From assembly GCF_001650905.1 (NCBI RefSeq), contig NZ_LXYG01000019.1, positions 62,001-126,000 on the forward strand: a DNA stretch of 64,000 nucleotides. The letters run 5' to 3'. Below are positions 1-64,000 of the stretch, piece by piece; within the stretch, counting starts at the first letter, position 1; the number at the start of each line of letters is the position of its first letter. The position numbers were made by a program, and so were the translations under genes. Origin of the DNA: Balneola sp. EhC07. Its GTDB lineage: Bacteria > Bacteroidota > Rhodothermia > Balneolales > Balneolaceae. The notes below the pieces were generated by a model. That model saw nothing but the letters and a program-made list of their open reading frames with translations. It ran no database searches and was not told where the DNA came from.

Positions 1-302
1 TTGATAACCACTGCTTTCTCTTCTACATCTTTGCTTTTGGGTGAAACGACTTTTTTAACCGAGTTATACCAAACCGCTTCGACCTCTGATAGTGTTTCTT
101 CTTCTACTTTCAGTAGTGCTTCATAGACTTCACCGGTGGTATAGGGCAAAGATGTTGGATCTAATTCTAAAAGAAGTCCTCTATTTTGTAAGTGTGTTAT
201 ATGATCATACACTCTTAGATTCAAAGTCAGAATCTTATTGGACTGAGCCGAAACCGTAATACTGAAAACAAAAAACAATACCAGCAGGAAGTAAAATCTC
301 AT
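1..302 (-). CDS. secreted protein, N-terminal fragment (possible Wzi-like capsule assembly barrel)
   Basis: An open frame starts at an ATG at 302 and runs off the left edge of the window, giving about 100 residues. The first 20 residues form a clear signal peptide (MRFYFLLVLFFVFSITVSAQ) with a signal peptidase I-type end. The mature start, with a tyrosine-aspartate-histidine segment, then a leucine-rich 'hydrophobic-L-x-x-x-G' helix and a 'PYTTGEVYEALL' segment, resembles the N-terminal periplasmic part of Wzi-like capsule-assembly barrels of Bacteroidota. That resemblance is from memory of the family and only the N-terminus is visible, so the name is tentative. It lies just beyond the end of the polysaccharide locus, on the same strand but separated by a 435-bp spacer. 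Confidence 0.55.
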   Translation of the reverse strand, partial: MRFYFLLVLFFVFSITVSAQSNKILTLNLRVYDHITHLQNRGLLLELDPTSLPYTTGEVYEALLKVEEETLSEVEAVWYNSVKKVVSPKSKDVEEKAVVI

Positions 303-737
303 AAAAAAATAATTAAGAACCGATCTTTGAAGCTAGACCATGAATATATGATTCCTTTTTTTTGGATGGTAATCTTTAATTACATTTCTCATATTTATCC
401 TATCGGCCGCTAGTCAATCAGCATCTTGATAATTCAAGGTATTTGATATGTAAATCAACAATGAAGCTACTTCATATACTAGTGAAACTTGTTTTAGAAT
501 AACAAAACTCACTCTTCAGTAATACTTTTAATTTATTACCAAGATAGTAAAATAGGGAGATAAGGAAAGGACCTCATTAAATTTCAATTTCTCTTTTAAA
601 ATCAGGTTATTGGAACCTTATTATTAATCATAAATCCTCTTTAGAGGTAAATATCAATTTTAAGTTATTTAGAACTATCAATTTAGAATTGATAAACTCT
701 ACTACTAGAATTCCAAAATTCATTAATAAACAAATGT
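303..737. other. gene-free AT-rich spacer
   Basis: No open frame of convincing composition is present on either strand. The only structure I see is a small perfect hairpin, TATCAATT/AATTGATA with a 3-nt loop at 676-694, lying just past the 3' end of the sugar transferase gene on its strand. It has no clear T-run and is at best a weak terminator. The promoter of the secreted-protein gene ending at the left edge should lie here, but no convincing box is visible. Confidence 0.5.
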
Positions 738-1436
738 TTAACGAGCGCCTTTTTTAAGCAAAACACCTTTAAGAATAGTAAAAAATAGCTTTACGTCTAA
801 TTTGAAGCCGATATTTTTAACGTACATGATATCTGTTTTCATCCACATACTGAAGTCTGTATGGTGGCGAAAATATGCTTGCCAAATGCATCCTAAACCT
901 GGCTTTAATTGAAATCTTTGTAATTCCTCTAATTCATAGTCAGTTATAGGAGTCGAGATTGGTCTAGGCCCAATTATTGTCATTTCTCCTTTCAGAATAT
1001 TTATCAATTGAGGCAATTCGTCCAAGCTTGTTTTTCTTAAGAACCTTCCCAAAGATGTGATTCTGGGGTCCTTATCAGATTTAAATAATTTTCCACCATC
1101 CATTTCGTTCATATGGCTTATTTTTGATTGAAGATCATGAGCCCCATCAATCATAGTTCTGAATTTATATACGTAAAAAGGCTCTCCTGTTAGTCCATAT
1201 CTTTTATGCCGAAATAAAACATCCCCTTTGGAATCCAGCTTTATTAAAACCGCAATAGTTATCAGTATTGGAGAAAGCGATACAAATATTGTAAGAGCGA
1301 TCAGATATTCTACCAAATATTTAATTTTGATATATCTGCTACTCTTCGGGGTTAAAAATTCAGATGGCAACTTCTCTCTTTCTCGCTCCTTTCTAAATAA
1401 TACCGAAGCACCCTTTGTTTCTAAAATCTCCGCCAT
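738..1436 (-). CDS. initiating sugar-phosphate transferase (bacterial sugar transferase, PglC/WcaJ type)
   Basis: Predicted to move a sugar-1-phosphate from a UDP-sugar onto undecaprenyl phosphate at the inner membrane, the first step of repeat-unit assembly. The 232-residue protein has one hydrophobic segment at about residues 38-62 followed by the family motif KFRTM, then 'TSLDELPQLINILKGEM' and 'IIGPRP', the signature of PF02397. The single membrane segment and short length match the monophosphotransferase PglC type rather than the long multi-span WbaP/WcaJ type. It starts at an ATG at 1436 and is the last gene of the minus-strand locus, 122 bp after the preceding glycosyltransferase. The sugar specificity cannot be read; with the bacillosamine/legionaminate genes upstream, a di-amino or N-acetylhexosamine phosphate is likely (inference). 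Confidence 0.93.
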   Translation of the reverse strand: MAEILETKGASVLFRKEREREKLPSEFLTPKSSRYIKIKYLVEYLIALTIFVSLSPILITIAVLIKLDSKGDVLFRHKRYGLTGEPFYVYKFRTMIDGAHDLQSKISHMNEMDGGKLFKSDKDPRITSLGRFLRKTSLDELPQLINILKGEMTIIGPRPISTPITDYELEELQRFQLKPGLGCIWQAYFRHHTDFSMWMKTDIMYVKNIGFKLDVKLFFTILKGVLLKKGAR

Positions 1437-1558
1437 ATCCCTAACATTATTTTTAGCCTGTGTAATCGTATAAACTAGTCTAAATTTAAACGAGAACTAA
1501 AATAAACATCTAAATCAAGATATCAAATTACTATTCTAGATCAAAAATTAGAATTTTA

Positions 1559-2626
1559 TTATAAACTCTTATAAATGTTATTCATTATTTCCACTGACTC
1601 CTTCCATGAATATTTTAAAAATACCACTGAGCGGGCATTTTTTCCTAATTCACTTGCTTGTTTAGGGTTCTGATATAAATATTCAATTTTCTTAGAAACT
1701 TCAACAGGATCTTCATTTGGGACGATCAAGCCTGTCTCACCGTTCTGTGTTACTTCTTTAAGCCCGCCTACATTGCTAACAATAACCGGTAACTCACATG
1801 CCATTGCTTCAATTACTGAAACTCCAAAACTCTCAGAATCCAATCTGCTCAGAGCTAAAAAAATGTCAAATTTATTTAACCAACAAGGAACTTCATCATG
1901 TTTTACTGAACCGACAAACTCACATTTTTCAAATACATTCAACTTTTTTGATAGAGTTATTAATTCTTCTCTCTTACTCCCTTCACCTACTATTACCAAT
2001 CTTGTTTTTAAATCAGGGAATTTTCCCACAAACAAAGCAAAAGATCGTATTAAAACATCAACCCCATATTTATCTTCTAATTTCTTTACAGTGCCTATTG
2101 TAAGCTCAAAGTCATGGTCCTTTAAGTCCGTTTTTTTTACAAATTTTTCTATGTCTACTCCAAATGGAGTGATCTGAATTTCTCTATCTTCCCCAATAAC
2201 TTCTTTAATCTTTTCAGCCATGACATTACTTGTAGAGCAGATAGTGTCAGCAGACAAGATGTTTTTTTTAACTACCCATTTATATATAAAATTCTTATTA
2301 GGATCATCATAAATATCGCTACCTAGCACTGAAACAACGTGAGGTTTATAGCCTGTCATTCTTGCTAAAAAGCTATGGCCGAAAGCATAGAATGAGTGGA
2401 TAAAGTCGGGTTCAAGTTTTTTTAACTTCTTATAAAGAACTGGGATATTTAGTATATAGCCATAAGGATTCTTAAACGGCAAACTTATAACATTAACTTG
2501 GTTTACAAAGCTTTCTTCCTTTTCATGCATAGTAAACACAGTCACATTGATTCCAATCTTAGATAATGAATTAGCCCACCTCACTACGTGTATCGAAGCT
2601 CTGGAGCCAATTATGGCTATATGCAT
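1559..2626 (-). CDS. glycosyltransferase, GT4-like (GT-B fold)
   Basis: A 355-residue GT-B transferase that should add one residue of the repeat unit on the cytoplasmic face of the membrane. The C-terminal donor-binding half shows 'VIVGEGSKREEL', then 'SFGVSVIEAMACELPVIVSN', the E-x7-E motif of GT4 enzymes, and 'GGLKEVTQNGETGLIV'. The N-terminal half has the expected glycine-rich start and an HSFYAFG segment. A TTG at 2635 would add three residues; I chose the ATG at 2626 because it begins the beta-strand directly (MHIAIIGSR). A 170-bp gap separates it from wecB, unusual in this tightly packed locus. Donor and acceptor are unknown. Confidence 0.9.
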   Translation of the reverse strand: MHIAIIGSRASIHVVRWANSLSKIGINVTVFTMHEKEESFVNQVNVISLPFKNPYGYILNIPVLYKKLKKLEPDFIHSFYAFGHSFLARMTGYKPHVVSVLGSDIYDDPNKNFIYKWVVKKNILSADTICSTSNVMAEKIKEVIGEDREIQITPFGVDIEKFVKKTDLKDHDFELTIGTVKKLEDKYGVDVLIRSFALFVGKFPDLKTRLVIVGEGSKREELITLSKKLNVFEKCEFVGSVKHDEVPCWLNKFDIFLALSRLDSESFGVSVIEAMACELPVIVSNVGGLKEVTQNGETGLIVPNEDPVEVSKKIEYLYQNPKQASELGKNARSVVFLKYSWKESVEIMNNIYKSL

Positions 2627-2796
2627 AAAAGACAATCTATAAGTTCAAAAATAACAAAAAAAATACCTCTAATTATCTGTAAAACTATAGATAATCAAGT
2701 GTTTATTCAGTAATTCACACTACCTGAAGACTTATATAAAGAAGAAAATTTTATATTCTTTAAAAAAAGTTAAACCGACAATCTATATTTAAAATA

Positions 2797-3891
2797 TTAA
2801 ATCTTAAAAATATCCTTTAGATGTCCTACAATCCTATTAGATGCTTTACCATCCCAAAGCTTTGGTATTCCTCCTTTTTTCCAGTCTCCGTTAAAAAGTG
2901 TTTCTAATGCTGGCTTTATCGCCTCAGGATCCATTCCCAAAAGCTCATTCGTTCCAATAGAAATTGTTTCGGGTCTTTCAGTACTATTTCGAAGAGTTAA
3001 GCAAGGAATACCCATTACTGTTGTTTCTTCGGTTATCCCACCTGAATCAGTGATCACTGCCTTTGAACGCTCTACAAGATAATTAAACTCAAGATAACCC
3101 AATGGCTCAATCATATGCAGTCTCTCGTGAGAAATCCCTATATTTTTTAGCATTTTAGCGGTCCTTGGATGAACTGGAAATATTAAGGGTAAATCTTTAG
3201 TATTCAATATAATCTCATTCATTAGAGATTTTAGATTCTCTTCCTCATCTACATTGGATGGGCGATGCAATGTCATTACAATAAAATTCCCCTTTTCTAA
3301 TTCTACTTCATCCCAAACTTCAGGTTTTTTAAACCTTTCTCTATGTTTCAATAAAGTATCAATCATAGTATTCCCAACAAAGAAAACCCGTTCATCTTCT
3401 ATTCCAATTTTATTGAGATTACCATTAGCAATTTCTGAAGTTGTAAAGAAATAGTTCGTGATTGCATCAGTAGCCAGACGATTTATCTCTTCCGGCATTT
3501 TCCAATCATTAGACCGGATTCCGCCCTCTACATGAGCAACCGGAATATGCATCTTCTGAGCTGTAATCGCACAAGCTAAAGTAGAGGTTACATCTCCTAC
3601 CACTATACAAAGATCAGAAGGCTTATTCATGAGTAATTTTTCATAACCGATCATTATAGACGCAGTCTGTTCAGCTTGAGTCCCTCCACCTGCACCTAAG
3701 TTCTCATCAGGATCAGGAATACCCAGCTGTTCAAAAAACGAACCACTCATGTTTTTATCATAATGCTGCCCGGTATGTACCAGCCGAAAATTTAGATTAA
3801 CACCAGCATCTTGTTCCTCTTTGATAGCGTCAATAATTGGGGCAATTTTCATGAAATTGGGTCTTGCCCCGGCAATAAGATCTATAAACAT
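2797..3891 (-). CDS. wecB: UDP-N-acetylglucosamine 2-epimerase, non-hydrolysing
   Basis: Interconverts UDP-GlcNAc and UDP-ManNAc in the cytoplasm. The 364-residue length is normal. Visible signatures are 'GARPNFMKIAPI' at the N-terminus, 'HTGQHYDKNMS', 'HVEGGIRSNDWKMPEEINR' (acid/base region, about residues 120-140) and 'DSGGITEETTVMGIPCLTLR' with 'TERPET' in the UDP-binding C-terminal half. The stop is at 2797 and the ATG at 3891 directly abuts the stop of the DUF354 gene, so the two are translationally coupled. The locus also has a hydrolysing 2-epimerase of the LegG/NeuC family at 23164; this one would supply an activated ManNAc-type sugar for the polymer rather than free sugar for a nonulosonate. 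Confidence 0.95.
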   Translation of the reverse strand: MFIDLIAGARPNFMKIAPIIDAIKEEQDAGVNLNFRLVHTGQHYDKNMSGSFFEQLGIPDPDENLGAGGGTQAEQTASIMIGYEKLLMNKPSDLCIVVGDVTSTLACAITAQKMHIPVAHVEGGIRSNDWKMPEEINRLATDAITNYFFTTSEIANGNLNKIGIEDERVFFVGNTMIDTLLKHRERFKKPEVWDEVELEKGNFIVMTLHRPSNVDEEENLKSLMNEIILNTKDLPLIFPVHPRTAKMLKNIGISHERLHMIEPLGYLEFNYLVERSKAVITDSGGITEETTVMGIPCLTLRNSTERPETISIGTNELLGMDPEAIKPALETLFNGDWKKGGIPKLWDGKASNRIVGHLKDIFKI

Positions 3892-4950
3892 TTAATTCTT
3901 ATTTTTATGATATTCTTGATTTATTAAATAATCGTAAATAAAATCTGCCACATTGATTTTATCCTTTAACATCAATTTCCTTCTATTTGAAAAAGTATCT
4001 TTGGCTTGGCTCGATATTAGTTCTTTGACCTTTGCAATCATTTGTTCAGACTGATCAGATGTAAATCCAAATCCTAATTCATACTTATTCTCTAACTCTT
4101 CTAAGTAGCCAAGCTTACCTACAAAATCATTAAAACGAATATAAGGAGTTCCTAAAACTCCAGCCTCTGCTGACATAGTTTGGCTGTCTCCAATAACCAA
4201 ATTAGCATGTGCTAATATATGATGAATATCGCTTGGGTTTACAGGAATTCTATATTTTTCAACTTCTGGTTTCAACTCTCTTTCAGAAGTAATAATTACT
4301 TTCCCTTTAGGATTTAAAATTTCAATCAGCTTAACAGCCAAGTCGTCACTTAATCCACTTATACCTTCATCATGATGAGCATTTAAACTAACAAATCTCA
4401 AAACGGTATATGGCTCATCAGCTTTTATATACTTGTTTACTATTTCTTTTTTAGGTACAAAATGATCCGGATGCAAGTAAGCCAACTCGTGATAACCAGA
4501 ATAAGTAATTGTCTTTTTTTTCCAACGCCCGTTATCACAGCTTGTAGGACTTAAAATTTGAGTAGCCCATGGATAAGCAATCCAAGCGTGAAGTGGTACA
4601 ATAGCTGCATCATCTTCTTGTACATTGATTGCGGGAATACCAAGAAACTTACCTATGTAAGATATATCCGGAGAAGTGCCAATTAGCACATCCGGTTTAT
4701 GTTCTTTACAAAAGCTTAAAATTCGGCTTCCTCTTTTAAATAAATCTTTAACCAACCCCAGACGACCTGAACTTTTCCCTTCCGGTAATATATTGTGAAA
4801 GTCAAAACCCGAATCTTCAAGTAAATTTCTTAATACATCCTTTTCCTTAATCAGTATTAAAGACTTATGTCCGTTTTCATCTAATTTCTTAATTACGTTT
4901 TTAAACAGATGAAAATGAGCAGGGTGCCCTAAGTGAAATAATACTTTCAT
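3892..4950 (-). CDS. DUF354 family GT-B-like protein
   Basis: A 352-residue protein of the DUF354 family (PF04007), a GT-B-shaped family related to UDP-GlcNAc 2-epimerases and found in polysaccharide loci. It starts 'MKVLFHLGHPAHFHLFKNVI', the typical DUF354 opening, and has 'DVLIGTSPDISYIGKFLGIP' and 'DSQTMSAEAGVLGTPYIRFN' in the C-terminal nucleotide-binding half. No signal peptide or membrane segment is present. Its biochemical role is not established; a transferase or epimerase-like function on a UDP-sugar is an inference. The gene abuts wecB and overlaps the next upstream gene by 4 bp, so the three are one translational unit. Confidence 0.85.
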   Translation of the reverse strand: MKVLFHLGHPAHFHLFKNVIKKLDENGHKSLILIKEKDVLRNLLEDSGFDFHNILPEGKSSGRLGLVKDLFKRGSRILSFCKEHKPDVLIGTSPDISYIGKFLGIPAINVQEDDAAIVPLHAWIAYPWATQILSPTSCDNGRWKKKTITYSGYHELAYLHPDHFVPKKEIVNKYIKADEPYTVLRFVSLNAHHDEGISGLSDDLAVKLIEILNPKGKVIITSERELKPEVEKYRIPVNPSDIHHILAHANLVIGDSQTMSAEAGVLGTPYIRFNDFVGKLGYLEELENKYELGFGFTSDQSEQMIAKVKELISSQAKDTFSNRRKLMLKDKINVADFIYDYLINQEYHKNKN

Positions 4951-6110
4951 TCTTTAGTTTTGTAATATTTAAAATCAACCAATGCCAAGTACATCCACGC
5001 TTGAGACCACCTCATGTAAGGAATTTTTATTGTAAAGAAACGGCGTATCTGATAATAAAAAAATCCTTTTTTATGTTGCATGTTATCAATTGTCCAATGA
5101 GCAATTCTATCAGCAAAATTCTCAAATGATGGATCTATATCCTTAAATTTTATAAAAGTGATTATTCCCTGAGATTGGTTATGTATTTCAACTGGGTATT
5201 TTTTTGGTATTCTCCAATAGGATTTTCCACTTGCGTTAAATTGCTCATTCTTATAAAAGAATAACCCCTTTTTTATTTGCTTTAAATATTTATCCCCAAA
5301 ATTACAAATGTCTATAATTTTCATTGCTGATTCCAACACATAACCTTGATGAAAATCCACCTGTTTTTTTTCATTTCCTGTTTCAGGGTCGAGACTATAA
5401 TTCCAACGACCGTCCTCCTTTTGATAGGCCATTGTAAATGCTAAGGAGCTTTCAGCTAAATTTTTATAGTCTTCATTATTGTTTAAAGTATATGCACATG
5501 AAAGTACTTCAGCACCTAAAAGGTTTGCATTATGGCAAACATCTATTTGAATATCTGTATAGCTGATACAACTACCGTATTCATTTTCATATTTAGGCAA
5601 ATCATGAAAAACATATTTAGCAGCACTAAGTATTATTTCTTTTGCTCTTTGATCTTCAGTGATCTTATAATATTCATATAAACCCTTTACAATAAAAGCA
5701 GTAACAACAACAGAAGGGCTATAAGCGGGAACCAATTTAGTTGGGCTTGCCCAATCAAAATTATATCCCCAACAGGCATTCTCATAACCCTGTGACTTAT
5801 TACTGTCTAACCATTCAATAAATCGTTCTGCCTTTTCTAAATATTTTTCATTATTAGTTATTCTAAACATTTTACTAAATGCATTGATAAATAATCCATA
5901 TGCTTTTGGATTGATCCCTTTATCAACCCCAATTATTGGCCTGATATGTATTGGGTTTCTTTTTTGAAACTGAGTTGCTAAAACCGGAATCCACTTACCT
6001 AATTTTTTAAAAGGTATTTTTGAATTCAATGTATCGTAAGGATCGTAGCCCTTAAAATCGTTTGCAATAATATAATCTTCGAGTGCTGTTAAGCTTTTAT
6101 CAATAGTCAC
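4947..6110 (-). CDS. alpha/alpha-barrel-like protein of polysaccharide loci (function unknown)
   Basis: A 387-residue soluble protein rich in tryptophan and aromatic helices (for example 'ACWGYNFDW', 'DGRWNYSLDP', 'YMRWSQAWMYLALVDF'), the look of an (alpha/alpha)6 barrel as in glycoside hydrolases and epimerases. The N-terminal 'FKGYDPYDTLNS' and 'FQKRNPIHIRP' are hallmarks of a family sometimes labelled delta-aminolevulinic acid dehydratase in databases; nothing resembling HemB is visible, so I do not use that name. The only usable start is a GTG at 6110, overlapping the stop of the oxidoreductase gene by one base (TAGTG), which supports coupling. It could be a sugar-chain hydrolase, lyase or epimerase; I cannot tell which. 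Confidence 0.7.
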   Translation of the reverse strand: MTIDKSLTALEDYIIANDFKGYDPYDTLNSKIPFKKLGKWIPVLATQFQKRNPIHIRPIIGVDKGINPKAYGLFINAFSKMFRITNNEKYLEKAERFIEWLDSNKSQGYENACWGYNFDWASPTKLVPAYSPSVVVTAFIVKGLYEYYKITEDQRAKEIILSAAKYVFHDLPKYENEYGSCISYTDIQIDVCHNANLLGAEVLSCAYTLNNNEDYKNLAESSLAFTMAYQKEDGRWNYSLDPETGNEKKQVDFHQGYVLESAMKIIDICNFGDKYLKQIKKGLFFYKNEQFNASGKSYWRIPKKYPVEIHNQSQGIITFIKFKDIDPSFENFADRIAHWTIDNMQHKKGFFYYQIRRFFTIKIPYMRWSQAWMYLALVDFKYYKTKE

Positions 6111-8248
6111 TAAAATAATATTTTATCGTTTTTGGTAATGCTTTCCAGCACTTTACAAGTTACTAAAGAACTTTCATAGGATTCTTCGAAAGGAATTGGC
6201 GTCGGTTCTCCATCCCGAATTGATTTCAGAAATAATTCGATTTCATTTTTATGCCCTTTATCTTGCCCCTTATACTTAATCCGTTCTTTCTTCTTTCCAA
6301 AAATATTTAATTCCTTAAAATCATTTATTTGTGCAATAGTACCCCCGGAATAAATTTCGATAAATTCCTTTTCAAGATTCTTATTACCGTTTGAAAAATA
6401 ATTTATGGTTGCTATACTACCATTTTCCATCTTCAAATTTACAACAACTGTATTGTGAAGATCATTTGGATCATCTATTGCTTCAGCAGATACTGATATA
6501 ATTTTACTTCCGCCAATATGTCTTGCTAAATCAATAAAATGACAAGCTTCACCAATCACTCTGCCTCCACCAATATCAGCATCATTCACCCAATGATCTT
6601 TCGGAAGTATACCAGCATTTACTCTTATCATAATAGATTTTGGACGAGCTGAATCAAATAGTTCAATTGCTTTTTGAATAGCCGGTGCAAACCTACGATT
6701 AAAACCGACCATTAAGTGAACATTATGCCCACTGTTATGAGCCTCTTTATATGCTTCACTTATTTTTTCCAACTCTTCTTCATTCATACCCAACGGTTTT
6801 TCCACAAAGACATTTTTACCGTTTTCCAGAGCTTTAATTACTGAATCAGCATGTAGATTATGCCTAGTTGTAATAAAAACTGTATTAGTATTAGGGTCAT
6901 TATAAACTTCATCCGACTCAGCTGCACAATATTTGAAACCATATTTATCAGCAACATATTTTGATGATGTGCCACTGTTGGTGGACACACCAACTAAATT
7001 GCATTTACCCTTAATATTTGGAAGCAGAGTACCTTGTGCAAACGAACCCGCACCTATAAAACTTACATTTACTTCCTCACTATTAAAGTTTCTATTGTTT
7101 AACTCAATACTACTTTTAATCTGAGTATCAATGTCGTATTCTATACATATACCAGTAAAAAATTCACTGTTCTCCAAAATCATATCGTATGCACTCGGAG
7201 CATCTATCAGGGAAAATGAATGTGTAATTAAAGGCTCAATGGTTATTCGATTTGCTTCTAATAGCTTTACAAAGCTTTGCATATTTCTGTTTTCAGTCCA
7301 TCTAACATATCCAATTGGATAGTCCAATCCCTTCTCTTCATAATTTAGTTGATTTCTTCCGGGGCCATATGAAGATGACATTCGAAGATCTAACTCTTTC
7401 TTGTAGTAATTTGCACGACTAAAACCTGTAGGTACAGCACCTACAATAACTATTTTTGCTTTAGATCTTGCCATTTCCCCAGCAAACTCTACAGGATCCA
7501 ATGATGAGGTTCCGGCTGTAATTATTATTGAATCTGTACCATAACCATTGGTAAAACTTTCTATGATATCTTCAATACCATCTTGATTACGATTATATAC
7601 ATTCTTTAGACCAATCTTCCTAGCTTGATCCACATGTGATTGTGATATATCGATACCAATTGGGTAGTTGCCTGAAGCTTCAAGAATTTTGTACGTGATT
7701 TGACCAATCAAACCCATTCCAATTATTAAGCAATTCTCTCCTAAGCTTAACTCAGCTTGTCGAATACCTTGTATTGCAATCGCTCCAATTGTTGTAAACG
7801 CTGCATGCTTTAATGACACATCTTTGGGCACCTTTACAGCTAAATTTATGGGAACTGAAACTACCTCCGCATGCCTAGCAGAATTACCCCCGCATGCTAC
7901 CCAATCTCCCACCTTAAAGTTCTTTACTTCTTTTCCAACCGCAATGACCTCACCAGAACAGCTATACCCAAGCGGTGAGGGTGCCTCCAACTTATTCATT
8001 ACCTTGCTATATGTTTCAACTAAGCCATTGGTTTTTACCATTTCAATAACTTGCTTTACTTCTTTCTGGCGGCTTTTGGCCTTGGCTAAATAGCCTTTTC
8101 TGGCATCAGAGACAGTTTTTCCTTCAGTGCCAGAACTTATCACTGAGAAATGATTCCTTACTAAAATGTTGCCTTTATTCAATTCCGGAAATGGAACTTC
8201 TAATATCTCCATTTTACCAGATTTTAACTGTTGTGTAAGCTGTTCCAT
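6110..8248 (-). CDS. bi-domain oxidoreductase: zinc-type alcohol dehydrogenase fused to Gfo/Idh/MocA
   Basis: A 712-residue fusion. Residues about 1-365 form a medium-chain dehydrogenase ('LGYSCSGEVIAVGKEV', 'CLIIGMGLIGQITYKILEASG' for NAD(P) binding). Residues about 390-712 form a Gfo/Idh/MocA oxidoreductase ('VSFIGAGSFAQGTLLPNI', 'VFVEKPLGMNEEEL' with the family EKP motif, and 'GEACHFIDLARHIGG'). Both should oxidise or reduce a sugar nucleotide or glycan, in an order that is not known. A longer frame begins at 8290 inside asnB; I chose the ATG at 8248 (MEQLTQQL), which leaves a 10-bp gap to asnB. The fusion is known from polysaccharide loci next to alpha/alpha-barrel and heparinase-like genes, as here. 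Confidence 0.88.
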   Translation of the reverse strand: MEQLTQQLKSGKMEILEVPFPELNKGNILVRNHFSVISSGTEGKTVSDARKGYLAKAKSRQKEVKQVIEMVKTNGLVETYSKVMNKLEAPSPLGYSCSGEVIAVGKEVKNFKVGDWVACGGNSARHAEVVSVPINLAVKVPKDVSLKHAAFTTIGAIAIQGIRQAELSLGENCLIIGMGLIGQITYKILEASGNYPIGIDISQSHVDQARKIGLKNVYNRNQDGIEDIIESFTNGYGTDSIIITAGTSSLDPVEFAGEMARSKAKIVIVGAVPTGFSRANYYKKELDLRMSSSYGPGRNQLNYEEKGLDYPIGYVRWTENRNMQSFVKLLEANRITIEPLITHSFSLIDAPSAYDMILENSEFFTGICIEYDIDTQIKSSIELNNRNFNSEEVNVSFIGAGSFAQGTLLPNIKGKCNLVGVSTNSGTSSKYVADKYGFKYCAAESDEVYNDPNTNTVFITTRHNLHADSVIKALENGKNVFVEKPLGMNEEELEKISEAYKEAHNSGHNVHLMVGFNRRFAPAIQKAIELFDSARPKSIMIRVNAGILPKDHWVNDADIGGGRVIGEACHFIDLARHIGGSKIISVSAEAIDDPNDLHNTVVVNLKMENGSIATINYFSNGNKNLEKEFIEIYSGGTIAQINDFKELNIFGKKKERIKYKGQDKGHKNEIELFLKSIRDGEPTPIPFEESYESSLVTCKVLESITKNDKILF

Positions 8249-8258
8249 AAATCTATTA

Positions 8259-10133
8259 TTATTTAAAAAAAGTTTGCATCCAAAGCTCATTTACCATTAG
8301 CCTCCAAATAAGCTGTGAATTATCTTCTAACCCTTTGTCATTTCTTTCGATGAGCTCTTTAACGTATTTGGCATTATATATACCTCTTCTCTTTAAAGAG
8401 TCATAAGATAACACATCATTTACCATTTCTTTTAGCTCTTTCTTCAACCAACCCCGCATTGGTGCACTAAATGGAGCTTTTGGTCTGTATATTATGTCCT
8501 CAGGAAGATACTTCTCAGACACTTTCTTTAACAAGTATTTCTGTGTATTACCATTTATCCTAAATTTAGGTGGCAATGCGAACATAAATTCAACAATTCT
8601 ATGATCAATTAGAGGGGGGCGCCCTTCAACACTGGCTGCCATCATTGCTTTATCAAGATAAGTTAAGTTGTGATCTGGCATATACATCATTGTATCCAAA
8701 TAACATATCTTAGTTAAATAAGAGAGTGATTCATTTTCTGAAAAAAGCTCTGATCCCTTTTGTATGTATAAAGATTCATCATACTTAAAATCTTCGGCAT
8801 AGTACTTATAAAAATCTTCTTCTTGCAAAGCAGAATTTTTCATTAATAAAGCTCTGCTTCCCCTAGGAAGTGACGCAAAGTTTAAGAAACTTTTAACCCA
8901 TCTAATATACTTAAAATCTCTTGTTTTGTTACTCGACGGAATGTGCTCAAATAATGCTGCAATAGTACTTCTAATTGATTTTGGAACTTTTTGATAACTA
9001 TCTGCATGTGGACGATAACCAGAAAAAACTTCATCTGCTCCCATCCCTGATAGCAACACTTTAATTCCAGCATCTCTTGCTTCCTTAGAAATTAAATATG
9101 TGTTAATAGCAGCCGGATCTGCAATTGGCTCCTCTAGACTATAAATCATTTTGGGTAACAAATCTACAACATCTGGCTCTATAGTAATTTCATGGTGATT
9201 AAAATTATGCAACCGGGCTAATTTTTTAGCATAGACAGAATCATCAACATTTCCCTGTCTTTTTAAATCTTCTTCCTTGAATTTAATGGTAAATGTGTTC
9301 AGAGGTTCATCCATTAACTTTTGCATCATTACGCATATAAGAGATGAGTCTAAACCTCCACTCAACAAAGCTCCAACGGGTACATCAGAAATCATTTGCA
9401 ATCTTATCGAATCTTTTAAAAGCTCGTCTAATCTTTCGAATGCATCTTTTTCATTTATAGGTTCTTCAGATGGTTTTATATCCCAATACTTGCCTACAAA
9501 AAAATCCCCTTCGATAAAGGTTAAATAATGACCAGCTTCTAATTTTTTTATATCCCTAAAACCTGTTTGAGGTGAAACCTGATAATGTACAGGGGTATGT
9601 AATGCATGCAGGTCAGGGGCTCTAACGTAATCGTTACATTCCAGGATAGACTTTATTTCTGAGGCAATAATCAGTTTATTGCCTTTCTGATAATAATAAA
9701 ATGGTTTTATTCCTAACCTGTCACGACAGGCAAAAACATTCCCAGAATTTTCATTATAAATGACAAATGAAAACATCCCATTTAAGTATTGAAGTGCATC
9801 ACGCCCCCACTCTGAATAGGCTTTAAGTATTACCTCTGTATCAGAGTCTGATAAGAATTGATGTCCTTTCTTATCTAGCTTAGATCGTACATCTTTATAA
9901 TTATATACTTCACCATTATATATAATCCAGTTTCTAGTGTTTGGATCAAATTTAGGTTGCTTTCCGCCTTCTGTCAGGTCGATTATTGATAACCTAACAT
10001 GCCCTAAGCCAGAATTCTTATCATTAAACCACTCAGTATCAAATGAATCTGGTCCTCTGTGATGAATACATGTCACTGCATTTTCCAACTGATCTAAGGA
10101 ACCACAATTAAAAAAACCAACTATTCCACACAT
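8259..10133 (-). CDS. asnB: asparagine synthase-type glutamine amidotransferase
   Basis: The 624-residue protein starts MCGIVGFF, so Cys2 is the glutaminase nucleophile after removal of Met. The class II amidotransferase domain covers about residues 1-210 ('HHRGPDS', 'YNGEVYNY', 'SDTEVILKAY'). The synthetase domain follows with the ATP-pyrophosphatase loop 'ALLSGGLDSSLI' at about residue 257 and 'SGMGADEVFSGY'. As free-standing AsnB it makes asparagine; embedded in O-antigen and capsule clusters, AsnB homologues (WbpS type) amidate uronic acid carboxylates. Because this locus has a UDP-HexNAc dehydrogenase, amidation of a hexosaminuronic acid is my preferred role, as inference. The start is 3 bp after the stop of a glycosyltransferase in operon order. 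Confidence 0.92.
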   Translation of the reverse strand: MCGIVGFFNCGSLDQLENAVTCIHHRGPDSFDTEWFNDKNSGLGHVRLSIIDLTEGGKQPKFDPNTRNWIIYNGEVYNYKDVRSKLDKKGHQFLSDSDTEVILKAYSEWGRDALQYLNGMFSFVIYNENSGNVFACRDRLGIKPFYYYQKGNKLIIASEIKSILECNDYVRAPDLHALHTPVHYQVSPQTGFRDIKKLEAGHYLTFIEGDFFVGKYWDIKPSEEPINEKDAFERLDELLKDSIRLQMISDVPVGALLSGGLDSSLICVMMQKLMDEPLNTFTIKFKEEDLKRQGNVDDSVYAKKLARLHNFNHHEITIEPDVVDLLPKMIYSLEEPIADPAAINTYLISKEARDAGIKVLLSGMGADEVFSGYRPHADSYQKVPKSIRSTIAALFEHIPSSNKTRDFKYIRWVKSFLNFASLPRGSRALLMKNSALQEEDFYKYYAEDFKYDESLYIQKGSELFSENESLSYLTKICYLDTMMYMPDHNLTYLDKAMMAASVEGRPPLIDHRIVEFMFALPPKFRINGNTQKYLLKKVSEKYLPEDIIYRPKAPFSAPMRGWLKKELKEMVNDVLSYDSLKRRGIYNAKYVKELIERNDKGLEDNSQLIWRLMVNELWMQTFFK

Positions 10134-10136
10134 AAC

Positions 10137-11237
10137 TTATACTTTATCAAATACTCTTGAAAGATTATTTTCAAATATTGAAACAGTATATTTTTCGAGA
10201 TATTTATCGCGTGCAGCTATACCCATTTTTTTTCTTGTTCCAGTATTATTAATTAAAAATTCGATTTTTTTTGCAATTTGTTCCGGAGCGGCTTTATCGA
10301 CGATAAAGCCCGTTACTCCATTGTCTATAATTTCAGGAATAGAACCTTCATTAGTTGCTACTACAGGCTTTGCAAACTGCATAGCTTCCAAGATTACGTT
10401 CCCCCATGTATCATTCTTTGTAGGGAATACAACTACATCACAAACTGCATATATTTCTTTTTTTTCTTTACCATATTTTGGTCCAACATATTCAACTATG
10501 CTTGTAAGATTATTCTTCTTTAAAGCTATATTCAATTCTTCTTTATTTATGTCCCCCTCACCTCCGACAATGATAGCCCTAAATGGGATACCACGTTTAT
10601 TAAGTAATTTTAAAGCTGATATAAAATCTAAAATACCTTTCGATTTGATCAGATTAGATAGAAAAAGCAACTTTACTTTCTCATTTTCAGTAAGATTTTC
10701 TGTTTTCGGTTTTGGTTTACCCATTTCCGGTATACCATTATTAACTATATGAATTTTTCCATCAAAAACAGGCTTCACATCATATTTTAATAACTCAGAA
10801 AGACAGATTATGTCTGAGTTTTTGAAAGCAAAACGATACAGTAAATACTGTATACGATTACTTGCCATTTCACTTATGCCTTTGCCATGTAAATGGAAAA
10901 GGATTTTTACCCTAAAAAATTTAATAAAGATGATATAGATTAAGTCTCTATAAAAAACAAACCCGATTGGAGAAAGCTGAAAATAAACAACATTAGGTCT
11001 TTCAAATATGAGTTCTTTGTTTAATCTAATGATTGTTTTTAAGAAAATTTTGATCTTACTAAAGTTTACTTTACCCAAATCGCTAACACTATTGGCATAG
11101 CTTAAAGTTATTGATCTAATATCAAAGTTTTGTCTAATACATTCACTGTCATAAACCTGCTTATTCATAAGAGTTGCCCCAGTTATAGGAGGGGGGATTT
11201 TAATTAAAAGAAGGATTCTTTTTTTTATACTTTTCAT
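10137..11237 (-). CDS. glycosyltransferase, GT4-like
   Basis: A 366-residue GT-B enzyme. The donor-binding half shows 'KVLFLSNLIKSKGILDFISA'-type strand and helix, 'IVGGEGD', and the E-x7-E segment 'NVILEAMQFAKPVVATNEG' followed by 'IPEIIDNGVTGFIV'. The N-terminal half begins 'MKSIKKRILLLIKIPPPITG'. A TTG at 11249 would lengthen it by four residues; the ATG at 11237 gives a classic ATGA 4-bp overlap with the preceding gene's stop at 11234 and is preferred. Substrates are not readable from sequence. Confidence 0.9.
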   Translation of the reverse strand: MKSIKKRILLLIKIPPPITGATLMNKQVYDSECIRQNFDIRSITLSYANSVSDLGKVNFSKIKIFLKTIIRLNKELIFERPNVVYFQLSPIGFVFYRDLIYIIFIKFFRVKILFHLHGKGISEMASNRIQYLLYRFAFKNSDIICLSELLKYDVKPVFDGKIHIVNNGIPEMGKPKPKTENLTENEKVKLLFLSNLIKSKGILDFISALKLLNKRGIPFRAIIVGGEGDINKEELNIALKKNNLTSIVEYVGPKYGKEKKEIYAVCDVVVFPTKNDTWGNVILEAMQFAKPVVATNEGSIPEIIDNGVTGFIVDKAAPEQIAKKIEFLINNTGTRKKMGIAARDKYLEKYTVSIFENNLSRVFDKV

Positions 11238-12382
11238 CTGTTTAAGCAATATTTTATTGCGCTTCTAAAACCTTCTTCCATATGCCCTATTGAACATTTT
11301 TCTTCTACCATTCTTTTCATCTCAACCTCCATTGTATTCTGTAATGAAAGGTCATTTAAGTATTCGATTATAAAATTAGACATATCCTCAGTATCCATAT
11401 TTTTTGCTCTGTAGCCGGTTTTATGGTTTTGAAGGTATTCTATTTCAGGACTATGGTATGGTCCTTCTTTTCCTTCTTCAAATGTTACTATAGGGCAACT
11501 AAATGATAAAGCATGATTTACAGCTAGTCCTACATAACCAGGCATTAGTAAAATATCGGATACAAAAAGATATTTTGAATTTACTTGTTCATCATAAATT
11601 GCTCCTAAAAAATGTACATTGTTAAGGTTTTTACTATTCAATTGTACTTTCAATGTTTCTTTGGAAGGTCCTTCGCCTATTATATAAACACCAATGCCAT
11701 CTTTTTCAGATGAAATTTTTTGTATTACTTCAGTAAAGTATTCAGGAAGTATTTTATCTTCCAAAAGTCTGCCAATAAAAAGTACCACATGGTTATATGC
11801 GATACCTAAATCATTTTTTATAGCGCTCTTCCCTTTCTTTATAAATCCATCATTAATTTTGGCAAAAGTTTCTGTATCTAAAGAATTGTTTGCAACGAAA
11901 TATTTATCCGAAGGAAAAAGTTTTTTAATAATATCTTTATTGTTATTTGAATAAAATACTACGGCATCAGCCATATTGATATACCATTTCCTCACCCTAA
12001 ATATAAATCCTTTTTTACCAAATCCTCTTTTCTTGTTAAAGCCATGACCCCACAAAATTAACTTAAAGCCTAAATATTTGCGCAGTAAAATCAGTGGGAA
12101 CAGAGACAAAATACTAGGTGTAAATTCATGTATTATTACATCAGGTTGAAATTTAGCTACTTCAGAAAAAACATTTAAATATACTGCTGTTTCCTTTTTT
12201 GCATATTTTATTTTCCCAATTTCAGTGGAATATTCAGTCTTTATTTCTTTAATTCCGAGTTTAGAGTATGAATGTAATAGTTTAAAATTGTATCGATTGT
12301 TTAGTTTATCGAATATAGATTTTCTATAATTAGAAAATCCTTTCTGTATTACTAACACTTTTATTTGACTCTCAGTTTTCAT
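11234..12382 (-). CDS. glycosyltransferase, GT4-like
   Basis: A 382-residue predicted GT-B transferase. 'FIGRLLEDKILPEYF' begins the C-terminal Rossmann half, followed by 'VYIIGEGPSKETLKVQL' and 'VSDILLMPGYVGLAVNHALSFSCPIV', where the usual E-x7-E motif is replaced by 'GLAVNHALSFSCPIVTFEEG', seen in some GT4-like members. The N-terminal half has 'LILWGHGFNKKRGFGKKGF', typical of acceptor domains in capsule clusters. It starts at an ATG at 12382 and overlaps its upstream neighbour's stop region by 11 bp. Specificity is unknown. Confidence 0.85.
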   Translation of the reverse strand: MKTESQIKVLVIQKGFSNYRKSIFDKLNNRYNFKLLHSYSKLGIKEIKTEYSTEIGKIKYAKKETAVYLNVFSEVAKFQPDVIIHEFTPSILSLFPLILLRKYLGFKLILWGHGFNKKRGFGKKGFIFRVRKWYINMADAVVFYSNNNKDIIKKLFPSDKYFVANNSLDTETFAKINDGFIKKGKSAIKNDLGIAYNHVVLFIGRLLEDKILPEYFTEVIQKISSEKDGIGVYIIGEGPSKETLKVQLNSKNLNNVHFLGAIYDEQVNSKYLFVSDILLMPGYVGLAVNHALSFSCPIVTFEEGKEGPYHSPEIEYLQNHKTGYRAKNMDTEDMSNFIIEYLNDLSLQNTMEVEMKRMVEEKCSIGHMEEGFRSAIKYCLNR

Positions 12383-13532
12383 TAATCCTATTTAAGATAA
12401 TTTGAAACTGTTTTAAGGGCGTTTCTTTGGTTTTCTCTTTAAAAGCTTGCAATCCATTTTGAACTAAATTTTGTCTAAGTGCCGAATCGTTTAATAGGTC
12501 TGTTATAGCTTTAGTGATTTTCACAGGTTCATTGCTTTCTAAAGTATATATTGGACTCTCTTTATCAAGAAATTCAATTTCTATATTTGGAAGGGAGGAA
12601 CAAATTACTGGCAAGGATTGAGAAAAAGCTTCCCAAAGAACACGAGGAAAACCCTCACTCTCTGTAACCAAAATCAGCATATCAGATTCTCTGTAGTATC
12701 TAATCATACGTGAAAAATCATTTACAATCCCTGAAAATGTAATTTTATCATTTAGTTTATTTTCCCTGATATACTCAAATACTTTTTTTGCATAACCCGA
12801 AGTATGGTCATATTTACCTACAATTGTTAAATTAAATTTTTTACCGGAATTAGATTTTATAAGACTTTGAAAAGACTCCAAAATCTCAATAATTTTTTTC
12901 CCTTCTTTTACGTGACTCACACATAATAGTTCGACTGTTTCGTTTATATTGGTGTCCTCACGGTAATAAACATCTTTCTTTTCAATCCTTAAAAGTGGTG
13001 ATGTTTTAAGTAAATCAAATTTAGGAGAATAATAATCATATAACTGGTTATTATTTACTATATAAACATTACTTAATAGAACAGAAAGATATTCAAGATT
13101 TTGATAAAAAGAATATTTAACCTTTGATAAAATTCCTTGGCTTTTACCCAAAACCTTCATCTCACTCCAAACTCCTCCATTATAGGCTATGACTTTTTTA
13201 TCGAATAATTTTGCAATTATTGCAATTATTAAACTTGATTTAAGAGGATAAAAAACATAGACAATATTTGCGTTACGAATAAGGCTAATGAGTCTAAAAA
13301 AATCTTTTTGAATTAAGCTCTTCGTGTCAAAACATTCGATTCCTTCTTTGAGTCGATAAGTTTCGTTCTGTACATTTTTTGGGGATACTTCCTTTGCAAT
13401 TATATCCGTTTTATCAAAAAAAGAACTAATCCTATCCAAATAAAATCCATCACCTTCCTGAAAAAAATATCTTTCAGAAGAACTTATAAACCTACCTCTT
13501 GATGAAATCAATAAACAATTTTCTATTTTCAC
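12372..13532 (-). CDS. glycosyltransferase, GT4-like
   Basis: A 386-residue predicted glycosyltransferase. Recognisable parts are 'LLCVSHVKEGKKIIEILESF', 'LTIVGKYDHTSGYAKKVFEY', 'KITFSGIVNDFSRMIRYYRE' and the E-x7-E region 'ESEGFPRVLWEAFSQSLPVI'. The start is uncertain: no ATG is available near the N-terminus. A GTG at 13532 lies one base after the upstream stop (TGA-A-GTG), while a TTG at 13547 would overlap the upstream gene by 14 bp and add five residues. I used the GTG. The protein has no membrane segment; it probably acts on the lipid-linked intermediate at the inner membrane. Confidence 0.83.
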   Translation of the reverse strand: MKIENCLLISSRGRFISSSERYFFQEGDGFYLDRISSFFDKTDIIAKEVSPKNVQNETYRLKEGIECFDTKSLIQKDFFRLISLIRNANIVYVFYPLKSSLIIAIIAKLFDKKVIAYNGGVWSEMKVLGKSQGILSKVKYSFYQNLEYLSVLLSNVYIVNNNQLYDYYSPKFDLLKTSPLLRIEKKDVYYREDTNINETVELLCVSHVKEGKKIIEILESFQSLIKSNSGKKFNLTIVGKYDHTSGYAKKVFEYIRENKLNDKITFSGIVNDFSRMIRYYRESDMLILVTESEGFPRVLWEAFSQSLPVICSSLPNIEIEFLDKESPIYTLESNEPVKITKAITDLLNDSALRQNLVQNGLQAFKEKTKETPLKQFQIILNRINEN

Positions 13533-13533
13533 T

Positions 13534-14754
13534 TCAGTTTTGATCAATAAAAGTTAAAAGTGAAGCTGTTAGTCCAGAAGAATTAAATTCACTTTTTAAG
13601 ATTTTTTTTCCCTCTATTCCAATTTGATTTGCCTTTTCAGGTTGTTTGTAGAGGTACTCAATCTTCTCTGCTAGAGCTTCAACATTAAATTCATTGCATA
13701 TCAATGCATTTTTTCCATCTTCAAAAAAAGAATCGTATACAGGCAAATCTGATAGAATTACGGGACGTCCCGAATTAAGATAATCAATAATTTTTGTTGC
13801 AAAATTAAACCGGTTTTGCTTAATAGAGGGTTTAAAACAAATAAGAGCCATTGCATTTCGTTGGGCTTCAAATAATTCTGGAAGTTCAACTAGACCTTTT
13901 ACCTTAATATTCTCTTCTAATCGGTGTTTTTTAGCAAATTCATTAATTCGACTTGACTCTAGCTCCTGAATTGGACCATAAAACTCCAAATTAATTGAAA
14001 TGTCTTTTTCTACCAGAAATCGTACTGATTCCATTATTGTTCCGATTCCATCCTTTGGAAAATAAGTACTCCCTGAATGAATTAATGTGGCCCTTTTATC
14101 TTGAATCGGTTTTTGAGTAATTGATTCTGATTCAGCTTCTGATATAAATTTTACAATTGGAAAAGTATAAATAATTTTAGAATCGACACCTGTACTAATA
14201 ATCCTATGTTTCAATTCATTTGTAATTGCACATATATAGTTAGGTAGTTTCCATCCTAATAAATATATAAGTGGCAACTTTAGTAGATTTAAAATATGAC
14301 GAACCCAATCTTTAAAAGAAAAATGTTTTAAATCCTTTGCCAACCAAGATGAGATAGGATCTTCAACAATATCGTATACAATTGGAATGCCGCACTTACG
14401 TCCTACAGACCAAAGTATCATTAAACTTGATATGGATGAGGTACCACAAAATATCAGACTTACATTATCCTTTTTACAAGCCTCACTTAGTGTAGCTACT
14501 CTACTCCTAAAATTTAAAAATGTTAAAAACTTATTTGAGTACTTACTTTTACCATTATCAAAATAATATTCAAATTTTATTGTATTATAATTTCCTCTAG
14601 TTAGTGTGGCAGGTCTAGAAAAAGGAATAAATTTGGCCTTTAACCCATTACTTTGAAATCCTTTTGCAATTTCAGCTAATCTATTAGTTGATGCATTTCC
14701 ATATGGAAATCTCAATCCGTCCCCAGTTACCCACACCATTTTTGTTTTTAGCAT
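13534..14754 (-). CDS. glycosyltransferase, GT4-like
   Basis: A 406-residue predicted GT-B transferase starting at an ATG at 14754 (MLKTKMVWVTGDGLRFPYGN). The C-terminal half shows 'ATLIHSGSTYFPKDGIGTIM', 'NLEFYGPIQELESSR', 'ENIKVKGLVELPEL' and 'KIIDYLNSGRPVILSDLPVY', a GT4-like donor site in which the usual second glutamate region is altered. The N-terminal part has hydrophobic stretches around residues 100-175 that may sit on the membrane. It lies 27 bp after the polymerase gene in operon order. Donor and acceptor unknown. Confidence 0.82.
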   Translation of the reverse strand: MLKTKMVWVTGDGLRFPYGNASTNRLAEIAKGFQSNGLKAKFIPFSRPATLTRGNYNTIKFEYYFDNGKSKYSNKFLTFLNFRSRVATLSEACKKDNVSLIFCGTSSISSLMILWSVGRKCGIPIVYDIVEDPISSWLAKDLKHFSFKDWVRHILNLLKLPLIYLLGWKLPNYICAITNELKHRIISTGVDSKIIYTFPIVKFISEAESESITQKPIQDKRATLIHSGSTYFPKDGIGTIMESVRFLVEKDISINLEFYGPIQELESSRINEFAKKHRLEENIKVKGLVELPELFEAQRNAMALICFKPSIKQNRFNFATKIIDYLNSGRPVILSDLPVYDSFFEDGKNALICNEFNVEALAEKIEYLYKQPEKANQIGIEGKKILKSEFNSSGLTASLLTFIDQN

Positions 14755-14781
14755 AAACTATTAACGCCTTAACAGTGAATT

Positions 14782-16005
14782 TTATGATTTTAATTTGATG
14801 TTAAGCATATAGTAAAACATTGGCGTATATAGAATGTAAAAGGTTTGTGAATGAAAACTAAAAAGACTTAAACCTATAATTATAGCTAATGCATACTTTG
14901 TATTACTTTGATAAACACTCGAGAAAAATTTAGATGATTTAATTGTATAAAATGTTCCTAATAAAACCCAAAATATCCCATACATTCCAAATATTGTACT
15001 TAACCCACTAACAATATTTATATTTACACCTAATTGATTTAAATAAGTCAAATGACTTGCACCCGCATACCCCAAAAATGGATGATTAATAAAATCTCTC
15101 CATCCAATTGTAAACACTGCAAATCTACCAAATGAGAAATTCCCTTGACTAGAGGTTCTAGCTTGGTTTATAATAGTATCAGCATTTCCAGCAATATATA
15201 AGTCTCTGATCTTAAGGAATAAAAAATCGACTGTTAAAAACACATAAATTGCTACGCTTAAAAAAGCAAAGCCTACTACTATTTTTTGCAAACTTACTCT
15301 ATATTTTACTATCAGTATATAAGTTAGCAATATGATAAAGATCAAGTAACCTGTTGTAGACTGGGTACTTAATAATGCAACTAATAGCACAAAAAAGCGG
15401 CGATTTTTAAACGGTTTTACTTCTGAGTTTATAATATTAAAGTATAGAGCAAGGCAGAGAAAGATTGAAAATGGTCCTGGTTCCCAAGTAAACCCGCAAT
15501 TTCTAAATATGTGGTTATAATGAATGGTATAAACAAGGACATTTTTACTACTAGTTCCAGATTGAGTAGATTCAAAATTACCAATATCAAAAACTTGCAT
15601 AAAACTATACAGACTTTGATATGAAATTAATTGCCAAGCCCAAAAAAACAGACTTATTATAGCAAGGTAGTATAGAGCTGTTTCATACTTGCGAGTAAAA
15701 TTTTCTTTAAATAAACATAGAAGTACATAACCTGCCAAGAAATAACTCAAATGACGGAGATAGAATCCAAAAAACAAATCATCATATACAAGCATCGTAA
15801 ATGAACAGTACAGTGTCCATAAAATAATGAGTACAAAAAAATCTTTTCGAATTTTTATTCTATTGAGCAAAAAAACTGTGACACTCAGTACTAAAATAAA
15901 AGCTAATCCCTTTGTGCTTCGATAAAAACTTGTAGCGTAACCCGAAAAGAATAAAATTGTTAAGAAATAAAAACTATTTAGAACCGAAGAGAACTTAAAC
16001 TTCAT
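14782..16005 (-). CDS. wzy: O-antigen/capsule polymerase-like membrane protein (Wzy)
   Basis: A 407-residue polytopic membrane protein with about ten to eleven hydrophobic segments, separated by short loops and one longer soluble loop around residues 140-175. This pattern, with no enzyme motif but 'CGFTWEPGPFSIFLCLALYF' in mid-protein, is that of Wzy-type polymerases, which join lipid-linked repeat units in the periplasm. Being the only such protein in a locus that has a Wzx flippase supports the call. A TTG at 16020 would add five residues; the ATG at 16005 (MKFKFSSVL) is preferred and overlaps the acetyltransferase gene by 11 bp. Wzy proteins diverge strongly, so the name rests on topology and context. 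Confidence 0.8.
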   Translation of the reverse strand: MKFKFSSVLNSFYFLTILFFSGYATSFYRSTKGLAFILVLSVTVFLLNRIKIRKDFFVLIILWTLYCSFTMLVYDDLFFGFYLRHLSYFLAGYVLLCLFKENFTRKYETALYYLAIISLFFWAWQLISYQSLYSFMQVFDIGNFESTQSGTSSKNVLVYTIHYNHIFRNCGFTWEPGPFSIFLCLALYFNIINSEVKPFKNRRFFVLLVALLSTQSTTGYLIFIILLTYILIVKYRVSLQKIVVGFAFLSVAIYVFLTVDFLFLKIRDLYIAGNADTIINQARTSSQGNFSFGRFAVFTIGWRDFINHPFLGYAGASHLTYLNQLGVNINIVSGLSTIFGMYGIFWVLLGTFYTIKSSKFFSSVYQSNTKYALAIIIGLSLFSFHSQTFYILYTPMFYYMLNIKLKS

Positions 16006-16702
16006 CGAAACTCCCTTCAATGTAATTCATGAATTTTACAATGTCATCGAATAAATTAGCGTGTTCCTGAATCCATTTTTCATCTTTATTCCACCATTGA
16101 AACTTGACTAAAAACTCAGTTACATCTTCAGAAAATCTTGTTCTGATCTTTCTTGCGGGTATTCCGCCTACAATAGTATATGGAGCAATGTCTTTTGTTA
16201 CTACCGCTCCGGTTCCTATAATTGCTCCGTCACCGATTGCGATACCATCCATTAAAGATACATTATTTCCAATCCATACGTCATTTCCAATGATATTTAA
16301 AAACCGCCTTTCTTTATCTACATATTTATGCTCTTCAATTTTATCTTCATCCACAAAACTGAACCCAGCCTGTTTTTTTGTTGAATAAAATGCTGGGTGA
16401 CTCGATATAAAATCAGTAGGATGAATACCAAAACTATTCTTTACATTTTGACCGATACTACAATATCTTCCAATTTTTACCCTACTAAGGCTTGTGTTTC
16501 CTGACAGATAACTTCCAAACCCGATTTCGGATCTTGAGATAGAAGAATTCTTCATTATTACATTATTACCCTCAAAATTAGTTCTAAGATCAGCATAAGC
16601 TTTATTTCCGAATTCTAAATTAATATGCCTCCTTTTTAGAATATATCTATAAATGATTCTAATTAATGATAAAGGAACTAATTTACGCATTAAGTTTTTC
16701 AT
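15995..16702 (-). CDS. CatB-type O-acetyltransferase (left-handed beta-helix)
   Basis: A 235-residue hexapeptide-repeat acetyltransferase. Repeats run through 'IGFGSYLSGNTSLSRVKIGR' and 'NDVWIGNNVSLMDGIAIGDG' to 'AIIGTGAVVTKDIAPY', ending with 'IVGGIPARKIRTRF', the standard C-terminus of this family. The insertion 'FGIHPTDFISSHPAFYS' carries the conserved histidine of xenobiotic/CatB acyltransferases. It should transfer acetyl from acetyl-CoA to a sugar hydroxyl in the repeat unit or its precursor. The ATG at 16702 overlaps the previous gene by 20 bp; an ATG at 16690 would shorten it by four residues. Confidence 0.9.
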   Translation of the reverse strand: MKNLMRKLVPLSLIRIIYRYILKRRHINLEFGNKAYADLRTNFEGNNVIMKNSSISRSEIGFGSYLSGNTSLSRVKIGRYCSIGQNVKNSFGIHPTDFISSHPAFYSTKKQAGFSFVDEDKIEEHKYVDKERRFLNIIGNDVWIGNNVSLMDGIAIGDGAIIGTGAVVTKDIAPYTIVGGIPARKIRTRFSEDVTEFLVKFQWWNKDEKWIQEHANLFDDIVKFMNYIEGSFDEV

Positions 16703-17690
16703 TCAAATAGTTTTTCAGTTCAAATATTGATTTTACAAATTTTATTTCCCCTTCCGAATCGGAAATTAATTTTTCTTTTGCCTGCTTAGTAAAATCATCG
16801 TTATTTGGAAGCAAATCGTTTAAGGAAATAACTGAAACCCCTCCCATTTTGGAAGCTGTTACTAAAGACGCTGAAGAAAAAGAAACTACTGCATGCTTTA
16901 CTTTATTAAAGAAAAACTCCACAGGAAGAAATTCCGGCAATGTTTCAAGATTAGATAAAGATCCTATATTTCCCAATTTAGGATGCATTTTAACAACAAA
17001 AGCATATTGTTCTAGTAAGTTATAGATTTCTGATACCTTTTTATTGTATTCTTTTGAATTATGTGAGCCTATTTTGATATTTTGTGCAACAAAAAGGAAA
17101 TTAAAAGGAGAGTAATCAATATTTAATTTTCCGAAAAGCTCGAGAGTTTTTTCATAATATTGATTTGTTTCATACTCTATTACCAAACTATTTTCTTTGA
17201 TGAAGTTTAAATTTAAACTGATCATCACATTTTTCTTTGTTGTCTTTCTTAATTCAAGTGGAACTTTCTCATAAAATACTACCAATAATAACTTTTGGAT
17301 GATCAGTTTAGCCTCCCGAAAATTAGGGATTTTTTTTCTAAAAGAATTATAGACCATTTCAAAATCATGAAAAATTGGTCTTTCCCCTTTCTTAATCATA
17401 GTATGAATTAACAAGAAGCAAAAAACAGCAAATTGAGTATGAGAAAAATGGAGTTCGTCATTATCCACAATATTTAGAATAGTTGTAATTTCTTTTTTAA
17501 CCGCTTTAATTTCTGTAAAGAATGACCTAATCTTGAACAAGCGATGGCGAAGTACCGGTATGTCAATATATTCGCAAGCTTTGAATACATTTTCTGATGC
17601 AGTAATAACCGTAACCGAGTTATTTAGAACAAATTTGTTATACAATGCCAAATTAAGCACCTGATAGGACTGACAATAGAAGTATTTCAT
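16683..17690 (-). CDS. candidate nonulosonate (sialic-acid-like) transferase
   Basis: A 335-residue protein I cannot place with certainty. Two features point to bacterial sialyltransferase-type folds (GT38/GT52/poly-sialyltransferase group): 'VVKMHPKLGN' near residue 235 resembles the HP motif, and 'AVVSFSSASLVTASKMGG' near residue 270 resembles the S-S/T motif; both bind the CMP moiety in that group. The upstream D/E-D/E-G catalytic motif is not obvious; 'IFHDFEMVYNSF' sits about where it would be expected. It starts at an ATG at 17690 (a TTG at 17696 is less likely). Position next to wzx and the nonulosonate genes fits a CMP-nonulosonate-dependent transferase. It could also be an unrelated GT-B enzyme. 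Confidence 0.55.
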   Translation of the reverse strand: MKYFYCQSYQVLNLALYNKFVLNNSVTVITASENVFKACEYIDIPVLRHRLFKIRSFFTEIKAVKKEITTILNIVDNDELHFSHTQFAVFCFLLIHTMIKKGERPIFHDFEMVYNSFRKKIPNFREAKLIIQKLLLVVFYEKVPLELRKTTKKNVMISLNLNFIKENSLVIEYETNQYYEKTLELFGKLNIDYSPFNFLFVAQNIKIGSHNSKEYNKKVSEIYNLLEQYAFVVKMHPKLGNIGSLSNLETLPEFLPVEFFFNKVKHAVVSFSSASLVTASKMGGVSVISLNDLLPNNDDFTKQAKEKLISDSEGEIKFVKSIFELKNYLNEKLNA

Positions 17691-17710
17691 AATCAATTAA
17701 AATCTCGAAA

Positions 17711-19138
17711 TTAACCAGTTTTACTAATTCTAGGCAGATAAGGTTTTAGATATTTGAAATAAACAAAAACAGTGATTGCTAAAATTATTAACGATTTTAA
17801 ACCTAGGCCAATCAATTTTACATCAAAAGACAGAAAATTACTGCTTAAAAAGAAAATACTACTCATTAGGACTGTAAATAGAATAATAAACCATAGTTTC
17901 ATTTTAATTGGATAAAATTTTCTCGATAATATAATTTTTACACATATATCAAATACGTAGGTGATAAAAGTAGACCAAGCAGCACCTATTATACCAAACC
18001 TTGTTATTAACACGTAATTCAGAGCTAGATTTATCACCGCCGAAAAAATAGAGATATACATTACAATTTTAGTATTCTTCATTTGATAAAATGAAAGATT
18101 ATAAAAAGCAGACATCTGGGAAGCCACAAAACCCAAAGAAACGATAGGTATAATGATATGAGCCCGACTATATTCTGAAGGAAATAATAGTGAAATTACG
18201 TCTTCGCCAAGAATACTTACAACAAACCCTCCAAAAATAACTACCGACATAAATGCCGTACTTAGCTGAGTTATTTTCCTTTCTACCTTTTCTGGATCGT
18301 CAGAGGTATTTACCAATTTATAAAAATAAGGGTCAAAGGCTTTCTTAAAAGCCATTGAAAAAATCAATACTAAACCAGCTATTTTATAGCCTAGTGAATA
18401 TACACCTACCGATTGCAAATCAGTAAACCTTTCTAAAAATACTCTATCAGACAGATTCATTACCCACGCTGATAAATTTGCCGGTATCATTGGAAGCGAA
18501 AATGCAAGGGCCACTTTTATATATTCTACTTTAAATGTGAGACGGATAAAACGTAGTGTGACTCCAACATATATCAGCGCCATGACAACCTCACCTAGTA
18601 AATATCCCTGTAAATATCCTACAGCACCAGCTTCTAAACCAACCACAAAAAAAGTAATACCCAGATTAGTCACAATGAAATGAAGTAAAGATAAACTTAC
18701 GTAATTCTTTGCCTTTTCTTTTACTTGTAAATAAGCTAAAGGAATATTACTAAAAACAGAAAAAAATGAAGCTCCAATAGCTAATGCAAAATAGGGATAA
18801 AATGATATTGAAGAATAAATCAAACTTACAATTGGGCTACCCACAAAAAGTAAGATCGTAGCTAGAGATGCCAATAAAAAAATTGTAACAGCTAAAGTGC
18901 CTAAAAATTCTTCTCGCTCCTTTTCATTGTAATCATAAATTAACCTGAAAATAGATCTACTTAGAGAAAAGGTAAAAAAGATTACCAAAACACCATTCAA
19001 AGCTAACAAAGAATTTATGATTCCATACTCTTCAGTACTTAGATAGGAGGTGTATAATGGAAGTAGAAAAAAAGATGCTACTTTAGGTAAAACATTTCCT
19101 AAAGTATAAAAAAAAGAGTTCTTAATTAGCTGTGACAT
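17711..19138 (-). CDS. wzx: repeat-unit flippase (Wzx, polysaccharide transporter family)
   Basis: A 475-residue membrane protein with about 12-14 hydrophobic segments and the typical opening 'LIKNSFFYTLGNVLPKVASF' followed by 'LLPLYTSYLSTEEYGII', the signature of the MVF/PST flippases that move lipid-linked repeat units across the inner membrane. 'FSLPMIPANLSAWVMNLSDR' in the middle is also typical. It starts at an ATG at 19138, overlapping the SGNH hydrolase gene by 13 bp. Together with Wzy, Wzc and an SLBB protein it defines a Wzx/Wzy-dependent export route. Confidence 0.93.
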   Translation of the reverse strand: MSQLIKNSFFYTLGNVLPKVASFFLLPLYTSYLSTEEYGIINSLLALNGVLVIFFTFSLSRSIFRLIYDYNEKEREEFLGTLAVTIFLLASLATILLFVGSPIVSLIYSSISFYPYFALAIGASFFSVFSNIPLAYLQVKEKAKNYVSLSLLHFIVTNLGITFFVVGLEAGAVGYLQGYLLGEVVMALIYVGVTLRFIRLTFKVEYIKVALAFSLPMIPANLSAWVMNLSDRVFLERFTDLQSVGVYSLGYKIAGLVLIFSMAFKKAFDPYFYKLVNTSDDPEKVERKITQLSTAFMSVVIFGGFVVSILGEDVISLLFPSEYSRAHIIIPIVSLGFVASQMSAFYNLSFYQMKNTKIVMYISIFSAVINLALNYVLITRFGIIGAAWSTFITYVFDICVKIILSRKFYPIKMKLWFIILFTVLMSSIFFLSSNFLSFDVKLIGLGLKSLIILAITVFVYFKYLKPYLPRISKTG

Positions 19139-19830
19139 AATAATTCAGCCAATCGATTTTTTACAAGTTCATGTCCTGCTTTATTTGGATGGTATCCATC
19201 TTCATATATTCTATAATCATATTTTTTTGCATCCAGTGGTAAAATAATCTCAACCATTTTATTTTCTGAACTAATTTTTTTGTAAAAATCATTGTATTTG
19301 TCAACATTTTGTAAAATCTGAGGATTTTTATCTACCATTTTTTCATCAGGGTATGCAATACCTATAATTATTATTTTACTAACCCCAATATTATAGGCTC
19401 TTTCTATGTAGTTATTTATATTAATTTTGAATTTATCAAAAGAAACTAAAGTATTTCCAAGATTTCTTTTCCTTAGTACCTTAATAAGACTTAAATAATT
19501 TGTCTTTATAAGATTTGGAACTCTCGATACCAACTTTCTTTCAAACTCATATAAAAGTCTCGGAGCACAATCTACAATTCCAAGTTGCAATATTATAGTA
19601 TGAGGCAAATATGCTTCCAGACAATCTGCTCCCTTTGGCCAACCATCTACTCCTTTCTTTCCGCCTCCCATGGTGACTAGAATTTCTGTAGTTAGTTGCC
19701 GCTTAAAAAATGAAATGAAATCAAAATCAGGAAACTCCTTTTTAAGCTTAAAAAACCATGTATCCTCATATTTATTAAGATGGCCCGGCAAGCATAATGA
19801 ATCTCCAATACAAAGAACTTTTTTTTCCAT
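19126..19830 (-). CDS. SGNH/GDSL-like hydrolase
   Basis: A 234-residue soluble protein of the SGNH fold. Block I is 'KVLCIGDSLCLPGH' with the nucleophile serine at about residue 11; the oxyanion glycine lies in 'TMGGGKKGVDGW'; 'ILQLGIVDCAPR' sits where block III normally reads GxND; and 'DGYHPNKAGHELVKNRL' supplies the Asp-x-x-His pair at the C-terminus. No signal peptide is visible, so it should act in the cytoplasm, perhaps as a sugar O-acetylesterase or O-acyltransferase on a nonulosonate or on the lipid-linked unit (inference). It sits between the YhcH-like gene (8 bp gap) and wzx (overlap). Confidence 0.8.
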   Translation of the reverse strand: MEKKVLCIGDSLCLPGHLNKYEDTWFFKLKKEFPDFDFISFFKRQLTTEILVTMGGGKKGVDGWPKGADCLEAYLPHTIILQLGIVDCAPRLLYEFERKLVSRVPNLIKTNYLSLIKVLRKRNLGNTLVSFDKFKININNYIERAYNIGVSKIIIIGIAYPDEKMVDKNPQILQNVDKYNDFYKKISSENKMVEIILPLDAKKYDYRIYEDGYHPNKAGHELVKNRLAELLCHS

Positions 19831-19838
19831 CTATTAAA

Positions 19839-20276
19839 TTACTTTTCAAGCATTGGAATTTTAAAAACAATTTTTTTAACAATCTGCGGCTGTTTAATTA
19901 AGCCTCCTGTAACATGGGCTTCATTTGTAAATAAAACAATAAAATTGCCCTTTCTTAAAATTAATTTTTCATCAACCGCCCCTTCAAAAAGTTGATAATC
20001 ATCATTCTCCATGTACTCTGTAACGGGTTTTAGATTGGTCGTGTCCTGAATTCCAATATATTCTTCCCCCTCCAAAATATAATGTACATCAATGTACCTT
20101 TGGTGGTTTTCAAATTTTGATAAATCAAATTTTTTTGTCTCATATTCAAGGTGAATTGCCTTTATGGTATCAGGAAGAAGTTCTTCGTCCATGCCTGCAT
20201 TAACCCATACTATAAGCTTATTAAATTCTCTACTGATTTTATATCTTTCTAAATCAGAAATTTGATCTTTAATCAT
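19839..20276 (-). CDS. YhcH/YjgK/YiaL family protein (NanQ-like sugar-acid anomerase)
   Basis: A 145-residue cupin-like protein of the YhcH/YjgK/YiaL family (DUF386). Family marks are 'FENHQRYIDVHYILEGEEYI' near residue 55, 'LFTNEAHVTGGL' near residue 113 and 'VKKIVFKI' at the end; the glutamate and histidines of the metal site are present. E. coli YhcH (NanQ) opens and interconverts anomers of N-acetylneuraminate, and YhcH homologues normally sit in sialic-acid catabolism. Here the gene lies in a nonulosonate biosynthesis run, its start overlapping the stop of the cytidylyltransferase by one base (TAATG). A role in presenting the right anomer to the CMP-transferring enzyme is a reasonable inference. 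Confidence 0.88.
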   Translation of the reverse strand: MIKDQISDLERYKISREFNKLIVWVNAGMDEELLPDTIKAIHLEYETKKFDLSKFENHQRYIDVHYILEGEEYIGIQDTTNLKPVTEYMENDDYQLFEGAVDEKLILRKGNFIVLFTNEAHVTGGLIKQPQIVKKIVFKIPMLEK

Positions 20277-21073
20277 TATTTATAATATCTAGCTTTGATT
20301 TCTTTGATATTGCTTAAGTTTCTAGAAAAGAAATTATCAATTCTTTGTACGACTTCCTTATCAAGAGCAAGTTGTGTTCTGTGTTTATGTATTTTTTCGA
20401 AATCAGGGTTTTCACTTAATACATTAATTACCTCATGATATGAAGGAACAGCTGAAGCAGGAAAAAGTGAATATATTTTCTCTATAAACTGATAATCTTC
20501 TAGATAATCTGTTGTAATCCTTAATTCTTGTCTATTATAATATTTCTCTACTTCAATTTTATGAGTATCAAATACTTCTGGTCTATTTATAAGTGTACCC
20601 CATATTTCAGTATCTACTTCTTTTTTAATCTCACAAATTGTCTTTAAAGCTTCAGGGCGTATACCATATACTGCACATCCTATTGGTAATCCTTCAATGT
20701 AAATAAAATCATTTTTTCCCTTTTTAGCCTGATCTACAACAAGGTTTGCGTGGTGAATACTAAATAATGGGTTCTCCCCCGTAATATTAATTATATATTC
20801 TAAACCATAAAATTCAGCGGCATCACTTAGTCTTTTAAGCACATCCATCTCACTACCCAGATAGTAGTAGATGTTATTTTTCTTTGCAACATCTACGAGT
20901 GTTTTATCTTGTGGATTGGTAGAAGTACAGAGTATAATCTCAGAAATATCAGTGACTTTTTTACATCTCTCTATCACTCTTTCAATTATACTTTTACCAT
21001 TTAAATCCAAAAGTAATTTTAGAGGCAGTCGTGTTGATTTTAGACGAGCCGTAATAAGAAAGCCAATTTTCAT
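20276..21073 (-). CDS. SpsF-like cytidylyltransferase (candidate CMP-nonulosonate synthetase)
   Basis: A 265-residue nucleotidyltransferase of the SpsF/CMP-KDO synthetase group. 'FLITARLKSTRLPLKLLLDL' is the CTP-binding P-loop-like opening (arginine and lysine conserved), followed by 'GKSIIERVIERCK', 'IILCTSTNPQDK' and 'IINITGENPLFSI' in place of the usual TGDxPLxD metal site. The second acidic residue of that site is replaced by serine, which is worth noting. It is the only CMP-sugar synthetase-like gene in the locus, immediately downstream of the SpsE-like synthase (3-bp gap), so it may activate the products of one or both NeuB-type synthases. Confidence 0.85.
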   Translation of the reverse strand: MKIGFLITARLKSTRLPLKLLLDLNGKSIIERVIERCKKVTDISEIILCTSTNPQDKTLVDVAKKNNIYYYLGSEMDVLKRLSDAAEFYGLEYIINITGENPLFSIHHANLVVDQAKKGKNDFIYIEGLPIGCAVYGIRPEALKTICEIKKEVDTEIWGTLINRPEVFDTHKIEVEKYYNRQELRITTDYLEDYQFIEKIYSLFPASAVPSYHEVINVLSENPDFEKIHKHRTQLALDKEVVQRIDNFFSRNLSNIKEIKARYYK

Positions 21074-21076
21074 GAT

Positions 21077-22129
21077 TTATTTAATAAACTGTTCAAAATT
21101 ATTTTTTATAAATTCAAACTTCACATTTGAATAATCTATAATTTCATCTTTTGCTATTTCCTTATTGGCTCTCAATCCGATCAACTTAGGTAAATCATTT
21201 TGCGACAAACTACTACTCTCATTTGTCCTTTTGAAGGCTATATTCTTAAGGGTAATAGTTTCATTTTCTTGAATATCTTCTTTGGCCACAATAGCTTTTT
21301 TCATGGGGCCGGTATTGCCATATTTTAATTCTGCATCTGACATTTGAAGAGGATCATCTCCAAAAGTCTTATAAGCTATAGAATGTAACTCCTTAATTCT
21401 TTTCATTTGTTCTAAACTAACTGCAGCCTGTGAATCAACCCTATCTTCACCAAAAGTGTGTGTAAAATGTTTCTCTAAAACATTAAAACCCATTGCCGCA
21501 GCAAAAGAACTTATTGATGGGTTATCTGAATCCGAAGGGTCACTATGGTCAGCATAACCTATCGGATAGGCAAATATTTCTTTGAGAATATTCATGCGGG
21601 ATAATTTTACATCGGAAGGATGAGTTGGGTAATTTTGGAATCCATGCATCAAAAAAATGTCTTTTTGGTTGTGTGCTTCTAAATAATCAATGGCATACTT
21701 TATTTCTTCTATTGTTGAACCTCCTGTACCTAATATTACAGTCCCATGAAACTTTGAAGCCTCTTCGAGCAGGAAAACATCGTTGATCCCAGTTGCATGA
21801 ATTTCAATAGCATTTATTTCTATATCTAATCTATTCACCCACTTTATACTTTTAACATCATTGCAAAGTAGTACTAAATCTAGTTGCTTAGAATAAGCAT
21901 ATTCGATTATCTCTTTCCATCCGCTTTCACTAAAACACCATTTCCTTATTGTTTCAATTACTTCATGGTTTTCTACCATATAATCATTTAATTCAAGTAA
22001 CAAATGAAACTTGATTGCATCTAATTTTAGATTAAAGGAATGATCAATCAACTCTTTTAAAAACTCCTTATTACCCATATGGTGAAAAGCAGTTTCTCCA
22101 ATTATATACGGTCTATTTTTTGGTATCAT
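21077..22129 (-). CDS. divergent NeuB/SpsE-family synthase with SAF domain
   Basis: A 350-residue sialic-acid-synthase family protein that should condense phosphoenolpyruvate with an aldose. The TIM-barrel part (about 1-270) keeps the catalytic lysine ('AIKFHLL'), the metal histidines ('GYADHS' and 'LEKHFTHTF') and 'LMHGFQNYPTHPSDV', the counterpart of the usual LHCxxxYPTP. The usual opening EAGVNHNG is changed to 'GETAFHHMGN', and the usual GPDHxxS substrate loop to 'EDRVDSQAAVS'. A SAF (antifreeze-like) domain follows from about residue 280 ('GPMKKAIVAKEDIQENE'). It differs clearly from the second, canonical NeuB-type enzyme at 24273, so it probably uses another sugar. It sits in a run with SpsF-like and PtmE-like genes. 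Confidence 0.88.
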   Translation of the reverse strand: MIPKNRPYIIGETAFHHMGNKEFLKELIDHSFNLKLDAIKFHLLLELNDYMVENHEVIETIRKWCFSESGWKEIIEYAYSKQLDLVLLCNDVKSIKWVNRLDIEINAIEIHATGINDVFLLEEASKFHGTVILGTGGSTIEEIKYAIDYLEAHNQKDIFLMHGFQNYPTHPSDVKLSRMNILKEIFAYPIGYADHSDPSDSDNPSISSFAAAMGFNVLEKHFTHTFGEDRVDSQAAVSLEQMKRIKELHSIAYKTFGDDPLQMSDAELKYGNTGPMKKAIVAKEDIQENETITLKNIAFKRTNESSSLSQNDLPKLIGLRANKEIAKDEIIDYSNVKFEFIKNNFEQFIK

Positions 22130-22130
22130 C

Positions 22131-23177
22131 TCAAAATTTTAAAGTCTTAATATCTTCTTGTGCTTTTTTATAATCATCAGGTTTTCCTATATCAAGCCAA
22201 TATTCCGACATTGGATAAGATAATACCTTTTTTTTATCTGCAATAAGCCCTTCCATTAAATCTGTCGTATTAAAAAATAAATCCTTGGGTATTCTGTCAA
22301 TTATCTCCCTTTTCATCAGGTAGATGCCTCCATTTGAATAATAAGTATAAGTAGGTTTTTCTTTAAAACTCATCACATGCCCGTTGGACGTTTCTAAAAC
22401 TGCATAAGGAACATCCACTTTATATGGAATGGTTACTACCGCAAAGTCAGCTTCTTCTTCTTTAAATCGTAAAAAAAAGTTCTCGTAATCTAAGTTCGTG
22501 AGAATATCTGAATTGGTTACTAAGACATAATCATGAATGAAATTATCTATTTTGGATACCGAACCAATGGTACCTAAAGGTTCGTCTTCCCAGACGTATT
22601 CGATGTTTAAGTTTTTATGATTGCCATTACCAAAATATTCTTCGATTTGTTCTCCAAGGTAATTCACTGAAATCCAAAAATCGTCCATTCCGAAAAGAGA
22701 CAACCGTTGAATGTTATGCTCCAGTATAGGTTTATCTCCAATTATCAACAAAGGCTTTGGGGTCTTTTCTGTTAATGGGCGTAACCGAGAGCCTTTTCCA
22801 CCAGCCATAATAACTACATCTACCGGTAAATAGGATTTTAAATTCCCAAAATTTACTACATTAACAATGCGCCCATCTTTATCCAAAATTGGAATAACCT
22901 TAAAATTATTCTCCCTGTATTCTATTACTTTTTGAATATCTTGATCTCCCTTTCTAATGAATCTTGGTTTAGTTTGAATAATATCGTCTACCGGCTTTTC
23001 CAATTCTATTCCTCTTATAAGCCCTCTACGAACATCACCATCTGTCAAAGAGCCGATAAGCCTATTAGAATCATCAACTACAAACACAATAGCATCCTTA
23101 GCCAACTCGTCCAAAACATTTAGTGATTCTCTAATAGAAGTACCTGAAGGGATTAAGTGCTCTTTAAAATGACGCAT
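22131..23177 (-). CDS. CBS-domain sugar-phosphate nucleotidyltransferase (PtmE/LegX-like)
   Basis: A 348-residue protein with two N-terminal CBS repeats (about residues 8-115: 'FVVDDSNRLIGSLTDGDVRR' and 'VIPILDKDGRIVNVV') joined to a nucleotidyltransferase domain ('VVIMAGGKGSRLRPLTEKTP' at about 120-140, 'TNSDILTNLDYENF', 'YWLDIGKPDDYKKA'). In Campylobacter the same arrangement (PtmE/LegX) makes GDP-glucosamine, the starting nucleotide sugar of the CMP-legionaminate pathway. Its location with LegB, LegC, LegH, LegG and LegI supports that role here. The CBS pair may sense a nucleotide. It overlaps the legG-like gene by 14 bp. Confidence 0.88.
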   Translation of the reverse strand: MRHFKEHLIPSGTSIRESLNVLDELAKDAIVFVVDDSNRLIGSLTDGDVRRGLIRGIELEKPVDDIIQTKPRFIRKGDQDIQKVIEYRENNFKVIPILDKDGRIVNVVNFGNLKSYLPVDVVIMAGGKGSRLRPLTEKTPKPLLIIGDKPILEHNIQRLSLFGMDDFWISVNYLGEQIEEYFGNGNHKNLNIEYVWEDEPLGTIGSVSKIDNFIHDYVLVTNSDILTNLDYENFFLRFKEEEADFAVVTIPYKVDVPYAVLETSNGHVMSFKEKPTYTYYSNGGIYLMKREIIDRIPKDLFFNTTDLMEGLIADKKKVLSYPMSEYWLDIGKPDDYKKAQEDIKTLKF

Positions 23178-24276
23178 AGTTATTCTTCAATATTTTAACA
23201 ATTCTTTTTGCAGTGTTAGATTTCTTATAAATATTAGCTCCATTAAATGATCCCAGATGTTTCACTTCCTCAATGCTCTTTAATATTTCTTTAGAACTAA
23301 AAGAACAATCTACTACATTTGTACTCTTGGCTCGTCCTTTTTGCCTGTTTCCCACGTTTATTACATACTTCTCGAAAGAAGCCGCTTCTATGATACCACT
23401 TGAAGTATTACCTACTAAGAATTCTGAATACTTCATTGCATTGAAATAATAAGTTTTACCAAAGCTTTCAATACATAGAAGTTGTTCTGGGATTTCATTT
23501 TTCAATTCTTCAATAGCATTTCGAAATATCTTTCCATTCGTGTCTGCATTTGGCATCGTAATCACCAAAAAATATTCATTGCTCATTTCTTTCAATGCGG
23601 ACTTCATTTCCAGTGCATACCTTTGGTTTTTATTGATATCTACCGTTTCAGGGTGAAAAGTTATCAAAACGAATGGGCCATAAGGGAGATTAAATTTATT
23701 TTTAAAATTTTCTTCCCCCATAAATTGGAATTCTTCAATACTATCTAAGCTAAGAGATCCTACATTATATATATGGTCTCTATTATTAATTATTGACTGG
23801 ATTCTTTTTTTATAAGCTTCAGTTGAAGAGAAATGAATTTTTGAGGCTAGGGTAATTTGATGCCTGTAGATGTTATCAATGGCTCCTAGTGTCGTTTCTC
23901 CGCCATGCAAATGCACAAATTTCACTCCAAATGGGATACCCGCTTGTACCGCAGCTGACACTTCAAACCGATCACCCAAACAAAATACCAAATCAAATTT
24001 ATTTATTGACCAATAATCAGAAAATTTTGTTGCTGTCAGCCCATAGGAAGTGCTTATTCCATTTGGATTGTCATTTAATAAAAGAGATTGAATGAGATCT
24101 ATATTACTAAATCCTGTTTTTTTTATTTCAGAAATCGTTTCACCATGAAAGTGTGAACCGTGGGTACCAAAGGCAATGATCTTTATATCAAAAAACTCAT
24201 CCTTTTCCATTTGCTTAAGTAACGGAAGGTAAATCCCAAAATCAGCTCTCGAACTTGTAAGAACTCCAATTTTCAT
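23164..24276 (-). CDS. legG: hydrolysing NDP-sugar 2-epimerase (LegG/NeuC family)
   Basis: A 370-residue enzyme that should release a free 2,4-diacetamido or N-acetyl mannosamine-type sugar from its nucleotide, providing the substrate for the NeuB-type synthase. It starts 'MKIGVLTSSRADFGIYLPLL', the NeuC/LegG hallmark, with 'VFCLGDRFEVSAAVQAGIPF', 'HLHGGETTLGAIDNIYRHQI' and 'FLVGNTSSGIIEAASF' further on. An ATG at 24291 would add five residues; I prefer the ATG at 24276 because it gives an ATGA overlap with the LegI stop at 24273 and begins at the conserved start. With LegB/LegC/LegH in the same run, the di-amino substrate is more likely than plain ManNAc. Confidence 0.93.
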   Translation of the reverse strand: MKIGVLTSSRADFGIYLPLLKQMEKDEFFDIKIIAFGTHGSHFHGETISEIKKTGFSNIDLIQSLLLNDNPNGISTSYGLTATKFSDYWSINKFDLVFCLGDRFEVSAAVQAGIPFGVKFVHLHGGETTLGAIDNIYRHQITLASKIHFSSTEAYKKRIQSIINNRDHIYNVGSLSLDSIEEFQFMGEENFKNKFNLPYGPFVLITFHPETVDINKNQRYALEMKSALKEMSNEYFLVITMPNADTNGKIFRNAIEELKNEIPEQLLCIESFGKTYYFNAMKYSEFLVGNTSSGIIEAASFEKYVINVGNRQKGRAKSTNVVDCSFSSKEILKSIEEVKHLGSFNGANIYKKSNTAKRIVKILKNNYASF

Positions 24277-25301
24277 TCCAATGAATCCCATGTAAGAATT
24301 TCCATTGTTTCATATGGTCTATTCACAGCCTTACCAATAATATCTTTCCACTTCATCGGAGAGATTCCATTACCTGGTCGAAGTGGTATAATATCTTCTT
24401 CTTTAAGAATTTCCCCTGCTTCAATAGCACGATTAGTGTGAATACTTTTTCTGGCAACCTGTTTATTTTCGGCTTCACTTGGGCTAGGTTCTTTTTTTCC
24501 GTTACCAGAAATTGCCTTCTCAGTATTTCTAATTGCTGTAACCATATCCCTAAGCTCTCCTGGTTCTAATGAGGCCCGGTGATCAGGTCCCGGTAAATTA
24601 CGATCAAGCGTGAAGTGTTTTTCTATGATTTTCGCTCCCAATGCAACCGCTGCTACAGGGACCTCAATTCCTAATGTATGATCAGAATATCCAACCTGTA
24701 CCTTAAACCGTTCTGCGATTGAATTCATAGCTTTCAAATTAACATCTTGCATTGGTGTTGGGTACTCTGTATTACAATGTAACACCGTGATATCGTTTTT
24801 TGTCAAACCATAATCGGTTAATACCTTTAATGCAGACTCAATCTCTTGCATATCAGCCATACCTGTTGAAAGAACCACAGGTTTTCCAGTTTCAGCTAAA
24901 CACTTAAGATATGGATAATTAGTAATTTCTCCAGACGGGCTTTTAAAAAAAGGAAGAGCAAATTGATTCAAAAAATCTATCCCCTCGACATCAAAAGCTG
25001 TAGATAAAAACTGGATTTCTCTTTTTTGGCATTCATTTATCAATGTTTGATGATCTTTCTCACTAAGCTCAAGAGACTTCAGCATGTTATACTGACTATC
25101 ATCTTCATTATCAATATTCTTAGATTGATATTTTGCCTTTTTAGCAGCTTTACTAACAATCTTATCTGCTCTAAATGTTTGGAATTTTACAATATCCACA
25201 CCTGCTTTTGAAGCTACATCAATAAGCTCAATAGCCTTGTCTATATCACCATTGTGATTAACTCCGGCTTCAGCAATTATAAGCACTCTATCAAAATTCA
25301 T
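24273..25301 (-). CDS. legI: N,N'-diacetyllegionaminate/N-acetylneuraminate synthase
   Basis: A canonical 342-residue NeuB-family synthase that condenses phosphoenolpyruvate with the 2-epimerised sugar. All marks are present: 'IIAEAGVNHNGD' at the N-terminus, 'VDIVKFQTFRADKIV', 'LHCNTEYPTP', 'VGYSDHTLGIEVP', 'IIEKHFTLDRNLPGPDHRAS', then a C-terminal SAF domain from about residue 285 ('ARKSIHTNRAIEAGEIL', 'RPGNGISP'). Specificity between neuraminate and legionaminate cannot be proved from motifs; the neighbouring LegB, LegC and LegH point to legionaminate. It overlaps the acetyltransferase gene by 4 bp on one side and legG by 4 bp on the other. Confidence 0.94.
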   Translation of the reverse strand: MNFDRVLIIAEAGVNHNGDIDKAIELIDVASKAGVDIVKFQTFRADKIVSKAAKKAKYQSKNIDNEDDSQYNMLKSLELSEKDHQTLINECQKREIQFLSTAFDVEGIDFLNQFALPFFKSPSGEITNYPYLKCLAETGKPVVLSTGMADMQEIESALKVLTDYGLTKNDITVLHCNTEYPTPMQDVNLKAMNSIAERFKVQVGYSDHTLGIEVPVAAVALGAKIIEKHFTLDRNLPGPDHRASLEPGELRDMVTAIRNTEKAISGNGKKEPSPSEAENKQVARKSIHTNRAIEAGEILKEEDIIPLRPGNGISPMKWKDIIGKAVNRPYETMEILTWDSLE

Positions 25302-25915
25302 ATTATTCGACCTGGATTACCCACAATTTTACTTCCATTCTGAACATTATCTAAAACAACTGCAGCCGCTCCGACTATTACGTCACTTCCAATCTCAACC
25401 CCTTCTTTAACAACAGCATTCGCACCAATAAATGATCGATCTCCTACTTTCACATTGCCTGCCAATACTGCACCTGGAGCAACATGTACACTGTTGCCTA
25501 TTTTACATTCGTGTTCAATAATGACTCCAGTATTCAAAATTACAGCTTTTCCAATTTTAACCATTGGGTTAATTGAAGTACCAGCCGCAACAAAAGTCCC
25601 TGCCCCAAATTCTACTTTAGAACCAACATTCGAAGATGGGTGAATAACTGTTAATAATGACTCCCTTTTTAAAGTCAATAACTCGGTAATTCCTTCTCTA
25701 ATTTTATTGTCACCAATTCCCAGAACAAATTCGAAACCGTTATCCCAACCTTCAAAATTTGAATTACCCTCAAACCCAATATATTCAAGCTTAAATGGAT
25801 TTTTGGCTTGCTTATGTTTTTCGGTATAACCAAAAATCTCAAAACCTGCTTTCTCTGCAGCGTCAAGTACGACAAATGAATGTCCTGAATATCCAATGAT
25901 TACTTGCTTACTCAT
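25298..25915 (-). CDS. legH: NeuD/PglD-family sugar N-acetyltransferase (LegH-like)
   Basis: A 205-residue acetyltransferase with an N-terminal nucleotide-sugar-binding Rossmann-like part ('QVIIGYSGHSFVVLDAAEKA', 'FVLGIGDNKIREGI') and a C-terminal left-handed beta-helix ('AGTFVAAGTSINPMVKIG', 'NSVHVAPGAVLAGNVKVG', 'VIVGAAAVVLDNV'). The catalytic histidine lies in 'GVIIEHECKIG'. In the legionaminate pathway LegH acetylates the 4-amino group of the product of LegC. It overlaps legC by 8 bp and legI by 4 bp. Confidence 0.92.
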   Translation of the reverse strand: MSKQVIIGYSGHSFVVLDAAEKAGFEIFGYTEKHKQAKNPFKLEYIGFEGNSNFEGWDNGFEFVLGIGDNKIREGITELLTLKRESLLTVIHPSSNVGSKVEFGAGTFVAAGTSINPMVKIGKAVILNTGVIIEHECKIGNSVHVAPGAVLAGNVKVGDRSFIGANAVVKEGVEIGSDVIVGAAAVVLDNVQNGSKIVGNPGRII

Positions 25916-27059
25916 TAATAATCACACTACTTGGAATATTTACGATTCGACCTTCTAAATACTCTGCATTTTTTTGTGTATCACGAAAACAATGTGCATA
26001 CATAGGCAATTTGTGCATCAACTGCCAAATTGGTCGAGTCATGACACCTTTTTTATTTGTTTGATTGAGAAACAGATCCCGCTCTTTTCGGTCATTTAGT
26101 TCTACACACATTAACCAATAATTTGCTTTGGTATCTGGATTCTCAGTTCTGAATTGAATCCCTTTTTCTTCAAAAAATGACTCATATCTTTCGGCCAGTT
26201 TTCTTTTATTTTCTATAAATGAGTTTAATTGTTCCAATTGGGCACATATCAAAGCTGCATTCAAGTTTGGCATTCTGTAATTGTGACCAACTTCATCATG
26301 TATATATTCGTACTTGTGATTTTTTTTCGCAGTAGTTGTAAGGTGTTTAGCAAAATCTCCTGATTGTTTATCATTCGTTACAATTGCTCCTCCCCCTCCT
26401 GCAGTTACAATCTTGTTACCATTAAAAGAATAAATTCCAAACTGTCCAAAACTGCCGGTTGGTTTACCATGGTAGTTTGAACCAATAGATTCAGCAGCAT
26501 CTTCTACCACTGGAATATTCCATTTATCACAAACTTCAAGAAGTTCATTCAAATGTACCGGAAATCCAAAAGTATGCATTGGCAAACATGCCGAAATTTT
26601 GCGGCCTGTTCTATTATTATAACAACCTTCCTCCCTTAGTTCCCCATACTCTTCAAGAAATGACTCTACCGCTTTAGGAGACAGCCCCATTGTGTCCACA
26701 TCTACATCCAAAAAAACAGGTTTAGCATTATTATAAGCAATAGCATTAGCGGTGGCAACGAAAGTAAGTGCTTGCGTTATTACTTCATCACTTTCCTTAA
26801 CCCCAGCCAAGCGAAGTGCAACTTGAAGTGCCGCTGTCCCATTAACTACAGCTACAGCTCTTTTCGTTTGAGATATTTCAGCCATCATCTCTTCAAACTT
26901 ATCTACATAAGCCCCTACCGAGGAAACAAAAGTAGACTCTATTGTTTCCAAGACATACTTCTTTTCGTTGCCCAGAAAACGAGGCTCGTGTAGTGGGATG
27001 AAATCAGTTGTTTTATACTGCTCCTGAACAAATTCTATAAATTTCTCTACTTGATTCAT
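25908..27059 (-). CDS. legC: LegC-type PLP-dependent sugar aminotransferase
   Basis: A 383-residue DegT/DnrJ/EryC1/StrS-family aminotransferase. It puts an amino group on C4 of the 4-keto sugar made by LegB. Typical features are 'VVNGTAALQVALRLAGV' for PLP-phosphate binding, 'PVVEDAAESIGSNYHGKPTG' with the PLP-pyridine aspartate, and 'GIYSFNGNKIVTAGGGGAIV' with the Schiff-base lysine. The N-terminal 'LHEPRFLGNEKKYVLETI' is typical of LegC. Its ATG overlaps the stop of legB by one base, so the two are coupled. Confidence 0.94.
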   Translation of the reverse strand: MNQVEKFIEFVQEQYKTTDFIPLHEPRFLGNEKKYVLETIESTFVSSVGAYVDKFEEMMAEISQTKRAVAVVNGTAALQVALRLAGVKESDEVITQALTFVATANAIAYNNAKPVFLDVDVDTMGLSPKAVESFLEEYGELREEGCYNNRTGRKISACLPMHTFGFPVHLNELLEVCDKWNIPVVEDAAESIGSNYHGKPTGSFGQFGIYSFNGNKIVTAGGGGAIVTNDKQSGDFAKHLTTTAKKNHKYEYIHDEVGHNYRMPNLNAALICAQLEQLNSFIENKRKLAERYESFFEEKGIQFRTENPDTKANYWLMCVELNDRKERDLFLNQTNKKGVMTRPIWQLMHKLPMYAHCFRDTQKNAEYLEGRIVNIPSSVIINE

Positions 27060-28246
27060 TACATCTTAGAATCTAAATATTTACCAGTCTCCTTATGATC
27101 AAAACCAGAAAGCAGATCATGAAAAAGATTTACCAAATCAGCTTTTGTCCAATTAAGACTTTCCTTCATACTTTGAACTTTTTTTAAGAAATATTCCAGT
27201 TTTTCTTCTTCAAAACTGAGAGCACTTTTAACAATTCCCAAATTTTTAAACCTTTCTAAATCAAGTCTTTCACCTTCTACAAAAAACTCCTCAAAATCTT
27301 TTTCACCAGTAGTATCACTCTTTGTGAACAAACAAGGCCATTTTCCTTCTTGCGGTAAAACATCAACCAATTCCCTAGCTTCATCTTCACTAGAACACAA
27401 ATAAGCTTCATACCCCCTCATATCCAAATATTTAACAGCAATTTCGGAAAAAGTGATTAAATGTAGGTCTTCACTTAATTTTGGAAAAAAAATATCCCGA
27501 TTATCTCCCAATAAGCAGGACATCAAACACAATTCCCCTGATTCTTGCGGGGTGACGAAATAGCGTTTAATATCATTTGGAGCAACTACAGGCTGTTTTT
27601 TTTGGATACGCTGGTTAAAGCTATGCAAGAGCGAACCGTCGGAAAAAGCAACATTCGCAAATCGGGCAGTAGAAATATCAATACTCTGACTTTCTCGCAT
27701 CAGAAAAAGCTCCATAATTCGTTTAGAAGCACCCATCATATTTACAGGATTAGCCGCTTTATCCGTTGAAACGCAAAAATATTTCTTAGTTCCTTTATCT
27801 CTAGCCTGCTGTATGGTTTTAATCGTATTCAAAATATTTACCTCCACCATTCTCATAAGGGTAAAAGGATCTTTTTCACTTCTTACATGTTTCAATGCTG
27901 ACAAATTTAATACGTAATCATATTGCCCATCAGCTTTTATAAAAGCATCGTATTCGAACGAACCAGCATCAAGTGCAAAGGTTTTAAATTCACCATTTAT
28001 ATACCCTAATGAACTCCGAAGATCGCGAACCAATTCTACCATGTTATTTTCACTAATATCAACAACATGCAATTTTTTTGGGTTTCTTTTGAATATTTCC
28101 TTTGTAACTGCTTGTCCAATCGAACCAGCTCCACCAATTACTAAAAATGTCGAATTAGATACTTGCTCATTCAATTCTTTTTCCTTGACAGAAATATCAC
28201 TTTTAAACAGTTCTTTTTTTCTACCGATAAGGTTTATAACATCCAT
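27059..28246 (-). CDS. legB: NDP-GlcNAc 4,6-dehydratase (LegB-like)
   Basis: A 395-residue short-chain-dehydrogenase/epimerase of the FlaA1/PglF-LegB branch. NAD(P) binding shows 'FLVIGGAGSIGQAVTKEIF'; 'STDKAANPVNMMGASKRIME' carries the catalytic region, with Met in place of Tyr in the YxxxK motif as in PglF/WbpM-type dehydratases. It removes water from the NDP-GlcNAc to give the 4-keto-6-deoxy sugar, the first committed step to legionaminate. The C-terminal tail beyond residue 300, with the 'TSDTTGEKDFEEFFVEGE'-like region, is typical of the LegB group. ATG at 28246, 4 bp after the gmd stop. Confidence 0.92.
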   Translation of the reverse strand: MDVINLIGRKKELFKSDISVKEKELNEQVSNSTFLVIGGAGSIGQAVTKEIFKRNPKKLHVVDISENNMVELVRDLRSSLGYINGEFKTFALDAGSFEYDAFIKADGQYDYVLNLSALKHVRSEKDPFTLMRMVEVNILNTIKTIQQARDKGTKKYFCVSTDKAANPVNMMGASKRIMELFLMRESQSIDISTARFANVAFSDGSLLHSFNQRIQKKQPVVAPNDIKRYFVTPQESGELCLMSCLLGDNRDIFFPKLSEDLHLITFSEIAVKYLDMRGYEAYLCSSEDEARELVDVLPQEGKWPCLFTKSDTTGEKDFEEFFVEGERLDLERFKNLGIVKSALSFEEEKLEYFLKKVQSMKESLNWTKADLVNLFHDLLSGFDHKETGKYLDSKM

Positions 28247-28250
28247 AATC

Positions 28251-29399
28251 CTATTCAGCTTGTTTTAAAATTTTATGTCCCGCCTCTTTAAGATCTAAGT
28301 CTTTTCTAAATAGCTTTACATCTGCTTTCATCATGTCTTTCAATAGAGCTTGCAAATCGTACTTGGGTTCCCAATTTAGTTTTTCTTTAGCTTTCGACGA
28401 GTCTCCAATTAACAGTTCTACCTCTGTTGGACGAAAATAACGAGGATCTACTTCAATTACTTTTTTTCCTACTTTCAAGTTCGAGTCATTAAATTTTAGA
28501 GCTGTTGAAGACTCATACTTTTTTTCATCAATAAAGTCAATGACCCCTGTTTCTTCAATCCCTTCACCTTCAAAGCGTAAATGAATACCTACTTCGGTAA
28601 AAGCCAAGGTTATAAAATCACGCACTTTTGTTGTTACTCCAGTGGCAATTACAAAATCTTCTGGTTTTTCCTGCTGCAGGATACGCCACATAGCATCCAC
28701 ATAATCTTTAGCATGCCCCCAATCTCGCTTGGCATCCATATTTCCAATGTACATTTTATCCTGCAACCCTAAAGCAATTTTTGCTGCAGCTCTTGTAATT
28801 TTACGAGTTACAAAAGTCTCTCCACGTAATGGCGATTCATGATTGAACAAGATGCCATTACATGCAAACATATCATAGGCTTCGCGATAATTTACAGTAA
28901 TCCAGTAGGCGTACATTTTTGCAACTGCATAAGGTGATCGTGGGTAAAATGGTGTTTTTTCCGATTGAGGAACCTCTTGAACTAAACCATATAACTCAGA
29001 AGTGGACGCCTGATAAATTCTTGTTTTACTTTCCATTCCAAGTAATCTAACAGCTTCTAAAATCCTCAACGTACCTATCCCATCAGCATTTGCAGTGTAT
29101 TCTGGTGTATCAAAACTAACCTTTACATGGCTCATAGCTGCTAAGTTATAAATCTCATCAGGTTCACATTCTTTAATAATTCGAGTCAAATTCATAGAAT
29201 CGGTCATATCACCATAATGCAAAAACAATCTTTGGTTCTCAACATGTGGATCTTGATAAAGATGGTCTATACGATCAGTATTGAACAACGAGGCCCTTCT
29301 TTTTATCCCATGTACTGTATACCCCTTTTCTAATAATAATTCAGCTAGATAGGCACCGTCTTGCCCCGTAATCCCTGTTATTAGTGCGACTTTATTCAT
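28251..29399 (-). CDS. gmd: GDP-mannose 4,6-dehydratase
   Basis: A 382-residue GDP-mannose dehydratase that makes GDP-4-keto-6-deoxymannose. Landmarks: '[20 protein letters not shown]' at the N-terminus, '[18 protein letters not shown]', '[17 protein letters not shown]', '[20 protein letters not shown]' with the YxxxK pair, and '[19 protein letters not shown]'. It is normal in length and intact. With the GDP-fucose synthase at 29764 it makes GDP-L-fucose, although the two genes are separated by 364 bp without a gene, so gmd and the nonulosonate genes may have their own promoter in that gap. Confidence 0.96.
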
Positions 29400-29763
29400 T
29401 TATTATTACTTATTATTTTAGTCTTTTTGAAATAAATTATGGAGTTTAATAAACGCTGTTGTTACGTTCTCTAAATCTGCTTTAATTCACAATATATTTA
29501 ATCAGAACAACTGATTTAATTTTACTACACCAAGTTACAGATATTAAAAATGTAGATATTTTAAATCTTTATAGCTCCCTACGATCAGACTACCGAATAT
29601 TAAGTCATATCGATTTTTATGATCATATTACCTTTGAGATCAAATTAAATTATTTGGGAAAGTTGATCTTAATTTATCTTATATAGCTTAACGGTGAAGC
29701 CATATGGTTTTACTCCCATAAACTTTAAGATCCAAATCTATATTCTGTTTTAACTCAAACTCC
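29400..29763. other. 364-bp gene-free spacer between fcl and gmd
   Basis: No open frame is credible here on either strand. The DNA is very AT-rich. One inverted repeat is seen, AGATCAA at 29637-29643 and TTGATCT at 29663-29669 with a 19-nt loop. This is the largest gap inside the minus-strand locus, so an internal promoter for gmd and the genes after it is likely, but I cannot point to specific boxes. Confidence 0.4.
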
Positions 29764-30726
29764 TCAATTACCTATTTTTACTTCCTTTAGTATTTTCTGG
29801 TTTTCTAAAAACCAGCCATATGTAGTCTCAATACCTTTCTTCAGACTTATTTTCGCTTTCCAACCAAGTTCATTAATACGAGAAACATTCATTAATTTTC
29901 TTGGTGTCCCATCGGGTTTGGAAACATCCCATTCAATAATTCCCTTATGACCGATTACTCCCTGAATAGTTTCTGCAAGTTCTTTAATCATTAAATCTTT
30001 TCCAGTTCCCACATTAATCAGATCGTGATCTAATTTGCCCTCATATTCCATTATAAACCGTACTGATTCTGCTAAATCGCTTGTATGAAGAAATTCACGC
30101 TTAGGAGAACCACTACCCCATAAAGATACCGGTGTATGCCCAGCTTGTTTAGCTTCATGGAACTTACGCATCATTGCAGGCAAAACATGAGATGTTTCTA
30201 AATTAAAATTGTCCCGTGGACCATATAAATTAGTCGGCATCAAAGATATATAATTTCTTCCATATTCCTTGTTTAAAGCCTGACACATCTTAACTCCCGT
30301 GATCTTAGCTATAGCATACCATTCATTTGTAGGTTCTAAAGATCCCGTAAGCAAGTAATCTTCTTTTAATGGCTGAGAAGCCATTTTAGGATAAATACAA
30401 GAACTTCCCAAAAAGATTAAATCCTGAACATTATTTTGATGAGCCGCGTTAATTAAATTAGCCTCAATCATCAAGTTTTCATATAAGAATTCCCAAGGAT
30501 ACTCACTATTTGCCAATATTCCCCCAACACGAGCAGCGGCAATAATAACCACTTCGGGCCTATTTTCATTAACAAAATTATTGCAGCCCTCCTGATTTGT
30601 AAGATCTAGTTCATTGCTCGTAGCAGTAATTATATTGTTATATCCATTAAACTTTAAATTCTCAACAATAGATGAACCCACCATCCCTCTGTGCCCTGCA
30701 ATAAATATTTTTGAATCCTTATTCAT
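29764..30726 (-). CDS. fcl: GDP-L-fucose synthase
   Basis: A 320-residue epimerase/reductase that converts GDP-4-keto-6-deoxymannose to GDP-L-fucose. Features: 'IFIAGHRGMVGSSIVENL' (NADP-binding), 'FLGSSCIYPKMASQPLKEDY' and 'PTNEWYAIAKITGVKMCQAL' with the YxxxK pair, and 'NLYGPRDNFNLETSHVLPA'. All are standard for WcaG/Fcl. It has an ATG at 30726 and follows the UDP-HexNAc epimerase gene by 41 bp. Together with gmd it argues for fucose (or a fucosamine-like sugar) in the polymer. Confidence 0.95.
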   Translation of the reverse strand: MNKDSKIFIAGHRGMVGSSIVENLKFNGYNNIITATSNELDLTNQEGCNNFVNENRPEVVIIAAARVGGILANSEYPWEFLYENLMIEANLINAAHQNNVQDLIFLGSSCIYPKMASQPLKEDYLLTGSLEPTNEWYAIAKITGVKMCQALNKEYGRNYISLMPTNLYGPRDNFNLETSHVLPAMMRKFHEAKQAGHTPVSLWGSGSPKREFLHTSDLAESVRFIMEYEGKLDHDLINVGTGKDLMIKELAETIQGVIGHKGIIEWDVSKPDGTPRKLMNVSRINELGWKAKISLKKGIETTYGWFLENQKILKEVKIGN

Positions 30727-30767
30727 CGATCTATTTCCAATAACATGTTTTGTTATATAATATTTGA

Positions 30768-31739
30768 TTACTCATTCGTAAAAAGCTTATACCAATTATA
30801 AACTTTTTCTAATCCTTCAATGAATGAAACTTCAGGGTTATAATTTAAATGCTCAATAATTTTTGATATATCTGCTTCAGAATGTAAAACATCACCTGGG
30901 CGAGTTGGTCCATAGATAGGTTGAATATCTTTACCGCTAATGGCCTGTAATGCATAAACCAATTCATTTAAAGAAATTCTTTCGTTGCAAGCTACATTAT
31001 ATATTTCATTTAATGATTTTTCGTTCTTAGTAAATAAAGCTAAGTCATTGGCCTGAATAGCGTTATTTACATATGTAAAATCACGGCTATGGTTCCCTTT
31101 TCCGTTAATAGTTGGAGATTTACCATCAATAAATGCTTGACAAAAAATTGGAATAACCGCAGCATATGGGTTACTAGGGTTTTGTTTGGGGCCAAAAACA
31201 TTGAAATATCGTAAACCTACAAAATTTAGTCCGTAAGTTTTGTGAAATACATCTGCAAATTGTTCAATTGATAATTTTGTAACCGCATAGGGGCTAAGTG
31301 GGTTTCCGATTTTATTTTCCACTTTAGGTAAACTAGGGTGGTCACCATAAGTACTTGAACTGCATGCCAAAACAATTCTATCTATATTATTCTCTACAGC
31401 AGCATGCAAAATATTAACTGTACCTAAAATATTAACTTCTGCAGAACGCATTGGGTTTTCTATAGATCTAGGTACTGAACCAAGCGCTGCCTGGTGTGTA
31501 ATTTTATCTATACCTTTTGTCGCGTCTAAGCAAGTTTCATAACTACAGATGTCACCTTTAACAAATTCGAACTTTGGATGTCTTTCAAATTCTTTTAAGT
31601 TCTCGTAGTAACCGCTTGAAAGGTCGTCTAATATCCTTACCAAAGCTATGCGCTCATCTTTCAGAAAATATTCAACCAGATTAGAACCAATAAAACCCGC
31701 ACCACCTGTTATTAATAAATTAATTTCTTTTTCTTTCAT
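30768..31739 (-). CDS. UDP-N-acetylhexosamine(uronate) 4-epimerase (WbpP/TviC-like)
   Basis: A 323-residue NAD-dependent SDR epimerase. 'LLITGGAGFIGSNLVEYFL' binds NAD; 'HQAALGSVPRSIENPMRS' is the marker of the WbpP/TviC group acting on N-acetylated substrates; 'ACSSSTYGDHPSLPK' and 'LSPYAVTKLSIEQF' supply Ser and the YxxxK pair. It should interconvert UDP-GlcNAc and UDP-GalNAc, or the corresponding uronic acids. It follows the UDP-HexNAc dehydrogenase gene by 19 bp, so the pair probably delivers UDP-GalNAcA (as in Vi antigen or P. aeruginosa O6). Confidence 0.92.
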   Translation of the reverse strand: MKEKEINLLITGGAGFIGSNLVEYFLKDERIALVRILDDLSSGYYENLKEFERHPKFEFVKGDICSYETCLDATKGIDKITHQAALGSVPRSIENPMRSAEVNILGTVNILHAAVENNIDRIVLACSSSTYGDHPSLPKVENKIGNPLSPYAVTKLSIEQFADVFHKTYGLNFVGLRYFNVFGPKQNPSNPYAAVIPIFCQAFIDGKSPTINGKGNHSRDFTYVNNAIQANDLALFTKNEKSLNEIYNVACNERISLNELVYALQAISGKDIQPIYGPTRPGDVLHSEADISKIIEHLNYNPEVSFIEGLEKVYNWYKLFTNE

Positions 31740-31758
31740 ATAATTTCTCAGGCAGGTA

Positions 31759-33048
31759 CTATAGTCGCTTATCCACTTTACTTTTATCTAAAAAGCTTTT
31801 TACATCATAAACCACACAATTTTTATTTTTTTCAATTTGAAGATTTCTAAATTTTTCGTGAGATACGGCTAAAATAATAGCCGAATATTTCTTAAAATTC
31901 TGAAGATCATCACTGTTTAATAAACTTATACCATACTCTTCTTTCACTTCTTCAGGGTCAGCCCAAGGATCCAAAACTTCGACATTTGTATCATAACTTT
32001 TTAATTCATTGTAAATATCAATAGCTCTTGTATTTCTAATATCCGGACAGTTTTCTTTAAACGTAATACCTAGCATAAGAATATTTGACCCAATCACTTT
32101 GAGGTCCTTCCGCATCATACATTTTATTACTTCGGTTGCTACATGTTTACCCATACTATCATTTATTCTTCTTCCGGCAAGTATTATTTCCGGATGATAT
32201 CCCACCTCTTGAGCTTTTTGAGCTAAATAATAAGGATCTACTCCAATGCAATGTCCACCAACTAGACCGGGTCGGAAAGGCAGGAAATTCCATTTTGTTC
32301 CTGCAGCCTCTAAAACGTCTTCGGTATCAATTTCGAGTAAATTAAATATCTTAGATAATTCATTCACAAAAGCAATATTAATATCTCTTTGCGAATTCTC
32401 TATAACTTTTGCTGCTTCGGCAACTTTAATACTTGGAGCTAGATGAGTTCCAGCAGTTATAATTGACTTATATAAATCGTCAACAAACTGGCCTGATTCA
32501 GGAGTTGAACCCGAAGTCACTTTCAAAATCTTGGTTAAAGTATGTTCCTTATCCCCCGGATTAATTCTCTCAGGACTATATCCTACTGTAAAATCTTTAT
32601 TAAATTTTAATCTGGATATTTTTTCAAGAACGGGAATACAATCATCTTCTGTTACCCCAGGATATACAGTAGATTCATAAATAACCACATCTCCTTTTTT
32701 AAGTATTTTACCTACGGTTTCACTTGCCTTAACCAAAGGAGTTAGCACAGGACGGTTATGCTTATCGGTAGGAGTAGGAACAGTTATGATATATACGTTG
32801 CAATTCTCTAAACCTTTAGCATCGCATACAACCTTTAACCCTTTTTCATTAATATTGGAGTTTAATACTGATTTCAAATCATCATCAAGTACTTCTAACG
32901 TACGATCATGACCATTGTTTAATTCACTTACTCTATTTTTATTGATATCGAAACCAACAGTTGAGAATTTTTTTGCGAATTCTACAGCAAGTGGTAACCC
33001 GACATAGCCTAAGCCAATAATACCAATTCTAGCTCTTTCTATATTCAA
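31759..33048 (-). CDS. nucleotide-sugar 6-dehydrogenase (WbpO/TviB-like)
   Basis: A 429-residue NAD-dependent UDP-HexNAc dehydrogenase that oxidises C6 to a uronic acid. The N-terminal Rossmann motif is '[17 protein letters not shown]'; the catalytic cysteine lies in '[19 protein letters not shown]' at about residue 265; '[19 protein letters not shown]' marks the C-terminal UDP-binding domain of the WbpO/TviB type. No ATG is available: an in-frame TAA lies just upstream, and the first usable start is a TTG at 33048, a rarely used start. It lies 24 bp after the SLBB gene. Confidence 0.93.
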
Positions 33049-33072
33049 TTTTTTGAATCCTTAAATTCTATT

Positions 33073-33609
33073 TTAATTGCCATTTAATCTATCCAATAGT
33101 ATAATAGTGGATGCAACAGCAGATACTGTTGATGCAAACACTCCTAAATAATCTCTGAATGAAGGACGTCTTTTTACCCTAACAGTAACAGTTTGATTAT
33201 TCTTTAATTTAAATTCCCTCAACCCTTTCGGAAAAGGCTCTTCGAATCTATATTTAAACTTGCTAATAGTTTGAGTACCACTTTCGGGATCAAAGTCTTG
33301 AATGTTTATCTCTACCCTCATTTTTGACCAATCTATCTGAGTTTGACCATCCCTTAATGTAATCGGCCCAAAACTATATGATAACAACTGAGTTAAATCG
33401 GTACCTTTAGGAATTAAATATCGTCCTGAACTACCTACATCCCCCCAAACATTAATAGAATCTGAAAGTTGTCCTGGCTCAGAAATTCGGATTACTCTCT
33501 CACCTATTCTAAACTGCTGAGATGCTGAATTCATTTGACTACTTTGTGCTTTTACTAACGAACTTGCTATCACAAACACCAAAAAAAGTGCAATTCCTAT
33601 TTGTTTCAC
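33073..33609 (-). CDS. short SLBB-domain polysaccharide-export protein
   Basis: A 178-residue envelope protein with a signal peptide (about residues 1-21, ending 'SLVKAQ'), an SLBB-like domain at about 50-80 ('SINVWGDVGSSGRYLIPKGT' then 'LTQLLSYSFGP') and a hydrophobic segment near the C-terminus ('YLGVFASTVSAVASTIILLD'). SLBB domains occur in Wza-type outer-membrane exporters, but here the long Poly_export domain is missing, so this is a reduced or accessory export protein. The start is a GTG at 33609. As first of the polymer genes proper, it probably works with the divergent Wzc. No full-length Wza is in the window. Confidence 0.75.
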   Translation of the reverse strand: MKQIGIALFLVFVIASSLVKAQSSQMNSASQQFRIGERVIRISEPGQLSDSINVWGDVGSSGRYLIPKGTDLTQLLSYSFGPITLRDGQTQIDWSKMRVEINIQDFDPESGTQTISKFKYRFEEPFPKGLREFKLKNNQTVTVRVKRRPSFRDYLGVFASTVSAVASTIILLDRLNGN

Positions 33610-33675
33610 TATTGCTTAATTATAATTAATCTTTACGGTGGGCAAAAATATGTATTTATTTATTGAAATTTTATT

Positions 33676-34377
33676 TTAATATCGTAATAATCTATGCGAT
33701 TCACTTCTTGTAAATCCCAGCTTACTCAATTTAGTTAAAACTCTTTCTGTATCATAAGCTACCCTATCAAATACAACTGACCATTTATCAGTATTTACCA
33801 TACAGTAAGATGCTCTAAAATCTGCATCTCTCGATTGTCCAACACTTCCGGGATTTATAAGATATTTATATTTCTGGTTAAAAGTCGTGATTCCAATTTT
33901 ATCAGAAACTGTTCCCGGCATATGAGTATGACCAACAAAGCAAAGCTGTTGTTCGACCTTTGATAATATTTTTCTAGCTTTGATAGCGCTATCTACATAC
34001 ATCCATTTTTCAGGATTTAAGGGCTCTGCATGTACAGCTAACCACTCCTGATTCTCTAAAACAAGTGGCAGACTTCTTAGCCATTGCATTTGTTTCGTAT
34101 TCAGCATTTCACTTGTCATCTCAATTAGCCGTCTGTTAGGTGACTTAAAGTGTTTAAGACTCAATTTCCCACATACACCAGCATCGTGATTCCCTAAAAC
34201 AGTAGACATACCTCTGTTTTTAATAAGATCTAAACACTCTGAAGGGTATGGACCGTAGCCTACAACATCGCCTAAGCATAAATATATATCGGGTTTATAT
34301 TCATTAATTTTTTTCAATACAGCTTCCAGCGCCGGTAAATTACCATGAACATCAGAAATAACTGCTATCAATGCCAT
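33676..34377 (-). CDS. metallophosphoesterase, YfcE/MJ0936-like
   Basis: A 233-residue calcineurin-like phosphoesterase. Metal-binding motifs are complete: 'VISDVHGNLPALEAVL', 'CLGDVVGYGPYPSEC', 'VLGNHDAG' and 'CFVGHTHMPGT', plus 'YLINPGSVGQSRD', typical of small phosphodiesterases. It lies at the head of the minus-strand locus, 66 bp before the SLBB gene and 135 bp from the divergent wzc start. A link to the polymer (for example hydrolysis of a phosphodiester or a signalling nucleotide) is possible but unproved; it may just share the promoter. Confidence 0.88.
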   Translation of the reverse strand: MALIAVISDVHGNLPALEAVLKKINEYKPDIYLCLGDVVGYGPYPSECLDLIKNRGMSTVLGNHDAGVCGKLSLKHFKSPNRRLIEMTSEMLNTKQMQWLRSLPLVLENQEWLAVHAEPLNPEKWMYVDSAIKARKILSKVEQQLCFVGHTHMPGTVSDKIGITTFNQKYKYLINPGSVGQSRDADFRASYCMVNTDKWSVVFDRVAYDTERVLTKLSKLGFTRSESHRLLRY

Positions 34378-34463
34378 ACATGTCTATTCTATTTTTGATT
34401 TACAAGTTTAAAAATTAAGACTATTTAATGGTATTTAATAATAGTAATCAGGAATACTTTCTT

Positions 34464-34471
34464 TATATTTG
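34464..34471 (+). promoter_or_regulatory. candidate -7 box (TATATTTG) upstream of wzc
   Basis: The octamer TATATTTG matches the Bacteroidota -7 consensus TAnnTTTG and lies 42 bp before the wzc start codon. I do not see a convincing -33 TTTG at the right distance, so this is only a candidate promoter. The 135-bp intergenic region must serve both divergent transcription units. Confidence 0.35.
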
Positions 34472-34512
34472 TATTATTATTCAAAATTCAAGTTCAAATT
34501 AAGATTCATTAG

Positions 34513-36846
34513 ATGCATTATAATGGAAATTCTCATAATAGTTCAAACTCTATTCTTTCATCACATACAAACCAACAAAATTCTGATGATGATCAAGAAA
34601 TCGATCTATTAAAAGTATTTAATGTTCTTTTTTTATACAAGTGGACTCTAATTTCAATAACTGGTCTTGTTACTATATTATCAGCCATTTACGCTTCGAT
34701 GCAGATACCTATTTATGAAAGTAAAGGTACGATTATTATAAGCGAGAGCAAGAACAGGTATTCTTATGCAGGAGCTGGAATTGAAAATTTATTAACTAGT
34801 ACTTATGGAATTGGAGTTGGTAGCACTATTGCCAATGAATTGCAAATTATGCAATCAAGACAACTAAGTTTAAATTTAGCAAAGCGTATCAACGATATAG
34901 AATTTGATGAACACGGGCGAAAGTTTCCGATTCTTTGGAAAAATTATCCTGAAGATTCAACTTCTATAGATATTGAAAGTATAGCTTCAAGATTTAGATC
35001 TAATATTAGTTTTGAAAAAAAGGACCCTAATGCTGACATTGTAGAAATTTCTTATACAAGCCCACTACCTACCGAAGCTGCTACCATCATTAACTTAACT
35101 ATGAATACCTACTCTGCTCTTTCTACTGACCAGAATAGAAACATGGCTGTATCTGCCCTTGACTTTTTAAGTGATGAAAGATCTAGATTGAAGGAGGAAC
35201 TTATTTCTACTGAAGATTCTCTCCAGTTATTTATGAATAGAACTATGCTGGTTGCCTTAGATCCTCAATCTGAAAAATTGGTTTCTTCAATTGCCAGTAT
35301 AGAAGTTGAAAAACAAAACCTTGAAGTAGAATTGGTAGCCGTAAATTCTGGTATTGAACAATATAAAAATCAATTAAATGAAATAAAGCCTGGCCTCGCG
35401 AACCAGTATTCGGAAGCAATTGGACCTATTATAGAGCGCTATCAATATGCACTTGCAGAGCTTGAGACAAATAAATTGCTATTACTAACAAAGAACCCGG
35501 ATATTTCAGAAAATAATCCAGAAATCGTAAGAATTGATAGGCAGATCGAGCAAGTAAAGAAACAGATTAAGGATCGCACTAATGCTTTACTGACTTCAGA
35601 ATCAGACCTTTACCTGAGCTTTATTGGCTCTGGTGAAGAAACTGTGACACAGAGAATTGCAGAGATTACAAAAACTCTTTTGGAGCTAGAGGTCAAGAGA
35701 ACTCAACTTCAAACACAAGGAGATGTCATTAATGATAGATATCAAAAAACAAATACTAGGTTCGAAAAACTTCCTGATGAAATTATCCAACTTGCTCGAC
35801 TAAAAAGAAATGTTCGTGTAACAGAAGAAATGTATCTACAAGTTTCTGCTCAATTTGCTGAAATGAGCTTATGGGAAAAGACGCAGTTTGGATTAGGTCG
35901 TCCTTTAGATTATGCCATTCCTACAAAAGCGCCAATTAAACCAAAGAAAAAAATCATTATTCTAGCTGGGTTTTTACTTGGAGGAGTTCTTGCTACAGGT
36001 TGTGTTTTAGTTTTAGAAATGATGAATGATCGCATTACTTCTACGGACGTACTTAGAGATTTTAATAAGCCGGTTTTAGGAGCAATTCCTGACTTCTCCG
36101 TTGTAGGAGAATTTAATCCGAATGAGAGACAATATATTGGTGATAAATCCATATCAAATCAACTAGTCACTTTCTTTGATCATATTTCACCTATATCCGA
36201 AGCTTACCGTAGACTGAGAATTAATGTTGTATATGCAAACCCAGATAAAGAATATAAAATATTGATGGTATCTAGTGCTACCAAAGGGGAAGGTAAAAGC
36301 ACAGTAGCGGCAAATCTGGCTGTAACTTTTACGGGATCTGAGAAGAAAGTACTTATTATAGATCTAGATTTACGACGACCTACACAACACAAAATCTTTG
36401 GTGAAAACAAAGAACCGGGACTTTCTGATGCATTGTTTGATGCTTCAATAGATGTACGCCTTAGTACAGTAGCTCCTAATGTTGATTTAATTACGGTAGG
36501 GCATAAAACCCCGGAACCGGCTTCTGTACTAGACAGTAAACGACTCAAACAACTCATTGATAAATACAAAGCTGAATACGATCATATTATTCTGGACACT
36601 GCGCCCTATGGAATTATATCAGATTCGGCTTCATTGCTTCGTCTGATTGATGGCTTAATTGTAGTTTCAAGATTCAATGTAACTACAAAAAGAGAGTTAA
36701 AGTTTACACTTGAAGGTCTGGAGCATTTGAATGCGGATGTTCTTGGTATCGTTCTTAATGCTTTTGATCCTAAAAAGAGCACTGATTACTATACCAACTA
36801 CAATTACTATAAGCGTACATATTCTGAATATTATAAGTACAGGTAA
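34513..36846 (+). CDS. wzc: Wzc-type polysaccharide co-polymerase and tyrosine autokinase
   Basis: A 777-residue inner-membrane protein. Two transmembrane helices (about residues 40-62 and 488-510) frame a long periplasmic coiled-coil region (Wzz/GNVR). The cytoplasmic BY-kinase domain shows Walker A 'SATKGEGKSTVAANLA' near residue 593, Walker A' 'VLIIDLDLRRPTQHKIFG' and Walker B 'HIILDTAPYGI'. The last 20 residues contain nine tyrosines, the autophosphorylated cluster that controls chain length. It is transcribed away from the biosynthesis genes. No partner low-molecular-weight tyrosine phosphatase (Wzb) is found in the window. The ATG at 34513 gives a hydrophilic Asn/Ser-rich N-terminus typical of Bacteroidota homologues. 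Confidence 0.95.
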   Translation: MHYNGNSHNSSNSILSSHTNQQNSDDDQEIDLLKVFNVLFLYKWTLISITGLVTILSAIYASMQIPIYESKGTIIISESKNRYSYAGAGIENLLTSTYGIGVGSTIANELQIMQSRQLSLNLAKRINDIEFDEHGRKFPILWKNYPEDSTSIDIESIASRFRSNISFEKKDPNADIVEISYTSPLPTEAATIINLTMNTYSALSTDQNRNMAVSALDFLSDERSRLKEELISTEDSLQLFMNRTMLVALDPQSEKLVSSIASIEVEKQNLEVELVAVNSGIEQYKNQLNEIKPGLANQYSEAIGPIIERYQYALAELETNKLLLLTKNPDISENNPEIVRIDRQIEQVKKQIKDRTNALLTSESDLYLSFIGSGEETVTQRIAEITKTLLELEVKRTQLQTQGDVINDRYQKTNTRFEKLPDEIIQLARLKRNVRVTEEMYLQVSAQFAEMSLWEKTQFGLGRPLDYAIPTKAPIKPKKKIIILAGFLLGGVLATGCVLVLEMMNDRITSTDVLRDFNKPVLGAIPDFSVVGEFNPNERQYIGDKSISNQLVTFFDHISPISEAYRRLRINVVYANPDKEYKILMVSSATKGEGKSTVAANLAVTFTGSEKKVLIIDLDLRRPTQHKIFGENKEPGLSDALFDASIDVRLSTVAPNVDLITVGHKTPEPASVLDSKRLKQLIDKYKAEYDHIILDTAPYGIISDSASLLRLIDGLIVVSRFNVTTKRELKFTLEGLEHLNADVLGIVLNAFDPKKSTDYYTNYNYYKRTYSEYYKYR

Positions 36847-37296
36847 ATAGGGGGGCGCTTCGCAGCTCCTTACTGTATATTTATCCATCTGTCTTCCACT
36901 TCAACAAAGGGAAGATATCGTTGGTCAGATCTAGAATTAGTACGGAGAACCTCCAACCACAAGATTCTTCAGATTCTGCAATTTATTATTCGGTCAATTA
37001 TTAAATCGCTGCGGATTAAAATCCTGGCTGGTTTATATAATCAAATCTAAATCATCACCAAGATTCATTATTAAGTTCATCAGAGAGGACTTCAGTCCGA
37101 ACAGTTTATGCATTGGAGAGAGGTTTTATACATATCATACTCCTTAGAATGGACGGAGTTGTTGATGAGGAAAACCCATTCCTGTCCCTTCCCATCGATG
37201 TGGGAAGGTGACGTCTTAACAAAATCAGATTTAGTTTCTCGGTTAGTCTAAAGCATTGATAAGCCAGTTATTCAGAATCAAACCTAAAAACCCGTC

Positions 37297-37317
37297 ATCC
37301 TGAACTTTTTTCAGGAT
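37297..37317. repeat. REP-like hairpin ATCCTGAA-N5-TTCAGGAT
   Basis: An 8-bp perfect stem with a 5-nt loop. The outward flank GTC on the left matches, on the opposite strand, the GATGAC flank of the copies at 37885 and 57272. Same family as those elements, in reverse orientation. Confidence 0.8.
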
Positions 37318-37405
37318 CTTACACAATGGCTATATTATTTCATTTGTCGTGAATAGTTTTTGTTCATTTTTATTGAAGCTATCTACGAATTTGGTCCTCA
37401 CAAAG

Positions 37406-37426
37406 ATCCCGAGATAAATTCGGGAT
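37406..37426. repeat. REP-like hairpin, ATCCCGA...TCGGGAT variant
   Basis: A 7-bp perfect stem with a 7-nt loop, preceded by AAG as in the other copies. A slightly degraded member of the same family. Confidence 0.75.
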
Positions 37427-37500
37427 TGTAGAAGTTAGATAATTCACTTACAAAAATTGACTTGTTTATAATTCTGACTATTTCTTAAAAAGCTTCCAAC

Positions 37501-37722
37501 TACACCGACCTTTAGAATTATTGGCGGAGCAAGAACGTAATGAAATCGACGGCTCCGGAGAAGCAATCATTACACTCAGGCTGATTCTTGAATATGTATC
37601 ATACGAAAGGAGACCTTTTGTAATGATTAGTCGATGTAATGGAGTTCGCGTTACTAATTCTTGTCGGGAGCTTTTGGTACTGGAGCCTGTGCTGAGGAAG
37701 CTCAGTATCGGCCAAAAGTACA
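37501..37722 (+). repeat. 222-bp dispersed repeat, copy A
   Basis: This stretch is about 92% identical, by hand alignment, to the reverse complement of 56983-57205, with roughly 18 substitutions and one single-base length change near the end. Both strands are open in both copies, but most differences would change amino acids, which argues against a conserved protein. A perfect short hairpin CTGAG-GAAG-CTCAG lies near its right end (37692-37705). The sequence immediately outside the two copies does not match, so these look like the element's limits. Confidence 0.85.
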
Positions 37723-37884
37723 TGATCGTTTATAAACTACTCGATGGATATTAGAAACCAGGAGATAAATTCCTAGTTATCTAACCAACAAAATTCTTCT
37801 CCAGTTCACCAGTAAGGACTTTAGTCCGCACTACATCGTTGATTGCACAGCTTAAATAAAATTAAAGCCCCGACCCCCACAAAG

Positions 37885-37905
37885 ATCCCGAAACAAGTTC
37901 GGGAT
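37885..37905. repeat. REP-like hairpin ATCCCGAA-N5-TTCGGGAT
   Basis: An 8-bp perfect stem with a 5-nt loop (ACAAG), followed by GACC. Compared with 37297 and 57272, the fifth stem pair is C-G instead of T-A, a compensatory change. Confidence 0.8.
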
Positions 37906-38084
37906 GACCCTAACTGTTTTACTGTTCAAAAAACTGTCAACGAATTATCTGACATCTATAAGGATGAGCTTAAATTGAATTAAAGTAGAAAAGATCTCCT
38001 CTGTCTCCCTGTCTACCGACAAAGGCAGGCTCCTTCAACAAGGGGCGGACTCGTTAATAAAATTTAGAATCAACTCAAGAATTC

Positions 38085-38106
38085 CCCCTCCTTAACCAAG
38101 GAGGGG
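38085..38106. repeat. palindrome CCCCTCCTT-AACC-AAGGAGGGG
   Basis: A 9-bp perfect stem with a 4-nt loop, in the gene-free region. It has no T-run and does not look like a classical terminator. It resembles other short palindromic intergenic elements in this spacer. Confidence 0.7.
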
Positions 38107-38193
38107 CGAGCTGCCTCGAACAGAAAATGTAGCAATGGAACGGGGAGGTCCGTGTAATCTGCGTTCCTGTATTCAGCGAACCTCTTTCTTCTA

Positions 38194-38231
38194 AAAAATA
38201 TCTATCCGACAGGTTGTCCGTCAGCTGGATA
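38194..38231 (-). terminator. possible terminator after the cysNC gene
   Basis: Read on the minus strand, an imperfect stem (outer pairs TATCC/GGATA, inner GAC/GTC with a bulge) is followed by ATATTTTTT. It lies about 25-60 bp past the cysNC stop, as expected for the end of the sulfate operon. Confidence 0.4.
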
Positions 38232-38254
38232 ATTTAATAAGGAATACCAAACTT

Positions 38255-40141
38255 TTAAGAGAGAATTTTCATGCATTCTTCAACAGCTTCATCAACAGAT
38301 AATTTTTCTGTATCGATCAATAGCGTCGGATTTTCAGGAATTTCATAGTCTGCATCATATCCTGTAAGCCCTATGATCTCTCCTTCTTTTGCTTTCTTAT
38401 ATAAACCTTTAGGATCTCTGTCCTGAGCTTTTTCAGAACTGCAGTCAACATGAATTACCTGAAACTCTCCTTCAGGAAATAGTGTCTTTAGATCCTCACG
38501 ATCTTCGTTGAAAGGAGATACGAATGTGCAGAGTACAATATTACCGTGCTCGTAGAATAAGCGTGCAACTTCACCAACTCGTCTAATATTTTCTCTTCTA
38601 TCAGAAGCACTGAATCCAAGATCTCCATTTAAACCATGTCGTACCTGATCTCCATCCAATAACACTGTTTTCTTACCATCATCCCATAACTTCTTTTCAA
38701 GAGCTTTTGCGATGGTACTTTTCCCGGAACCTGAAATACCTGTAAACCAAAGTAATTTGGCTTTATGACCATTTCGTTCTTCTCGTTCTTCTCTTGGAAT
38801 ATTCCAAGGCTCCCAAACTACATTCGGTGATTTTTGTCTTATAGATGCCCTACTCTTTTCTCCATCTGTAGTTGATCCCGCCCTGATCATCCCTGCACCT
38901 ACTGTAACGTTAGTTGCAGGATCGATAATAATGAAGCTTCCTGTTCTCTGATTTATTTGATACGGATCAAAGAAAATGGGTTTACTGGCTTGTATCTTTA
39001 CTCTTCCTATCTCATTCAGGTCAAGCTTATTCGTATCTTCACGGCTTAAACTATCTACATTTATGCGATAAAGGATATCGTCAATAAATACCTTCGCAGT
39101 TTGTGTAGTTTGTTGTATCAAGTATTGTTTACCGGGCTCTAAAGACTTCTCGTTCATCCAACATAAATAAGCCTCGAAGTTGTTTCGAATAGTTGGAACG
39201 TTATTTTTCCTAACTATCATATCGCCACGGCTGATATCAATTTCGTCTTCCATGGTTAAAGTCACAGAGTCACCTGTAAAGGCTGCCTCCAAATTACCAT
39301 CACGTGTAACAATTTCTTTAACTTTTGTGGAAAGCCCTGAAGGTAAAATTGTAACTTCATCTCCGGGACGGACATGACCTGACGATACCTGACCTGCAAA
39401 ACCTCTGAAATTTTGATTAGGACGAATTACATATTGAACAGGTAATCGAAAATCCACAACATTTTTTGCTGCATCTACTTTCACCGTTTCTAAATGATGA
39501 AGTAAGGTGGAGCCTTTATACCAATCCGTTCTGTCTCCTTTTTCAACTACATTATCTCCTTTCAGAGCTGAAATTGGGATATAGGATATGTCAGTAACAT
39601 TTAATTTTTTGGCGAAATTTCTGAAATCAGCTACGATCTCGTCAAAAACTTTTTCATCGTAGTCAACCAGATCCATTTTATTTACTGCAACTACAAGATG
39701 CGGGATTCTCAATAATGATGAAATAAAAGCATGTCTTCTGGACTGAGTCAACAACCCTTTTGAAGCGTCTACAAGAATGATTGCCAAATCTGCTGTTGAA
39801 GCACCGGTCACCATATTTCGGGTGTATTGTGTGTGCCCCGGAGTATCGGCAATAATAAACTTACGCTTTGGTGTAGCAAAATATCTGTATGCAACGTCAA
39901 TTGTTATCTTTTGCTCTCTTTCTGCTTTAAGCCCATCCGTCAGCAATGCAAGATTTACTTCCTCTTCTCCACTGCTTTTGCTCGACTTTTCAATGGCTTC
40001 CATCTGGTCCTGAAAAATGGACTTCGAATCGTAAAGAAGCCTTCCTATCAATGTGCTTTTCCCATCATCTACGCTTCCTGCTGTTGTAAACCTAAGCAGA
40101 TCCATATTTAAGTAAGCGTTTTCTTCAATCTGTTGACTCAT
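38255..40141 (-). CDS. cysNC: bifunctional sulfate adenylyltransferase large subunit / APS kinase
   Basis: A 628-residue fusion. Residues about 10-430 are CysN, the GTPase subunit of ATP sulfurylase ('TAGSVDDGKSTLIGRLLYD', 'IADTPGHTQYTRNMVTGAST', 'VAVNKMDLVDY'). Residues about 455-628 are CysC, APS kinase ('LLWFTGISGSGKSTIAKAL', 'LLDGDQVRHGLN'). With CysD it makes PAPS from sulfate, ATP and GTP in the cytoplasm. It starts at an ATG at 40141, 48 bp after cysD. PAPS can feed sulfate reduction or sulfotransferases; neither is in the window. Confidence 0.96.
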   Translation of the reverse strand: MSQQIEENAYLNMDLLRFTTAGSVDDGKSTLIGRLLYDSKSIFQDQMEAIEKSSKSSGEEEVNLALLTDGLKAEREQKITIDVAYRYFATPKRKFIIADTPGHTQYTRNMVTGASTADLAIILVDASKGLLTQSRRHAFISSLLRIPHLVVAVNKMDLVDYDEKVFDEIVADFRNFAKKLNVTDISYIPISALKGDNVVEKGDRTDWYKGSTLLHHLETVKVDAAKNVVDFRLPVQYVIRPNQNFRGFAGQVSSGHVRPGDEVTILPSGLSTKVKEIVTRDGNLEAAFTGDSVTLTMEDEIDISRGDMIVRKNNVPTIRNNFEAYLCWMNEKSLEPGKQYLIQQTTQTAKVFIDDILYRINVDSLSREDTNKLDLNEIGRVKIQASKPIFFDPYQINQRTGSFIIIDPATNVTVGAGMIRAGSTTDGEKSRASIRQKSPNVVWEPWNIPREEREERNGHKAKLLWFTGISGSGKSTIAKALEKKLWDDGKKTVLLDGDQVRHGLNGDLGFSASDRRENIRRVGEVARLFYEHGNIVLCTFVSPFNEDREDLKTLFPEGEFQVIHVDCSSEKAQDRDPKGLYKKAKEGEIIGLTGYDADYEIPENPTLLIDTEKLSVDEAVEECMKILS

Positions 40142-40189
40142 CCTGTTGTATAAAGTGTTTTTAAATTTATCTGGTTCGATTGACGGATG

Positions 40190-41098
40190 TTAGAAATAGC
40201 CTTGACGCTTTCTGTCTTCCATAGCCGTTTCACTACGCTTATCATCATGACGTGTGCCCCTTTCTGTTTCTCTGGCAGATGCAACTTCCTGAATAATTTC
40301 TTCAAGGTCTGAAGCTTCTGATAATACAGCTCCAGTGCATGTAGCATCTCCAATTGTTCTAAAGCGTACTGTTTTAGTTACCAGTTTTTCCTCATCCATT
40401 CGGTTCACGAATTCAGTATCCGCCAACCAAACTCCTCGTCTGTCAAATACTTTCCGGTCATGAGCGAAGTAAAGAGAAGGTATATCGATATTTTCTTGTG
40501 CTATATATTGCCACACATCCATTTCTGTCCAATTACTAAGAGGGAAAACGCGGAAATTTTCACCCTGACTTTTACGTCCGTTATATAAGTTCCAAAGTTC
40601 CGGGCGTTGATTCTTTGGATCCCACTGACCAAATACATCACGATGAGAAAAGAAGCGTTCTTTGGCTCTGGCTTTTTCTTCATCTCTTCTTCCTCCACCT
40701 AAAGCTGCATCTACTTGATGTTTCTTTAGTGTATCCAGAAGTGTTACGGTTTGCAGGGCATTTCTACTGGCATCAGGACCTGTTTCTTCCTCAACTTTCC
40801 CCTCATCTATAGACTCCTGTACACTTCCAACTATCAGATCAACATCATACTTTTTTACCAGCTTGTCTCTGAATTCGATCGTTTCCTTAAAATTATGTCC
40901 TGTATCTACATGCATTAATGGAAAAGGAATACGACCCGGGTGAAATGCCTTCAAGGCTAAATGAAACATTACAATAGAATCTTTCCCTCCGGAAAATAAT
41001 AACACAGGTCGCTCAAATTGTGCAGCAACCTCTCTCATTATGTATATACCTTCGTTTTCTAATTGCTTAAGATGTGAAGTGTTATTTAATTCACTCAT
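40190..41098 (-). CDS. cysD: sulfate adenylyltransferase small subunit
   Basis: The 302-residue catalytic subunit of ATP sulfurylase, an ATP-pyrophosphatase-fold enzyme. The loop 'PVLLFSGGKDSIVMFHLAL' lies at about residue 30-48, followed by 'MHVDTGHNFKETIEFRDKL' and 'DAALGGGRRDEEKARAKERF'. The C-terminus 'RKRQGYF' is the usual ending. It makes adenosine 5'-phosphosulfate with CysN providing GTP-driven energy. It sits between cysQ and cysNC on the same strand. Confidence 0.97.
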   Translation of the reverse strand: MSELNNTSHLKQLENEGIYIMREVAAQFERPVLLFSGGKDSIVMFHLALKAFHPGRIPFPLMHVDTGHNFKETIEFRDKLVKKYDVDLIVGSVQESIDEGKVEEETGPDASRNALQTVTLLDTLKKHQVDAALGGGRRDEEKARAKERFFSHRDVFGQWDPKNQRPELWNLYNGRKSQGENFRVFPLSNWTEMDVWQYIAQENIDIPSLYFAHDRKVFDRRGVWLADTEFVNRMDEEKLVTKTVRFRTIGDATCTGAVLSEASDLEEIIQEVASARETERGTRHDDKRSETAMEDRKRQGYF

Positions 41099-41132
41099 GA
41101 TATTTAAATCAATTTTTTTGAGTTGCAGACTA

Positions 41133-41906
41133 CTATAGTTCTTCTGCGTTTATATTTTCATTTAATCCTAATAAGAAATAAGGATTTTTAAAATTTTCTT
41201 TATTGTAAGATAAAGGAGATGGTTTCTCCCCTTCTGCAATCGAATATCTATACACTGCGTCTGCAGCTGCAGTATCCCACTCCATGGTTGGCCCAAGCCT
41301 CGGATATAAATCCGCTTTTCCTTCAGCCACTAAACAAAATTTAAGTGAGCTTCCGGACGGAACTTCTTCTGAAACTTCGATCCCTATCTTTTCTAATTTC
41401 CTTTTAGTAGAATCATCGCCATGTGATCTGCTTACAACTATTCTGGCTTTTTCTGATTTATCGTATGGCAATGTATTCAATTGTACAGGGCTTTTATCAC
41501 TTTCTTGTTTAAATGAACCAGAACTTCTATCTCCGTAATAAAGGGTGTCAAAAGCAGGAACATATACCACACCAAGCATTGGTTTATCCTGAACTATCAG
41601 CGCTATATTAACTGTAAACTCACCATTTTTTTTTATGAATTCTTTAGTTCCATCCAGAGGATCTACTAACCAGAATCTGTCCCACTTTTTTCTCTCATCG
41701 AAATCAGGGATTCCGGACTCTTCAGAAATAATCGGTATTTCAGGGGTTAGCTTTTTCAGCTCATTTACAATATGGTGATGCGCGGCAAGGTCGGCTTTAG
41801 TAAGAGGTGAGTCATCAGATTTGGATTTTACTTCAATTTCTTCATCATAATATTTTAAAATCTCCTGACCTGCTTCTTTTGCAATTTCTATGATATGTTC
41901 AATCAT
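41133..41906 (-). CDS. cysQ: 3'(2'),5'-bisphosphate nucleotidase
   Basis: A 257-residue inositol-monophosphatase-like enzyme that hydrolyses PAP (or PAPS) to AMP (APS), removing the by-product of PAPS use. The metal site shows 'PIISEESGI', 'FWLVDPLDGTKEFIKKNGEF' and 'TMEWDTAAADAVYRY'; all three aspartate/glutamate sites are intact. It lies 34 bp before cysD and 12 bp after the transporter gene in operon order. PAP is formed whenever PAPS is used, by reductase or by sulfotransferase. Confidence 0.95.
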   Translation of the reverse strand: MIEHIIEIAKEAGQEILKYYDEEIEVKSKSDDSPLTKADLAAHHHIVNELKKLTPEIPIISEESGIPDFDERKKWDRFWLVDPLDGTKEFIKKNGEFTVNIALIVQDKPMLGVVYVPAFDTLYYGDRSSGSFKQESDKSPVQLNTLPYDKSEKARIVVSRSHGDDSTKRKLEKIGIEVSEEVPSGSSLKFCLVAEGKADLYPRLGPTMEWDTAAADAVYRYSIAEGEKPSPLSYNKENFKNPYFLLGLNENINAEEL

Positions 41907-41918
41907 TAGGTAGTTTAT

Positions 41919-43688
41919 TTAAAAGCTCCAAATTAGAGGAATTAAAGTTACAGTTATTATTCCCACTACTAAATTTAATGGTATTCCGATTTTAATGTAA
42001 TCAGTATATCTGTACCCGCCCGGACCGTACACCATTAAATTAGTTTGATACCCTATGGGCGTTGAAAAACTTGCTGAAGCCCCCATAATAATTGCAATTG
42101 CAAATGGGATAAAATCCAGTTGCATTTCGGTTGCTAATGATAATGCAATTGGAAAGATTAATACCGCTGCAGCATTATTGGTAATCATTTCTGTTAACAG
42201 CCAAGTAGATACATATGTAAGAGCTAACGCTAATAACGGATTAGTCCCCGCAAAACTCAACAGTCCTTCTGCAAAAACAAAAGCCGCTCCTGTATTTTGT
42301 AATGCTGCTCCTAGTCCAAGAGAAGATGCTATTGCTAATAAAACTCTCCAATCTATATTTTCCAATGCCGTTGAATATTTCGTGCAATTAAACACAATCA
42401 TTGCAACAGCTGCTAAAAATGAAGCTTGTAACATCGTAAGAACTCCAAAACCAGCTAAACCAACCATTCCAAACAGAACTAATGATGCCCTCCATGCTCC
42501 TTCAAAAGTTAATGGAGTTGAATCTTCAACGGGACTTATCAGGTAAAAATCATTGGAATTTCTGAATCGTTTCATAAATTTAGGGTGAGCTTCTAGCAAT
42601 AAAGTATCGCCCTGTCTTAAGCTTATATTTCCTATTTTTTTAGAAACTCTTTCTCCTCTTCTTGAAACCGCTAAAACCACAGCATCATACCGATCTCTGA
42701 ACCCTCCTTCTTTAATCGTCCGGCCAACAATTGGGTTACCCGGAGAGACCACTGCTTCAACAAGTTGTCTCTCCCGTCTTGGGGAATCTAGTTTAAAAAC
42801 CTGATCAGTAGCTAATTTTAAACCTGCGAATTCCTGAATATCAATAATAGAGTTAACCATTCCTGTAAAGATTAACCGATCATTGGTTTTTAGTTTTTCG
42901 TGAGGAGCAACAGCCGGAATAGATCTTCCATCACGGATAATTTCCGCTAGAAACAAACTGGGAAGGTTACGCAGTCCTGCTTCTTCAATGGTTTTTGAAA
43001 CGATCGTACTATCTTTTTCAACAATCATTTCGATGGTGTATTCTCGGGTATTCTTAAAACTTTCGATACTTGAACTTCGGTTGGGAAGCAATTTATCTCC
43101 AAAAATCAACAAATAGATAAAACCCGCAATTGCACATGGAACCCCGATCAAAGCAGGTTCAAATAATCCTAAAGATCGAGTTGTAGCCTCTTCAATTAGC
43201 AATCCATTCAGAATAAGGTTCGTACTTGTTCCGATTAGTGTACATGTTCCCCCTAAAATTGCAGCATAGCTTAGAGGAATCAATACCTTAGATACCGGAA
43301 TACCCGTTCTCCTACTCCACTTTTCTAAGGCCGGAATAAAAGAAGCTACAATAGGAGTGTTGTTAAAAAACGCACTCATCACCATTACAGGGCTCATAAT
43401 CCTTAGCTGAGAAGCCCTCACTGTAGAAGCATTTCCCATGACTTTCTGAACTACATATTGAATTGCTCCGGTTTCTTTTAATCCCGCAGCAACTACATAC
43501 AGCGCTGCCACCGTGAGCATTCCTTCATTCGAGAAACCATCAAGTGCCAGAGGGGTGGGAACGATTCCGGTGATCACTAACAGTGCTAACCCACCAAAAA
43601 GGATCAGATCAGCTGATATCTTGGTAGAAATTAACATAACCAAACAAAAAATTAATACCGAAACTACCGCCCAAGCTTCAAAAGTCAT
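41919..43688 (-). CDS. SLC13/DASS-family sulfate transporter with two TrkA_C (RCK_C) domains
   Basis: A 589-residue inner-membrane transporter. About six N-terminal and six C-terminal hydrophobic segments frame a cytoplasmic insert (about residues 205-375) with two RCK_C-like domains ('TIVSKTIEEAGLRNLPSLFL', 'IVGRTIKEGGFRDRYDAVVL'). The ion-binding motif appears as 'TCTLIGTSTNLILNGLL' and again as 'SASFSTPIGYQTNLMVYGP'. This layout is typical of bacterial SLC13-like permeases next to cysDN, so sulfate is the likely substrate (inference). It is first gene of the operon, followed at 12 bp by cysQ. Confidence 0.9.
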   Translation of the reverse strand: MTFEAWAVVSVLIFCLVMLISTKISADLILFGGLALLVITGIVPTPLALDGFSNEGMLTVAALYVVAAGLKETGAIQYVVQKVMGNASTVRASQLRIMSPVMVMSAFFNNTPIVASFIPALEKWSRRTGIPVSKVLIPLSYAAILGGTCTLIGTSTNLILNGLLIEEATTRSLGLFEPALIGVPCAIAGFIYLLIFGDKLLPNRSSSIESFKNTREYTIEMIVEKDSTIVSKTIEEAGLRNLPSLFLAEIIRDGRSIPAVAPHEKLKTNDRLIFTGMVNSIIDIQEFAGLKLATDQVFKLDSPRRERQLVEAVVSPGNPIVGRTIKEGGFRDRYDAVVLAVSRRGERVSKKIGNISLRQGDTLLLEAHPKFMKRFRNSNDFYLISPVEDSTPLTFEGAWRASLVLFGMVGLAGFGVLTMLQASFLAAVAMIVFNCTKYSTALENIDWRVLLAIASSLGLGAALQNTGAAFVFAEGLLSFAGTNPLLALALTYVSTWLLTEMITNNAAAVLIFPIALSLATEMQLDFIPFAIAIIMGASASFSTPIGYQTNLMVYGPGGYRYTDYIKIGIPLNLVVGIITVTLIPLIWSF

Positions 43689-43750
43689 ATTTGCAGTGCT
43701 TTAAATTTTGCCAAGAATAACAGTAAACCGATCGGTAATCAATCTCTTAA

Positions 43751-45808
43751 TCAAAACTTCACTCTGGCCTGTATTCCAAAATCACTGTTTTTGTTTCCTT
43801 GAATTTCGTTTAAACCACTGCTGACAAAGTTTTCGTTTTCAAAAACGGATAACGAATACTTAAACCATATCTCTAGAAAATCATTGGGTTCGTAGTTCAG
43901 AACAAAATATACTCTTTGACCTTGACCAGATAGCGCTGTATTTGAGAGTACATAGAGTAAATCATTCTCAAACTGAAATACACGGGAATCAAAACTATCG
44001 GTATCGAAAACAGTTACTCTGGCATCGATCTGAAGTTTACTTGATGCCTGAACTCTGATGTCCTGATACAAAAGCATTCCATATTCTTTGTCTTCATTGG
44101 CTCCCTGACTTTCTACCAATTCTATTCTCGATCTCAGCCTTACACTTCTGCTTAACTGATATTCAATTTGTGTTCGAATACTGGATCTTCGCTGTTCACC
44201 AATAAATTCTTCCACAACTCCACGTTCGTTTATTTCTGTAAATGTATCATCTTTAGTTTCTGACCTGATAAGTACATATCCATTTAGATCTGAATTTAAA
44301 TCCACCTCCATCAATCCAAGTACATCAAACCCTTGGCTCGATTGATCAATTCCTAATCTTGGAGCATCAAACCTGTATTGGTCTACATAAGCTGAAAGTG
44401 AAACTTTGTCATTTAACCCATGCCTGATTCCGATATAAAACCCTTCTTCATTTTGAGGATCGGATGAACTTTCGCCAAACCCATCTCCCATAAAAGATTG
44501 AAAATCCCGACCATAATTTCGATATGCCATAGTAAAATCCGTTGAAAAGCCAATCGGACTTTCTATCCCAATAATTCCTCCTCTTCCACCATTATGGCTT
44601 TGTCCTATCTCCCCAAAAGCCAATACATTCCCAATCAATCCACGGTAATCAAATCCTAAAACAGAGTTTTTACTTCCTTCAAAATCGTACAGACTCGATA
44701 GCCCATTTCCCCTGTCAATGTAGCTGCTGAATTCTGTGCGATATCCCGTAGCACCAAATAAACCTACCGGAGTATCTATTCTGATTCTGCCTCCGTATGT
44801 TTTTTGGTCAATATTATTCCTTCTATCTTTTTCATTTAAAGTTCTGTGAAAGCCCGACGAGGAAGGAAATCTGGTTGTATCTCCCTCAATAACAGATGCA
44901 GTACGCGGACGATCTGAATAAAAAAACGTAGTCTCGATCTTTTCACCATAAGTAGCCGCAATACCTCTAAAAAAATCTGTTTCCTGAGCCGAACCATACG
45001 CCCGGAGCCCACGTTCGTTTTTACTTGTTGTACCAACTACTTCCCTTCCTTTCCCAAAAGCACCTCCTGTCCATAAAACTAACCCTTGACCAAAATTCAG
45101 AGCATAATCCCCAATTACGAGGTCCTTTAATTTCCCGTTTTCTTTCAGAGCAATATGTCCGGAAGTGTAATCAAATCCTGTTGGTCCGTTCAGCGTTTCA
45201 CCGGCGTCTTTTTCTTGTGTAAGATTTATGGATAAATGTCTGCTCGACATTCGAAATCGTTGGTAATATTTACCCTGACTTCCCAAATACCCTCCTGAAG
45301 AATCTGGGATTTCATAGCCTCTTTGATCATCTAGCTCCTGTTGATATCTGGTGATGTACTCAAATGAATTTCCATCCAACCAATAGTTCGGATTTGTATA
45401 CAGATCACGAAATCGCGACGAAACTCCCCCAACTGTTATATAAGGTCTCATTCTGGTGTAGGTTGCTCTTCCAATTCCTGAAACTTTTAAAATGTCATCT
45501 TTCTCTACGAAGGGGTTTTTCTTTCGGTAATCAATTAATGCTCTTGCTAGTTTAAGATTGAAACCGGGAATCTGGAGAAGATCGTTTACAGATGCAGAAT
45601 TTATGTTAACGGGATTTGCTGCCAATTCTTCGAGGAATTGAGCCAGTTGTTCTCCCGCAAGCTCACCTTCTTCAGTCTCCTGTTCTTCTAAGGCTTCTTC
45701 CAGCTGCTTTTCAATTTGAACCTTTGCAGAATCTTTGTCCTGGGAGTAGACCAAACTTGAACAACATCCGATTATGATCAGAAACACTATTTTTTTTAAC
45801 CAACTCAT
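43751..45808 (-). CDS. outer-membrane barrel with N-terminal helix-hairpin-helix (ComEA-like) domain
   Basis: A 685-residue secreted protein. After a signal peptide (about 1-22) comes an acidic low-complexity linker rich in Glu/Gln (about 28-60), then a helix-hairpin-helix pair ('NINSASVNDLLQIPGFNLKL' followed by 'LKVSGIGRATYTRMRPYITV', about 72-132) like that of the DNA-binding ComEA proteins. The rest alternates short beta strands with Gly/Asp turns to the end and finishes in phenylalanine ('GIQARVKF'), as in outer-membrane barrels. Function is unknown; DNA contact at the cell surface or periplasm is a guess from the HhH domain. It is translated one base after the PorV-like gene stop. Confidence 0.8.
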   Translation of the reverse strand: MSWLKKIVFLIIIGCCSSLVYSQDKDSAKVQIEKQLEEALEEQETEEGELAGEQLAQFLEELAANPVNINSASVNDLLQIPGFNLKLARALIDYRKKNPFVEKDDILKVSGIGRATYTRMRPYITVGGVSSRFRDLYTNPNYWLDGNSFEYITRYQQELDDQRGYEIPDSSGGYLGSQGKYYQRFRMSSRHLSINLTQEKDAGETLNGPTGFDYTSGHIALKENGKLKDLVIGDYALNFGQGLVLWTGGAFGKGREVVGTTSKNERGLRAYGSAQETDFFRGIAATYGEKIETTFFYSDRPRTASVIEGDTTRFPSSSGFHRTLNEKDRRNNIDQKTYGGRIRIDTPVGLFGATGYRTEFSSYIDRGNGLSSLYDFEGSKNSVLGFDYRGLIGNVLAFGEIGQSHNGGRGGIIGIESPIGFSTDFTMAYRNYGRDFQSFMGDGFGESSSDPQNEEGFYIGIRHGLNDKVSLSAYVDQYRFDAPRLGIDQSSQGFDVLGLMEVDLNSDLNGYVLIRSETKDDTFTEINERGVVEEFIGEQRRSSIRTQIEYQLSRSVRLRSRIELVESQGANEDKEYGMLLYQDIRVQASSKLQIDARVTVFDTDSFDSRVFQFENDLLYVLSNTALSGQGQRVYFVLNYEPNDFLEIWFKYSLSVFENENFVSSGLNEIQGNKNSDFGIQARVKF

Positions 45809-45809
45809 T

Positions 45810-46634
45810 TCAGAAAAAGAAATTCAACCCTATTCCGGGACTAAATCCGAGCGTTTCGTGTCGCTGAAATACAAGGTTAGCTTCCCAGAGAGTTGCTTCA
45901 TAACCCATTCCAAATGAATATGTATTTGGCTCGGTTGTTACTCCAACCCTTCCTTTTAGATTTTCTACAACTTTCACTTCTATTCCACCCCGATAGGCAA
46001 CCGGGAACCTGACATCTTTTACAATATCAAAAAGGAATAATGCATTTTGATCGAGATCATAACTTAAACCAAGTGATAATTCTCTGGAAAGAGATTCTTC
46101 ATTTGCTGCAAAATCATAGCTTGGTTGGTTTAAATTGGTGGCTTTTGCACCAAGCCAAAGTCCTTGTGTCAACATGGTTGTTATTCCTACATCTATCCCC
46201 AATGCGCCACCGGATCCATATGGAGAAGCTTGCGAAATATGATTGTAGTTTAATACAGCACCAAATTTTAAATTATTCCATGAATTTGCATATCCAAACC
46301 GAATTCTGGTTTCATTAAACAAGTCTCCTCCATACCTGTGAAATCCGAAAGCAGCAATACCATATGAGGTTGGGAAAGATCCGGATGCAGCAATATCTGT
46401 TAATTCAACGAATCCATAATTTCTTAAACTAAAAAAACTAACACTCTTTTTTTCATTGTTGATGGTAGCAGGGTTTGAAAAGATCGCCCAACTATTATTT
46501 TGTAAAGCTGTTGTAGCTTGTCCCAGAGCTAAGCCATCTGCACCCATGGTAAGTTGCGCCAGTCCCATTTTGGGTGTGCTAACAAAAATTAGAACAAAAG
46601 TAATTTTATATAGATATGTTCGTATTCGTATCAT
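45810..46634 (-). CDS. PorV/PorQ-like outer-membrane beta-barrel protein
   Basis: A 274-residue secreted protein with a signal peptide (about 1-27, 'STPKMGLAQ' at its end). The mature start 'LTMGADGLALGQATTALQNN' followed by 'WAIFSNPATI' is the characteristic opening of the PorV/PorQ/UPF0164 family of FadL-like barrels tied to type IX secretion. Beta strands continue to a terminal phenylalanine ('GIGLNFFF'). It is co-transcribed with the HhH barrel and divergent from the DUF4835 gene by only 46 bp. Which cargo or partner it serves is not visible. Confidence 0.82.
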   Translation of the reverse strand: MIRIRTYLYKITFVLIFVSTPKMGLAQLTMGADGLALGQATTALQNNSWAIFSNPATINNEKKSVSFFSLRNYGFVELTDIAASGSFPTSYGIAAFGFHRYGGDLFNETRIRFGYANSWNNLKFGAVLNYNHISQASPYGSGGALGIDVGITTMLTQGLWLGAKATNLNQPSYDFAANEESLSRELSLGLSYDLDQNALFLFDIVKDVRFPVAYRGGIEVKVVENLKGRVGVTTEPNTYSFGMGYEATLWEANLVFQRHETLGFSPGIGLNFFF

Positions 46635-46680
46635 TGGGTGGTAATTGATATAATATGTTATATATAAAGGAAAAAACTAA

Positions 46681-47580
46681 GTGATTAAACCAAGATTTTA
46701 CTTTTTAATATTATTCTGCTTTGTAACAAGCTCTTCTTTTTCGCAAGAATTCGAATGTGAGGTAAACTTAAATTATGATTTGTTGGAAGGAAATTCATAT
46801 TCCTATCTGACTGAACTTGAAAGTCGTATTGAAGAGTATATCAATGATTACAACTGGACAGAAGCTCAATTTGAAGAGCATGAAAGAATTCAGTGTCAAG
46901 TACAATTGATCATTGAAAGTGGTAATTCCAACTTTGATTTCGGATCCAGAGTTATATTCACAGCTCGTCGCCCTATTTATAATACCGTCACAGAAACAAC
47001 TTCCATTATTCTTTCAGACGAATTGTGGCGATTTAATTATCCCGAAGGACGAACTTTAATACATGATGAACTTCAATTCGATAACCTTACCGGGACTCTG
47101 GATTTCTTCATCAATATTATTCTGGGATACGATTTTGATAGTTTCTCAAAACTGGGCGGAACTGAATATTTCAGAAAAGCTCAACAAGTAGTTGATCTTG
47201 CGCAAACCACAGCCTCACCCGGTTGGACAAGAGCCGCAAATAATCGAAGAAATAAATTTACGCTCGTTACTGATCTGTTGAACGCCTCATACGAACCGCT
47301 ACGTACTGCTTATTATTCTTATCACCGACTTGGTTTGGACCAATTTTCAGATGACCCTAAGCTGGCAAGACAAGAAATCCTGGATGCACTCACACTAATT
47401 AGAGACTCTAAACGCCGTGCAACAAGCAACTATCTGTTCGACCTTTTCTTTGACACCAAAGCCAGAGAAATATCCGGCATTTTCGGAGAAGCTGAAGCAG
47501 CGGTAAGACGTCAGGCGTACAGTATTCTTTTGGAAACAGATCAGGGGCATTTAACCGAGTATTCTAACCTACAGAATTAA
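46681..47580 (+). CDS. DUF4835 family protein (PorD-like)
   Basis: A 299-residue protein with a signal peptide (about 1-21, 'SSFSQ'), beginning at a GTG at 46681. The mature start 'EFECEVNLNYDLL', the segment 'IFTARRPIYNTVTETTSIIL', 'LTGTLDFFINIILGYDFDSF' and 'RKAQQVVDLAQTT' are typical of DUF4835, annotated in Bacteroidota as PorD, a type IX secretion-related periplasmic protein. A stop at 47580 gives the usual length. Its position beside a PorV/PorQ-like barrel strengthens the association; a direct secretion role is not shown. Confidence 0.85.
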   Translation: MIKPRFYFLILFCFVTSSSFSQEFECEVNLNYDLLEGNSYSYLTELESRIEEYINDYNWTEAQFEEHERIQCQVQLIIESGNSNFDFGSRVIFTARRPIYNTVTETTSIILSDELWRFNYPEGRTLIHDELQFDNLTGTLDFFINIILGYDFDSFSKLGGTEYFRKAQQVVDLAQTTASPGWTRAANNRRNKFTLVTDLLNASYEPLRTAYYSYHRLGLDQFSDDPKLARQEILDALTLIRDSKRRATSNYLFDLFFDTKAREISGIFGEAEAAVRRQAYSILLETDQGHLTEYSNLQN

Positions 47581-47660
47581 AATACTTTTCTTTTGGTTTT
47601 GTATATTGTCGACCCAAAAAAGCGGTTACATTAATAACTACGAATTGCAAAACCATAAGA

Positions 47661-48431
47661 ATGAAATTTTATATATGTATTAAGATGGTGCCCGATGTTT
47701 ACGCACCACTTCAGATCAAAGAAGGCGAGCTAATCATGGATGCAGACCGAATGGTTTTAAATGCCTACGATGCATCTGCGGTTGAGGAAGCTTTAGTTTT
47801 AAAAGAAAAGCACGGCGGAGAAGTTGAAGTTGTTTGTATCGGCCCTGCAAAAGCTTCAGAAACTATTCGAAAAGCTCTGGCAATGGGAGCTGATAAAGCG
47901 ACTCACATTCTTGCTACCGGCGATGAAGAATACGATTCCGCCAGTTATGCTAAAATACTTTCTGCTTTCTTCAAAGATAAAGAATACGATGTGATTGGAT
48001 TAGGTAAACAATCTCAGGATACAGATTCAGGATTAACCGGAAGTATGGTTGCTGAACATTTAAGTCTTCCATACACTACGAATGCAGTTGGCCTTGAGGT
48101 TGAGAACGGAAACTTAGTCGTTAAACGTCAGGGAGATAGCGGTCAGGAAATGATCGAGCTTCCAACTCCATGTGCAGTTACTTGTTCAAATGATATGAAC
48201 GATCCAAGAATTCCAAATCTGAAAGGAATTATGGCTTCCAAGAGAAAGCCTATCGATCAGGTTGAGATTTCATCTTTGGGAATTGATGAAACTGAATTAC
48301 AAGCTGATACTAAAGTAACTTCATACGAAGAAAAACCTGCCCGTCAGGCCGGAAAGAAATATGAAGGCGAAGCTGAAGAAGTAGCCCGCGAAGTTGCTCA
48401 GTTATTGGATACTGAAGCAAACGTACTATAA
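47661..48431 (+). CDS. etfB: electron transfer flavoprotein, beta subunit
   Basis: A 256-residue ETF beta/FixA subunit. 'ADRMVLNAYDASAVEEALVL', 'VEVVCIGPAKASETIRKALA', 'MGADKATHI' and 'VIGLGKQSQDTDSGLTGSMV' are family landmarks around the AMP site. With EtfA it takes electrons from acyl-CoA dehydrogenases and passes them to the ETF:quinone oxidoreductase (FixC/FixX, downstream). It has an ATG at 47661, followed by etfA after an 88-bp spacer that carries a strong hairpin. Whether it belongs to a bifurcating (FixAB) or simple ETF group cannot be decided by eye. Confidence 0.95.
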   Translation: MKFYICIKMVPDVYAPLQIKEGELIMDADRMVLNAYDASAVEEALVLKEKHGGEVEVVCIGPAKASETIRKALAMGADKATHILATGDEEYDSASYAKILSAFFKDKEYDVIGLGKQSQDTDSGLTGSMVAEHLSLPYTTNAVGLEVENGNLVVKRQGDSGQEMIELPTPCAVTCSNDMNDPRIPNLKGIMASKRKPIDQVEISSLGIDETELQADTKVTSYEEKPARQAGKKYEGEAEEVAREVAQLLDTEANVL

Positions 48432-48453
48432 TTAAATTATTAATGATGGATTC

Positions 48454-48483
48454 TGAATTTTGAATAGATTAATTCAAAATTCA
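48454..48483. repeat. spacer hairpin etfB-etfA
   Basis: A perfect 12-bp stem, TGAATTTTGAAT at 48454-48465 and ATTCAAAATTCA at 48472-48483, with a 6-nt loop. A further copy of the 3' arm motif (TCAAAATTCAAAA) follows. It lies between coupled genes of one operon, so full termination here is unlikely. Confidence 0.8.
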
Positions 48484-48519
48484 TCTCTCAAAATTCAAAA
48501 TTTGACTGAAAGGAATTAA

Positions 48520-49494
48520 ATGAGCACGATTTTAACATACATCGCAATTTCAGACGGAAAATTAAAGCGATCATCTTTGGAAGTATTATCACATTGTAAA
48601 TCATTGGCTGATGCATCAGGCGCTTCATGTGAAGCTGTTGTTATTGATGCAAACGCTTCTTCTTTTGTGGATGGCATTCAAAAGTACGGAGCTTCTAAAG
48701 TTCATGTTGTGGAAGACCCGATCTTCAAAAACCACATGAATACACCTTTGCTGAAAGCTTTGTCTAAAGTGATGGCTTCTGTAAATCCATCTGTTTTTGC
48801 TTTTGCTTCCACAGAGGGCACCAAAGATGTTTTGGGAGCTTTAGCTGCTAATCAAAACGCTGCAGTTATTGCTGACGTTGCTTCCTTCGAATTGATCGAT
48901 GGCGGAGTAAAAGCAAAACGACCTGTAATGGCAGCCAAGATCATGAACAACACCGAAGCTAAATCTGAGAAGGTTTTGGTATCCGTTCGTTCAGGTTCTT
49001 ACGATCTGAATGAATCGCTTGAATCTGCAGAAGTTGTAAATGTAGATTTCAGCATGGATGATTCTGAAATGAAATCAACTCTTCGCGAAATCATTTCTGC
49101 TTCAGGTGACACCATTGACTTGAACGAAGCTGAGGCTATTGTAGCTGCAGGTCGAGGGGTTAAAGATGAAGAAGGGAAAGCGTTGATCTCAGAACTTGCT
49201 TCTGTACTTAAAGCAGGGATTGGTGCTTCAAGAGCGCTTACAGAATCCGGAGTATATGATCCAAGTTTGCAAATTGGTCAAACAGGAAAAGTAGTTTCTC
49301 CTCAACTTTATATTGCCGTTGGTATATCAGGAGCAATTCAACACGTTGCTGGAATGGCAAACAGTAAGGTAATTGTAGCGATCAATAAAGATCCGGACGC
49401 ACCGATTTTTGAAGTTGCGGATTACGGAATTGTTGGAGACTTGTACAAAGTACTCCCACCATTCATCGAAGAAATAAAGAAAATTAAAGGTTAA
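48520..49494 (+). CDS. etfA: electron transfer flavoprotein, alpha subunit
   Basis: A 324-residue ETF alpha/FixB subunit that binds FAD. The C-terminal FAD domain is clear: 'EAIVAAGRGVKDEEG', 'GASRALTESGVYDPSLQIG', 'GQTGKVVSPQLYIAVGISGA' and 'HVAGMANSKVIVAINKDPDA'. The arginine of the 'GASRALTESG' motif is retained. It lies downstream of etfB and upstream of fixC, each spacer carrying a different hairpin. Confidence 0.96.
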   Translation: MSTILTYIAISDGKLKRSSLEVLSHCKSLADASGASCEAVVIDANASSFVDGIQKYGASKVHVVEDPIFKNHMNTPLLKALSKVMASVNPSVFAFASTEGTKDVLGALAANQNAAVIADVASFELIDGGVKAKRPVMAAKIMNNTEAKSEKVLVSVRSGSYDLNESLESAEVVNVDFSMDDSEMKSTLREIISASGDTIDLNEAEAIVAAGRGVKDEEGKALISELASVLKAGIGASRALTESGVYDPSLQIGQTGKVVSPQLYIAVGISGAIQHVAGMANSKVIVAINKDPDAPIFEVADYGIVGDLYKVLPPFIEEIKKIKG

Positions 49495-49507
49495 TAGTAG
49501 TGAGATT

Positions 49508-49553
49508 TGAGTATTGAGCTATTAGTTTCTCAATACTCACAGCTCAATACTCA
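49508..49553. repeat. spacer hairpin etfA-fixC with duplicated 3' arm
   Basis: TGAGTATTGAG (49508-49518) pairs with CTCAATACTCA at 49529-49539 (10-nt loop). A second copy of that arm at 49543-49553 can instead form a 13-bp stem, TGAGTATTGAGCT with AGCTCAATACTCA (49541-49553). Two alternative hairpins thus compete for one 5' arm. Confidence 0.8.
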
Positions 49554-49565
49554 GTACTATAGAAA

Positions 49566-50891
49566 ATGGAAGACAAATTTGACTGTATCGTAATCGGAGG
49601 TGGAGTTGCCGGCCTTGCCGCTGCAATGACATTAGCCCGAAATAACATGAAGTTCCTTCTCATCGAAAAAGGAGAATTTCCGGGATCAAAAAATGTATCC
49701 GGTGGAGTTCTTTGGGGAAGTGACCTGAATAAACTCGTTCCAAATTATTGGGAAGAGGAAGACGGAGGTTGGGATAGATTTATAAATCATCGCCGTCTTA
49801 CGTTCATGGATGAACAGTCATCATTTTCTTTGGATTTTAAATCTTCACACTTCAACGAAAAGCCTTATACAGGAGTTGTTGTTCTCCGTTCAAAGTTTGA
49901 TAACTGGTTAGCCGGAAAAGTTCAGGAAGCTATTGACGCCAGTGATTTTGCCATGGATTCATTTATCGCCACAGATATTAAAGTAGATGAAGTGATCATG
50001 GAGAATGATAAAGCAGTAGGTATCAGAACCGGTGAAGATGAGTTTTTTGCTGATTCTGTAATTATCGCCGAAGGTGTAAATAACCTACTTACACGACAGG
50101 TTGGTTTACAAGATAAATACGTTCCTGCTGATCATATGCTCACCGGAATTAAAGAGATCATCCGTTTTGATCAGAAAGTATTGGAAGATCGTTTCCAGCT
50201 TAATGGATTGAGTGGAATGAGTAACGAATTTGTAGGATGGGCTACAAACGGTATCGAAGGCGGTGGGTTTTTATACACAAACCGCGATACCATTTCTCTC
50301 GGTCTTGTTTTAGGATTAAAAGACCTTCGGGAGAAGAAGCAAAAGCCATACGATGTTCTAAATCATTTCAAACAACACCCTACCATTGCTGATGCTATCA
50401 AAGGCGGTGAAGTTGTGGAATATTCTGCTCATGTTGTTTCATCCGGTGATTCCAGAGTGATGCCTAAAGAATTGTATAAAGATGGGATCTTACTAGTTGG
50501 CGAAGCTGCGAATTTATTGATGAATGCCGGAAAAGCGATTCAGGGAATGGATTACGCAATGCGATCAGGAATTCTGGCTGCAGAAACAATTGTAGAAGCA
50601 AAAGCTAAAAACGATTACACCTCCGCTACCTTAAAAGAGTACCGCAAAAAGATGGATGACAGCTATGTTATGAAAGATATCAAAGGTTTCCAGGATGCTG
50701 TTCATTTATTACATACTGATGTGATGCAGAATAAAGTGCCAAACTTGGTATGTGATTTTGGAAGACAATTCTTCAGCATCAAAAATGAACCAACTCCGAA
50801 ATCTGAAAAAATGTTACTCGGAGCCATCAAAAGACATTCTTCCCTCTGGGAACTAGCGAAATTAGGATTTAAAGCGAGGAAATCACTTTAA
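49566..50891 (+). CDS. fixC: FixC-type ETF:quinone oxidoreductase flavoprotein
   Basis: A 441-residue FAD-dependent oxidoreductase. 'DCIVIGGGVAGLAAAMTLAR' is the dinucleotide-binding start, 'NVSGGVLWGSDLNKLVP' and 'LVGEAANLLMNAGKAIQGMD' are FixC/ETF-QO motifs. It should pass electrons from ETF to the quinone pool together with the ferredoxin-like FixX (51327). In many organisms the two are one polypeptide; here they are separate and parted by a four-helix-bundle gene. Start at an ATG at 49566, 71 bp after etfA. Confidence 0.93.
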   Translation: MEDKFDCIVIGGGVAGLAAAMTLARNNMKFLLIEKGEFPGSKNVSGGVLWGSDLNKLVPNYWEEEDGGWDRFINHRRLTFMDEQSSFSLDFKSSHFNEKPYTGVVVLRSKFDNWLAGKVQEAIDASDFAMDSFIATDIKVDEVIMENDKAVGIRTGEDEFFADSVIIAEGVNNLLTRQVGLQDKYVPADHMLTGIKEIIRFDQKVLEDRFQLNGLSGMSNEFVGWATNGIEGGGFLYTNRDTISLGLVLGLKDLREKKQKPYDVLNHFKQHPTIADAIKGGEVVEYSAHVVSSGDSRVMPKELYKDGILLVGEAANLLMNAGKAIQGMDYAMRSGILAAETIVEAKAKNDYTSATLKEYRKKMDDSYVMKDIKGFQDAVHLLHTDVMQNKVPNLVCDFGRQFFSIKNEPTPKSEKMLLGAIKRHSSLWELAKLGFKARKSL

Positions 50892-50920
50892 GTGAAAAGA
50901 TAAAAGTTAGAGGTGAAAAG
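50892..50920. repeat. left arm of inverted repeat flanking the four-helix gene
   Basis: A 29-nt purine-rich arm running from right after the fixC stop to right before the four-helix-bundle ATG. Its reverse complement resembles 51271-51300, matching 'CTTTTCA' then 'ACTTTT' in register. Read with the right arm it would place the whole gene in the loop of a giant hairpin. Confidence 0.65.
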
Positions 50921-51268
50921 ATGATTAAGCTAAACCATAAAAAACTAAATGTATACAAATCCAGTATTGAATTGGTTAGTGAAATCTATAAGCTTACTAG
51001 CACTTTTCCTTCTTCTGAGAATTTTGGTTTAATAAGTCAATTAAGAAGAGCTTCTGTATCAATACCTTCAAACATTGCTGAGGGTTCTGCACGTTCATCT
51101 GATACTGAGCGCAAAAGATTTCTTCAAATAGCTCGTTCCTCACTAGTTGAGGTTGATACACAAATTGAAATAGCATTAACGCTTAATTATCTAAATGAAA
51201 AAGATATCGAGCATCTTTCGGATCTTTCGAACCAAGTATTTGCAACGCTTTCAAAAATGATGCAATGA
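50921..51268 (+). CDS. four-helix bundle protein (23S rRNA intervening-sequence protein family)
   Basis: A 115-residue protein of the TIGR02436/S23 family. 'LNVYKSSIELVSEIYKLTS', 'FPSSENFGLISQLRRASVSI' and 'PSNIAEGSARSSDTERKRFL' are the standard sequence marks. The family was first known as the ORF of intervening sequences in 23S rRNA genes and occurs as scattered single genes in Bacteroidota; its molecular function is not established. Here it interrupts the fixC-fixX pair, with coding-strand inverted arms at its immediate borders. It is intact, with an ATG at 50921. Confidence 0.93.
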   Translation: MIKLNHKKLNVYKSSIELVSEIYKLTSTFPSSENFGLISQLRRASVSIPSNIAEGSARSSDTERKRFLQIARSSLVEVDTQIEIALTLNYLNEKDIEHLSDLSNQVFATLSKMMQ

Positions 51269-51270
51269 CA

Positions 51271-51322
51271 ACACTTTTCAACATTTACTTTTCACTTTTA
51301 CCTTTTTCACTTTTCACTTTCG
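51271..51322. repeat. right arm region of inverted repeat flanking the four-helix gene
   Basis: A pyrimidine-rich stretch built of repeated CTTTTCA-like units (CTTTTCA, ACTTTTCACTTTT, CACTTTTCACTTT). Its first 30 nt mirror the left arm imperfectly; the rest looks like tandem duplication of the same unit. It ends 4 bp before the fixX start. Confidence 0.65.
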
Positions 51323-51326
51323 AATC

Positions 51327-51629
51327 ATGAAACTACTAAGCCTTCCAGAACGACTCGGACTTGTCAGTTACCGTAATCAAGCTAAATCTGAGATCAAACC
51401 TCATATCATTGTTGATACAGATATTTGCAACTCAACTTGTCCTCACAAATGCACTACATGGGTTTGTCCTGCTAATTGCTACACGATGGATGAAGCCGGA
51501 AAAGTTCACTTCCAAGTCGAAGACTGCATCGAATGCGGAACTTGTATGTATGCCTGTGATCAGGGTGCTGTGGATTGGAATTTTCCAGATCCTGAAATTG
51601 GCCGTGGCGTAACCTGGAATTTTGGATAA
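51327..51629 (+). CDS. fixX: FixX-like ferredoxin partner of ETF:quinone oxidoreductase
   Basis: A 100-residue ferredoxin-like protein. A cysteine cluster 'CNSTCPHKCTTWVCPANC' near residues 34-51 and 'CIECGTCMYACDQGAVDWNF' near residues 72-91 provide the [4Fe-4S] site and the usual FixX ending 'GVTWNFG'. It should carry electrons between ETF flavoprotein and FixC. The start is an ATG at 51327 (MKLLSLPERL). Confidence 0.93.
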   Translation: MKLLSLPERLGLVSYRNQAKSEIKPHIIVDTDICNSTCPHKCTTWVCPANCYTMDEAGKVHFQVEDCIECGTCMYACDQGAVDWNFPDPEIGRGVTWNFG

Positions 51630-51651
51630 AAATATAGTTTTAAGGTGTGAT

Positions 51652-51703
51652 GGTGTTATAGTGTTGCGGATTCACTTTTGTACAACCGCAACACTATAAC
51701 ACC
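51652..51703. repeat. 18-bp perfect hairpin after fixX
   Basis: GGTGTTATAGTGTTGCGG (51652-51669) pairs perfectly with CCGCAACACTATAACACC (51686-51703), with a 16-nt loop. The outer parts contain more related units (AAGGTGT, TTAACAC). There is no T-run after the stem on the plus strand. It lies 22 bp past the fixX stop and 121 bp before an acyl-CoA dehydrogenase gene. Confidence 0.85.
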
Positions 51704-51824
51704 TTAACACTATCCCACTAGTTCAAAATTTTACACATTCTTAAACGAAATTGGTACGCAAAAACGTTATTTTATGGAAGCGTTTCCAACAAGATTTTTC
51801 AATAACTAAAGACTTTTCAAAAAG

Positions 51825-52997
51825 ATGGATACTGTACTAGAAAGAGAGCTCTCATTTGACCTCACTGAAGACCAAAAAATGATTCGCGACAGCGTAAAAG
51901 AATTCGTAGAACGCAACGTCGCAGACACTGTGATGGAAAGAGATAACAGCAAAGAATTTCCGCACGAAATTGTTAAACAATTAGGCGAGCTTGGAATGCT
52001 TGGAATCTATCACGAAGAACAATACGGTGGTGGCGGATTTGATGTAGTAAGTTTTTGCTTAGCATTAGAAGAAATTGCTCGTTGGGATGCTTCATTGGCT
52101 TTAACCGTAGCTTCTCATACTTCATTGGGAACCGGACATATCGCTGTTGCAGGTTCTCATGAACAGAAACTAAAGTATATGCCAGCTCTTACTTCAGGTG
52201 AGCAATTAGCAGCCTGGTGTTTAACGGAACCCGGTTCTGGTTCTGATGCTTCCGGCATGAAAACAACTGCAGTTAAAGATGGAGATCATTATATCATTAA
52301 TGGTTCCAAGATCTTTATTACTCAGGGTTCTGTTGGAGATATTTACATCGTTCTTGCTAAAACTGATCCATCCAAAGGAACTAAAGGAATTAGTGCATTC
52401 ATCGTAGAAGGAAAATGGGATGGAGTGAATCCGGGCCCGGGAATGCATAAGTTGGGAATGAATTCATCTGACACAACAGAAGTGGTTTTCGAAAACGTGA
52501 AAGTTCCTGCTGAAAATCTCCTAGGAGAAGAAGGAATGGGATTCGTCGACACGATGAAAGTTCTGGATGGCGGTCGGGTTGGTATCGCTGCACTTTCTGT
52601 TGGAATAGCTCGTGGCGCTTATGAAGAAGCTCTCAAATATTCTATGGAAAGAAAACAGTTTGGAACTGCTATCGGAAATTTCCAGTACATGGAAGGAAAG
52701 ATCGTGGATATGGCAACAGAGATCGACGCAGCAAGATTGCTAGTTTTAAGAGCTGCTGTTCTAAAAGATAAAGGCAAGCCTTACACAGTTGAAGCTTCCA
52801 TGGCTAAGTTATTTGCTTCAGAACTATCTGTACGAGCTGCATTGGAATCCATTCAAATCCATGGTGGATACGGTTACACCAAAGAATACCATGTGGAAAG
52901 ATTCTTACGTGACGCAAAACTAATGACCATCGGTGAAGGAACTTCCGAAGTTCAAAGATTGGTAATTGCCAGAGAGTTAAAGAAAACGCTCGCATAA
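51825..52997 (+). CDS. acyl-CoA dehydrogenase
   Basis: A 390-residue flavoprotein that oxidises an acyl-CoA to the 2-enoyl-CoA, giving electrons to ETF. The N-terminal helical part begins '[20 protein letters not shown]'; '[20 protein letters not shown]' is the FAD-binding motif; '[20 protein letters not shown]' and '[20 protein letters not shown]' are C-terminal marks; the catalytic glutamate is expected in '[19 protein letters not shown]'. Overall it is closest to short-chain/branched-chain acyl-CoA dehydrogenases (family knowledge). A clean terminator follows at 53017. Confidence 0.95.
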
Positions 52998-53016
52998 TCT
53001 CTGAAACCCTTTTTAT

Positions 53017-53052
53017 AAAAGCTCATAGCCTAACAGTTATGAGCTTTTTTTT
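53017..53052 (+). terminator. rho-independent terminator
   Basis: AAAAGCTCATA (53017-53027) pairs with TATGAGCTTTT (53038-53048), 11 bp with a 10-nt loop, followed by more T's. It lies 20 bp after the acyl-CoA dehydrogenase stop and closes the etf/fix unit. Confidence 0.85.
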
Positions 53053-53108
53053 ATTGAACTTATTTTATGATATTGAACTTAAAATCGGTGATATATTTAA
53101 GTTCTACT

Positions 53109-54236
53109 ATGAAAAATTTCTTAATTCTATTTCTACTATCTGGCTTTATACTAAGCTGTTCTTCTGATAAAAATACACCTGAAGAAAACCCAATCTATAA
53201 TCCTGAATACGGAATATGGCAAGAGCGAGAAAACCCTCCTGTTGAATTTGAATTAGTTCAAACATTCGGAAGTGAGGACGCCACGAGCAAAGAATTGATT
53301 GGAGGCATCACTGCAATGTTCACAGACAATAATCAGAATCTGTATGTACTTGATGATCGGTTATCAAAACTAATTTCCTTTGACAAAAATGGAAAAGTAA
53401 GGTGGGCAACCGGTTCGAAAGGTCGGGGTCCCGGTGATTTTGAAAATGCCTGGAATATGATATGGGATGGAAAACTGACGATTTATATCTCCAATATTGC
53501 TCGTTCTCGTATTGATCTTTTTAATTTAAATGGAGAATTCCTGAAAACCTTAAGTGTCAATAATGAAAAATTGAAAGGAGTTAACATTCATGGATTTATG
53601 GAAAACAAAATGGTTGTAAGCAGAAGTATATCCGGCTCATTTGCAAAAGAATTCTTTTTCATTAATCCTGATAATCCCGATAGTATTTCATCCTCTTTTA
53701 TTGTTGATTTAACTGGCGAGCTGAATATTCCACAAGGAATGAGTTGGTTTTCTAATGTTTCCATTTTGGAAGATCAAATGGTTGTAGCAGGTATATCTGA
53801 ATATTCCTACTCCTTTTATAACATTGACAGCACTAAAACTAAAAAACTAACCAGAGATTTTGACAAAATAATGAGAGCAGGTTTCTTTCAAAATGATAAT
53901 GGGAGGGCAATTGGAAGTATGGGTGGGTTGAATCCAATTCTAAAAGCAGGAAATGAATTTTATATAGCAACAGCTGCCTGGCCAACTAATATTGATGACC
54001 CGGACCAGTATATGAAAGACATGAATTCAGGCAAAAATATCAGAGCAGAATTTCGAAATACAACTGATATTTATGATCAGAATTTTCAACTTTTGTATTC
54101 AATTGAGTCAGATGAATTTATAAATCAAGAACTGGGATTAATCTCTCACTCTGATTCAGAGGGATTTGTATATTCAATAAATTTCTCCCCCTACCCTCAT
54201 GTAAAAAAGTTTAAGCTTTCTAAAGCTGAATATTGA
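53109..54236 (+). CDS. 6-bladed beta-propeller lipoprotein
   Basis: A 375-residue predicted lipoprotein: 'MKNFLILFLLSGFILSCSSD' ends in a lipobox with the cysteine at residue 17. The mature protein has NHL/6-bladed-propeller-like strands ('NLYVLDDRLSKLISFDKNGK', 'STGSKGRGPGDFENAW'-like loop with the GxGPGxF motif, 'IDLFNLNGEFLKTL'), typical of surface propellers of Bacteroidota. A frame from 53067 is open but puts 14 residues before the signal peptide, so the ATG at 53109 is preferred. Function is unknown. It sits between a terminator and a hairpin, so it looks like a separate transcription unit inserted in the acyl-CoA region. Confidence 0.82.
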   Translation: MKNFLILFLLSGFILSCSSDKNTPEENPIYNPEYGIWQERENPPVEFELVQTFGSEDATSKELIGGITAMFTDNNQNLYVLDDRLSKLISFDKNGKVRWATGSKGRGPGDFENAWNMIWDGKLTIYISNIARSRIDLFNLNGEFLKTLSVNNEKLKGVNIHGFMENKMVVSRSISGSFAKEFFFINPDNPDSISSSFIVDLTGELNIPQGMSWFSNVSILEDQMVVAGISEYSYSFYNIDSTKTKKLTRDFDKIMRAGFFQNDNGRAIGSMGGLNPILKAGNEFYIATAAWPTNIDDPDQYMKDMNSGKNIRAEFRNTTDIYDQNFQLLYSIESDEFINQELGLISHSDSEGFVYSINFSPYPHVKKFKLSKAEY

Positions 54237-54299
54237 AACCTTTGACAGCCAAATTAAAAAAGACGCTTTCCTGAAGAAATAATTATAAATGTTGAATTA

Positions 54300-54344
54300 T
54301 GAGTTTTAAATTATGGCGAAAATAAAGTCATAATTTAAAACTCA
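54300..54344. repeat. 16-bp perfect hairpin upstream of the glutaryl-CoA dehydrogenase gene
   Basis: TGAGTTTTAAATTATG (54300-54315) pairs with CATAATTTAAAACTCA (54329-54344), 13-nt loop. The 5' arm contains an inner near-repeat (GAATTATGAGTTTTAAATTATG). It ends 13 bp before the start codon at 54358, so it could also affect translation. Confidence 0.8.
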
Positions 54345-54357
54345 GTCTTTACGCTTC

Positions 54358-55566
54358 ATGGCAAAGAACCTATTCAATATCGACGACGCACTTCTTTTTG
54401 AATCCGAATTGAACGAAGAAGATCGTTTGATCATGGAAACTGCCCGGGATTACGCTCAAAGTAAATTAGAACCCCGCGCACTCAAAGGAAATACCGAAGA
54501 ATATTTTGATCGCGAAATCGCCAAAGAAATGGGCGAGATGGGTTTACTCGGTGTTACCATTCCTGAAGAATACGGCGGCTCTGACGCCAGCTACACCGCT
54601 TATGGATTAATTGCTCGTGAAGTGGAACGAGTAGATTCCGGTTATCGCTCTTTCATGAGTGTGCAATCTTCTTTGGTGATGTATCCGATCTCTACTTTTG
54701 GTACTGAAGACCAGAAACAACGATTTTTACCTAAGCTGGCTTCCGGAGAGATCATTGGTTGCTTTGGTCTTACTGAGCCCGATCATGGCTCAGATCCCGG
54801 ATCTATGGTTACCACTGCTGTTAAAACAGATGGTGGCTGGATCATGAACGGTGCAAAGATGTGGATCACAAATTCTCCTATTGCTGATGTGGCCGTTGTT
54901 TGGGCAAAAGCTAAAGAGAATAAAGATGATGAAGGCGTTATTCGTGGATTCTTAGTTGAAAAAGGAATGGAAGGATTTTCAGCACCACACACCAAATTCA
55001 AAATGAGTTTACGCGCTTCTGAAACCGGTGAGTTGGTTTTTGATGATGTGTTCATCCCTGAAGAAAATGTATTCCCGGATATCAAAGGATTGAAAGGTCC
55101 GTTCATGTGTCTGAATTCTGCACGCTACGGAATTGCCTGGGGAACCATTGGCGCCGCTGAATTTTGTTACCAACGAGCTCGTCAATATACTTTAGATCGC
55201 AAGCAGTTTGGAAAACCATTGGCTGCCAACCAGTTGATCCAAACCAAGCTGGCAAATATGCTCACAGATATAACCAATATGCAGATGTTGGCTTTCCGTT
55301 TGGGCAAGCTTAAAGATGAAGGCAGAGATCATCCTTCCATGACATCACTTGCTAAACGAAATAACTGTGGCAGAGCCTTAGAGATTGCACGCATTTCTCG
55401 CGATATGCACGGCGGAAACGGAATCGTTGGTGATTACCGAGTGATCCATCATGTAATGAATCTGGAATCCGTGAACACCTATGAAGGTACTTACGATATC
55501 CATGGTTTGATTCTGGGAAGAGAGATTACCGGGATTCAGTCATTTACTCCAAAGGGAAATGAATGA
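54358..55566 (+). CDS. gcdH: glutaryl-CoA dehydrogenase-like acyl-CoA dehydrogenase
   Basis: A 402-residue flavoprotein closest to glutaryl-CoA dehydrogenase, which oxidatively decarboxylates glutaryl-CoA to crotonyl-CoA in lysine/tryptophan breakdown. Marks: '[20 protein letters not shown]', '[20 protein letters not shown]', '[20 protein letters not shown]', '[20 protein letters not shown]' and the active-site stretch '[20 protein letters not shown]' with the catalytic glutamate in YEGT. It starts at an ATG at 54358. Confidence 0.92.
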
Positions 55567-55791
55567 TAAAAGTTATTAGTTAATCGTGAGCAGTTATTCA
55601 ACTCTTTGGTAATTAAAGCAATTTTCCTCCTTTCTAAGCTCTGCTTGGGAAGGCCAAATGGGAGCTCCTGCTCCCATTAACAATTTTAGCCATTAGAATT
55701 CTTTTGGATTATAGTTTTAAGTCATTCGAAACTATACATGGTTAGGTTTGTTTAAGTAAATAGTTAATGTGAATTAATTTTTTTACTGATT
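55567..55791. other. 225-bp spacer with one hairpin
   Basis: No gene seen. AATGGGAGC (55657-55665) pairs with GCTCCCATT (55670-55678), a 9-bp stem with a 4-nt loop, on the plus strand followed by AACAATTTTAG. It may act as a weak terminator for the gcdH gene. Confidence 0.5.
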
Positions 55792-56328
55792 ATGAAAACT
55801 TTAACCCCAAGAACTCAAACTCCAGATCTAAGTTTCCCACTTACAAATGGTGATACATGGAATCTCAGTGAACAAGATCCCAAATCTTTCACCATGGTTG
55901 TTTTCTACAGAGGTTTGCATTGCCCTGTTTGTAAAGGATATACTCAATCTTTAAACAAGCTAGTTGATGATTTTAAGGAACGCGGAGTTGAAACCGTAAC
56001 TGTGAGCATGGATTCTGAAAAAAGAGCTAGAACTTCTGTTCAAGAATGGGAAGTTGATCAGCTTAAAGTCGGATATGACCTCTCAGAAGAACAAGCAAGT
56101 AATTGGGGCTTATATCTTTCAAATGCCATAAATGATAATGAGCCGGAGCTTTTTTCAGAACCGGGATTATTTTTAATACGCCCAGATGGTGAACTCTATT
56201 ATTCGGCTATTAACTCTATGCCATTTGGTCGCCCTGTTTTTAAAGATATGCTTAGGGCAATAGACTTTATTCAAGAGAACGATTATCCTGCCCGTGGTGA
56301 AGTGAATGCAATGGAATTACAAGATTAA
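55792..56328 (+). CDS. peroxiredoxin-like (AhpC/TSA) family protein
   Basis: A 178-residue thioredoxin-fold protein. 'TMVVFYRGLHCPVCKGYTQS' near residue 35-54 carries a CxxC in the place of the peroxidatic cysteine, and the residues after it follow the AhpC/TSA pattern ('LVDDFKERGVETVTVSMDS', 'PGLFLIRPDGELYYS'). No signal peptide is present. It probably reduces a peroxide or disulfide in the cytoplasm; the substrate is not known. Confidence 0.85.
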   Translation: MKTLTPRTQTPDLSFPLTNGDTWNLSEQDPKSFTMVVFYRGLHCPVCKGYTQSLNKLVDDFKERGVETVTVSMDSEKRARTSVQEWEVDQLKVGYDLSEEQASNWGLYLSNAINDNEPELFSEPGLFLIRPDGELYYSAINSMPFGRPVFKDMLRAIDFIQENDYPARGEVNAMELQD

Positions 56329-56365
56329 GCTTTTGGCTTATTCAAATACCTAAATATATAAGAAG

Positions 56366-56683
56366 ATGATTGCCCGAATCTGGCATGGCTGGACAACTCC
56401 CGAAAATGCGGATGCCTATTACAAAGTTCTTACCGAGCAGGTAATTCCTCAGATTGAAGGTTATAAGATGGAAGGCTATCGAAAGATCGAGGTTTTACGG
56501 CGAGAGCATTCTGATGAAACTGAATTCATCACCATAATGTACTTCGACTCTTTGGAACACATCAAACAGTTTGTTGGTGAAGATTACGAAGTCGCTCATG
56601 TTCCCGAAGTAGCTCAAAAAGTGTTGAAGCGCTGGGATGAACGATCTCAGCACTATGAAGTGACGGATAGTTTTAGGTATTGA
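56366..56683 (+). CDS. small antibiotic-monooxygenase-like (ABM) protein
   Basis: A 105-residue protein with the alpha-beta ferredoxin-like plan of ABM-type proteins: 'MIARIWHGWTTPENADAYYK' then a helix, 'GYRKIEVLRREHSDETEFIT', 'IMYFDSLEHIKQFVGEDYEV' and a C-terminal 'AHVPEVAQKVLKRWDERSQH'. Members include monooxygenases and proteins of unknown role. It starts at an ATG at 56366, 37 bp after the peroxiredoxin-like gene, and is probably co-transcribed with it. Confidence 0.8.
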   Translation: MIARIWHGWTTPENADAYYKVLTEQVIPQIEGYKMEGYRKIEVLRREHSDETEFITIMYFDSLEHIKQFVGEDYEVAHVPEVAQKVLKRWDERSQHYEVTDSFRY

Positions 56684-56739
56684 GTTGGCTCTAGCATTAA
56701 TGGTTTTAATGTGAATTGTTCAAAAAAACATATGCCCTT

Positions 56740-56888
56740 AGTATTTAAGACGGAAAAGAGAACATGATCCGGACGCGTCTGCAAAGCAGGAATAATCCTT
56801 TCAGGTGAAGAGTGTACTAACTTTCTAAGAATGAACGAAGACCTTTAGGATTATTCAGCGCAGGATCAGTGAACCCGTCTTAAATACT
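56740..56888. other. 149-nt nested inverted-repeat element (possible structured RNA or MITE)
   Basis: A 14-bp perfect terminal inverted repeat, AGTATTTAAGACGG at 56740-56753 and CCGTCTTAAATACT at 56875-56888, encloses co-linear inner stems: TGATCC/GGATCA (56765-56770 with 56863-56868), GCG/CGC (56775-56777 with 56859-56861), GAATAATCCT/AGGATTATTC (56790-56799 with 56847-56856) and AGGT/ACCT (56803-56806 with 56841-56844). A side hairpin CTGC-AAA-GCAG sits at 5679-56789 region (56779-56789). About 37 base pairs stack on one axis. No coding frame exists inside. I do not recognise it as a known RNA family. Confidence 0.7.
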
Positions 56889-56904
56889 TCGGCTTGATCT
56901 TTTG

Positions 56905-56930
56905 CTACTTTTGTATCAAGACAAAAGTAG
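56905..56930. repeat. perfect hairpin CTACTTTTGT-N6-ACAAAAGTAG
   Basis: A 10-bp stem with the 6-nt loop ATCAAG lies 16 bp after the 149-nt element and 52 bp before the 222-bp repeat. CTTGAT at 56893 can also pair with the loop ATCAAG, giving an alternative fold. It has no coding function that I can see. Confidence 0.7.
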
Positions 56931-56982
56931 GTATCCTTGTGCTAAGTTAAACCTTTTTATAGGGTTCTGTTGTCTGGCTCTG

Positions 56983-57205
56983 TGTACTTTTGTACCGCTA
57001 CTGAGCTTCCTCAGTACAGGCGCCAGTACCAAAAGCTCCCGACAAGAATTATTGGTGCGAACTCCATTACATCGACTAATCATTACAAAAGGTCTTCGGT
57101 CATATGATACATATTCACAAATCAGCCTGAATGTAATGATTGCTCCTCCGGAGCCGTCGATTTCATTACGTTCTTGGCTCGCCAATAATTCTAAAGGTCG
57201 GTGTA
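56983..57205 (-). repeat. 222-bp dispersed repeat, copy B (inverted)
   Basis: Reverse complement of this 223-bp stretch aligns with 37501-37722 at about 92% identity by hand count. The short hairpin CTGAG-CTTC-CTCAG is kept at 57001-57014, with a longer imperfect stem around it (CTTTTGTAC near 56987 with GTACCAAAAG near 57026). The ends coincide with those of copy A. It is in inverted orientation with respect to copy A. Confidence 0.85.
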
Positions 57206-57271
57206 GGTGTAAGGTTTTGCTTACCAAAAATGAAAATCTTTATCCAGTCGGAATAAAAGCCATTTCTTAAG

Positions 57272-57292
57272 ATCCTGAAACACGTTCAGGAT
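57272..57292. repeat. REP-like hairpin ATCCTGAA-N5-TTCAGGAT
   Basis: An 8-bp perfect stem with a 5-nt loop (ACACG), followed by GACC, like the copies at 37297 (opposite orientation) and 37885. Confidence 0.8.
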
Positions 57293-57319
57293 GACCTGTT
57301 TATTTTTATATATTCTTTC

Positions 57320-57889
57320 ATGCAAAAACTCCTTCAGGAAATACGAGCTTGTTCTGTATGCGAGAAAGATCTCCCTCTTGGTCCGCGTCCAATAGTTGCC
57401 GCATCTCCGACCAGTAAAATTGCTGTAATTGGTCAGGCTCCCGGAACAGCTGTTCATGAATCCGGAATTCCATGGGACGATCCCAGTGGCAGAAGACTCA
57501 GAGAATGGATGGGAATTACGGATGAAGTCTTTTACGACCCTAAGAATCTGGCGATCATTCCAATGGGATTTTGTTATCCGGGCAAAGGAAAATCAGGTGA
57601 CCTCCCTCCCCGGCCTGAATGTGCTCCGCTTTGGCACAAACCTCTGTTCGATTCCATCAAAGAAATAAAGCTTACCCTTCTGATCGGACAGTATGCTCAG
57701 AAATATTATCTGCAGAATAATATGAAAGGAACACTCACCGAAACCGTTCGTAATTATGATGAATACTTGCCTGAGTTTATGCCTCTGCCCCATCCTTCTC
57801 CGCGAAATAATATCTGGTTAAAGAAAAATGAATGGTTTGAAAGGGATCTTGTCCCAAAACTGAAATCCATTATTTCTTCCGCACTTTAG
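57320..57889 (+). CDS. uracil-DNA glycosylase family protein
   Basis: A 189-residue UDG-superfamily protein. 'CSVCEKDLPLGPRP' at the N-terminus, motif A 'IGQAPGTAVHESGIPWDDPS' at about residue 37-56 and motif B 'PLPHPSPRNNIW' at about residue 155 are present. It should remove uracil or another damaged base from DNA; family members of this form are often annotated simply as uracil-DNA glycosylase family. The iron-sulfur cysteines of family 4 are not complete. It starts at an ATG at 57320. Confidence 0.87.
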   Translation: MQKLLQEIRACSVCEKDLPLGPRPIVAASPTSKIAVIGQAPGTAVHESGIPWDDPSGRRLREWMGITDEVFYDPKNLAIIPMGFCYPGKGKSGDLPPRPECAPLWHKPLFDSIKEIKLTLLIGQYAQKYYLQNNMKGTLTETVRNYDEYLPEFMPLPHPSPRNNIWLKKNEWFERDLVPKLKSIISSAL

Positions 57890-57962
57890 TTTTTTAAGAA
57901 CTCTTAGGGGTACTCCATATTTAGTGTGTATTACGGGAAACATTCTCTCTAAATACGTTGCT

Positions 57963-59114
57963 ATGAAAAAATATTCCCTGATCATTGTCTCTTCTATTTT
58001 TATACTCGCAGCCTGCGAAGAACTTGATTCATCCAAAGAAGAAATCGTTGATACTATCGAACTCAGCGAATATCTGAATCTTCCCGCTTCCGCTTATAAT
58101 TATTCTGATATTGACGTACCTGATTTTTTCGATTTGCAACCAAATACCGAACAGGATAATACTCCCAATGATAATGGAGTGACTGATTGGGGAGCTACTT
58201 TAGGTCGTGTTCTTTTTTATGATAAGATTCTTTCATCCAACAATATGATCTCATGTTCTTCTTGTCATTTGCAGGAATCCGGTTTCTCTGATCCGGATCA
58301 ATTCAGTGCCGGTTTTGAAGGTGGGCTAACCGGGAGAAATTCAATGGGAATTTCCAATGCCATGTATTATGAAAACGGTCACTTCTTTTGGGACGAACGA
58401 GCTGCTACACTGGAAGAGCAAGTTTTGATACCCATTCAGGATGAAGTTGAAATGGGACTCACTTTAACAGAACTCGTTTCTAAAGTAGAACAACAAGCCT
58501 ACTATCCGGTTTTATTTGAACAGGTTTATGGAGATGATGAAGTTACTCCTGATCGAATTTCTAAGGCCCTTGCTCAATTTGTTCGTTCAATTGTTTCGTA
58601 TCAATCAAAATACGATGTGGGCAGAGCTCAGGTAAATAATCCGGATCAGGATTTTCCAAACTATTCAGATCTCGAAAATCTGGGTAAAGATATCTTTTTT
58701 GGTGGACGTGGGGATTGCGCTCAATGCCATACTTCTGATCTTTTTGTGGGTGATGAAGCCAGAAATAATGGATTAGATGCCGTACTCACTGATCTGGGTC
58801 TTGGAGCTGTAACAGGGAATGCAAATGATAACGGGAAATTCAAAGTGGGTTCGTTGCGCAACATCGAACTAACAGCACCATATATGCATGATGGAAGGTT
58901 TGAAACCTTGGAAGAAGTTGTTGAACATTACAATTCAGGCATTCAAGCCAACGCGACTTTAGATAACAGACTTGAACAACAAAATTCCAATAATCCCAGA
59001 AGATTGAATCTTACAAATCAGGAAAAAGAAGCTTTAGTAGCTTTTATGAAAACATTAACGGATCAGGAACTTATTTCTGATGAAAAATACAGCTCCCCTT
59101 TTAAAGAGAACTAG
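57963..59114 (+). CDS. di-haem cytochrome c peroxidase (MauG/CcpA-like) lipoprotein
   Basis: A 383-residue envelope protein. 'MKKYSLIIVSSIFILAACEE' ends in a lipobox with cysteine at residue 18, so the ATG at 57963 is preferred over an upstream one at 57924. Two haem-binding CxxCH motifs are visible, 'ISCSSCHLQESGFSDP' and 'GDCAQCHTSDLFVGDE', with 'GRVLFYDKILSSNNMISC' and 'TAPYMHDGRFETLEEVVEHY' marking the CCP/MauG family. It should reduce peroxide, or oxidise a partner, with electrons from a cytochrome, on the periplasmic side of a membrane. Confidence 0.9.
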   Translation: MKKYSLIIVSSIFILAACEELDSSKEEIVDTIELSEYLNLPASAYNYSDIDVPDFFDLQPNTEQDNTPNDNGVTDWGATLGRVLFYDKILSSNNMISCSSCHLQESGFSDPDQFSAGFEGGLTGRNSMGISNAMYYENGHFFWDERAATLEEQVLIPIQDEVEMGLTLTELVSKVEQQAYYPVLFEQVYGDDEVTPDRISKALAQFVRSIVSYQSKYDVGRAQVNNPDQDFPNYSDLENLGKDIFFGGRGDCAQCHTSDLFVGDEARNNGLDAVLTDLGLGAVTGNANDNGKFKVGSLRNIELTAPYMHDGRFETLEEVVEHYNSGIQANATLDNRLEQQNSNNPRRLNLTNQEKEALVAFMKTLTDQELISDEKYSSPFKEN

Positions 59115-59220
59115 AGAGATAGAAGTTTCCCACAAGCATAGGTGATCATTGGAAAATGGTTGCCTATTTTTTTTGTTGTTATTTACTTAATCTTGCTAAC
59201 AAAATTTAAAAAAGAAGAGC

Positions 59221-59727
59221 ATGAATTTAGTTGAAGAGTACCAATCAAATACTGAGACTTTCATCAAATTTATTGAAAACATTTCAGATGATATTTTTAA
59301 TAAAAAACCTGATAAGAATACTTGGTCAGCAGCAGAAAACGTAGAGCATATCATTCGTTCAGAATTTGGGACTTCACGTTTATTTAATGCTTCAACAGAA
59401 AAAGATCCTTCAAGAAACACGGAAAGAAATATTCAGAAAATAAGATCTCAGTTCCGGGATCGAACCAAAAAATTGCAGGCTTTTGGGGTTGTTCTCCCAA
59501 CGAACAGTGATAAGGATAAAAACGAGTTACTTGAGAAATTTAAAACTTCAAGATCTCAGGTTGTTGAACTCATAAAAGTTCAGGATCCGGATGAAATCTG
59601 TACCCGCTTCGAACATCCTCTCTTTGGTTTTATGACGAGAAGAGAATGGATTCACTTTAACATAGTTCATACAAACAGACACATTGATCAGATCAAAGAA
59701 TTGGTTGTGAATTTTAGCAAAATATAG
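59221..59727 (+). CDS. DinB-superfamily protein
   Basis: A 168-residue helical-bundle protein of the DinB/YfiT type. Three metal-binding histidines fit the pattern: one in 'SAAENVEHIIRSE', two in the C-terminal 'WIHFNIVHTNRHIDQIKEL'. Members include thiol-dependent transferases and many proteins of unknown role; nothing here shows which. The gene stands alone between the peroxidase and the hydrolase. Confidence 0.87.
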   Translation: MNLVEEYQSNTETFIKFIENISDDIFNKKPDKNTWSAAENVEHIIRSEFGTSRLFNASTEKDPSRNTERNIQKIRSQFRDRTKKLQAFGVVLPTNSDKDKNELLEKFKTSRSQVVELIKVQDPDEICTRFEHPLFGFMTRREWIHFNIVHTNRHIDQIKELVVNFSKI

Positions 59728-59798
59728 ATTTCCAAATTTTTAATTTCCTTTTTATCCGTTATCCTTAGCTATTACGTTGTAGAAATAAAAAATAACTA

Positions 59799-60743
59799 AT
59801 GAGATTCTTTTCGGTACTTCTGGCAGTAATTGTCCTTAATCCTATTCATTCTATTGCACAGGATTTACTTCGTACCAATATTACATTTGAAAGTGGTAGA
59901 TTTACAATTCATGGAGAATTACTTTTACCTCAAAAAGCTGACAGTATTCCTATGATTATCTTTCTGGTTGGCTCCGGGGAAAACTCTTCTCATCGAACTA
60001 TCTACAAAGATTTTGTAGAACAAAATCTGGAAGCGCTTTTTATAAAAGAAGGTTACGGTATTTTATATTTTGACAAACGAGGAGTTGGTGATTCTGAAGG
60101 TAAATGGCACCGGTCTAACATCTATGACCGGGCTGATGACACCAAAGCAGCCATTGATTATCTGAAAACCATCAATAACGTTGATGCTTCCCGTATCGGG
60201 GTTATCGGGCACAGTCAAGGCGGATGGGTTGCTCAGGTGGTTGGGTCGCTTTACAGAGACGATGTGAAAGCAATAGCATCGATAGCAGGTCCGGTTTTTG
60301 ATGCTGAACTTCATCTCACTAATATTTATAACAGCGAATTTTTATGCGAAGGAGAAACCAAAGAAAAAGCCTTTGAAAAAGCCTCAAAAAAAGCTCAATC
60401 AGATATTAATTGGGTTTCTGTCTTTCCACTAAAAAAAGCGTGGCGACAGTTGAAGGAAATTGCAGATTTTGATCCTTCAAACGATCTTAAAAGAATAACT
60501 GATCCGGCACTATTTGTTTTCCCGTCTAACGACCATATGGTTTATCCGGGTTGGGCTCTTACTACACTAAATGAAACATTTCCTGAAGGTATTCCTGATA
60601 ACTTCTCCCTCTCTGTTATACCGGGTGCTAATCATGATCTCAAAAATGTAGGGATGTGTTCTTCAAAAGAAGAGGCTAACGAAGCAATGTACTCCGACTA
60701 TTTTCAGACCACTTTTAAATCCTGGGTTCTGAATCATCTGTAA
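59799..60743 (+). CDS. alpha/beta hydrolase (esterase/peptidase-like), exported
   Basis: A 314-residue hydrolase with a signal peptide (about 1-21, 'NPIHSIAQ'). The catalytic serine is in 'IGVIGHSQGGWVAQVVGSLY' at about residue 137, an aspartate in 'FVFPSNDHMVYPGW' and a histidine in 'PGANHDLKNVG' complete the triad. 'GILYFDKRGVGDSEG' is typical of the family. The substrate is unknown; it acts in the periplasm or outside. Confidence 0.88.
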   Translation: MRFFSVLLAVIVLNPIHSIAQDLLRTNITFESGRFTIHGELLLPQKADSIPMIIFLVGSGENSSHRTIYKDFVEQNLEALFIKEGYGILYFDKRGVGDSEGKWHRSNIYDRADDTKAAIDYLKTINNVDASRIGVIGHSQGGWVAQVVGSLYRDDVKAIASIAGPVFDAELHLTNIYNSEFLCEGETKEKAFEKASKKAQSDINWVSVFPLKKAWRQLKEIADFDPSNDLKRITDPALFVFPSNDHMVYPGWALTTLNETFPEGIPDNFSLSVIPGANHDLKNVGMCSSKEEANEAMYSDYFQTTFKSWVLNHL

Positions 60744-60863
60744 TCTTTGTATTCGGTCTGACTTCAAAGAAACTACCTCATACTCATTCGGAACTGCTTT
60801 TCCCTAATCTTATACTGATTATTATAAACTGCTAAGTATATTATATTTAATAAGAGAAGGGTT

Positions 60864-61382
60864 ATGATTAACGTAGAAATAAGAGAAGAAAATGCTTCAG
60901 ACTATGAAGCAGTAAGAACCGTATTACTTAATGCGTTTGAGAGTTCTGATGAAGCTGATCTGGTTGATAGAATTAGATCCAGTAAATTCTATATCCCTGA
61001 ACTTTCATTAGTTGCTGTTCACAAGAAAAAGATAGTTGGTCATATTCTGTTTTCTGAAATTGAAATTCGATCAACCAAAAATACTTCTAAGACATTAGCA
61101 TTAGCACCTGTTTCTGTAATTCAACAACTTCAGGGAAATGGTATTGGTGCAAAACTTATAATGAATGGGCTGGAAAAAGCTACTGATCTGGGATTCGATT
61201 CTGTGATCTTGCTTGGCCATTCTGATTATTACCCCCGCTTTGGTTTTGAGCCTGCTTCAACCTGGGAAATAAAGCCTCCTTTTGATGTTCCCCCGGAGAA
61301 TTTTATGGGAATTGAACTTGTGCCTAAAGGTTTGGATAAAAAGAAGGGAATTGTGCAATATCCATCCGTTTGGCAGCTATAA
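60864..61382 (+). CDS. GNAT N-acetyltransferase (YhbS-like)
   Basis: A 172-residue acetyltransferase. The acetyl-CoA site is 'LAPVSVIQQLQGNGIGAKLI' (Q-x-x-G-x-G) near residue 80-100, followed by 'VILLGHSDYYPRFGFEPAS', the YhbS-type ending in which F-G-F marks the C-terminal strand. The acetyl acceptor is unknown. ATG at 60864; a stop at 61382 leaves 28 bp to the nitrilase start. Confidence 0.9.
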   Translation: MINVEIREENASDYEAVRTVLLNAFESSDEADLVDRIRSSKFYIPELSLVAVHKKKIVGHILFSEIEIRSTKNTSKTLALAPVSVIQQLQGNGIGAKLIMNGLEKATDLGFDSVILLGHSDYYPRFGFEPASTWEIKPPFDVPPENFMGIELVPKGLDKKKGIVQYPSVWQL

Positions 61383-61410
61383 GTATGTAATCATTTTCAT
61401 ACATTCTGGT

Positions 61411-62310
61411 ATGAAAAACCCAACAGTATCCGTAGTTCAAGCTACACCGGTCCTTTTCGATCTAGAAAATTCTATCAGCAAAGTTGAATATTGGACTGAA
61501 AAGGCATCTAAAGAAAATCCAGATCTTGTTTTATTTCCGGAGGCTTTTCTTCCCGGCTATCCAAGAGGATTAACGTTTGGGACCAAAGTCGGAGACCGAA
61601 GTGCTTCAGGTAGAGAAACATGGCTCAGGTTTTGGGAAAATTCTTTGTCAGTTCCGGGAGCTTATGTTTCTGATCTATCCGGGATTGCTAAAAAGTATAA
61701 TACATGGCTTGTTATTGGAGTAGTTGAAAAAGGAGATTCGGGTTCGCTTTATTGCTCTGTATTGTATTTCAATAATGAAGGAACGTTAGTTGGCAAGCAC
61801 CAAAAACTTAAACCCACTGCTGCAGAACGTATTATTTGGGGTGAAGGTGATGGCTCTGATCTAGAAGTCTACAAAAGTGACTTTGGAAAAATAAGCGGAC
61901 TTATTTGTTGGGAAAATTATATGCCACTTGCCCGCACATTCCTTTATGAACAAGGAGTGCAAATTTATTTAGCGCCTACCGCTGATCAAAGAGGCAACTG
62001 GCAGCATTCTCTTAAACATATAGCAGTTGAGGGAAGATGCTTTGTTTTGGGTTGCAATCAATATGTTAAGAAGAAAGATTATCCCGATCTTCCGGGAGAG
62101 GATATTTCTGAATTTGATGAGATCATGTGTAAAGGCGGAAGTGTTATTGTTGATCCCCTAGGAAATACAATTACAGGTCCTTTGTGGGATCAAGAAGGGA
62201 TCCTGACTGCAGAACTTGACATGAACCTGATCACCAAAGCGAAACTAGATTTTGATGCAGTAGGACATTACGCCCGAAATGATGTATTTAAACTAAACAA
62301 ACTAAATTAG
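61411..62310 (+). CDS. nitrilase/carbon-nitrogen hydrolase
   Basis: A 299-residue nitrilase-superfamily enzyme that hydrolyses a nitrile or amide. The Glu-Lys-Cys triad is visible: Glu in 'LVLFPEAFLPGYPRG', Lys in 'GKHQKLKPTAAERIIWGEGD', Cys in 'SGLICWENYMPLARTFLYEQ', all in the form typical of true nitrilases. A frame from 61282 is open, but it overlaps the GNAT gene; the ATG at 61411 (MKNPTVSVVQA) begins at the conserved strand and is preferred. Substrate unknown. Confidence 0.92.
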   Translation: MKNPTVSVVQATPVLFDLENSISKVEYWTEKASKENPDLVLFPEAFLPGYPRGLTFGTKVGDRSASGRETWLRFWENSLSVPGAYVSDLSGIAKKYNTWLVIGVVEKGDSGSLYCSVLYFNNEGTLVGKHQKLKPTAAERIIWGEGDGSDLEVYKSDFGKISGLICWENYMPLARTFLYEQGVQIYLAPTADQRGNWQHSLKHIAVEGRCFVLGCNQYVKKKDYPDLPGEDISEFDEIMCKGGSVIVDPLGNTITGPLWDQEGILTAELDMNLITKAKLDFDAVGHYARNDVFKLNKLN

Positions 62311-62322
62311 TCTCAAAACTGA

Positions 62323-63249
62323 ATGTCACTATTACTTATAGCACCAAACAGGGACTTAAAACAGCTCTCAGAAGAACTTCAAAATATCGATCCCAACCTT
62401 GAGGTCGATATTTGGCCGAAGGTAAAAAATAAAGACAGAGTTACCTTTGCTGTTGCCTGGAATCATCCTAAAAACGTGCTTGGGAATTATCCGAATCTGA
62501 AAGCAGTATCCTCACTAGGAGCCGGAGTCAATCATTTGTTGAATGATGAAAGTTTATCAGAAGAAATCAAATTCGCCCGGTTGATCACACCTTCATTAAA
62601 AAGTGAAATGGCTGAGTATGTACTTCAGGCGGTATTGGCTTATCGACAGCATACTACTCGCTACACAGATCAAAAAAGAGAAGCATTTTGGGATAAGCAT
62701 AAGTTGATTCCTAAAGAAGACTCTGTAATTGGAATTCTGGGCTTGGGAGAAATGGGGCTTTCTATTGCTGACCTTCTCATATTAAATGGATATAAAGTTA
62801 ACGGATGGTCCAGATCAAAAAAGGACGTTGAAGGCATTACTTCATTTAGTGAGAATGAATTGGGTGATTTTCTAAATTCCTCCAACATTCTTATTTGCGC
62901 GCTCCCCCTCACAGATAAGACTCATAGCATCCTGGATCTGGAGCTATTTAAAAAACTAAAAGAACCGGGATATTTAATTAACGTTGGGCGCGGACAGCAC
63001 TTGATAGAAGAAGATCTTATTTATGCAATCGACACGGGAGTTTTAGCCGGAGCATGGCTGGATGTATTTGAAGAAGAGCCTTTACCGTCTAATCATCTTT
63101 TCTGGAACCGACCTAAGATAATGATTACTCCGCACATTGCCGCCGTTACAGCTCCCAAAGAAGCCGCTGAACAAATTATTGAAAATTATAAGAGAAGCTT
63201 ATCAGGAATGGAAATGGTTAATTCTGTAGAAAAAGAAAAAGGGTATTAA
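62323..63249 (+). CDS. 2-hydroxyacid dehydrogenase (glyoxylate/hydroxypyruvate reductase A-like)
   Basis: A 308-residue NAD(P)-dependent D-2-hydroxyacid dehydrogenase. 'VIGILGLGEMGLSIADLLIL' is the dinucleotide-binding strand, 'LINVGRGQHLIEEDLIYAID' holds the substrate-binding arginine, and 'EEEPLPSNHLFWNRPKIMIT' with 'PHIAAV' supplies the catalytic Glu and His. It starts 12 bp after the nitrilase stop and probably shares its transcript. The closest named type is GhrA, but the substrate is not certain. Confidence 0.9.
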   Translation: MSLLLIAPNRDLKQLSEELQNIDPNLEVDIWPKVKNKDRVTFAVAWNHPKNVLGNYPNLKAVSSLGAGVNHLLNDESLSEEIKFARLITPSLKSEMAEYVLQAVLAYRQHTTRYTDQKREAFWDKHKLIPKEDSVIGILGLGEMGLSIADLLILNGYKVNGWSRSKKDVEGITSFSENELGDFLNSSNILICALPLTDKTHSILDLELFKKLKEPGYLINVGRGQHLIEEDLIYAIDTGVLAGAWLDVFEEEPLPSNHLFWNRPKIMITPHIAAVTAPKEAAEQIIENYKRSLSGMEMVNSVEKEKGY

Positions 63250-63638
63250 AAGATCATTTTTACCAGAGAGTAACCGAGCCAAACGAAAAGCAGACCGAGT
63301 AAAATCTGACCACCAGCGTTTGCCAAGCCAAGTAATACTTCACCTTCTTTAAACAACAGAAATGAGTCGTTGGCAAAAGTAGAAAATGTAGTAAAACCTC
63401 CCAATATCCCGACAAATATAAAGAGGCGAAGTTCTTCATTTCCCCAGTTTTTTACAGCAAATAATGCCAGCAAAAAACCGATCAATAAGCACCCTATCAT
63501 ATTTGCAAAGTAAGTGCCGTACGGAAATTCAGAAGCCGGAAATCTGGACTGAACAATTTCAGAAATAATATATCTGGATGAAGCACCTAGAAATCCACCT
63601 GCTCCGACCATACATATTTTAAAGAGATCGATCTGCAC
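63246..63638 (-). CDS. crcB: fluoride channel (CrcB/Fluc)
   Basis: A 130-residue membrane protein with four hydrophobic helices. 'GAGGFLGASSRYIISEIV' with the conserved asparagine-containing 'FANMIGCLLIGFLLALFA' and 'VGILGGFTTFSTFANDSFLL' (the phenylalanine/threonine/serine fluoride-path motif) are typical of Fluc channels that export fluoride as dual-topology dimers. It begins at a GTG at 63638, abutting the branched-chain aminotransferase stop; an ATG at 63611 would remove nine residues. The gene converges on the dehydrogenase with a 4-bp overlap. Confidence 0.93.
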   Translation of the reverse strand: MQIDLFKICMVGAGGFLGASSRYIISEIVQSRFPASEFPYGTYFANMIGCLLIGFLLALFAVKNWGNEELRLFIFVGILGGFTTFSTFANDSFLLFKEGEVLLGLANAGGQILLGLLFVWLGYSLVKMIF

Positions 63639-64000
63639 TTAGACTTTTACAGTATGAATCCAGTTATGTCTGTCTTCGATTCTTCCATATTGGATTCCGG
63701 TGATCTCGTCATAAAGACTTTTTGCAAATTCACCGATTGAATCAATACCAAAATCGATCTTTCTCCCTTGATGATGAATCAAACCTACCGGAGATATTAC
63801 AGCAGCTGTACCTGAGCCAAAAACTTCTTTTAAAGTTCCGTTTTCAGAAGCTTCAAATACTTCATCAATAGTGATTCTTCTCTCTTCAACATTGTAGCCC
63901 CATTCTTCTGCCAGAGAAGTAACAGAACGTCTTGTTATCCCGCCTAAAATAGAACCGGTAAGCTTTGGAGTGACCAAAGTGTTTCCGATCAGGAAGTGAA
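63639..64000 (-). CDS. ilvE: branched-chain amino acid aminotransferase, C-terminal part (runs off window)
   Basis: The frame continues to the right edge, giving about 120 C-terminal residues. 'LIGNTLVTPKLTGSILGGIT', 'RRSVTSLAEEWGYNVEERRI', 'GTLKEVFGSGTAAVISPVG' and the ending 'IEDRHNWIHTVKV' are the marks of group II (eukaryote-like, BCAT) PLP-dependent branched-chain aminotransferases. The N-terminus and the PLP-lysine lie outside the window. It is transcribed toward crcB, with which it abuts exactly. Confidence 0.9.
   Translation of the reverse strand, partial: HFLIGNTLVTPKLTGSILGGITRRSVTSLAEEWGYNVEERRITIDEVFEASENGTLKEVFGSGTAAVISPVGLIHHQGRKIDFGIDSIGEFAKSLYDEITGIQYGRIEDRHNWIHTVKV

Follow-up and report, generated by a model that had tools for sequence, protein, structure and literature searches.

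The closest described relatives of the locus we report here are scattered over several bacteria. In Bacillus subtilis, the SpsE–SpsF route uses an SpsF-type gene for legionaminic acid, and the account given of this six-enzyme pathway has a single NeuB-type enzyme, SpsE, with no second NeuB in the passages devoted to it (PMC7439481). The same source mentions the GDP-linked CMP-legionaminate pathway of Campylobacter jejuni. The Pse cluster of Vibrio B9-25K2 encodes an SpsF/aldo-keto-reductase protein, the SpsF domain of which has been proposed to replace a missing NeuA (PMC7371886). EpaA/EpaB, which bring about 8-epimerization of pseudaminic acid, are a precedent: there the nonulosonate is isomerized after the usual route has produced it (PMC12053666). 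In Escherichia coli, YhcH works in catabolism, supplying the open form of a sugar to the aldolase NanA (PMC8141875). The open-licence PMC literature yielded no description of a NeuB paralogue paired with SpsF, which is no proof of absence.

Such a pairing lies in Balneola sp. EhC07, in the 64,000-nucleotide stretch of contig NZ_LXYG01000019.1 that we analyzed and refer to as the window. Its minus strand carries an operon with a complete legionaminic-acid route. First comes a LegB-like 4,6-dehydratase (27059–28246; Pfam Polysacc_synt_2, 148.8 bits), a name assigned from its position and from the known pathway. There follow a LegC-family aminotransferase (25908–27059; TIGR04181, 541.8 bits, cut-off 420), a LegH/NeuD-type acetyltransferase (25298–25915; TIGR03570, 193 bits, cut-off 160.8), LegI (24273–25301), a LegG/NeuC-type hydrolyzing 2-epimerase (23164–24291; TIGR03568, 368.7 bits, cut-off 235.9) and a CBS-nucleotidyltransferase protein (22131–23177; Pfam NTP_transferase, 141.8 bits, and CBS, 31.4 bits), which we take to be PtmE-like. 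LegI, which we also call NeuB1, is an ordinary nonulosonate synthase of 342 residues (TIGR03569, 486.7 bits, cut-off 399.65; Pfam NeuB, 331.5 bits, plus SAF) and, by alignment, retains K129, S132, E134 and S213 (Neisseria meningitidis numbering throughout). Through PtmE, the operon matches the gene list of the C. jejuni pathway. There the likeness ends. The PtmE-like gene is the last that the operon has in common with the LegF-type operons of its relatives, and unlike the C. jejuni pathway, the window has no LegF; in its place stand a divergent NeuB/SAF paralogue that we call NeuB2 (21077–22129, 350 residues), an SpsF-type cytidylyltransferase (20276–21073, 265 residues; Pfam CTP_transf_3, 75.6 bits, cut-off 22.6) and a YhcH/DUF386 protein of the anomerase family (19839–20276; Pfam DUF386, 96.4 bits; TIGR00022, 83.4 bits, cut-off 45.5). 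The two NeuB-family genes and SpsF lie where the original prediction had put them, all on the minus strand. Beyond YhcH comes an SGNH/GDSL-like hydrolase (19126–19830, minus strand), which scores 26.5 bits against Pfam Lipase_GDSL_2, under the cut-off of 32.9. A similar gene sometimes joins the module in other genomes (7 of 37 core loci, once on the opposite strand). The open reading frame at 16683–17696 has no Pfam match and no relative among the open reading frames of the compared loci.

The use of an SpsF-type gene instead of LegF recalls B. subtilis (PMC7439481), whereas the single NeuB-type enzyme described there does not prepare us for NeuB2. The partner of SpsF also sets the window apart from Vibrio B9-25K2, where it is an aldo-keto reductase rather than a NeuB paralogue (PMC7371886).

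What, then, is NeuB2? It is a NeuB-family protein by Pfam (PF03102, 116.4 bits, cut-off 22.1; SAF, PF08666, 32.8 bits, cut-off 21), one of two PF03102 matches in the genome. Its AF2 model (pLDDT 93.2) has the synthase fold, with VIA Z values of 32.0 to N. meningitidis NeuB and 29.8 to C. jejuni PseI at only 22 to 25% identity. We considered a pseudogene or chance reading frame and excluded it on the strength of this model, of gene overlaps or gaps of a few bases within the operon, and of 15 invariant columns in an alignment of 36 sequences. Against the curated families, however, NeuB2 scores 153.1 bits for N-acetylneuraminate synthase (TIGR03569, cut-off 399.65) and 101.3 bits for pseudaminic acid synthase (TIGR03586, cut-off 340.25); among the 36 core relatives scanned, the best TIGR03569 match had an E-value of 1.8e-51. 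The core set of 37 consists of the window, three relatives from a genome search (L008–L010) and 33 further loci, after removal of L025 and L047 (the same loci as L024 and L010) and of the short duplicates L001–L007 and L056–L085; the L022 protein lacks the N-terminal motif and that of L044 ends with its contig. All 37 form one clade (SH-aLRT 99, the only support computed, in a quick tree search without partial rows of fewer than 240 residues), which includes no LegI and none of the NeuB, PseI and SpsE reference sequences. The clade spans several bacterial phyla and one archaeon. The divergence that had been claimed for this gene is therefore real.

The nature of the divergence is instructive. 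The residues that we take to be metal ligands (H215 and H236) and sugar-side contacts (K53, D247 and E25) are conserved in the core NeuB2 proteins, as is E234; each occurs in 37 of 37 except E25, for which the count is 36, the exception being a partial row. The PEP side has been rebuilt. The PEP contacts T110, K129 and S213, together with E134, are replaced in every core member: T110 by Leu or Met, K129 by Glu or Asp (Glu in the window), and S213 by Ala or Thr; N184 has become Gln in all 37. H131 has been gained in all 37 and R245 in 36. As a yardstick, positions 110, 129, 131, 132, 182 and 184 are those described as surrounding PEP in NeuB (PMC7371886). At the level of motifs, ETAFHHMG stands where EAGVNHNG is expected and RVDSQAA where GPDHRAS is expected, as had been noted. 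The accompanying statement that the metal histidines and catalytic lysine are kept needs qualifying: it holds for the histidines and Lys53 but fails at a second active-site lysine, Lys129. With its PEP contacts lost, NeuB2 may be no synthase at all, although these pocket assignments are read from an alignment rather than from a ligand-bound structure, and the new residues might hold PEP in another way.

This last point leaves room for the interpretation offered originally, now the main rival to our own: NeuB2 would be a specialized second synthase that converts another aldose into a different keto-acid sugar, binding PEP by new contacts or using another donor, and SpsF would activate either both acids or that of NeuB2 only. 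The fully retained fold and metal site speak for it, and the replacement of the PEP contacts in all 37 core members speaks against it; on balance, we think it possible but rather unlikely. The same residues bear on a more modest idea, that NeuB2 is a fast-evolving, redundant legionaminate synthase using the substrates of LegI, with SpsF an ordinary LegF substitute. SpsF is after all reported as an enzyme of the CMP-legionaminate pathway in B. subtilis (PMC7439481), and one locus (L095) has SpsF in a Leg operon that lacks both LegF and NeuB2, so SpsF by itself can stand in for LegF. A redundant copy should nevertheless drift and not keep new invariant residues in a uniform alternative pocket, nor would redundancy predict a single clade apart from NeuB1 and the references, and it leaves the tie of NeuB2 to SpsF and YhcH unexplained. 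We give this idea little credence, the least of those we weighed.

Further evidence comes from comparing loci. Of 40 related loci that have PtmE but no NeuB2, 36 contain LegF, which directly follows PtmE in 24, including loci of same-family relatives with PtmE up to 83% identical. Among the 37 core NeuB2 loci, a LegF-type gene occurs in one (L026, where it stands beside another NeuB). When only PtmE-bearing loci are counted, the figures are 1 of 30 with NeuB2 versus 36 of 40 without (Fisher p = 2.7e-14), and restriction to the PtmE-selected sample gives 0 of 4 versus 36 of 40 (p = 5e-4), the loci in both tests not being independent. NeuB2 and SpsF are neighbors in 34 of 37 core loci, where either gene can come first (24 and 11). 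This comparison shows that the cassette and LegF are mutually exclusive and that the two cassette genes travel together, and it is well supported that NeuB2–SpsF has taken the place of LegF. An ordinary NeuB accompanies the core NeuB2 in 32 of 37 loci; in each of the other five, the contig ends no more than 1.5 kb away. That core NeuB2 is found without an ordinary NeuB only so close to a contig end would be unexpected of a second synthase with an independent sugar of its own. The cassette occurs with both Leg-type and Pse-type synthases, as judged from the loci and the tree.

Might NeuB2 simply assist its neighbors, as a noncatalytic or allosteric partner of LegI or SpsF that passes the product on? 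It keeps company with both, it is fused to SpsF in some early-branching relatives, and NeuB dimers are described as domain-swapped, the SAF domain reaching into the active site of the partner (PMC6795526). NeuB1 and NeuB2 distances are also correlated (r = 0.70 over 31 loci, reached in 0 of 5000 permutations), which is not decisive because genes of one operon are co-inherited and the correlation would be expected on that ground alone. If NeuB2 had no catalytic role, there would be little reason for its metal histidines, Lys53, Glu234 and Asp247 to persist in every core member, or for the pocket to have acquired a His that is invariant and an Arg that is nearly so. We consider such a role improbable.

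Nine early-branching relatives complicate the picture. They score about equally on NeuB1 and NeuB2 profiles, all nine keep K129, and six have Asp at position 134. In four, NeuB2 is fused to SpsF, each locus having a separate ordinary NeuB; counting by profiles and excluding the early protein itself, such a NeuB is present in seven of the nine. In the remaining two, L051 and L052, SpsF is present with no second NeuB, and L052 lies at least 3 kb from both ends of its stretch. The early proteins are thus probably still synthases. The kept K129 and these two loci, where the early protein is the only NeuB beside SpsF, as a synthase would be, count in favor of the second-synthase rival, and they mean that linkage to SpsF alone is no proof of a role after the synthase. 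LegF-type genes are also present in two early loci (L038 and L046), and two genomes (G398 and G401) have NeuA-type genes alongside other NulO genes.

SpsF itself is conventional. It is a member of the SpsF/CTP_transf_3 family by PF02348 and by its acidic residues, and it is predicted to transfer CMP to a nonulosonate. The C-terminal residues Asp189 and Asp193 are invariant across the 35 SpsF proteins encoded in core loci (one SpsF-like reading frame of L049, outside the cassette, was left out), and position 100, within the TGENPL motif, is acidic in all of them, Asp in 27 and Glu in eight. The TGENPLFS letters that had been singled out as an unusual metal site are indeed there, but the change from Asp to Glu is mild and common among SpsF relatives, and we have dropped it as evidence of oddity. 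The other part of that claim, a single activating gene, stands up well. SpsF is the sole PF02348 match in the draft genome (20 contigs, 98.56% complete), and since there is only this one match, no LegF, NeuA or KdsB was found outside the locus; SpsF itself scores 37.4 bits against the KdsB equivalog TIGR00466, under its cut-off of 155.2. A second draft genome, G223, likewise has one CTP_transf_3 gene, its SpsF, so we rejected a LegF hidden elsewhere in either. For a second synthase, this would mean that SpsF serves both acids; were SpsF reserved for the product of NeuB2, the Leg pathway would be left with no known activating enzyme in these two genomes. As far as the comparisons reach, neither finding that would have overturned the original prediction was obtained: the tree keeps it apart from them, and PF02348 reveals no NeuA or LegF elsewhere.

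YhcH is the looser member of the cassette. It is encoded by 16 of the 37 core loci but by none of the 40 PtmE loci without NeuB2, a count with which a profile recount agrees, as it does for LegF, SpsF and the ordinary NeuB of core loci; among PtmE-bearing core loci, it is 16 of 30 versus 0 of 40. It is absent from 21 core loci and from all nine early ones, some of these loci being cut by contig ends. The likeness to E. coli is that a DUF386 gene sits beside what may be an aldolase-type nonulosonate enzyme, in our case NeuB2; the difference from the catabolic E. coli protein (PMC8141875) is that the window YhcH lies in a biosynthetic operon and scores 71.1 bits against the N-acetylneuraminate anomerase equivalog NF040884, below the cut-off of 160.

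The comparative data favor one serial pathway over the two parallel branches originally proposed, because NeuB2 and SpsF form a unit, replace LegF and come with an ordinary NeuB. The reading we put first, at a little under even chances, is LegI to NeuB2 to SpsF, with NeuB2 acting independently of PEP on a finished sugar. In this reading an ordinary legionaminate pathway, or elsewhere a pseudaminate-type one, ends not with LegF, the CMP-sugar synthetase, but with a cassette of NeuB2 and SpsF, joined by YhcH where it occurs. LegI would condense PEP as usual to give the nine-carbon acid; NeuB2, with its metal and sugar side intact, would modify the open-chain LegI product instead of condensing PEP, perhaps as an aldolase-type epimerase; YhcH would open the sugar ring for it, as its E. 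coli counterpart does on behalf of the Neu5Ac aldolase; and SpsF would place CMP on the modified acid. Occurrence of the module with both Leg-type and Pse-type synthases makes a role at the shared C1–C4 end plausible. Put at its most specific, our guess is that a metal-dependent retro-aldol/aldol reaction at C4 gives a 4-epi-type isomer, both the site and the kind of change being guesswork. Weighing against the serial reading are the early relatives, the many loci that lack YhcH, the SpsF of L095 in the absence of NeuB2, and the LegF-type and NeuA-type genes of L026, L038, L046, G398 and G401. The EpaA/EpaB pair, isomerizing a ready-made nonulosonate, differs in that its description does not term it NeuB-family (PMC12053666).

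A broader proposition is more tentative still, and we would put it at roughly one chance in three: that the core NeuB2 proteins embody a new metal-dependent, PEP-independent activity of the NeuB fold that isomerizes or remodels finished nonulosonates, with DUF386 as ring opener and SpsF making CMP-nonulosonates outside LegF pathways, the same cassette serving Leg and Pse routes in bacteria and at least one archaeon.

A NeuB gene is commonly taken to mean one nonulosonate made. Judging by this cassette, a second NeuB may instead be chemically altered and partner the activating enzyme to which it is linked, and counting two NeuB genes as two sugars would therefore mislead in such strains. We know of no enzyme assigned to the formation of 4-epi-legionaminic acid, though the literature names this sugar together with biosynthesis at least once. 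If NeuB2 does remodel nonulosonates, it would offer a handle on the origin of such isomers, glycan synthesis would acquire a new tool, and the DUF386 protein would gain a biosynthetic role. The repeated exchange of LegF for NeuB2 and SpsF in distantly related microbes points to an undescribed step in the synthesis of their surface sugars.

On the minus strand the operon reads LegB, LegC, LegH, LegI (24273-25301), LegG, a PtmE-like gene (CBS plus nucleotidyltransferase, 22131-23177), the divergent NeuB paralogue NeuB2 (21077-22129), the cytidylyltransferase SpsF (20276-21073), YhcH (DUF386, 19839-20276) and an SGNH-like gene; neighbours overlap or are separated by a few bases. A flippase follows and glycosyltransferases lie farther along; a 337-residue ORF of the glycan cluster (16683-17696) has no Pfam match and no relative within the loci we fetched. 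The original prediction, two NeuB genes but one cytidylyltransferase, was borne out. LegI, at 486.7 bits (cut-off 399.65), is an ordinary synthase; NeuB2, at 153.1 with the same cut-off, is not. The whole genome (98.56% complete) yields two NeuB matches and only one match to CTP_transf_3, namely the SpsF of this NeuB2-SpsF cassette.

Judged by gene content, the usual CMP-sugar synthetase, LegF, appears to be replaced in NeuB2 loci. A PtmE-like gene (E up to 1e-50) occurs in 44 of 394 genomes of the phylum, with NeuB2 nearby in four; the corresponding loci of the remaining 40 genomes, some truncated where a contig stops, were our comparison set. A NeuA/LegF-type gene immediately follows PtmE in 24 of these 40, including same-family relatives (PtmE up to 83% identical to the window's), and is present somewhere in 36 (exceptions L095, L106, L122 and L125). 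NeuB2 and LegF are mutually exclusive in this PtmE-selected sample: LegF occurs in 0/4 loci with NeuB2 versus 36/40 without (p=5e-4, in a test that ignores shared ancestry). Adding the NeuB2 loci from a species-collection scan gives 1/30 PtmE-bearing core loci versus 36/40 (p=2.7e-14, shared ancestry again ignored).

A genome-wide PF02348 search of 13 further NeuB2 genomes found the cassette SpsF alone in G223, like the window genome, and, in the others, the cassette SpsF plus a gene judged KdsB-like from its score and by eye, except G398 and G403, which have no KdsB-like match among the matches listed. G398 and G401 carry extra NeuA-type genes sited with other NulO genes, G124 an additional SpsF-like gene, and G124, G394 and G403 weak extra matches of 21 to 33 bits. 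Separately, the Leg locus L095 (5284-10210, genome G021) carries an SpsF-type gene but neither LegF nor NeuB2, and is flanked by a class-III aminotransferase and PtmF/PtmA-like genes; here SpsF can substitute for LegF without NeuB2, another route to omitting LegF.

NeuB2 is rare in the phylum (4/296 genomes). A single scan of an 84,980-species collection returned 44 relatives, from Bacteroidota, Balneolota, Pseudomonadota, Bacillota, Omnitrophota, DPANN and Nitrososphaerota, among others; with two duplicates dropped and the window and three genome-search loci added, the set comprised 37 core and nine early-branching proteins. In a quick tree the core proteins form a single clade (SH-aLRT 99), 40 ordinary synthases (NeuB1) and four reference structures fall together beyond a second branch (support 98; two references sit on long branches and their exact placement is unsure), and the early proteins lie between.

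SpsF is present in 35 of the 37 core loci, the exceptions (L012, L044) ending within 130 bases of NeuB2. It adjoins NeuB2 in 34. Both orders occur (NeuB2 leads in 24 loci, SpsF in 11), so rearrangement has not broken the link. An ordinary NeuB accompanies the cassette in 32/37; in the other five (L019, L029, L030, L034, L039) NeuB2 is at most 1.5 kb from a contig end on one side. PtmE is found in 30/37, YhcH in 16/37, the SGNH-like gene in 7/37 and LegF in 1/37; YhcH marks 16/30 PtmE-bearing core loci versus 0/40 PtmE loci without NeuB2. In L041 (core), L053 and L055 (early) the ordinary NeuB groups with PseI in the tree, making these pseudaminate-type loci, and the cassette thus appears to serve more than one kind of nonulosonate.

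Several neighbours deserve mention. An aldo-keto-reductase-like gene (by eye) sits alongside the cassette in L039, L040, L041, L053 and L055; an SpsF/aldo-keto-reductase protein is described from a Vibrio Pse cluster (PMC7371886). In Chryseobacterium-type and related cassettes (L010, L045, L042, L048) none of the labelled genes is a LegG/NeuC-type epimerase, and the ordinary NeuB belongs to a different type, with a GWDH loop. A family of about 450 residues (L010:12895-14373, L020:11902-13278 and others) is a candidate nonulosonate transferase. By single-linkage clustering, 17 loci have a member no more than 9 kb from NeuB2, and the family also occurs in the LegF locus L086; the four members scanned had no Pfam match. 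Four loci, mostly archaeal (L022:3361-4356, L038:4378-5409, L043:7801-8778, L046:3565-4563), encode a protein that begins 1-2 kb upstream of NeuB2 and has a CxxxCxxC-like cysteine cluster; by eye it is a radical-SAM-like candidate.

The predicted NeuB2 structure (pLDDT 93.2) indicates an ordinary NeuB fold (Z 32.0, rmsd 4.6-4.7 over 324 residues against N. meningitidis NeuB; Foldseek E about 2e-25). Its pocket, read by alignment in N. meningitidis numbering, is another matter. The core keeps E25 (36/37, one row truncated) and K53, H215, E234, H236 and D247 (37/37 each), and replaces T110 by L/M, K129 by E/D, E134 by G/C/S/A, N184 by Q and S213 by A/T (37/37 each), while H131 (37), R245 (36, one K) and H29 (35) are new and near-invariant. 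The catalytic lysine we had predicted to be retained is so at Lys53; the other active-site lysine is not. Among 42 NeuB1 rows K129 and S213 each stand in 41 and E or D134 in 39; sugar-side Arg314 is in 25/37 core rows versus 39/42 NeuB1. Positions 110, 129, 131, 132, 182 and 184 are reported to surround PEP, in an area conserved across Neu, Leg and Pse synthases, 132, 182 and 184 less so (PMC7371886); ligand-lining residues are given in PMC6795526. By alignment, then, the PEP area of core NeuB2 appears altered and the metal side unaltered.

Early members retain K129 (9/9) and already have G182 and Q184 (9/9), so the change looks stepwise. Four of the nine are fused to SpsF (L050, L053, L054, L055; by Pfam for L050 and L053, by profile for all four) and the remaining five are adjacent to SpsF. 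Seven loci also hold an ordinary NeuB; L051 (9995-11750) and L052 (8616-10342) have an early protein adjoining SpsF and no other NeuB in the stretch, that of L052 at least 3 kb from either end. An SpsF-linked NeuB on this side of the tree can therefore be the sole synthase, which for the ancestor favours the alternative that NeuB2 makes a different keto-acid sugar, and these two proteins are possibly an ancestral, still synthetic form. Compared with them, the core has lost K129 and the acid at 134.

For the core, on evidence that throughout comes from comparing sequences, we prefer a place for NeuB2 between LegI and SpsF. With an ordinary LegI and no activating gene found other than SpsF, the LegI acid should pass to SpsF for activation; NeuB2, tied to SpsF and lacking the PEP site, would most simply act between them. 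YhcH fits this placement, given its distribution among PtmE loci and the reported opening of the Neu5Ac ring for an aldolase by E. coli YhcH (PMC8141875). NeuB2 might bind an open-chain nonulosonate at its metal; together with the newly gained His and Arg, this would point to aldolase-like chemistry, with C4 epimerisation as one guess. EpaA/EpaB are reported to isomerise a finished nonulosonate, but are other genes (PMC12053666). We found no description of the NeuB2-SpsF pairing in the open-licence papers searched. SpsF has already been reported to act for legionaminate in B. subtilis (PMC7439481), so the new part is NeuB2.
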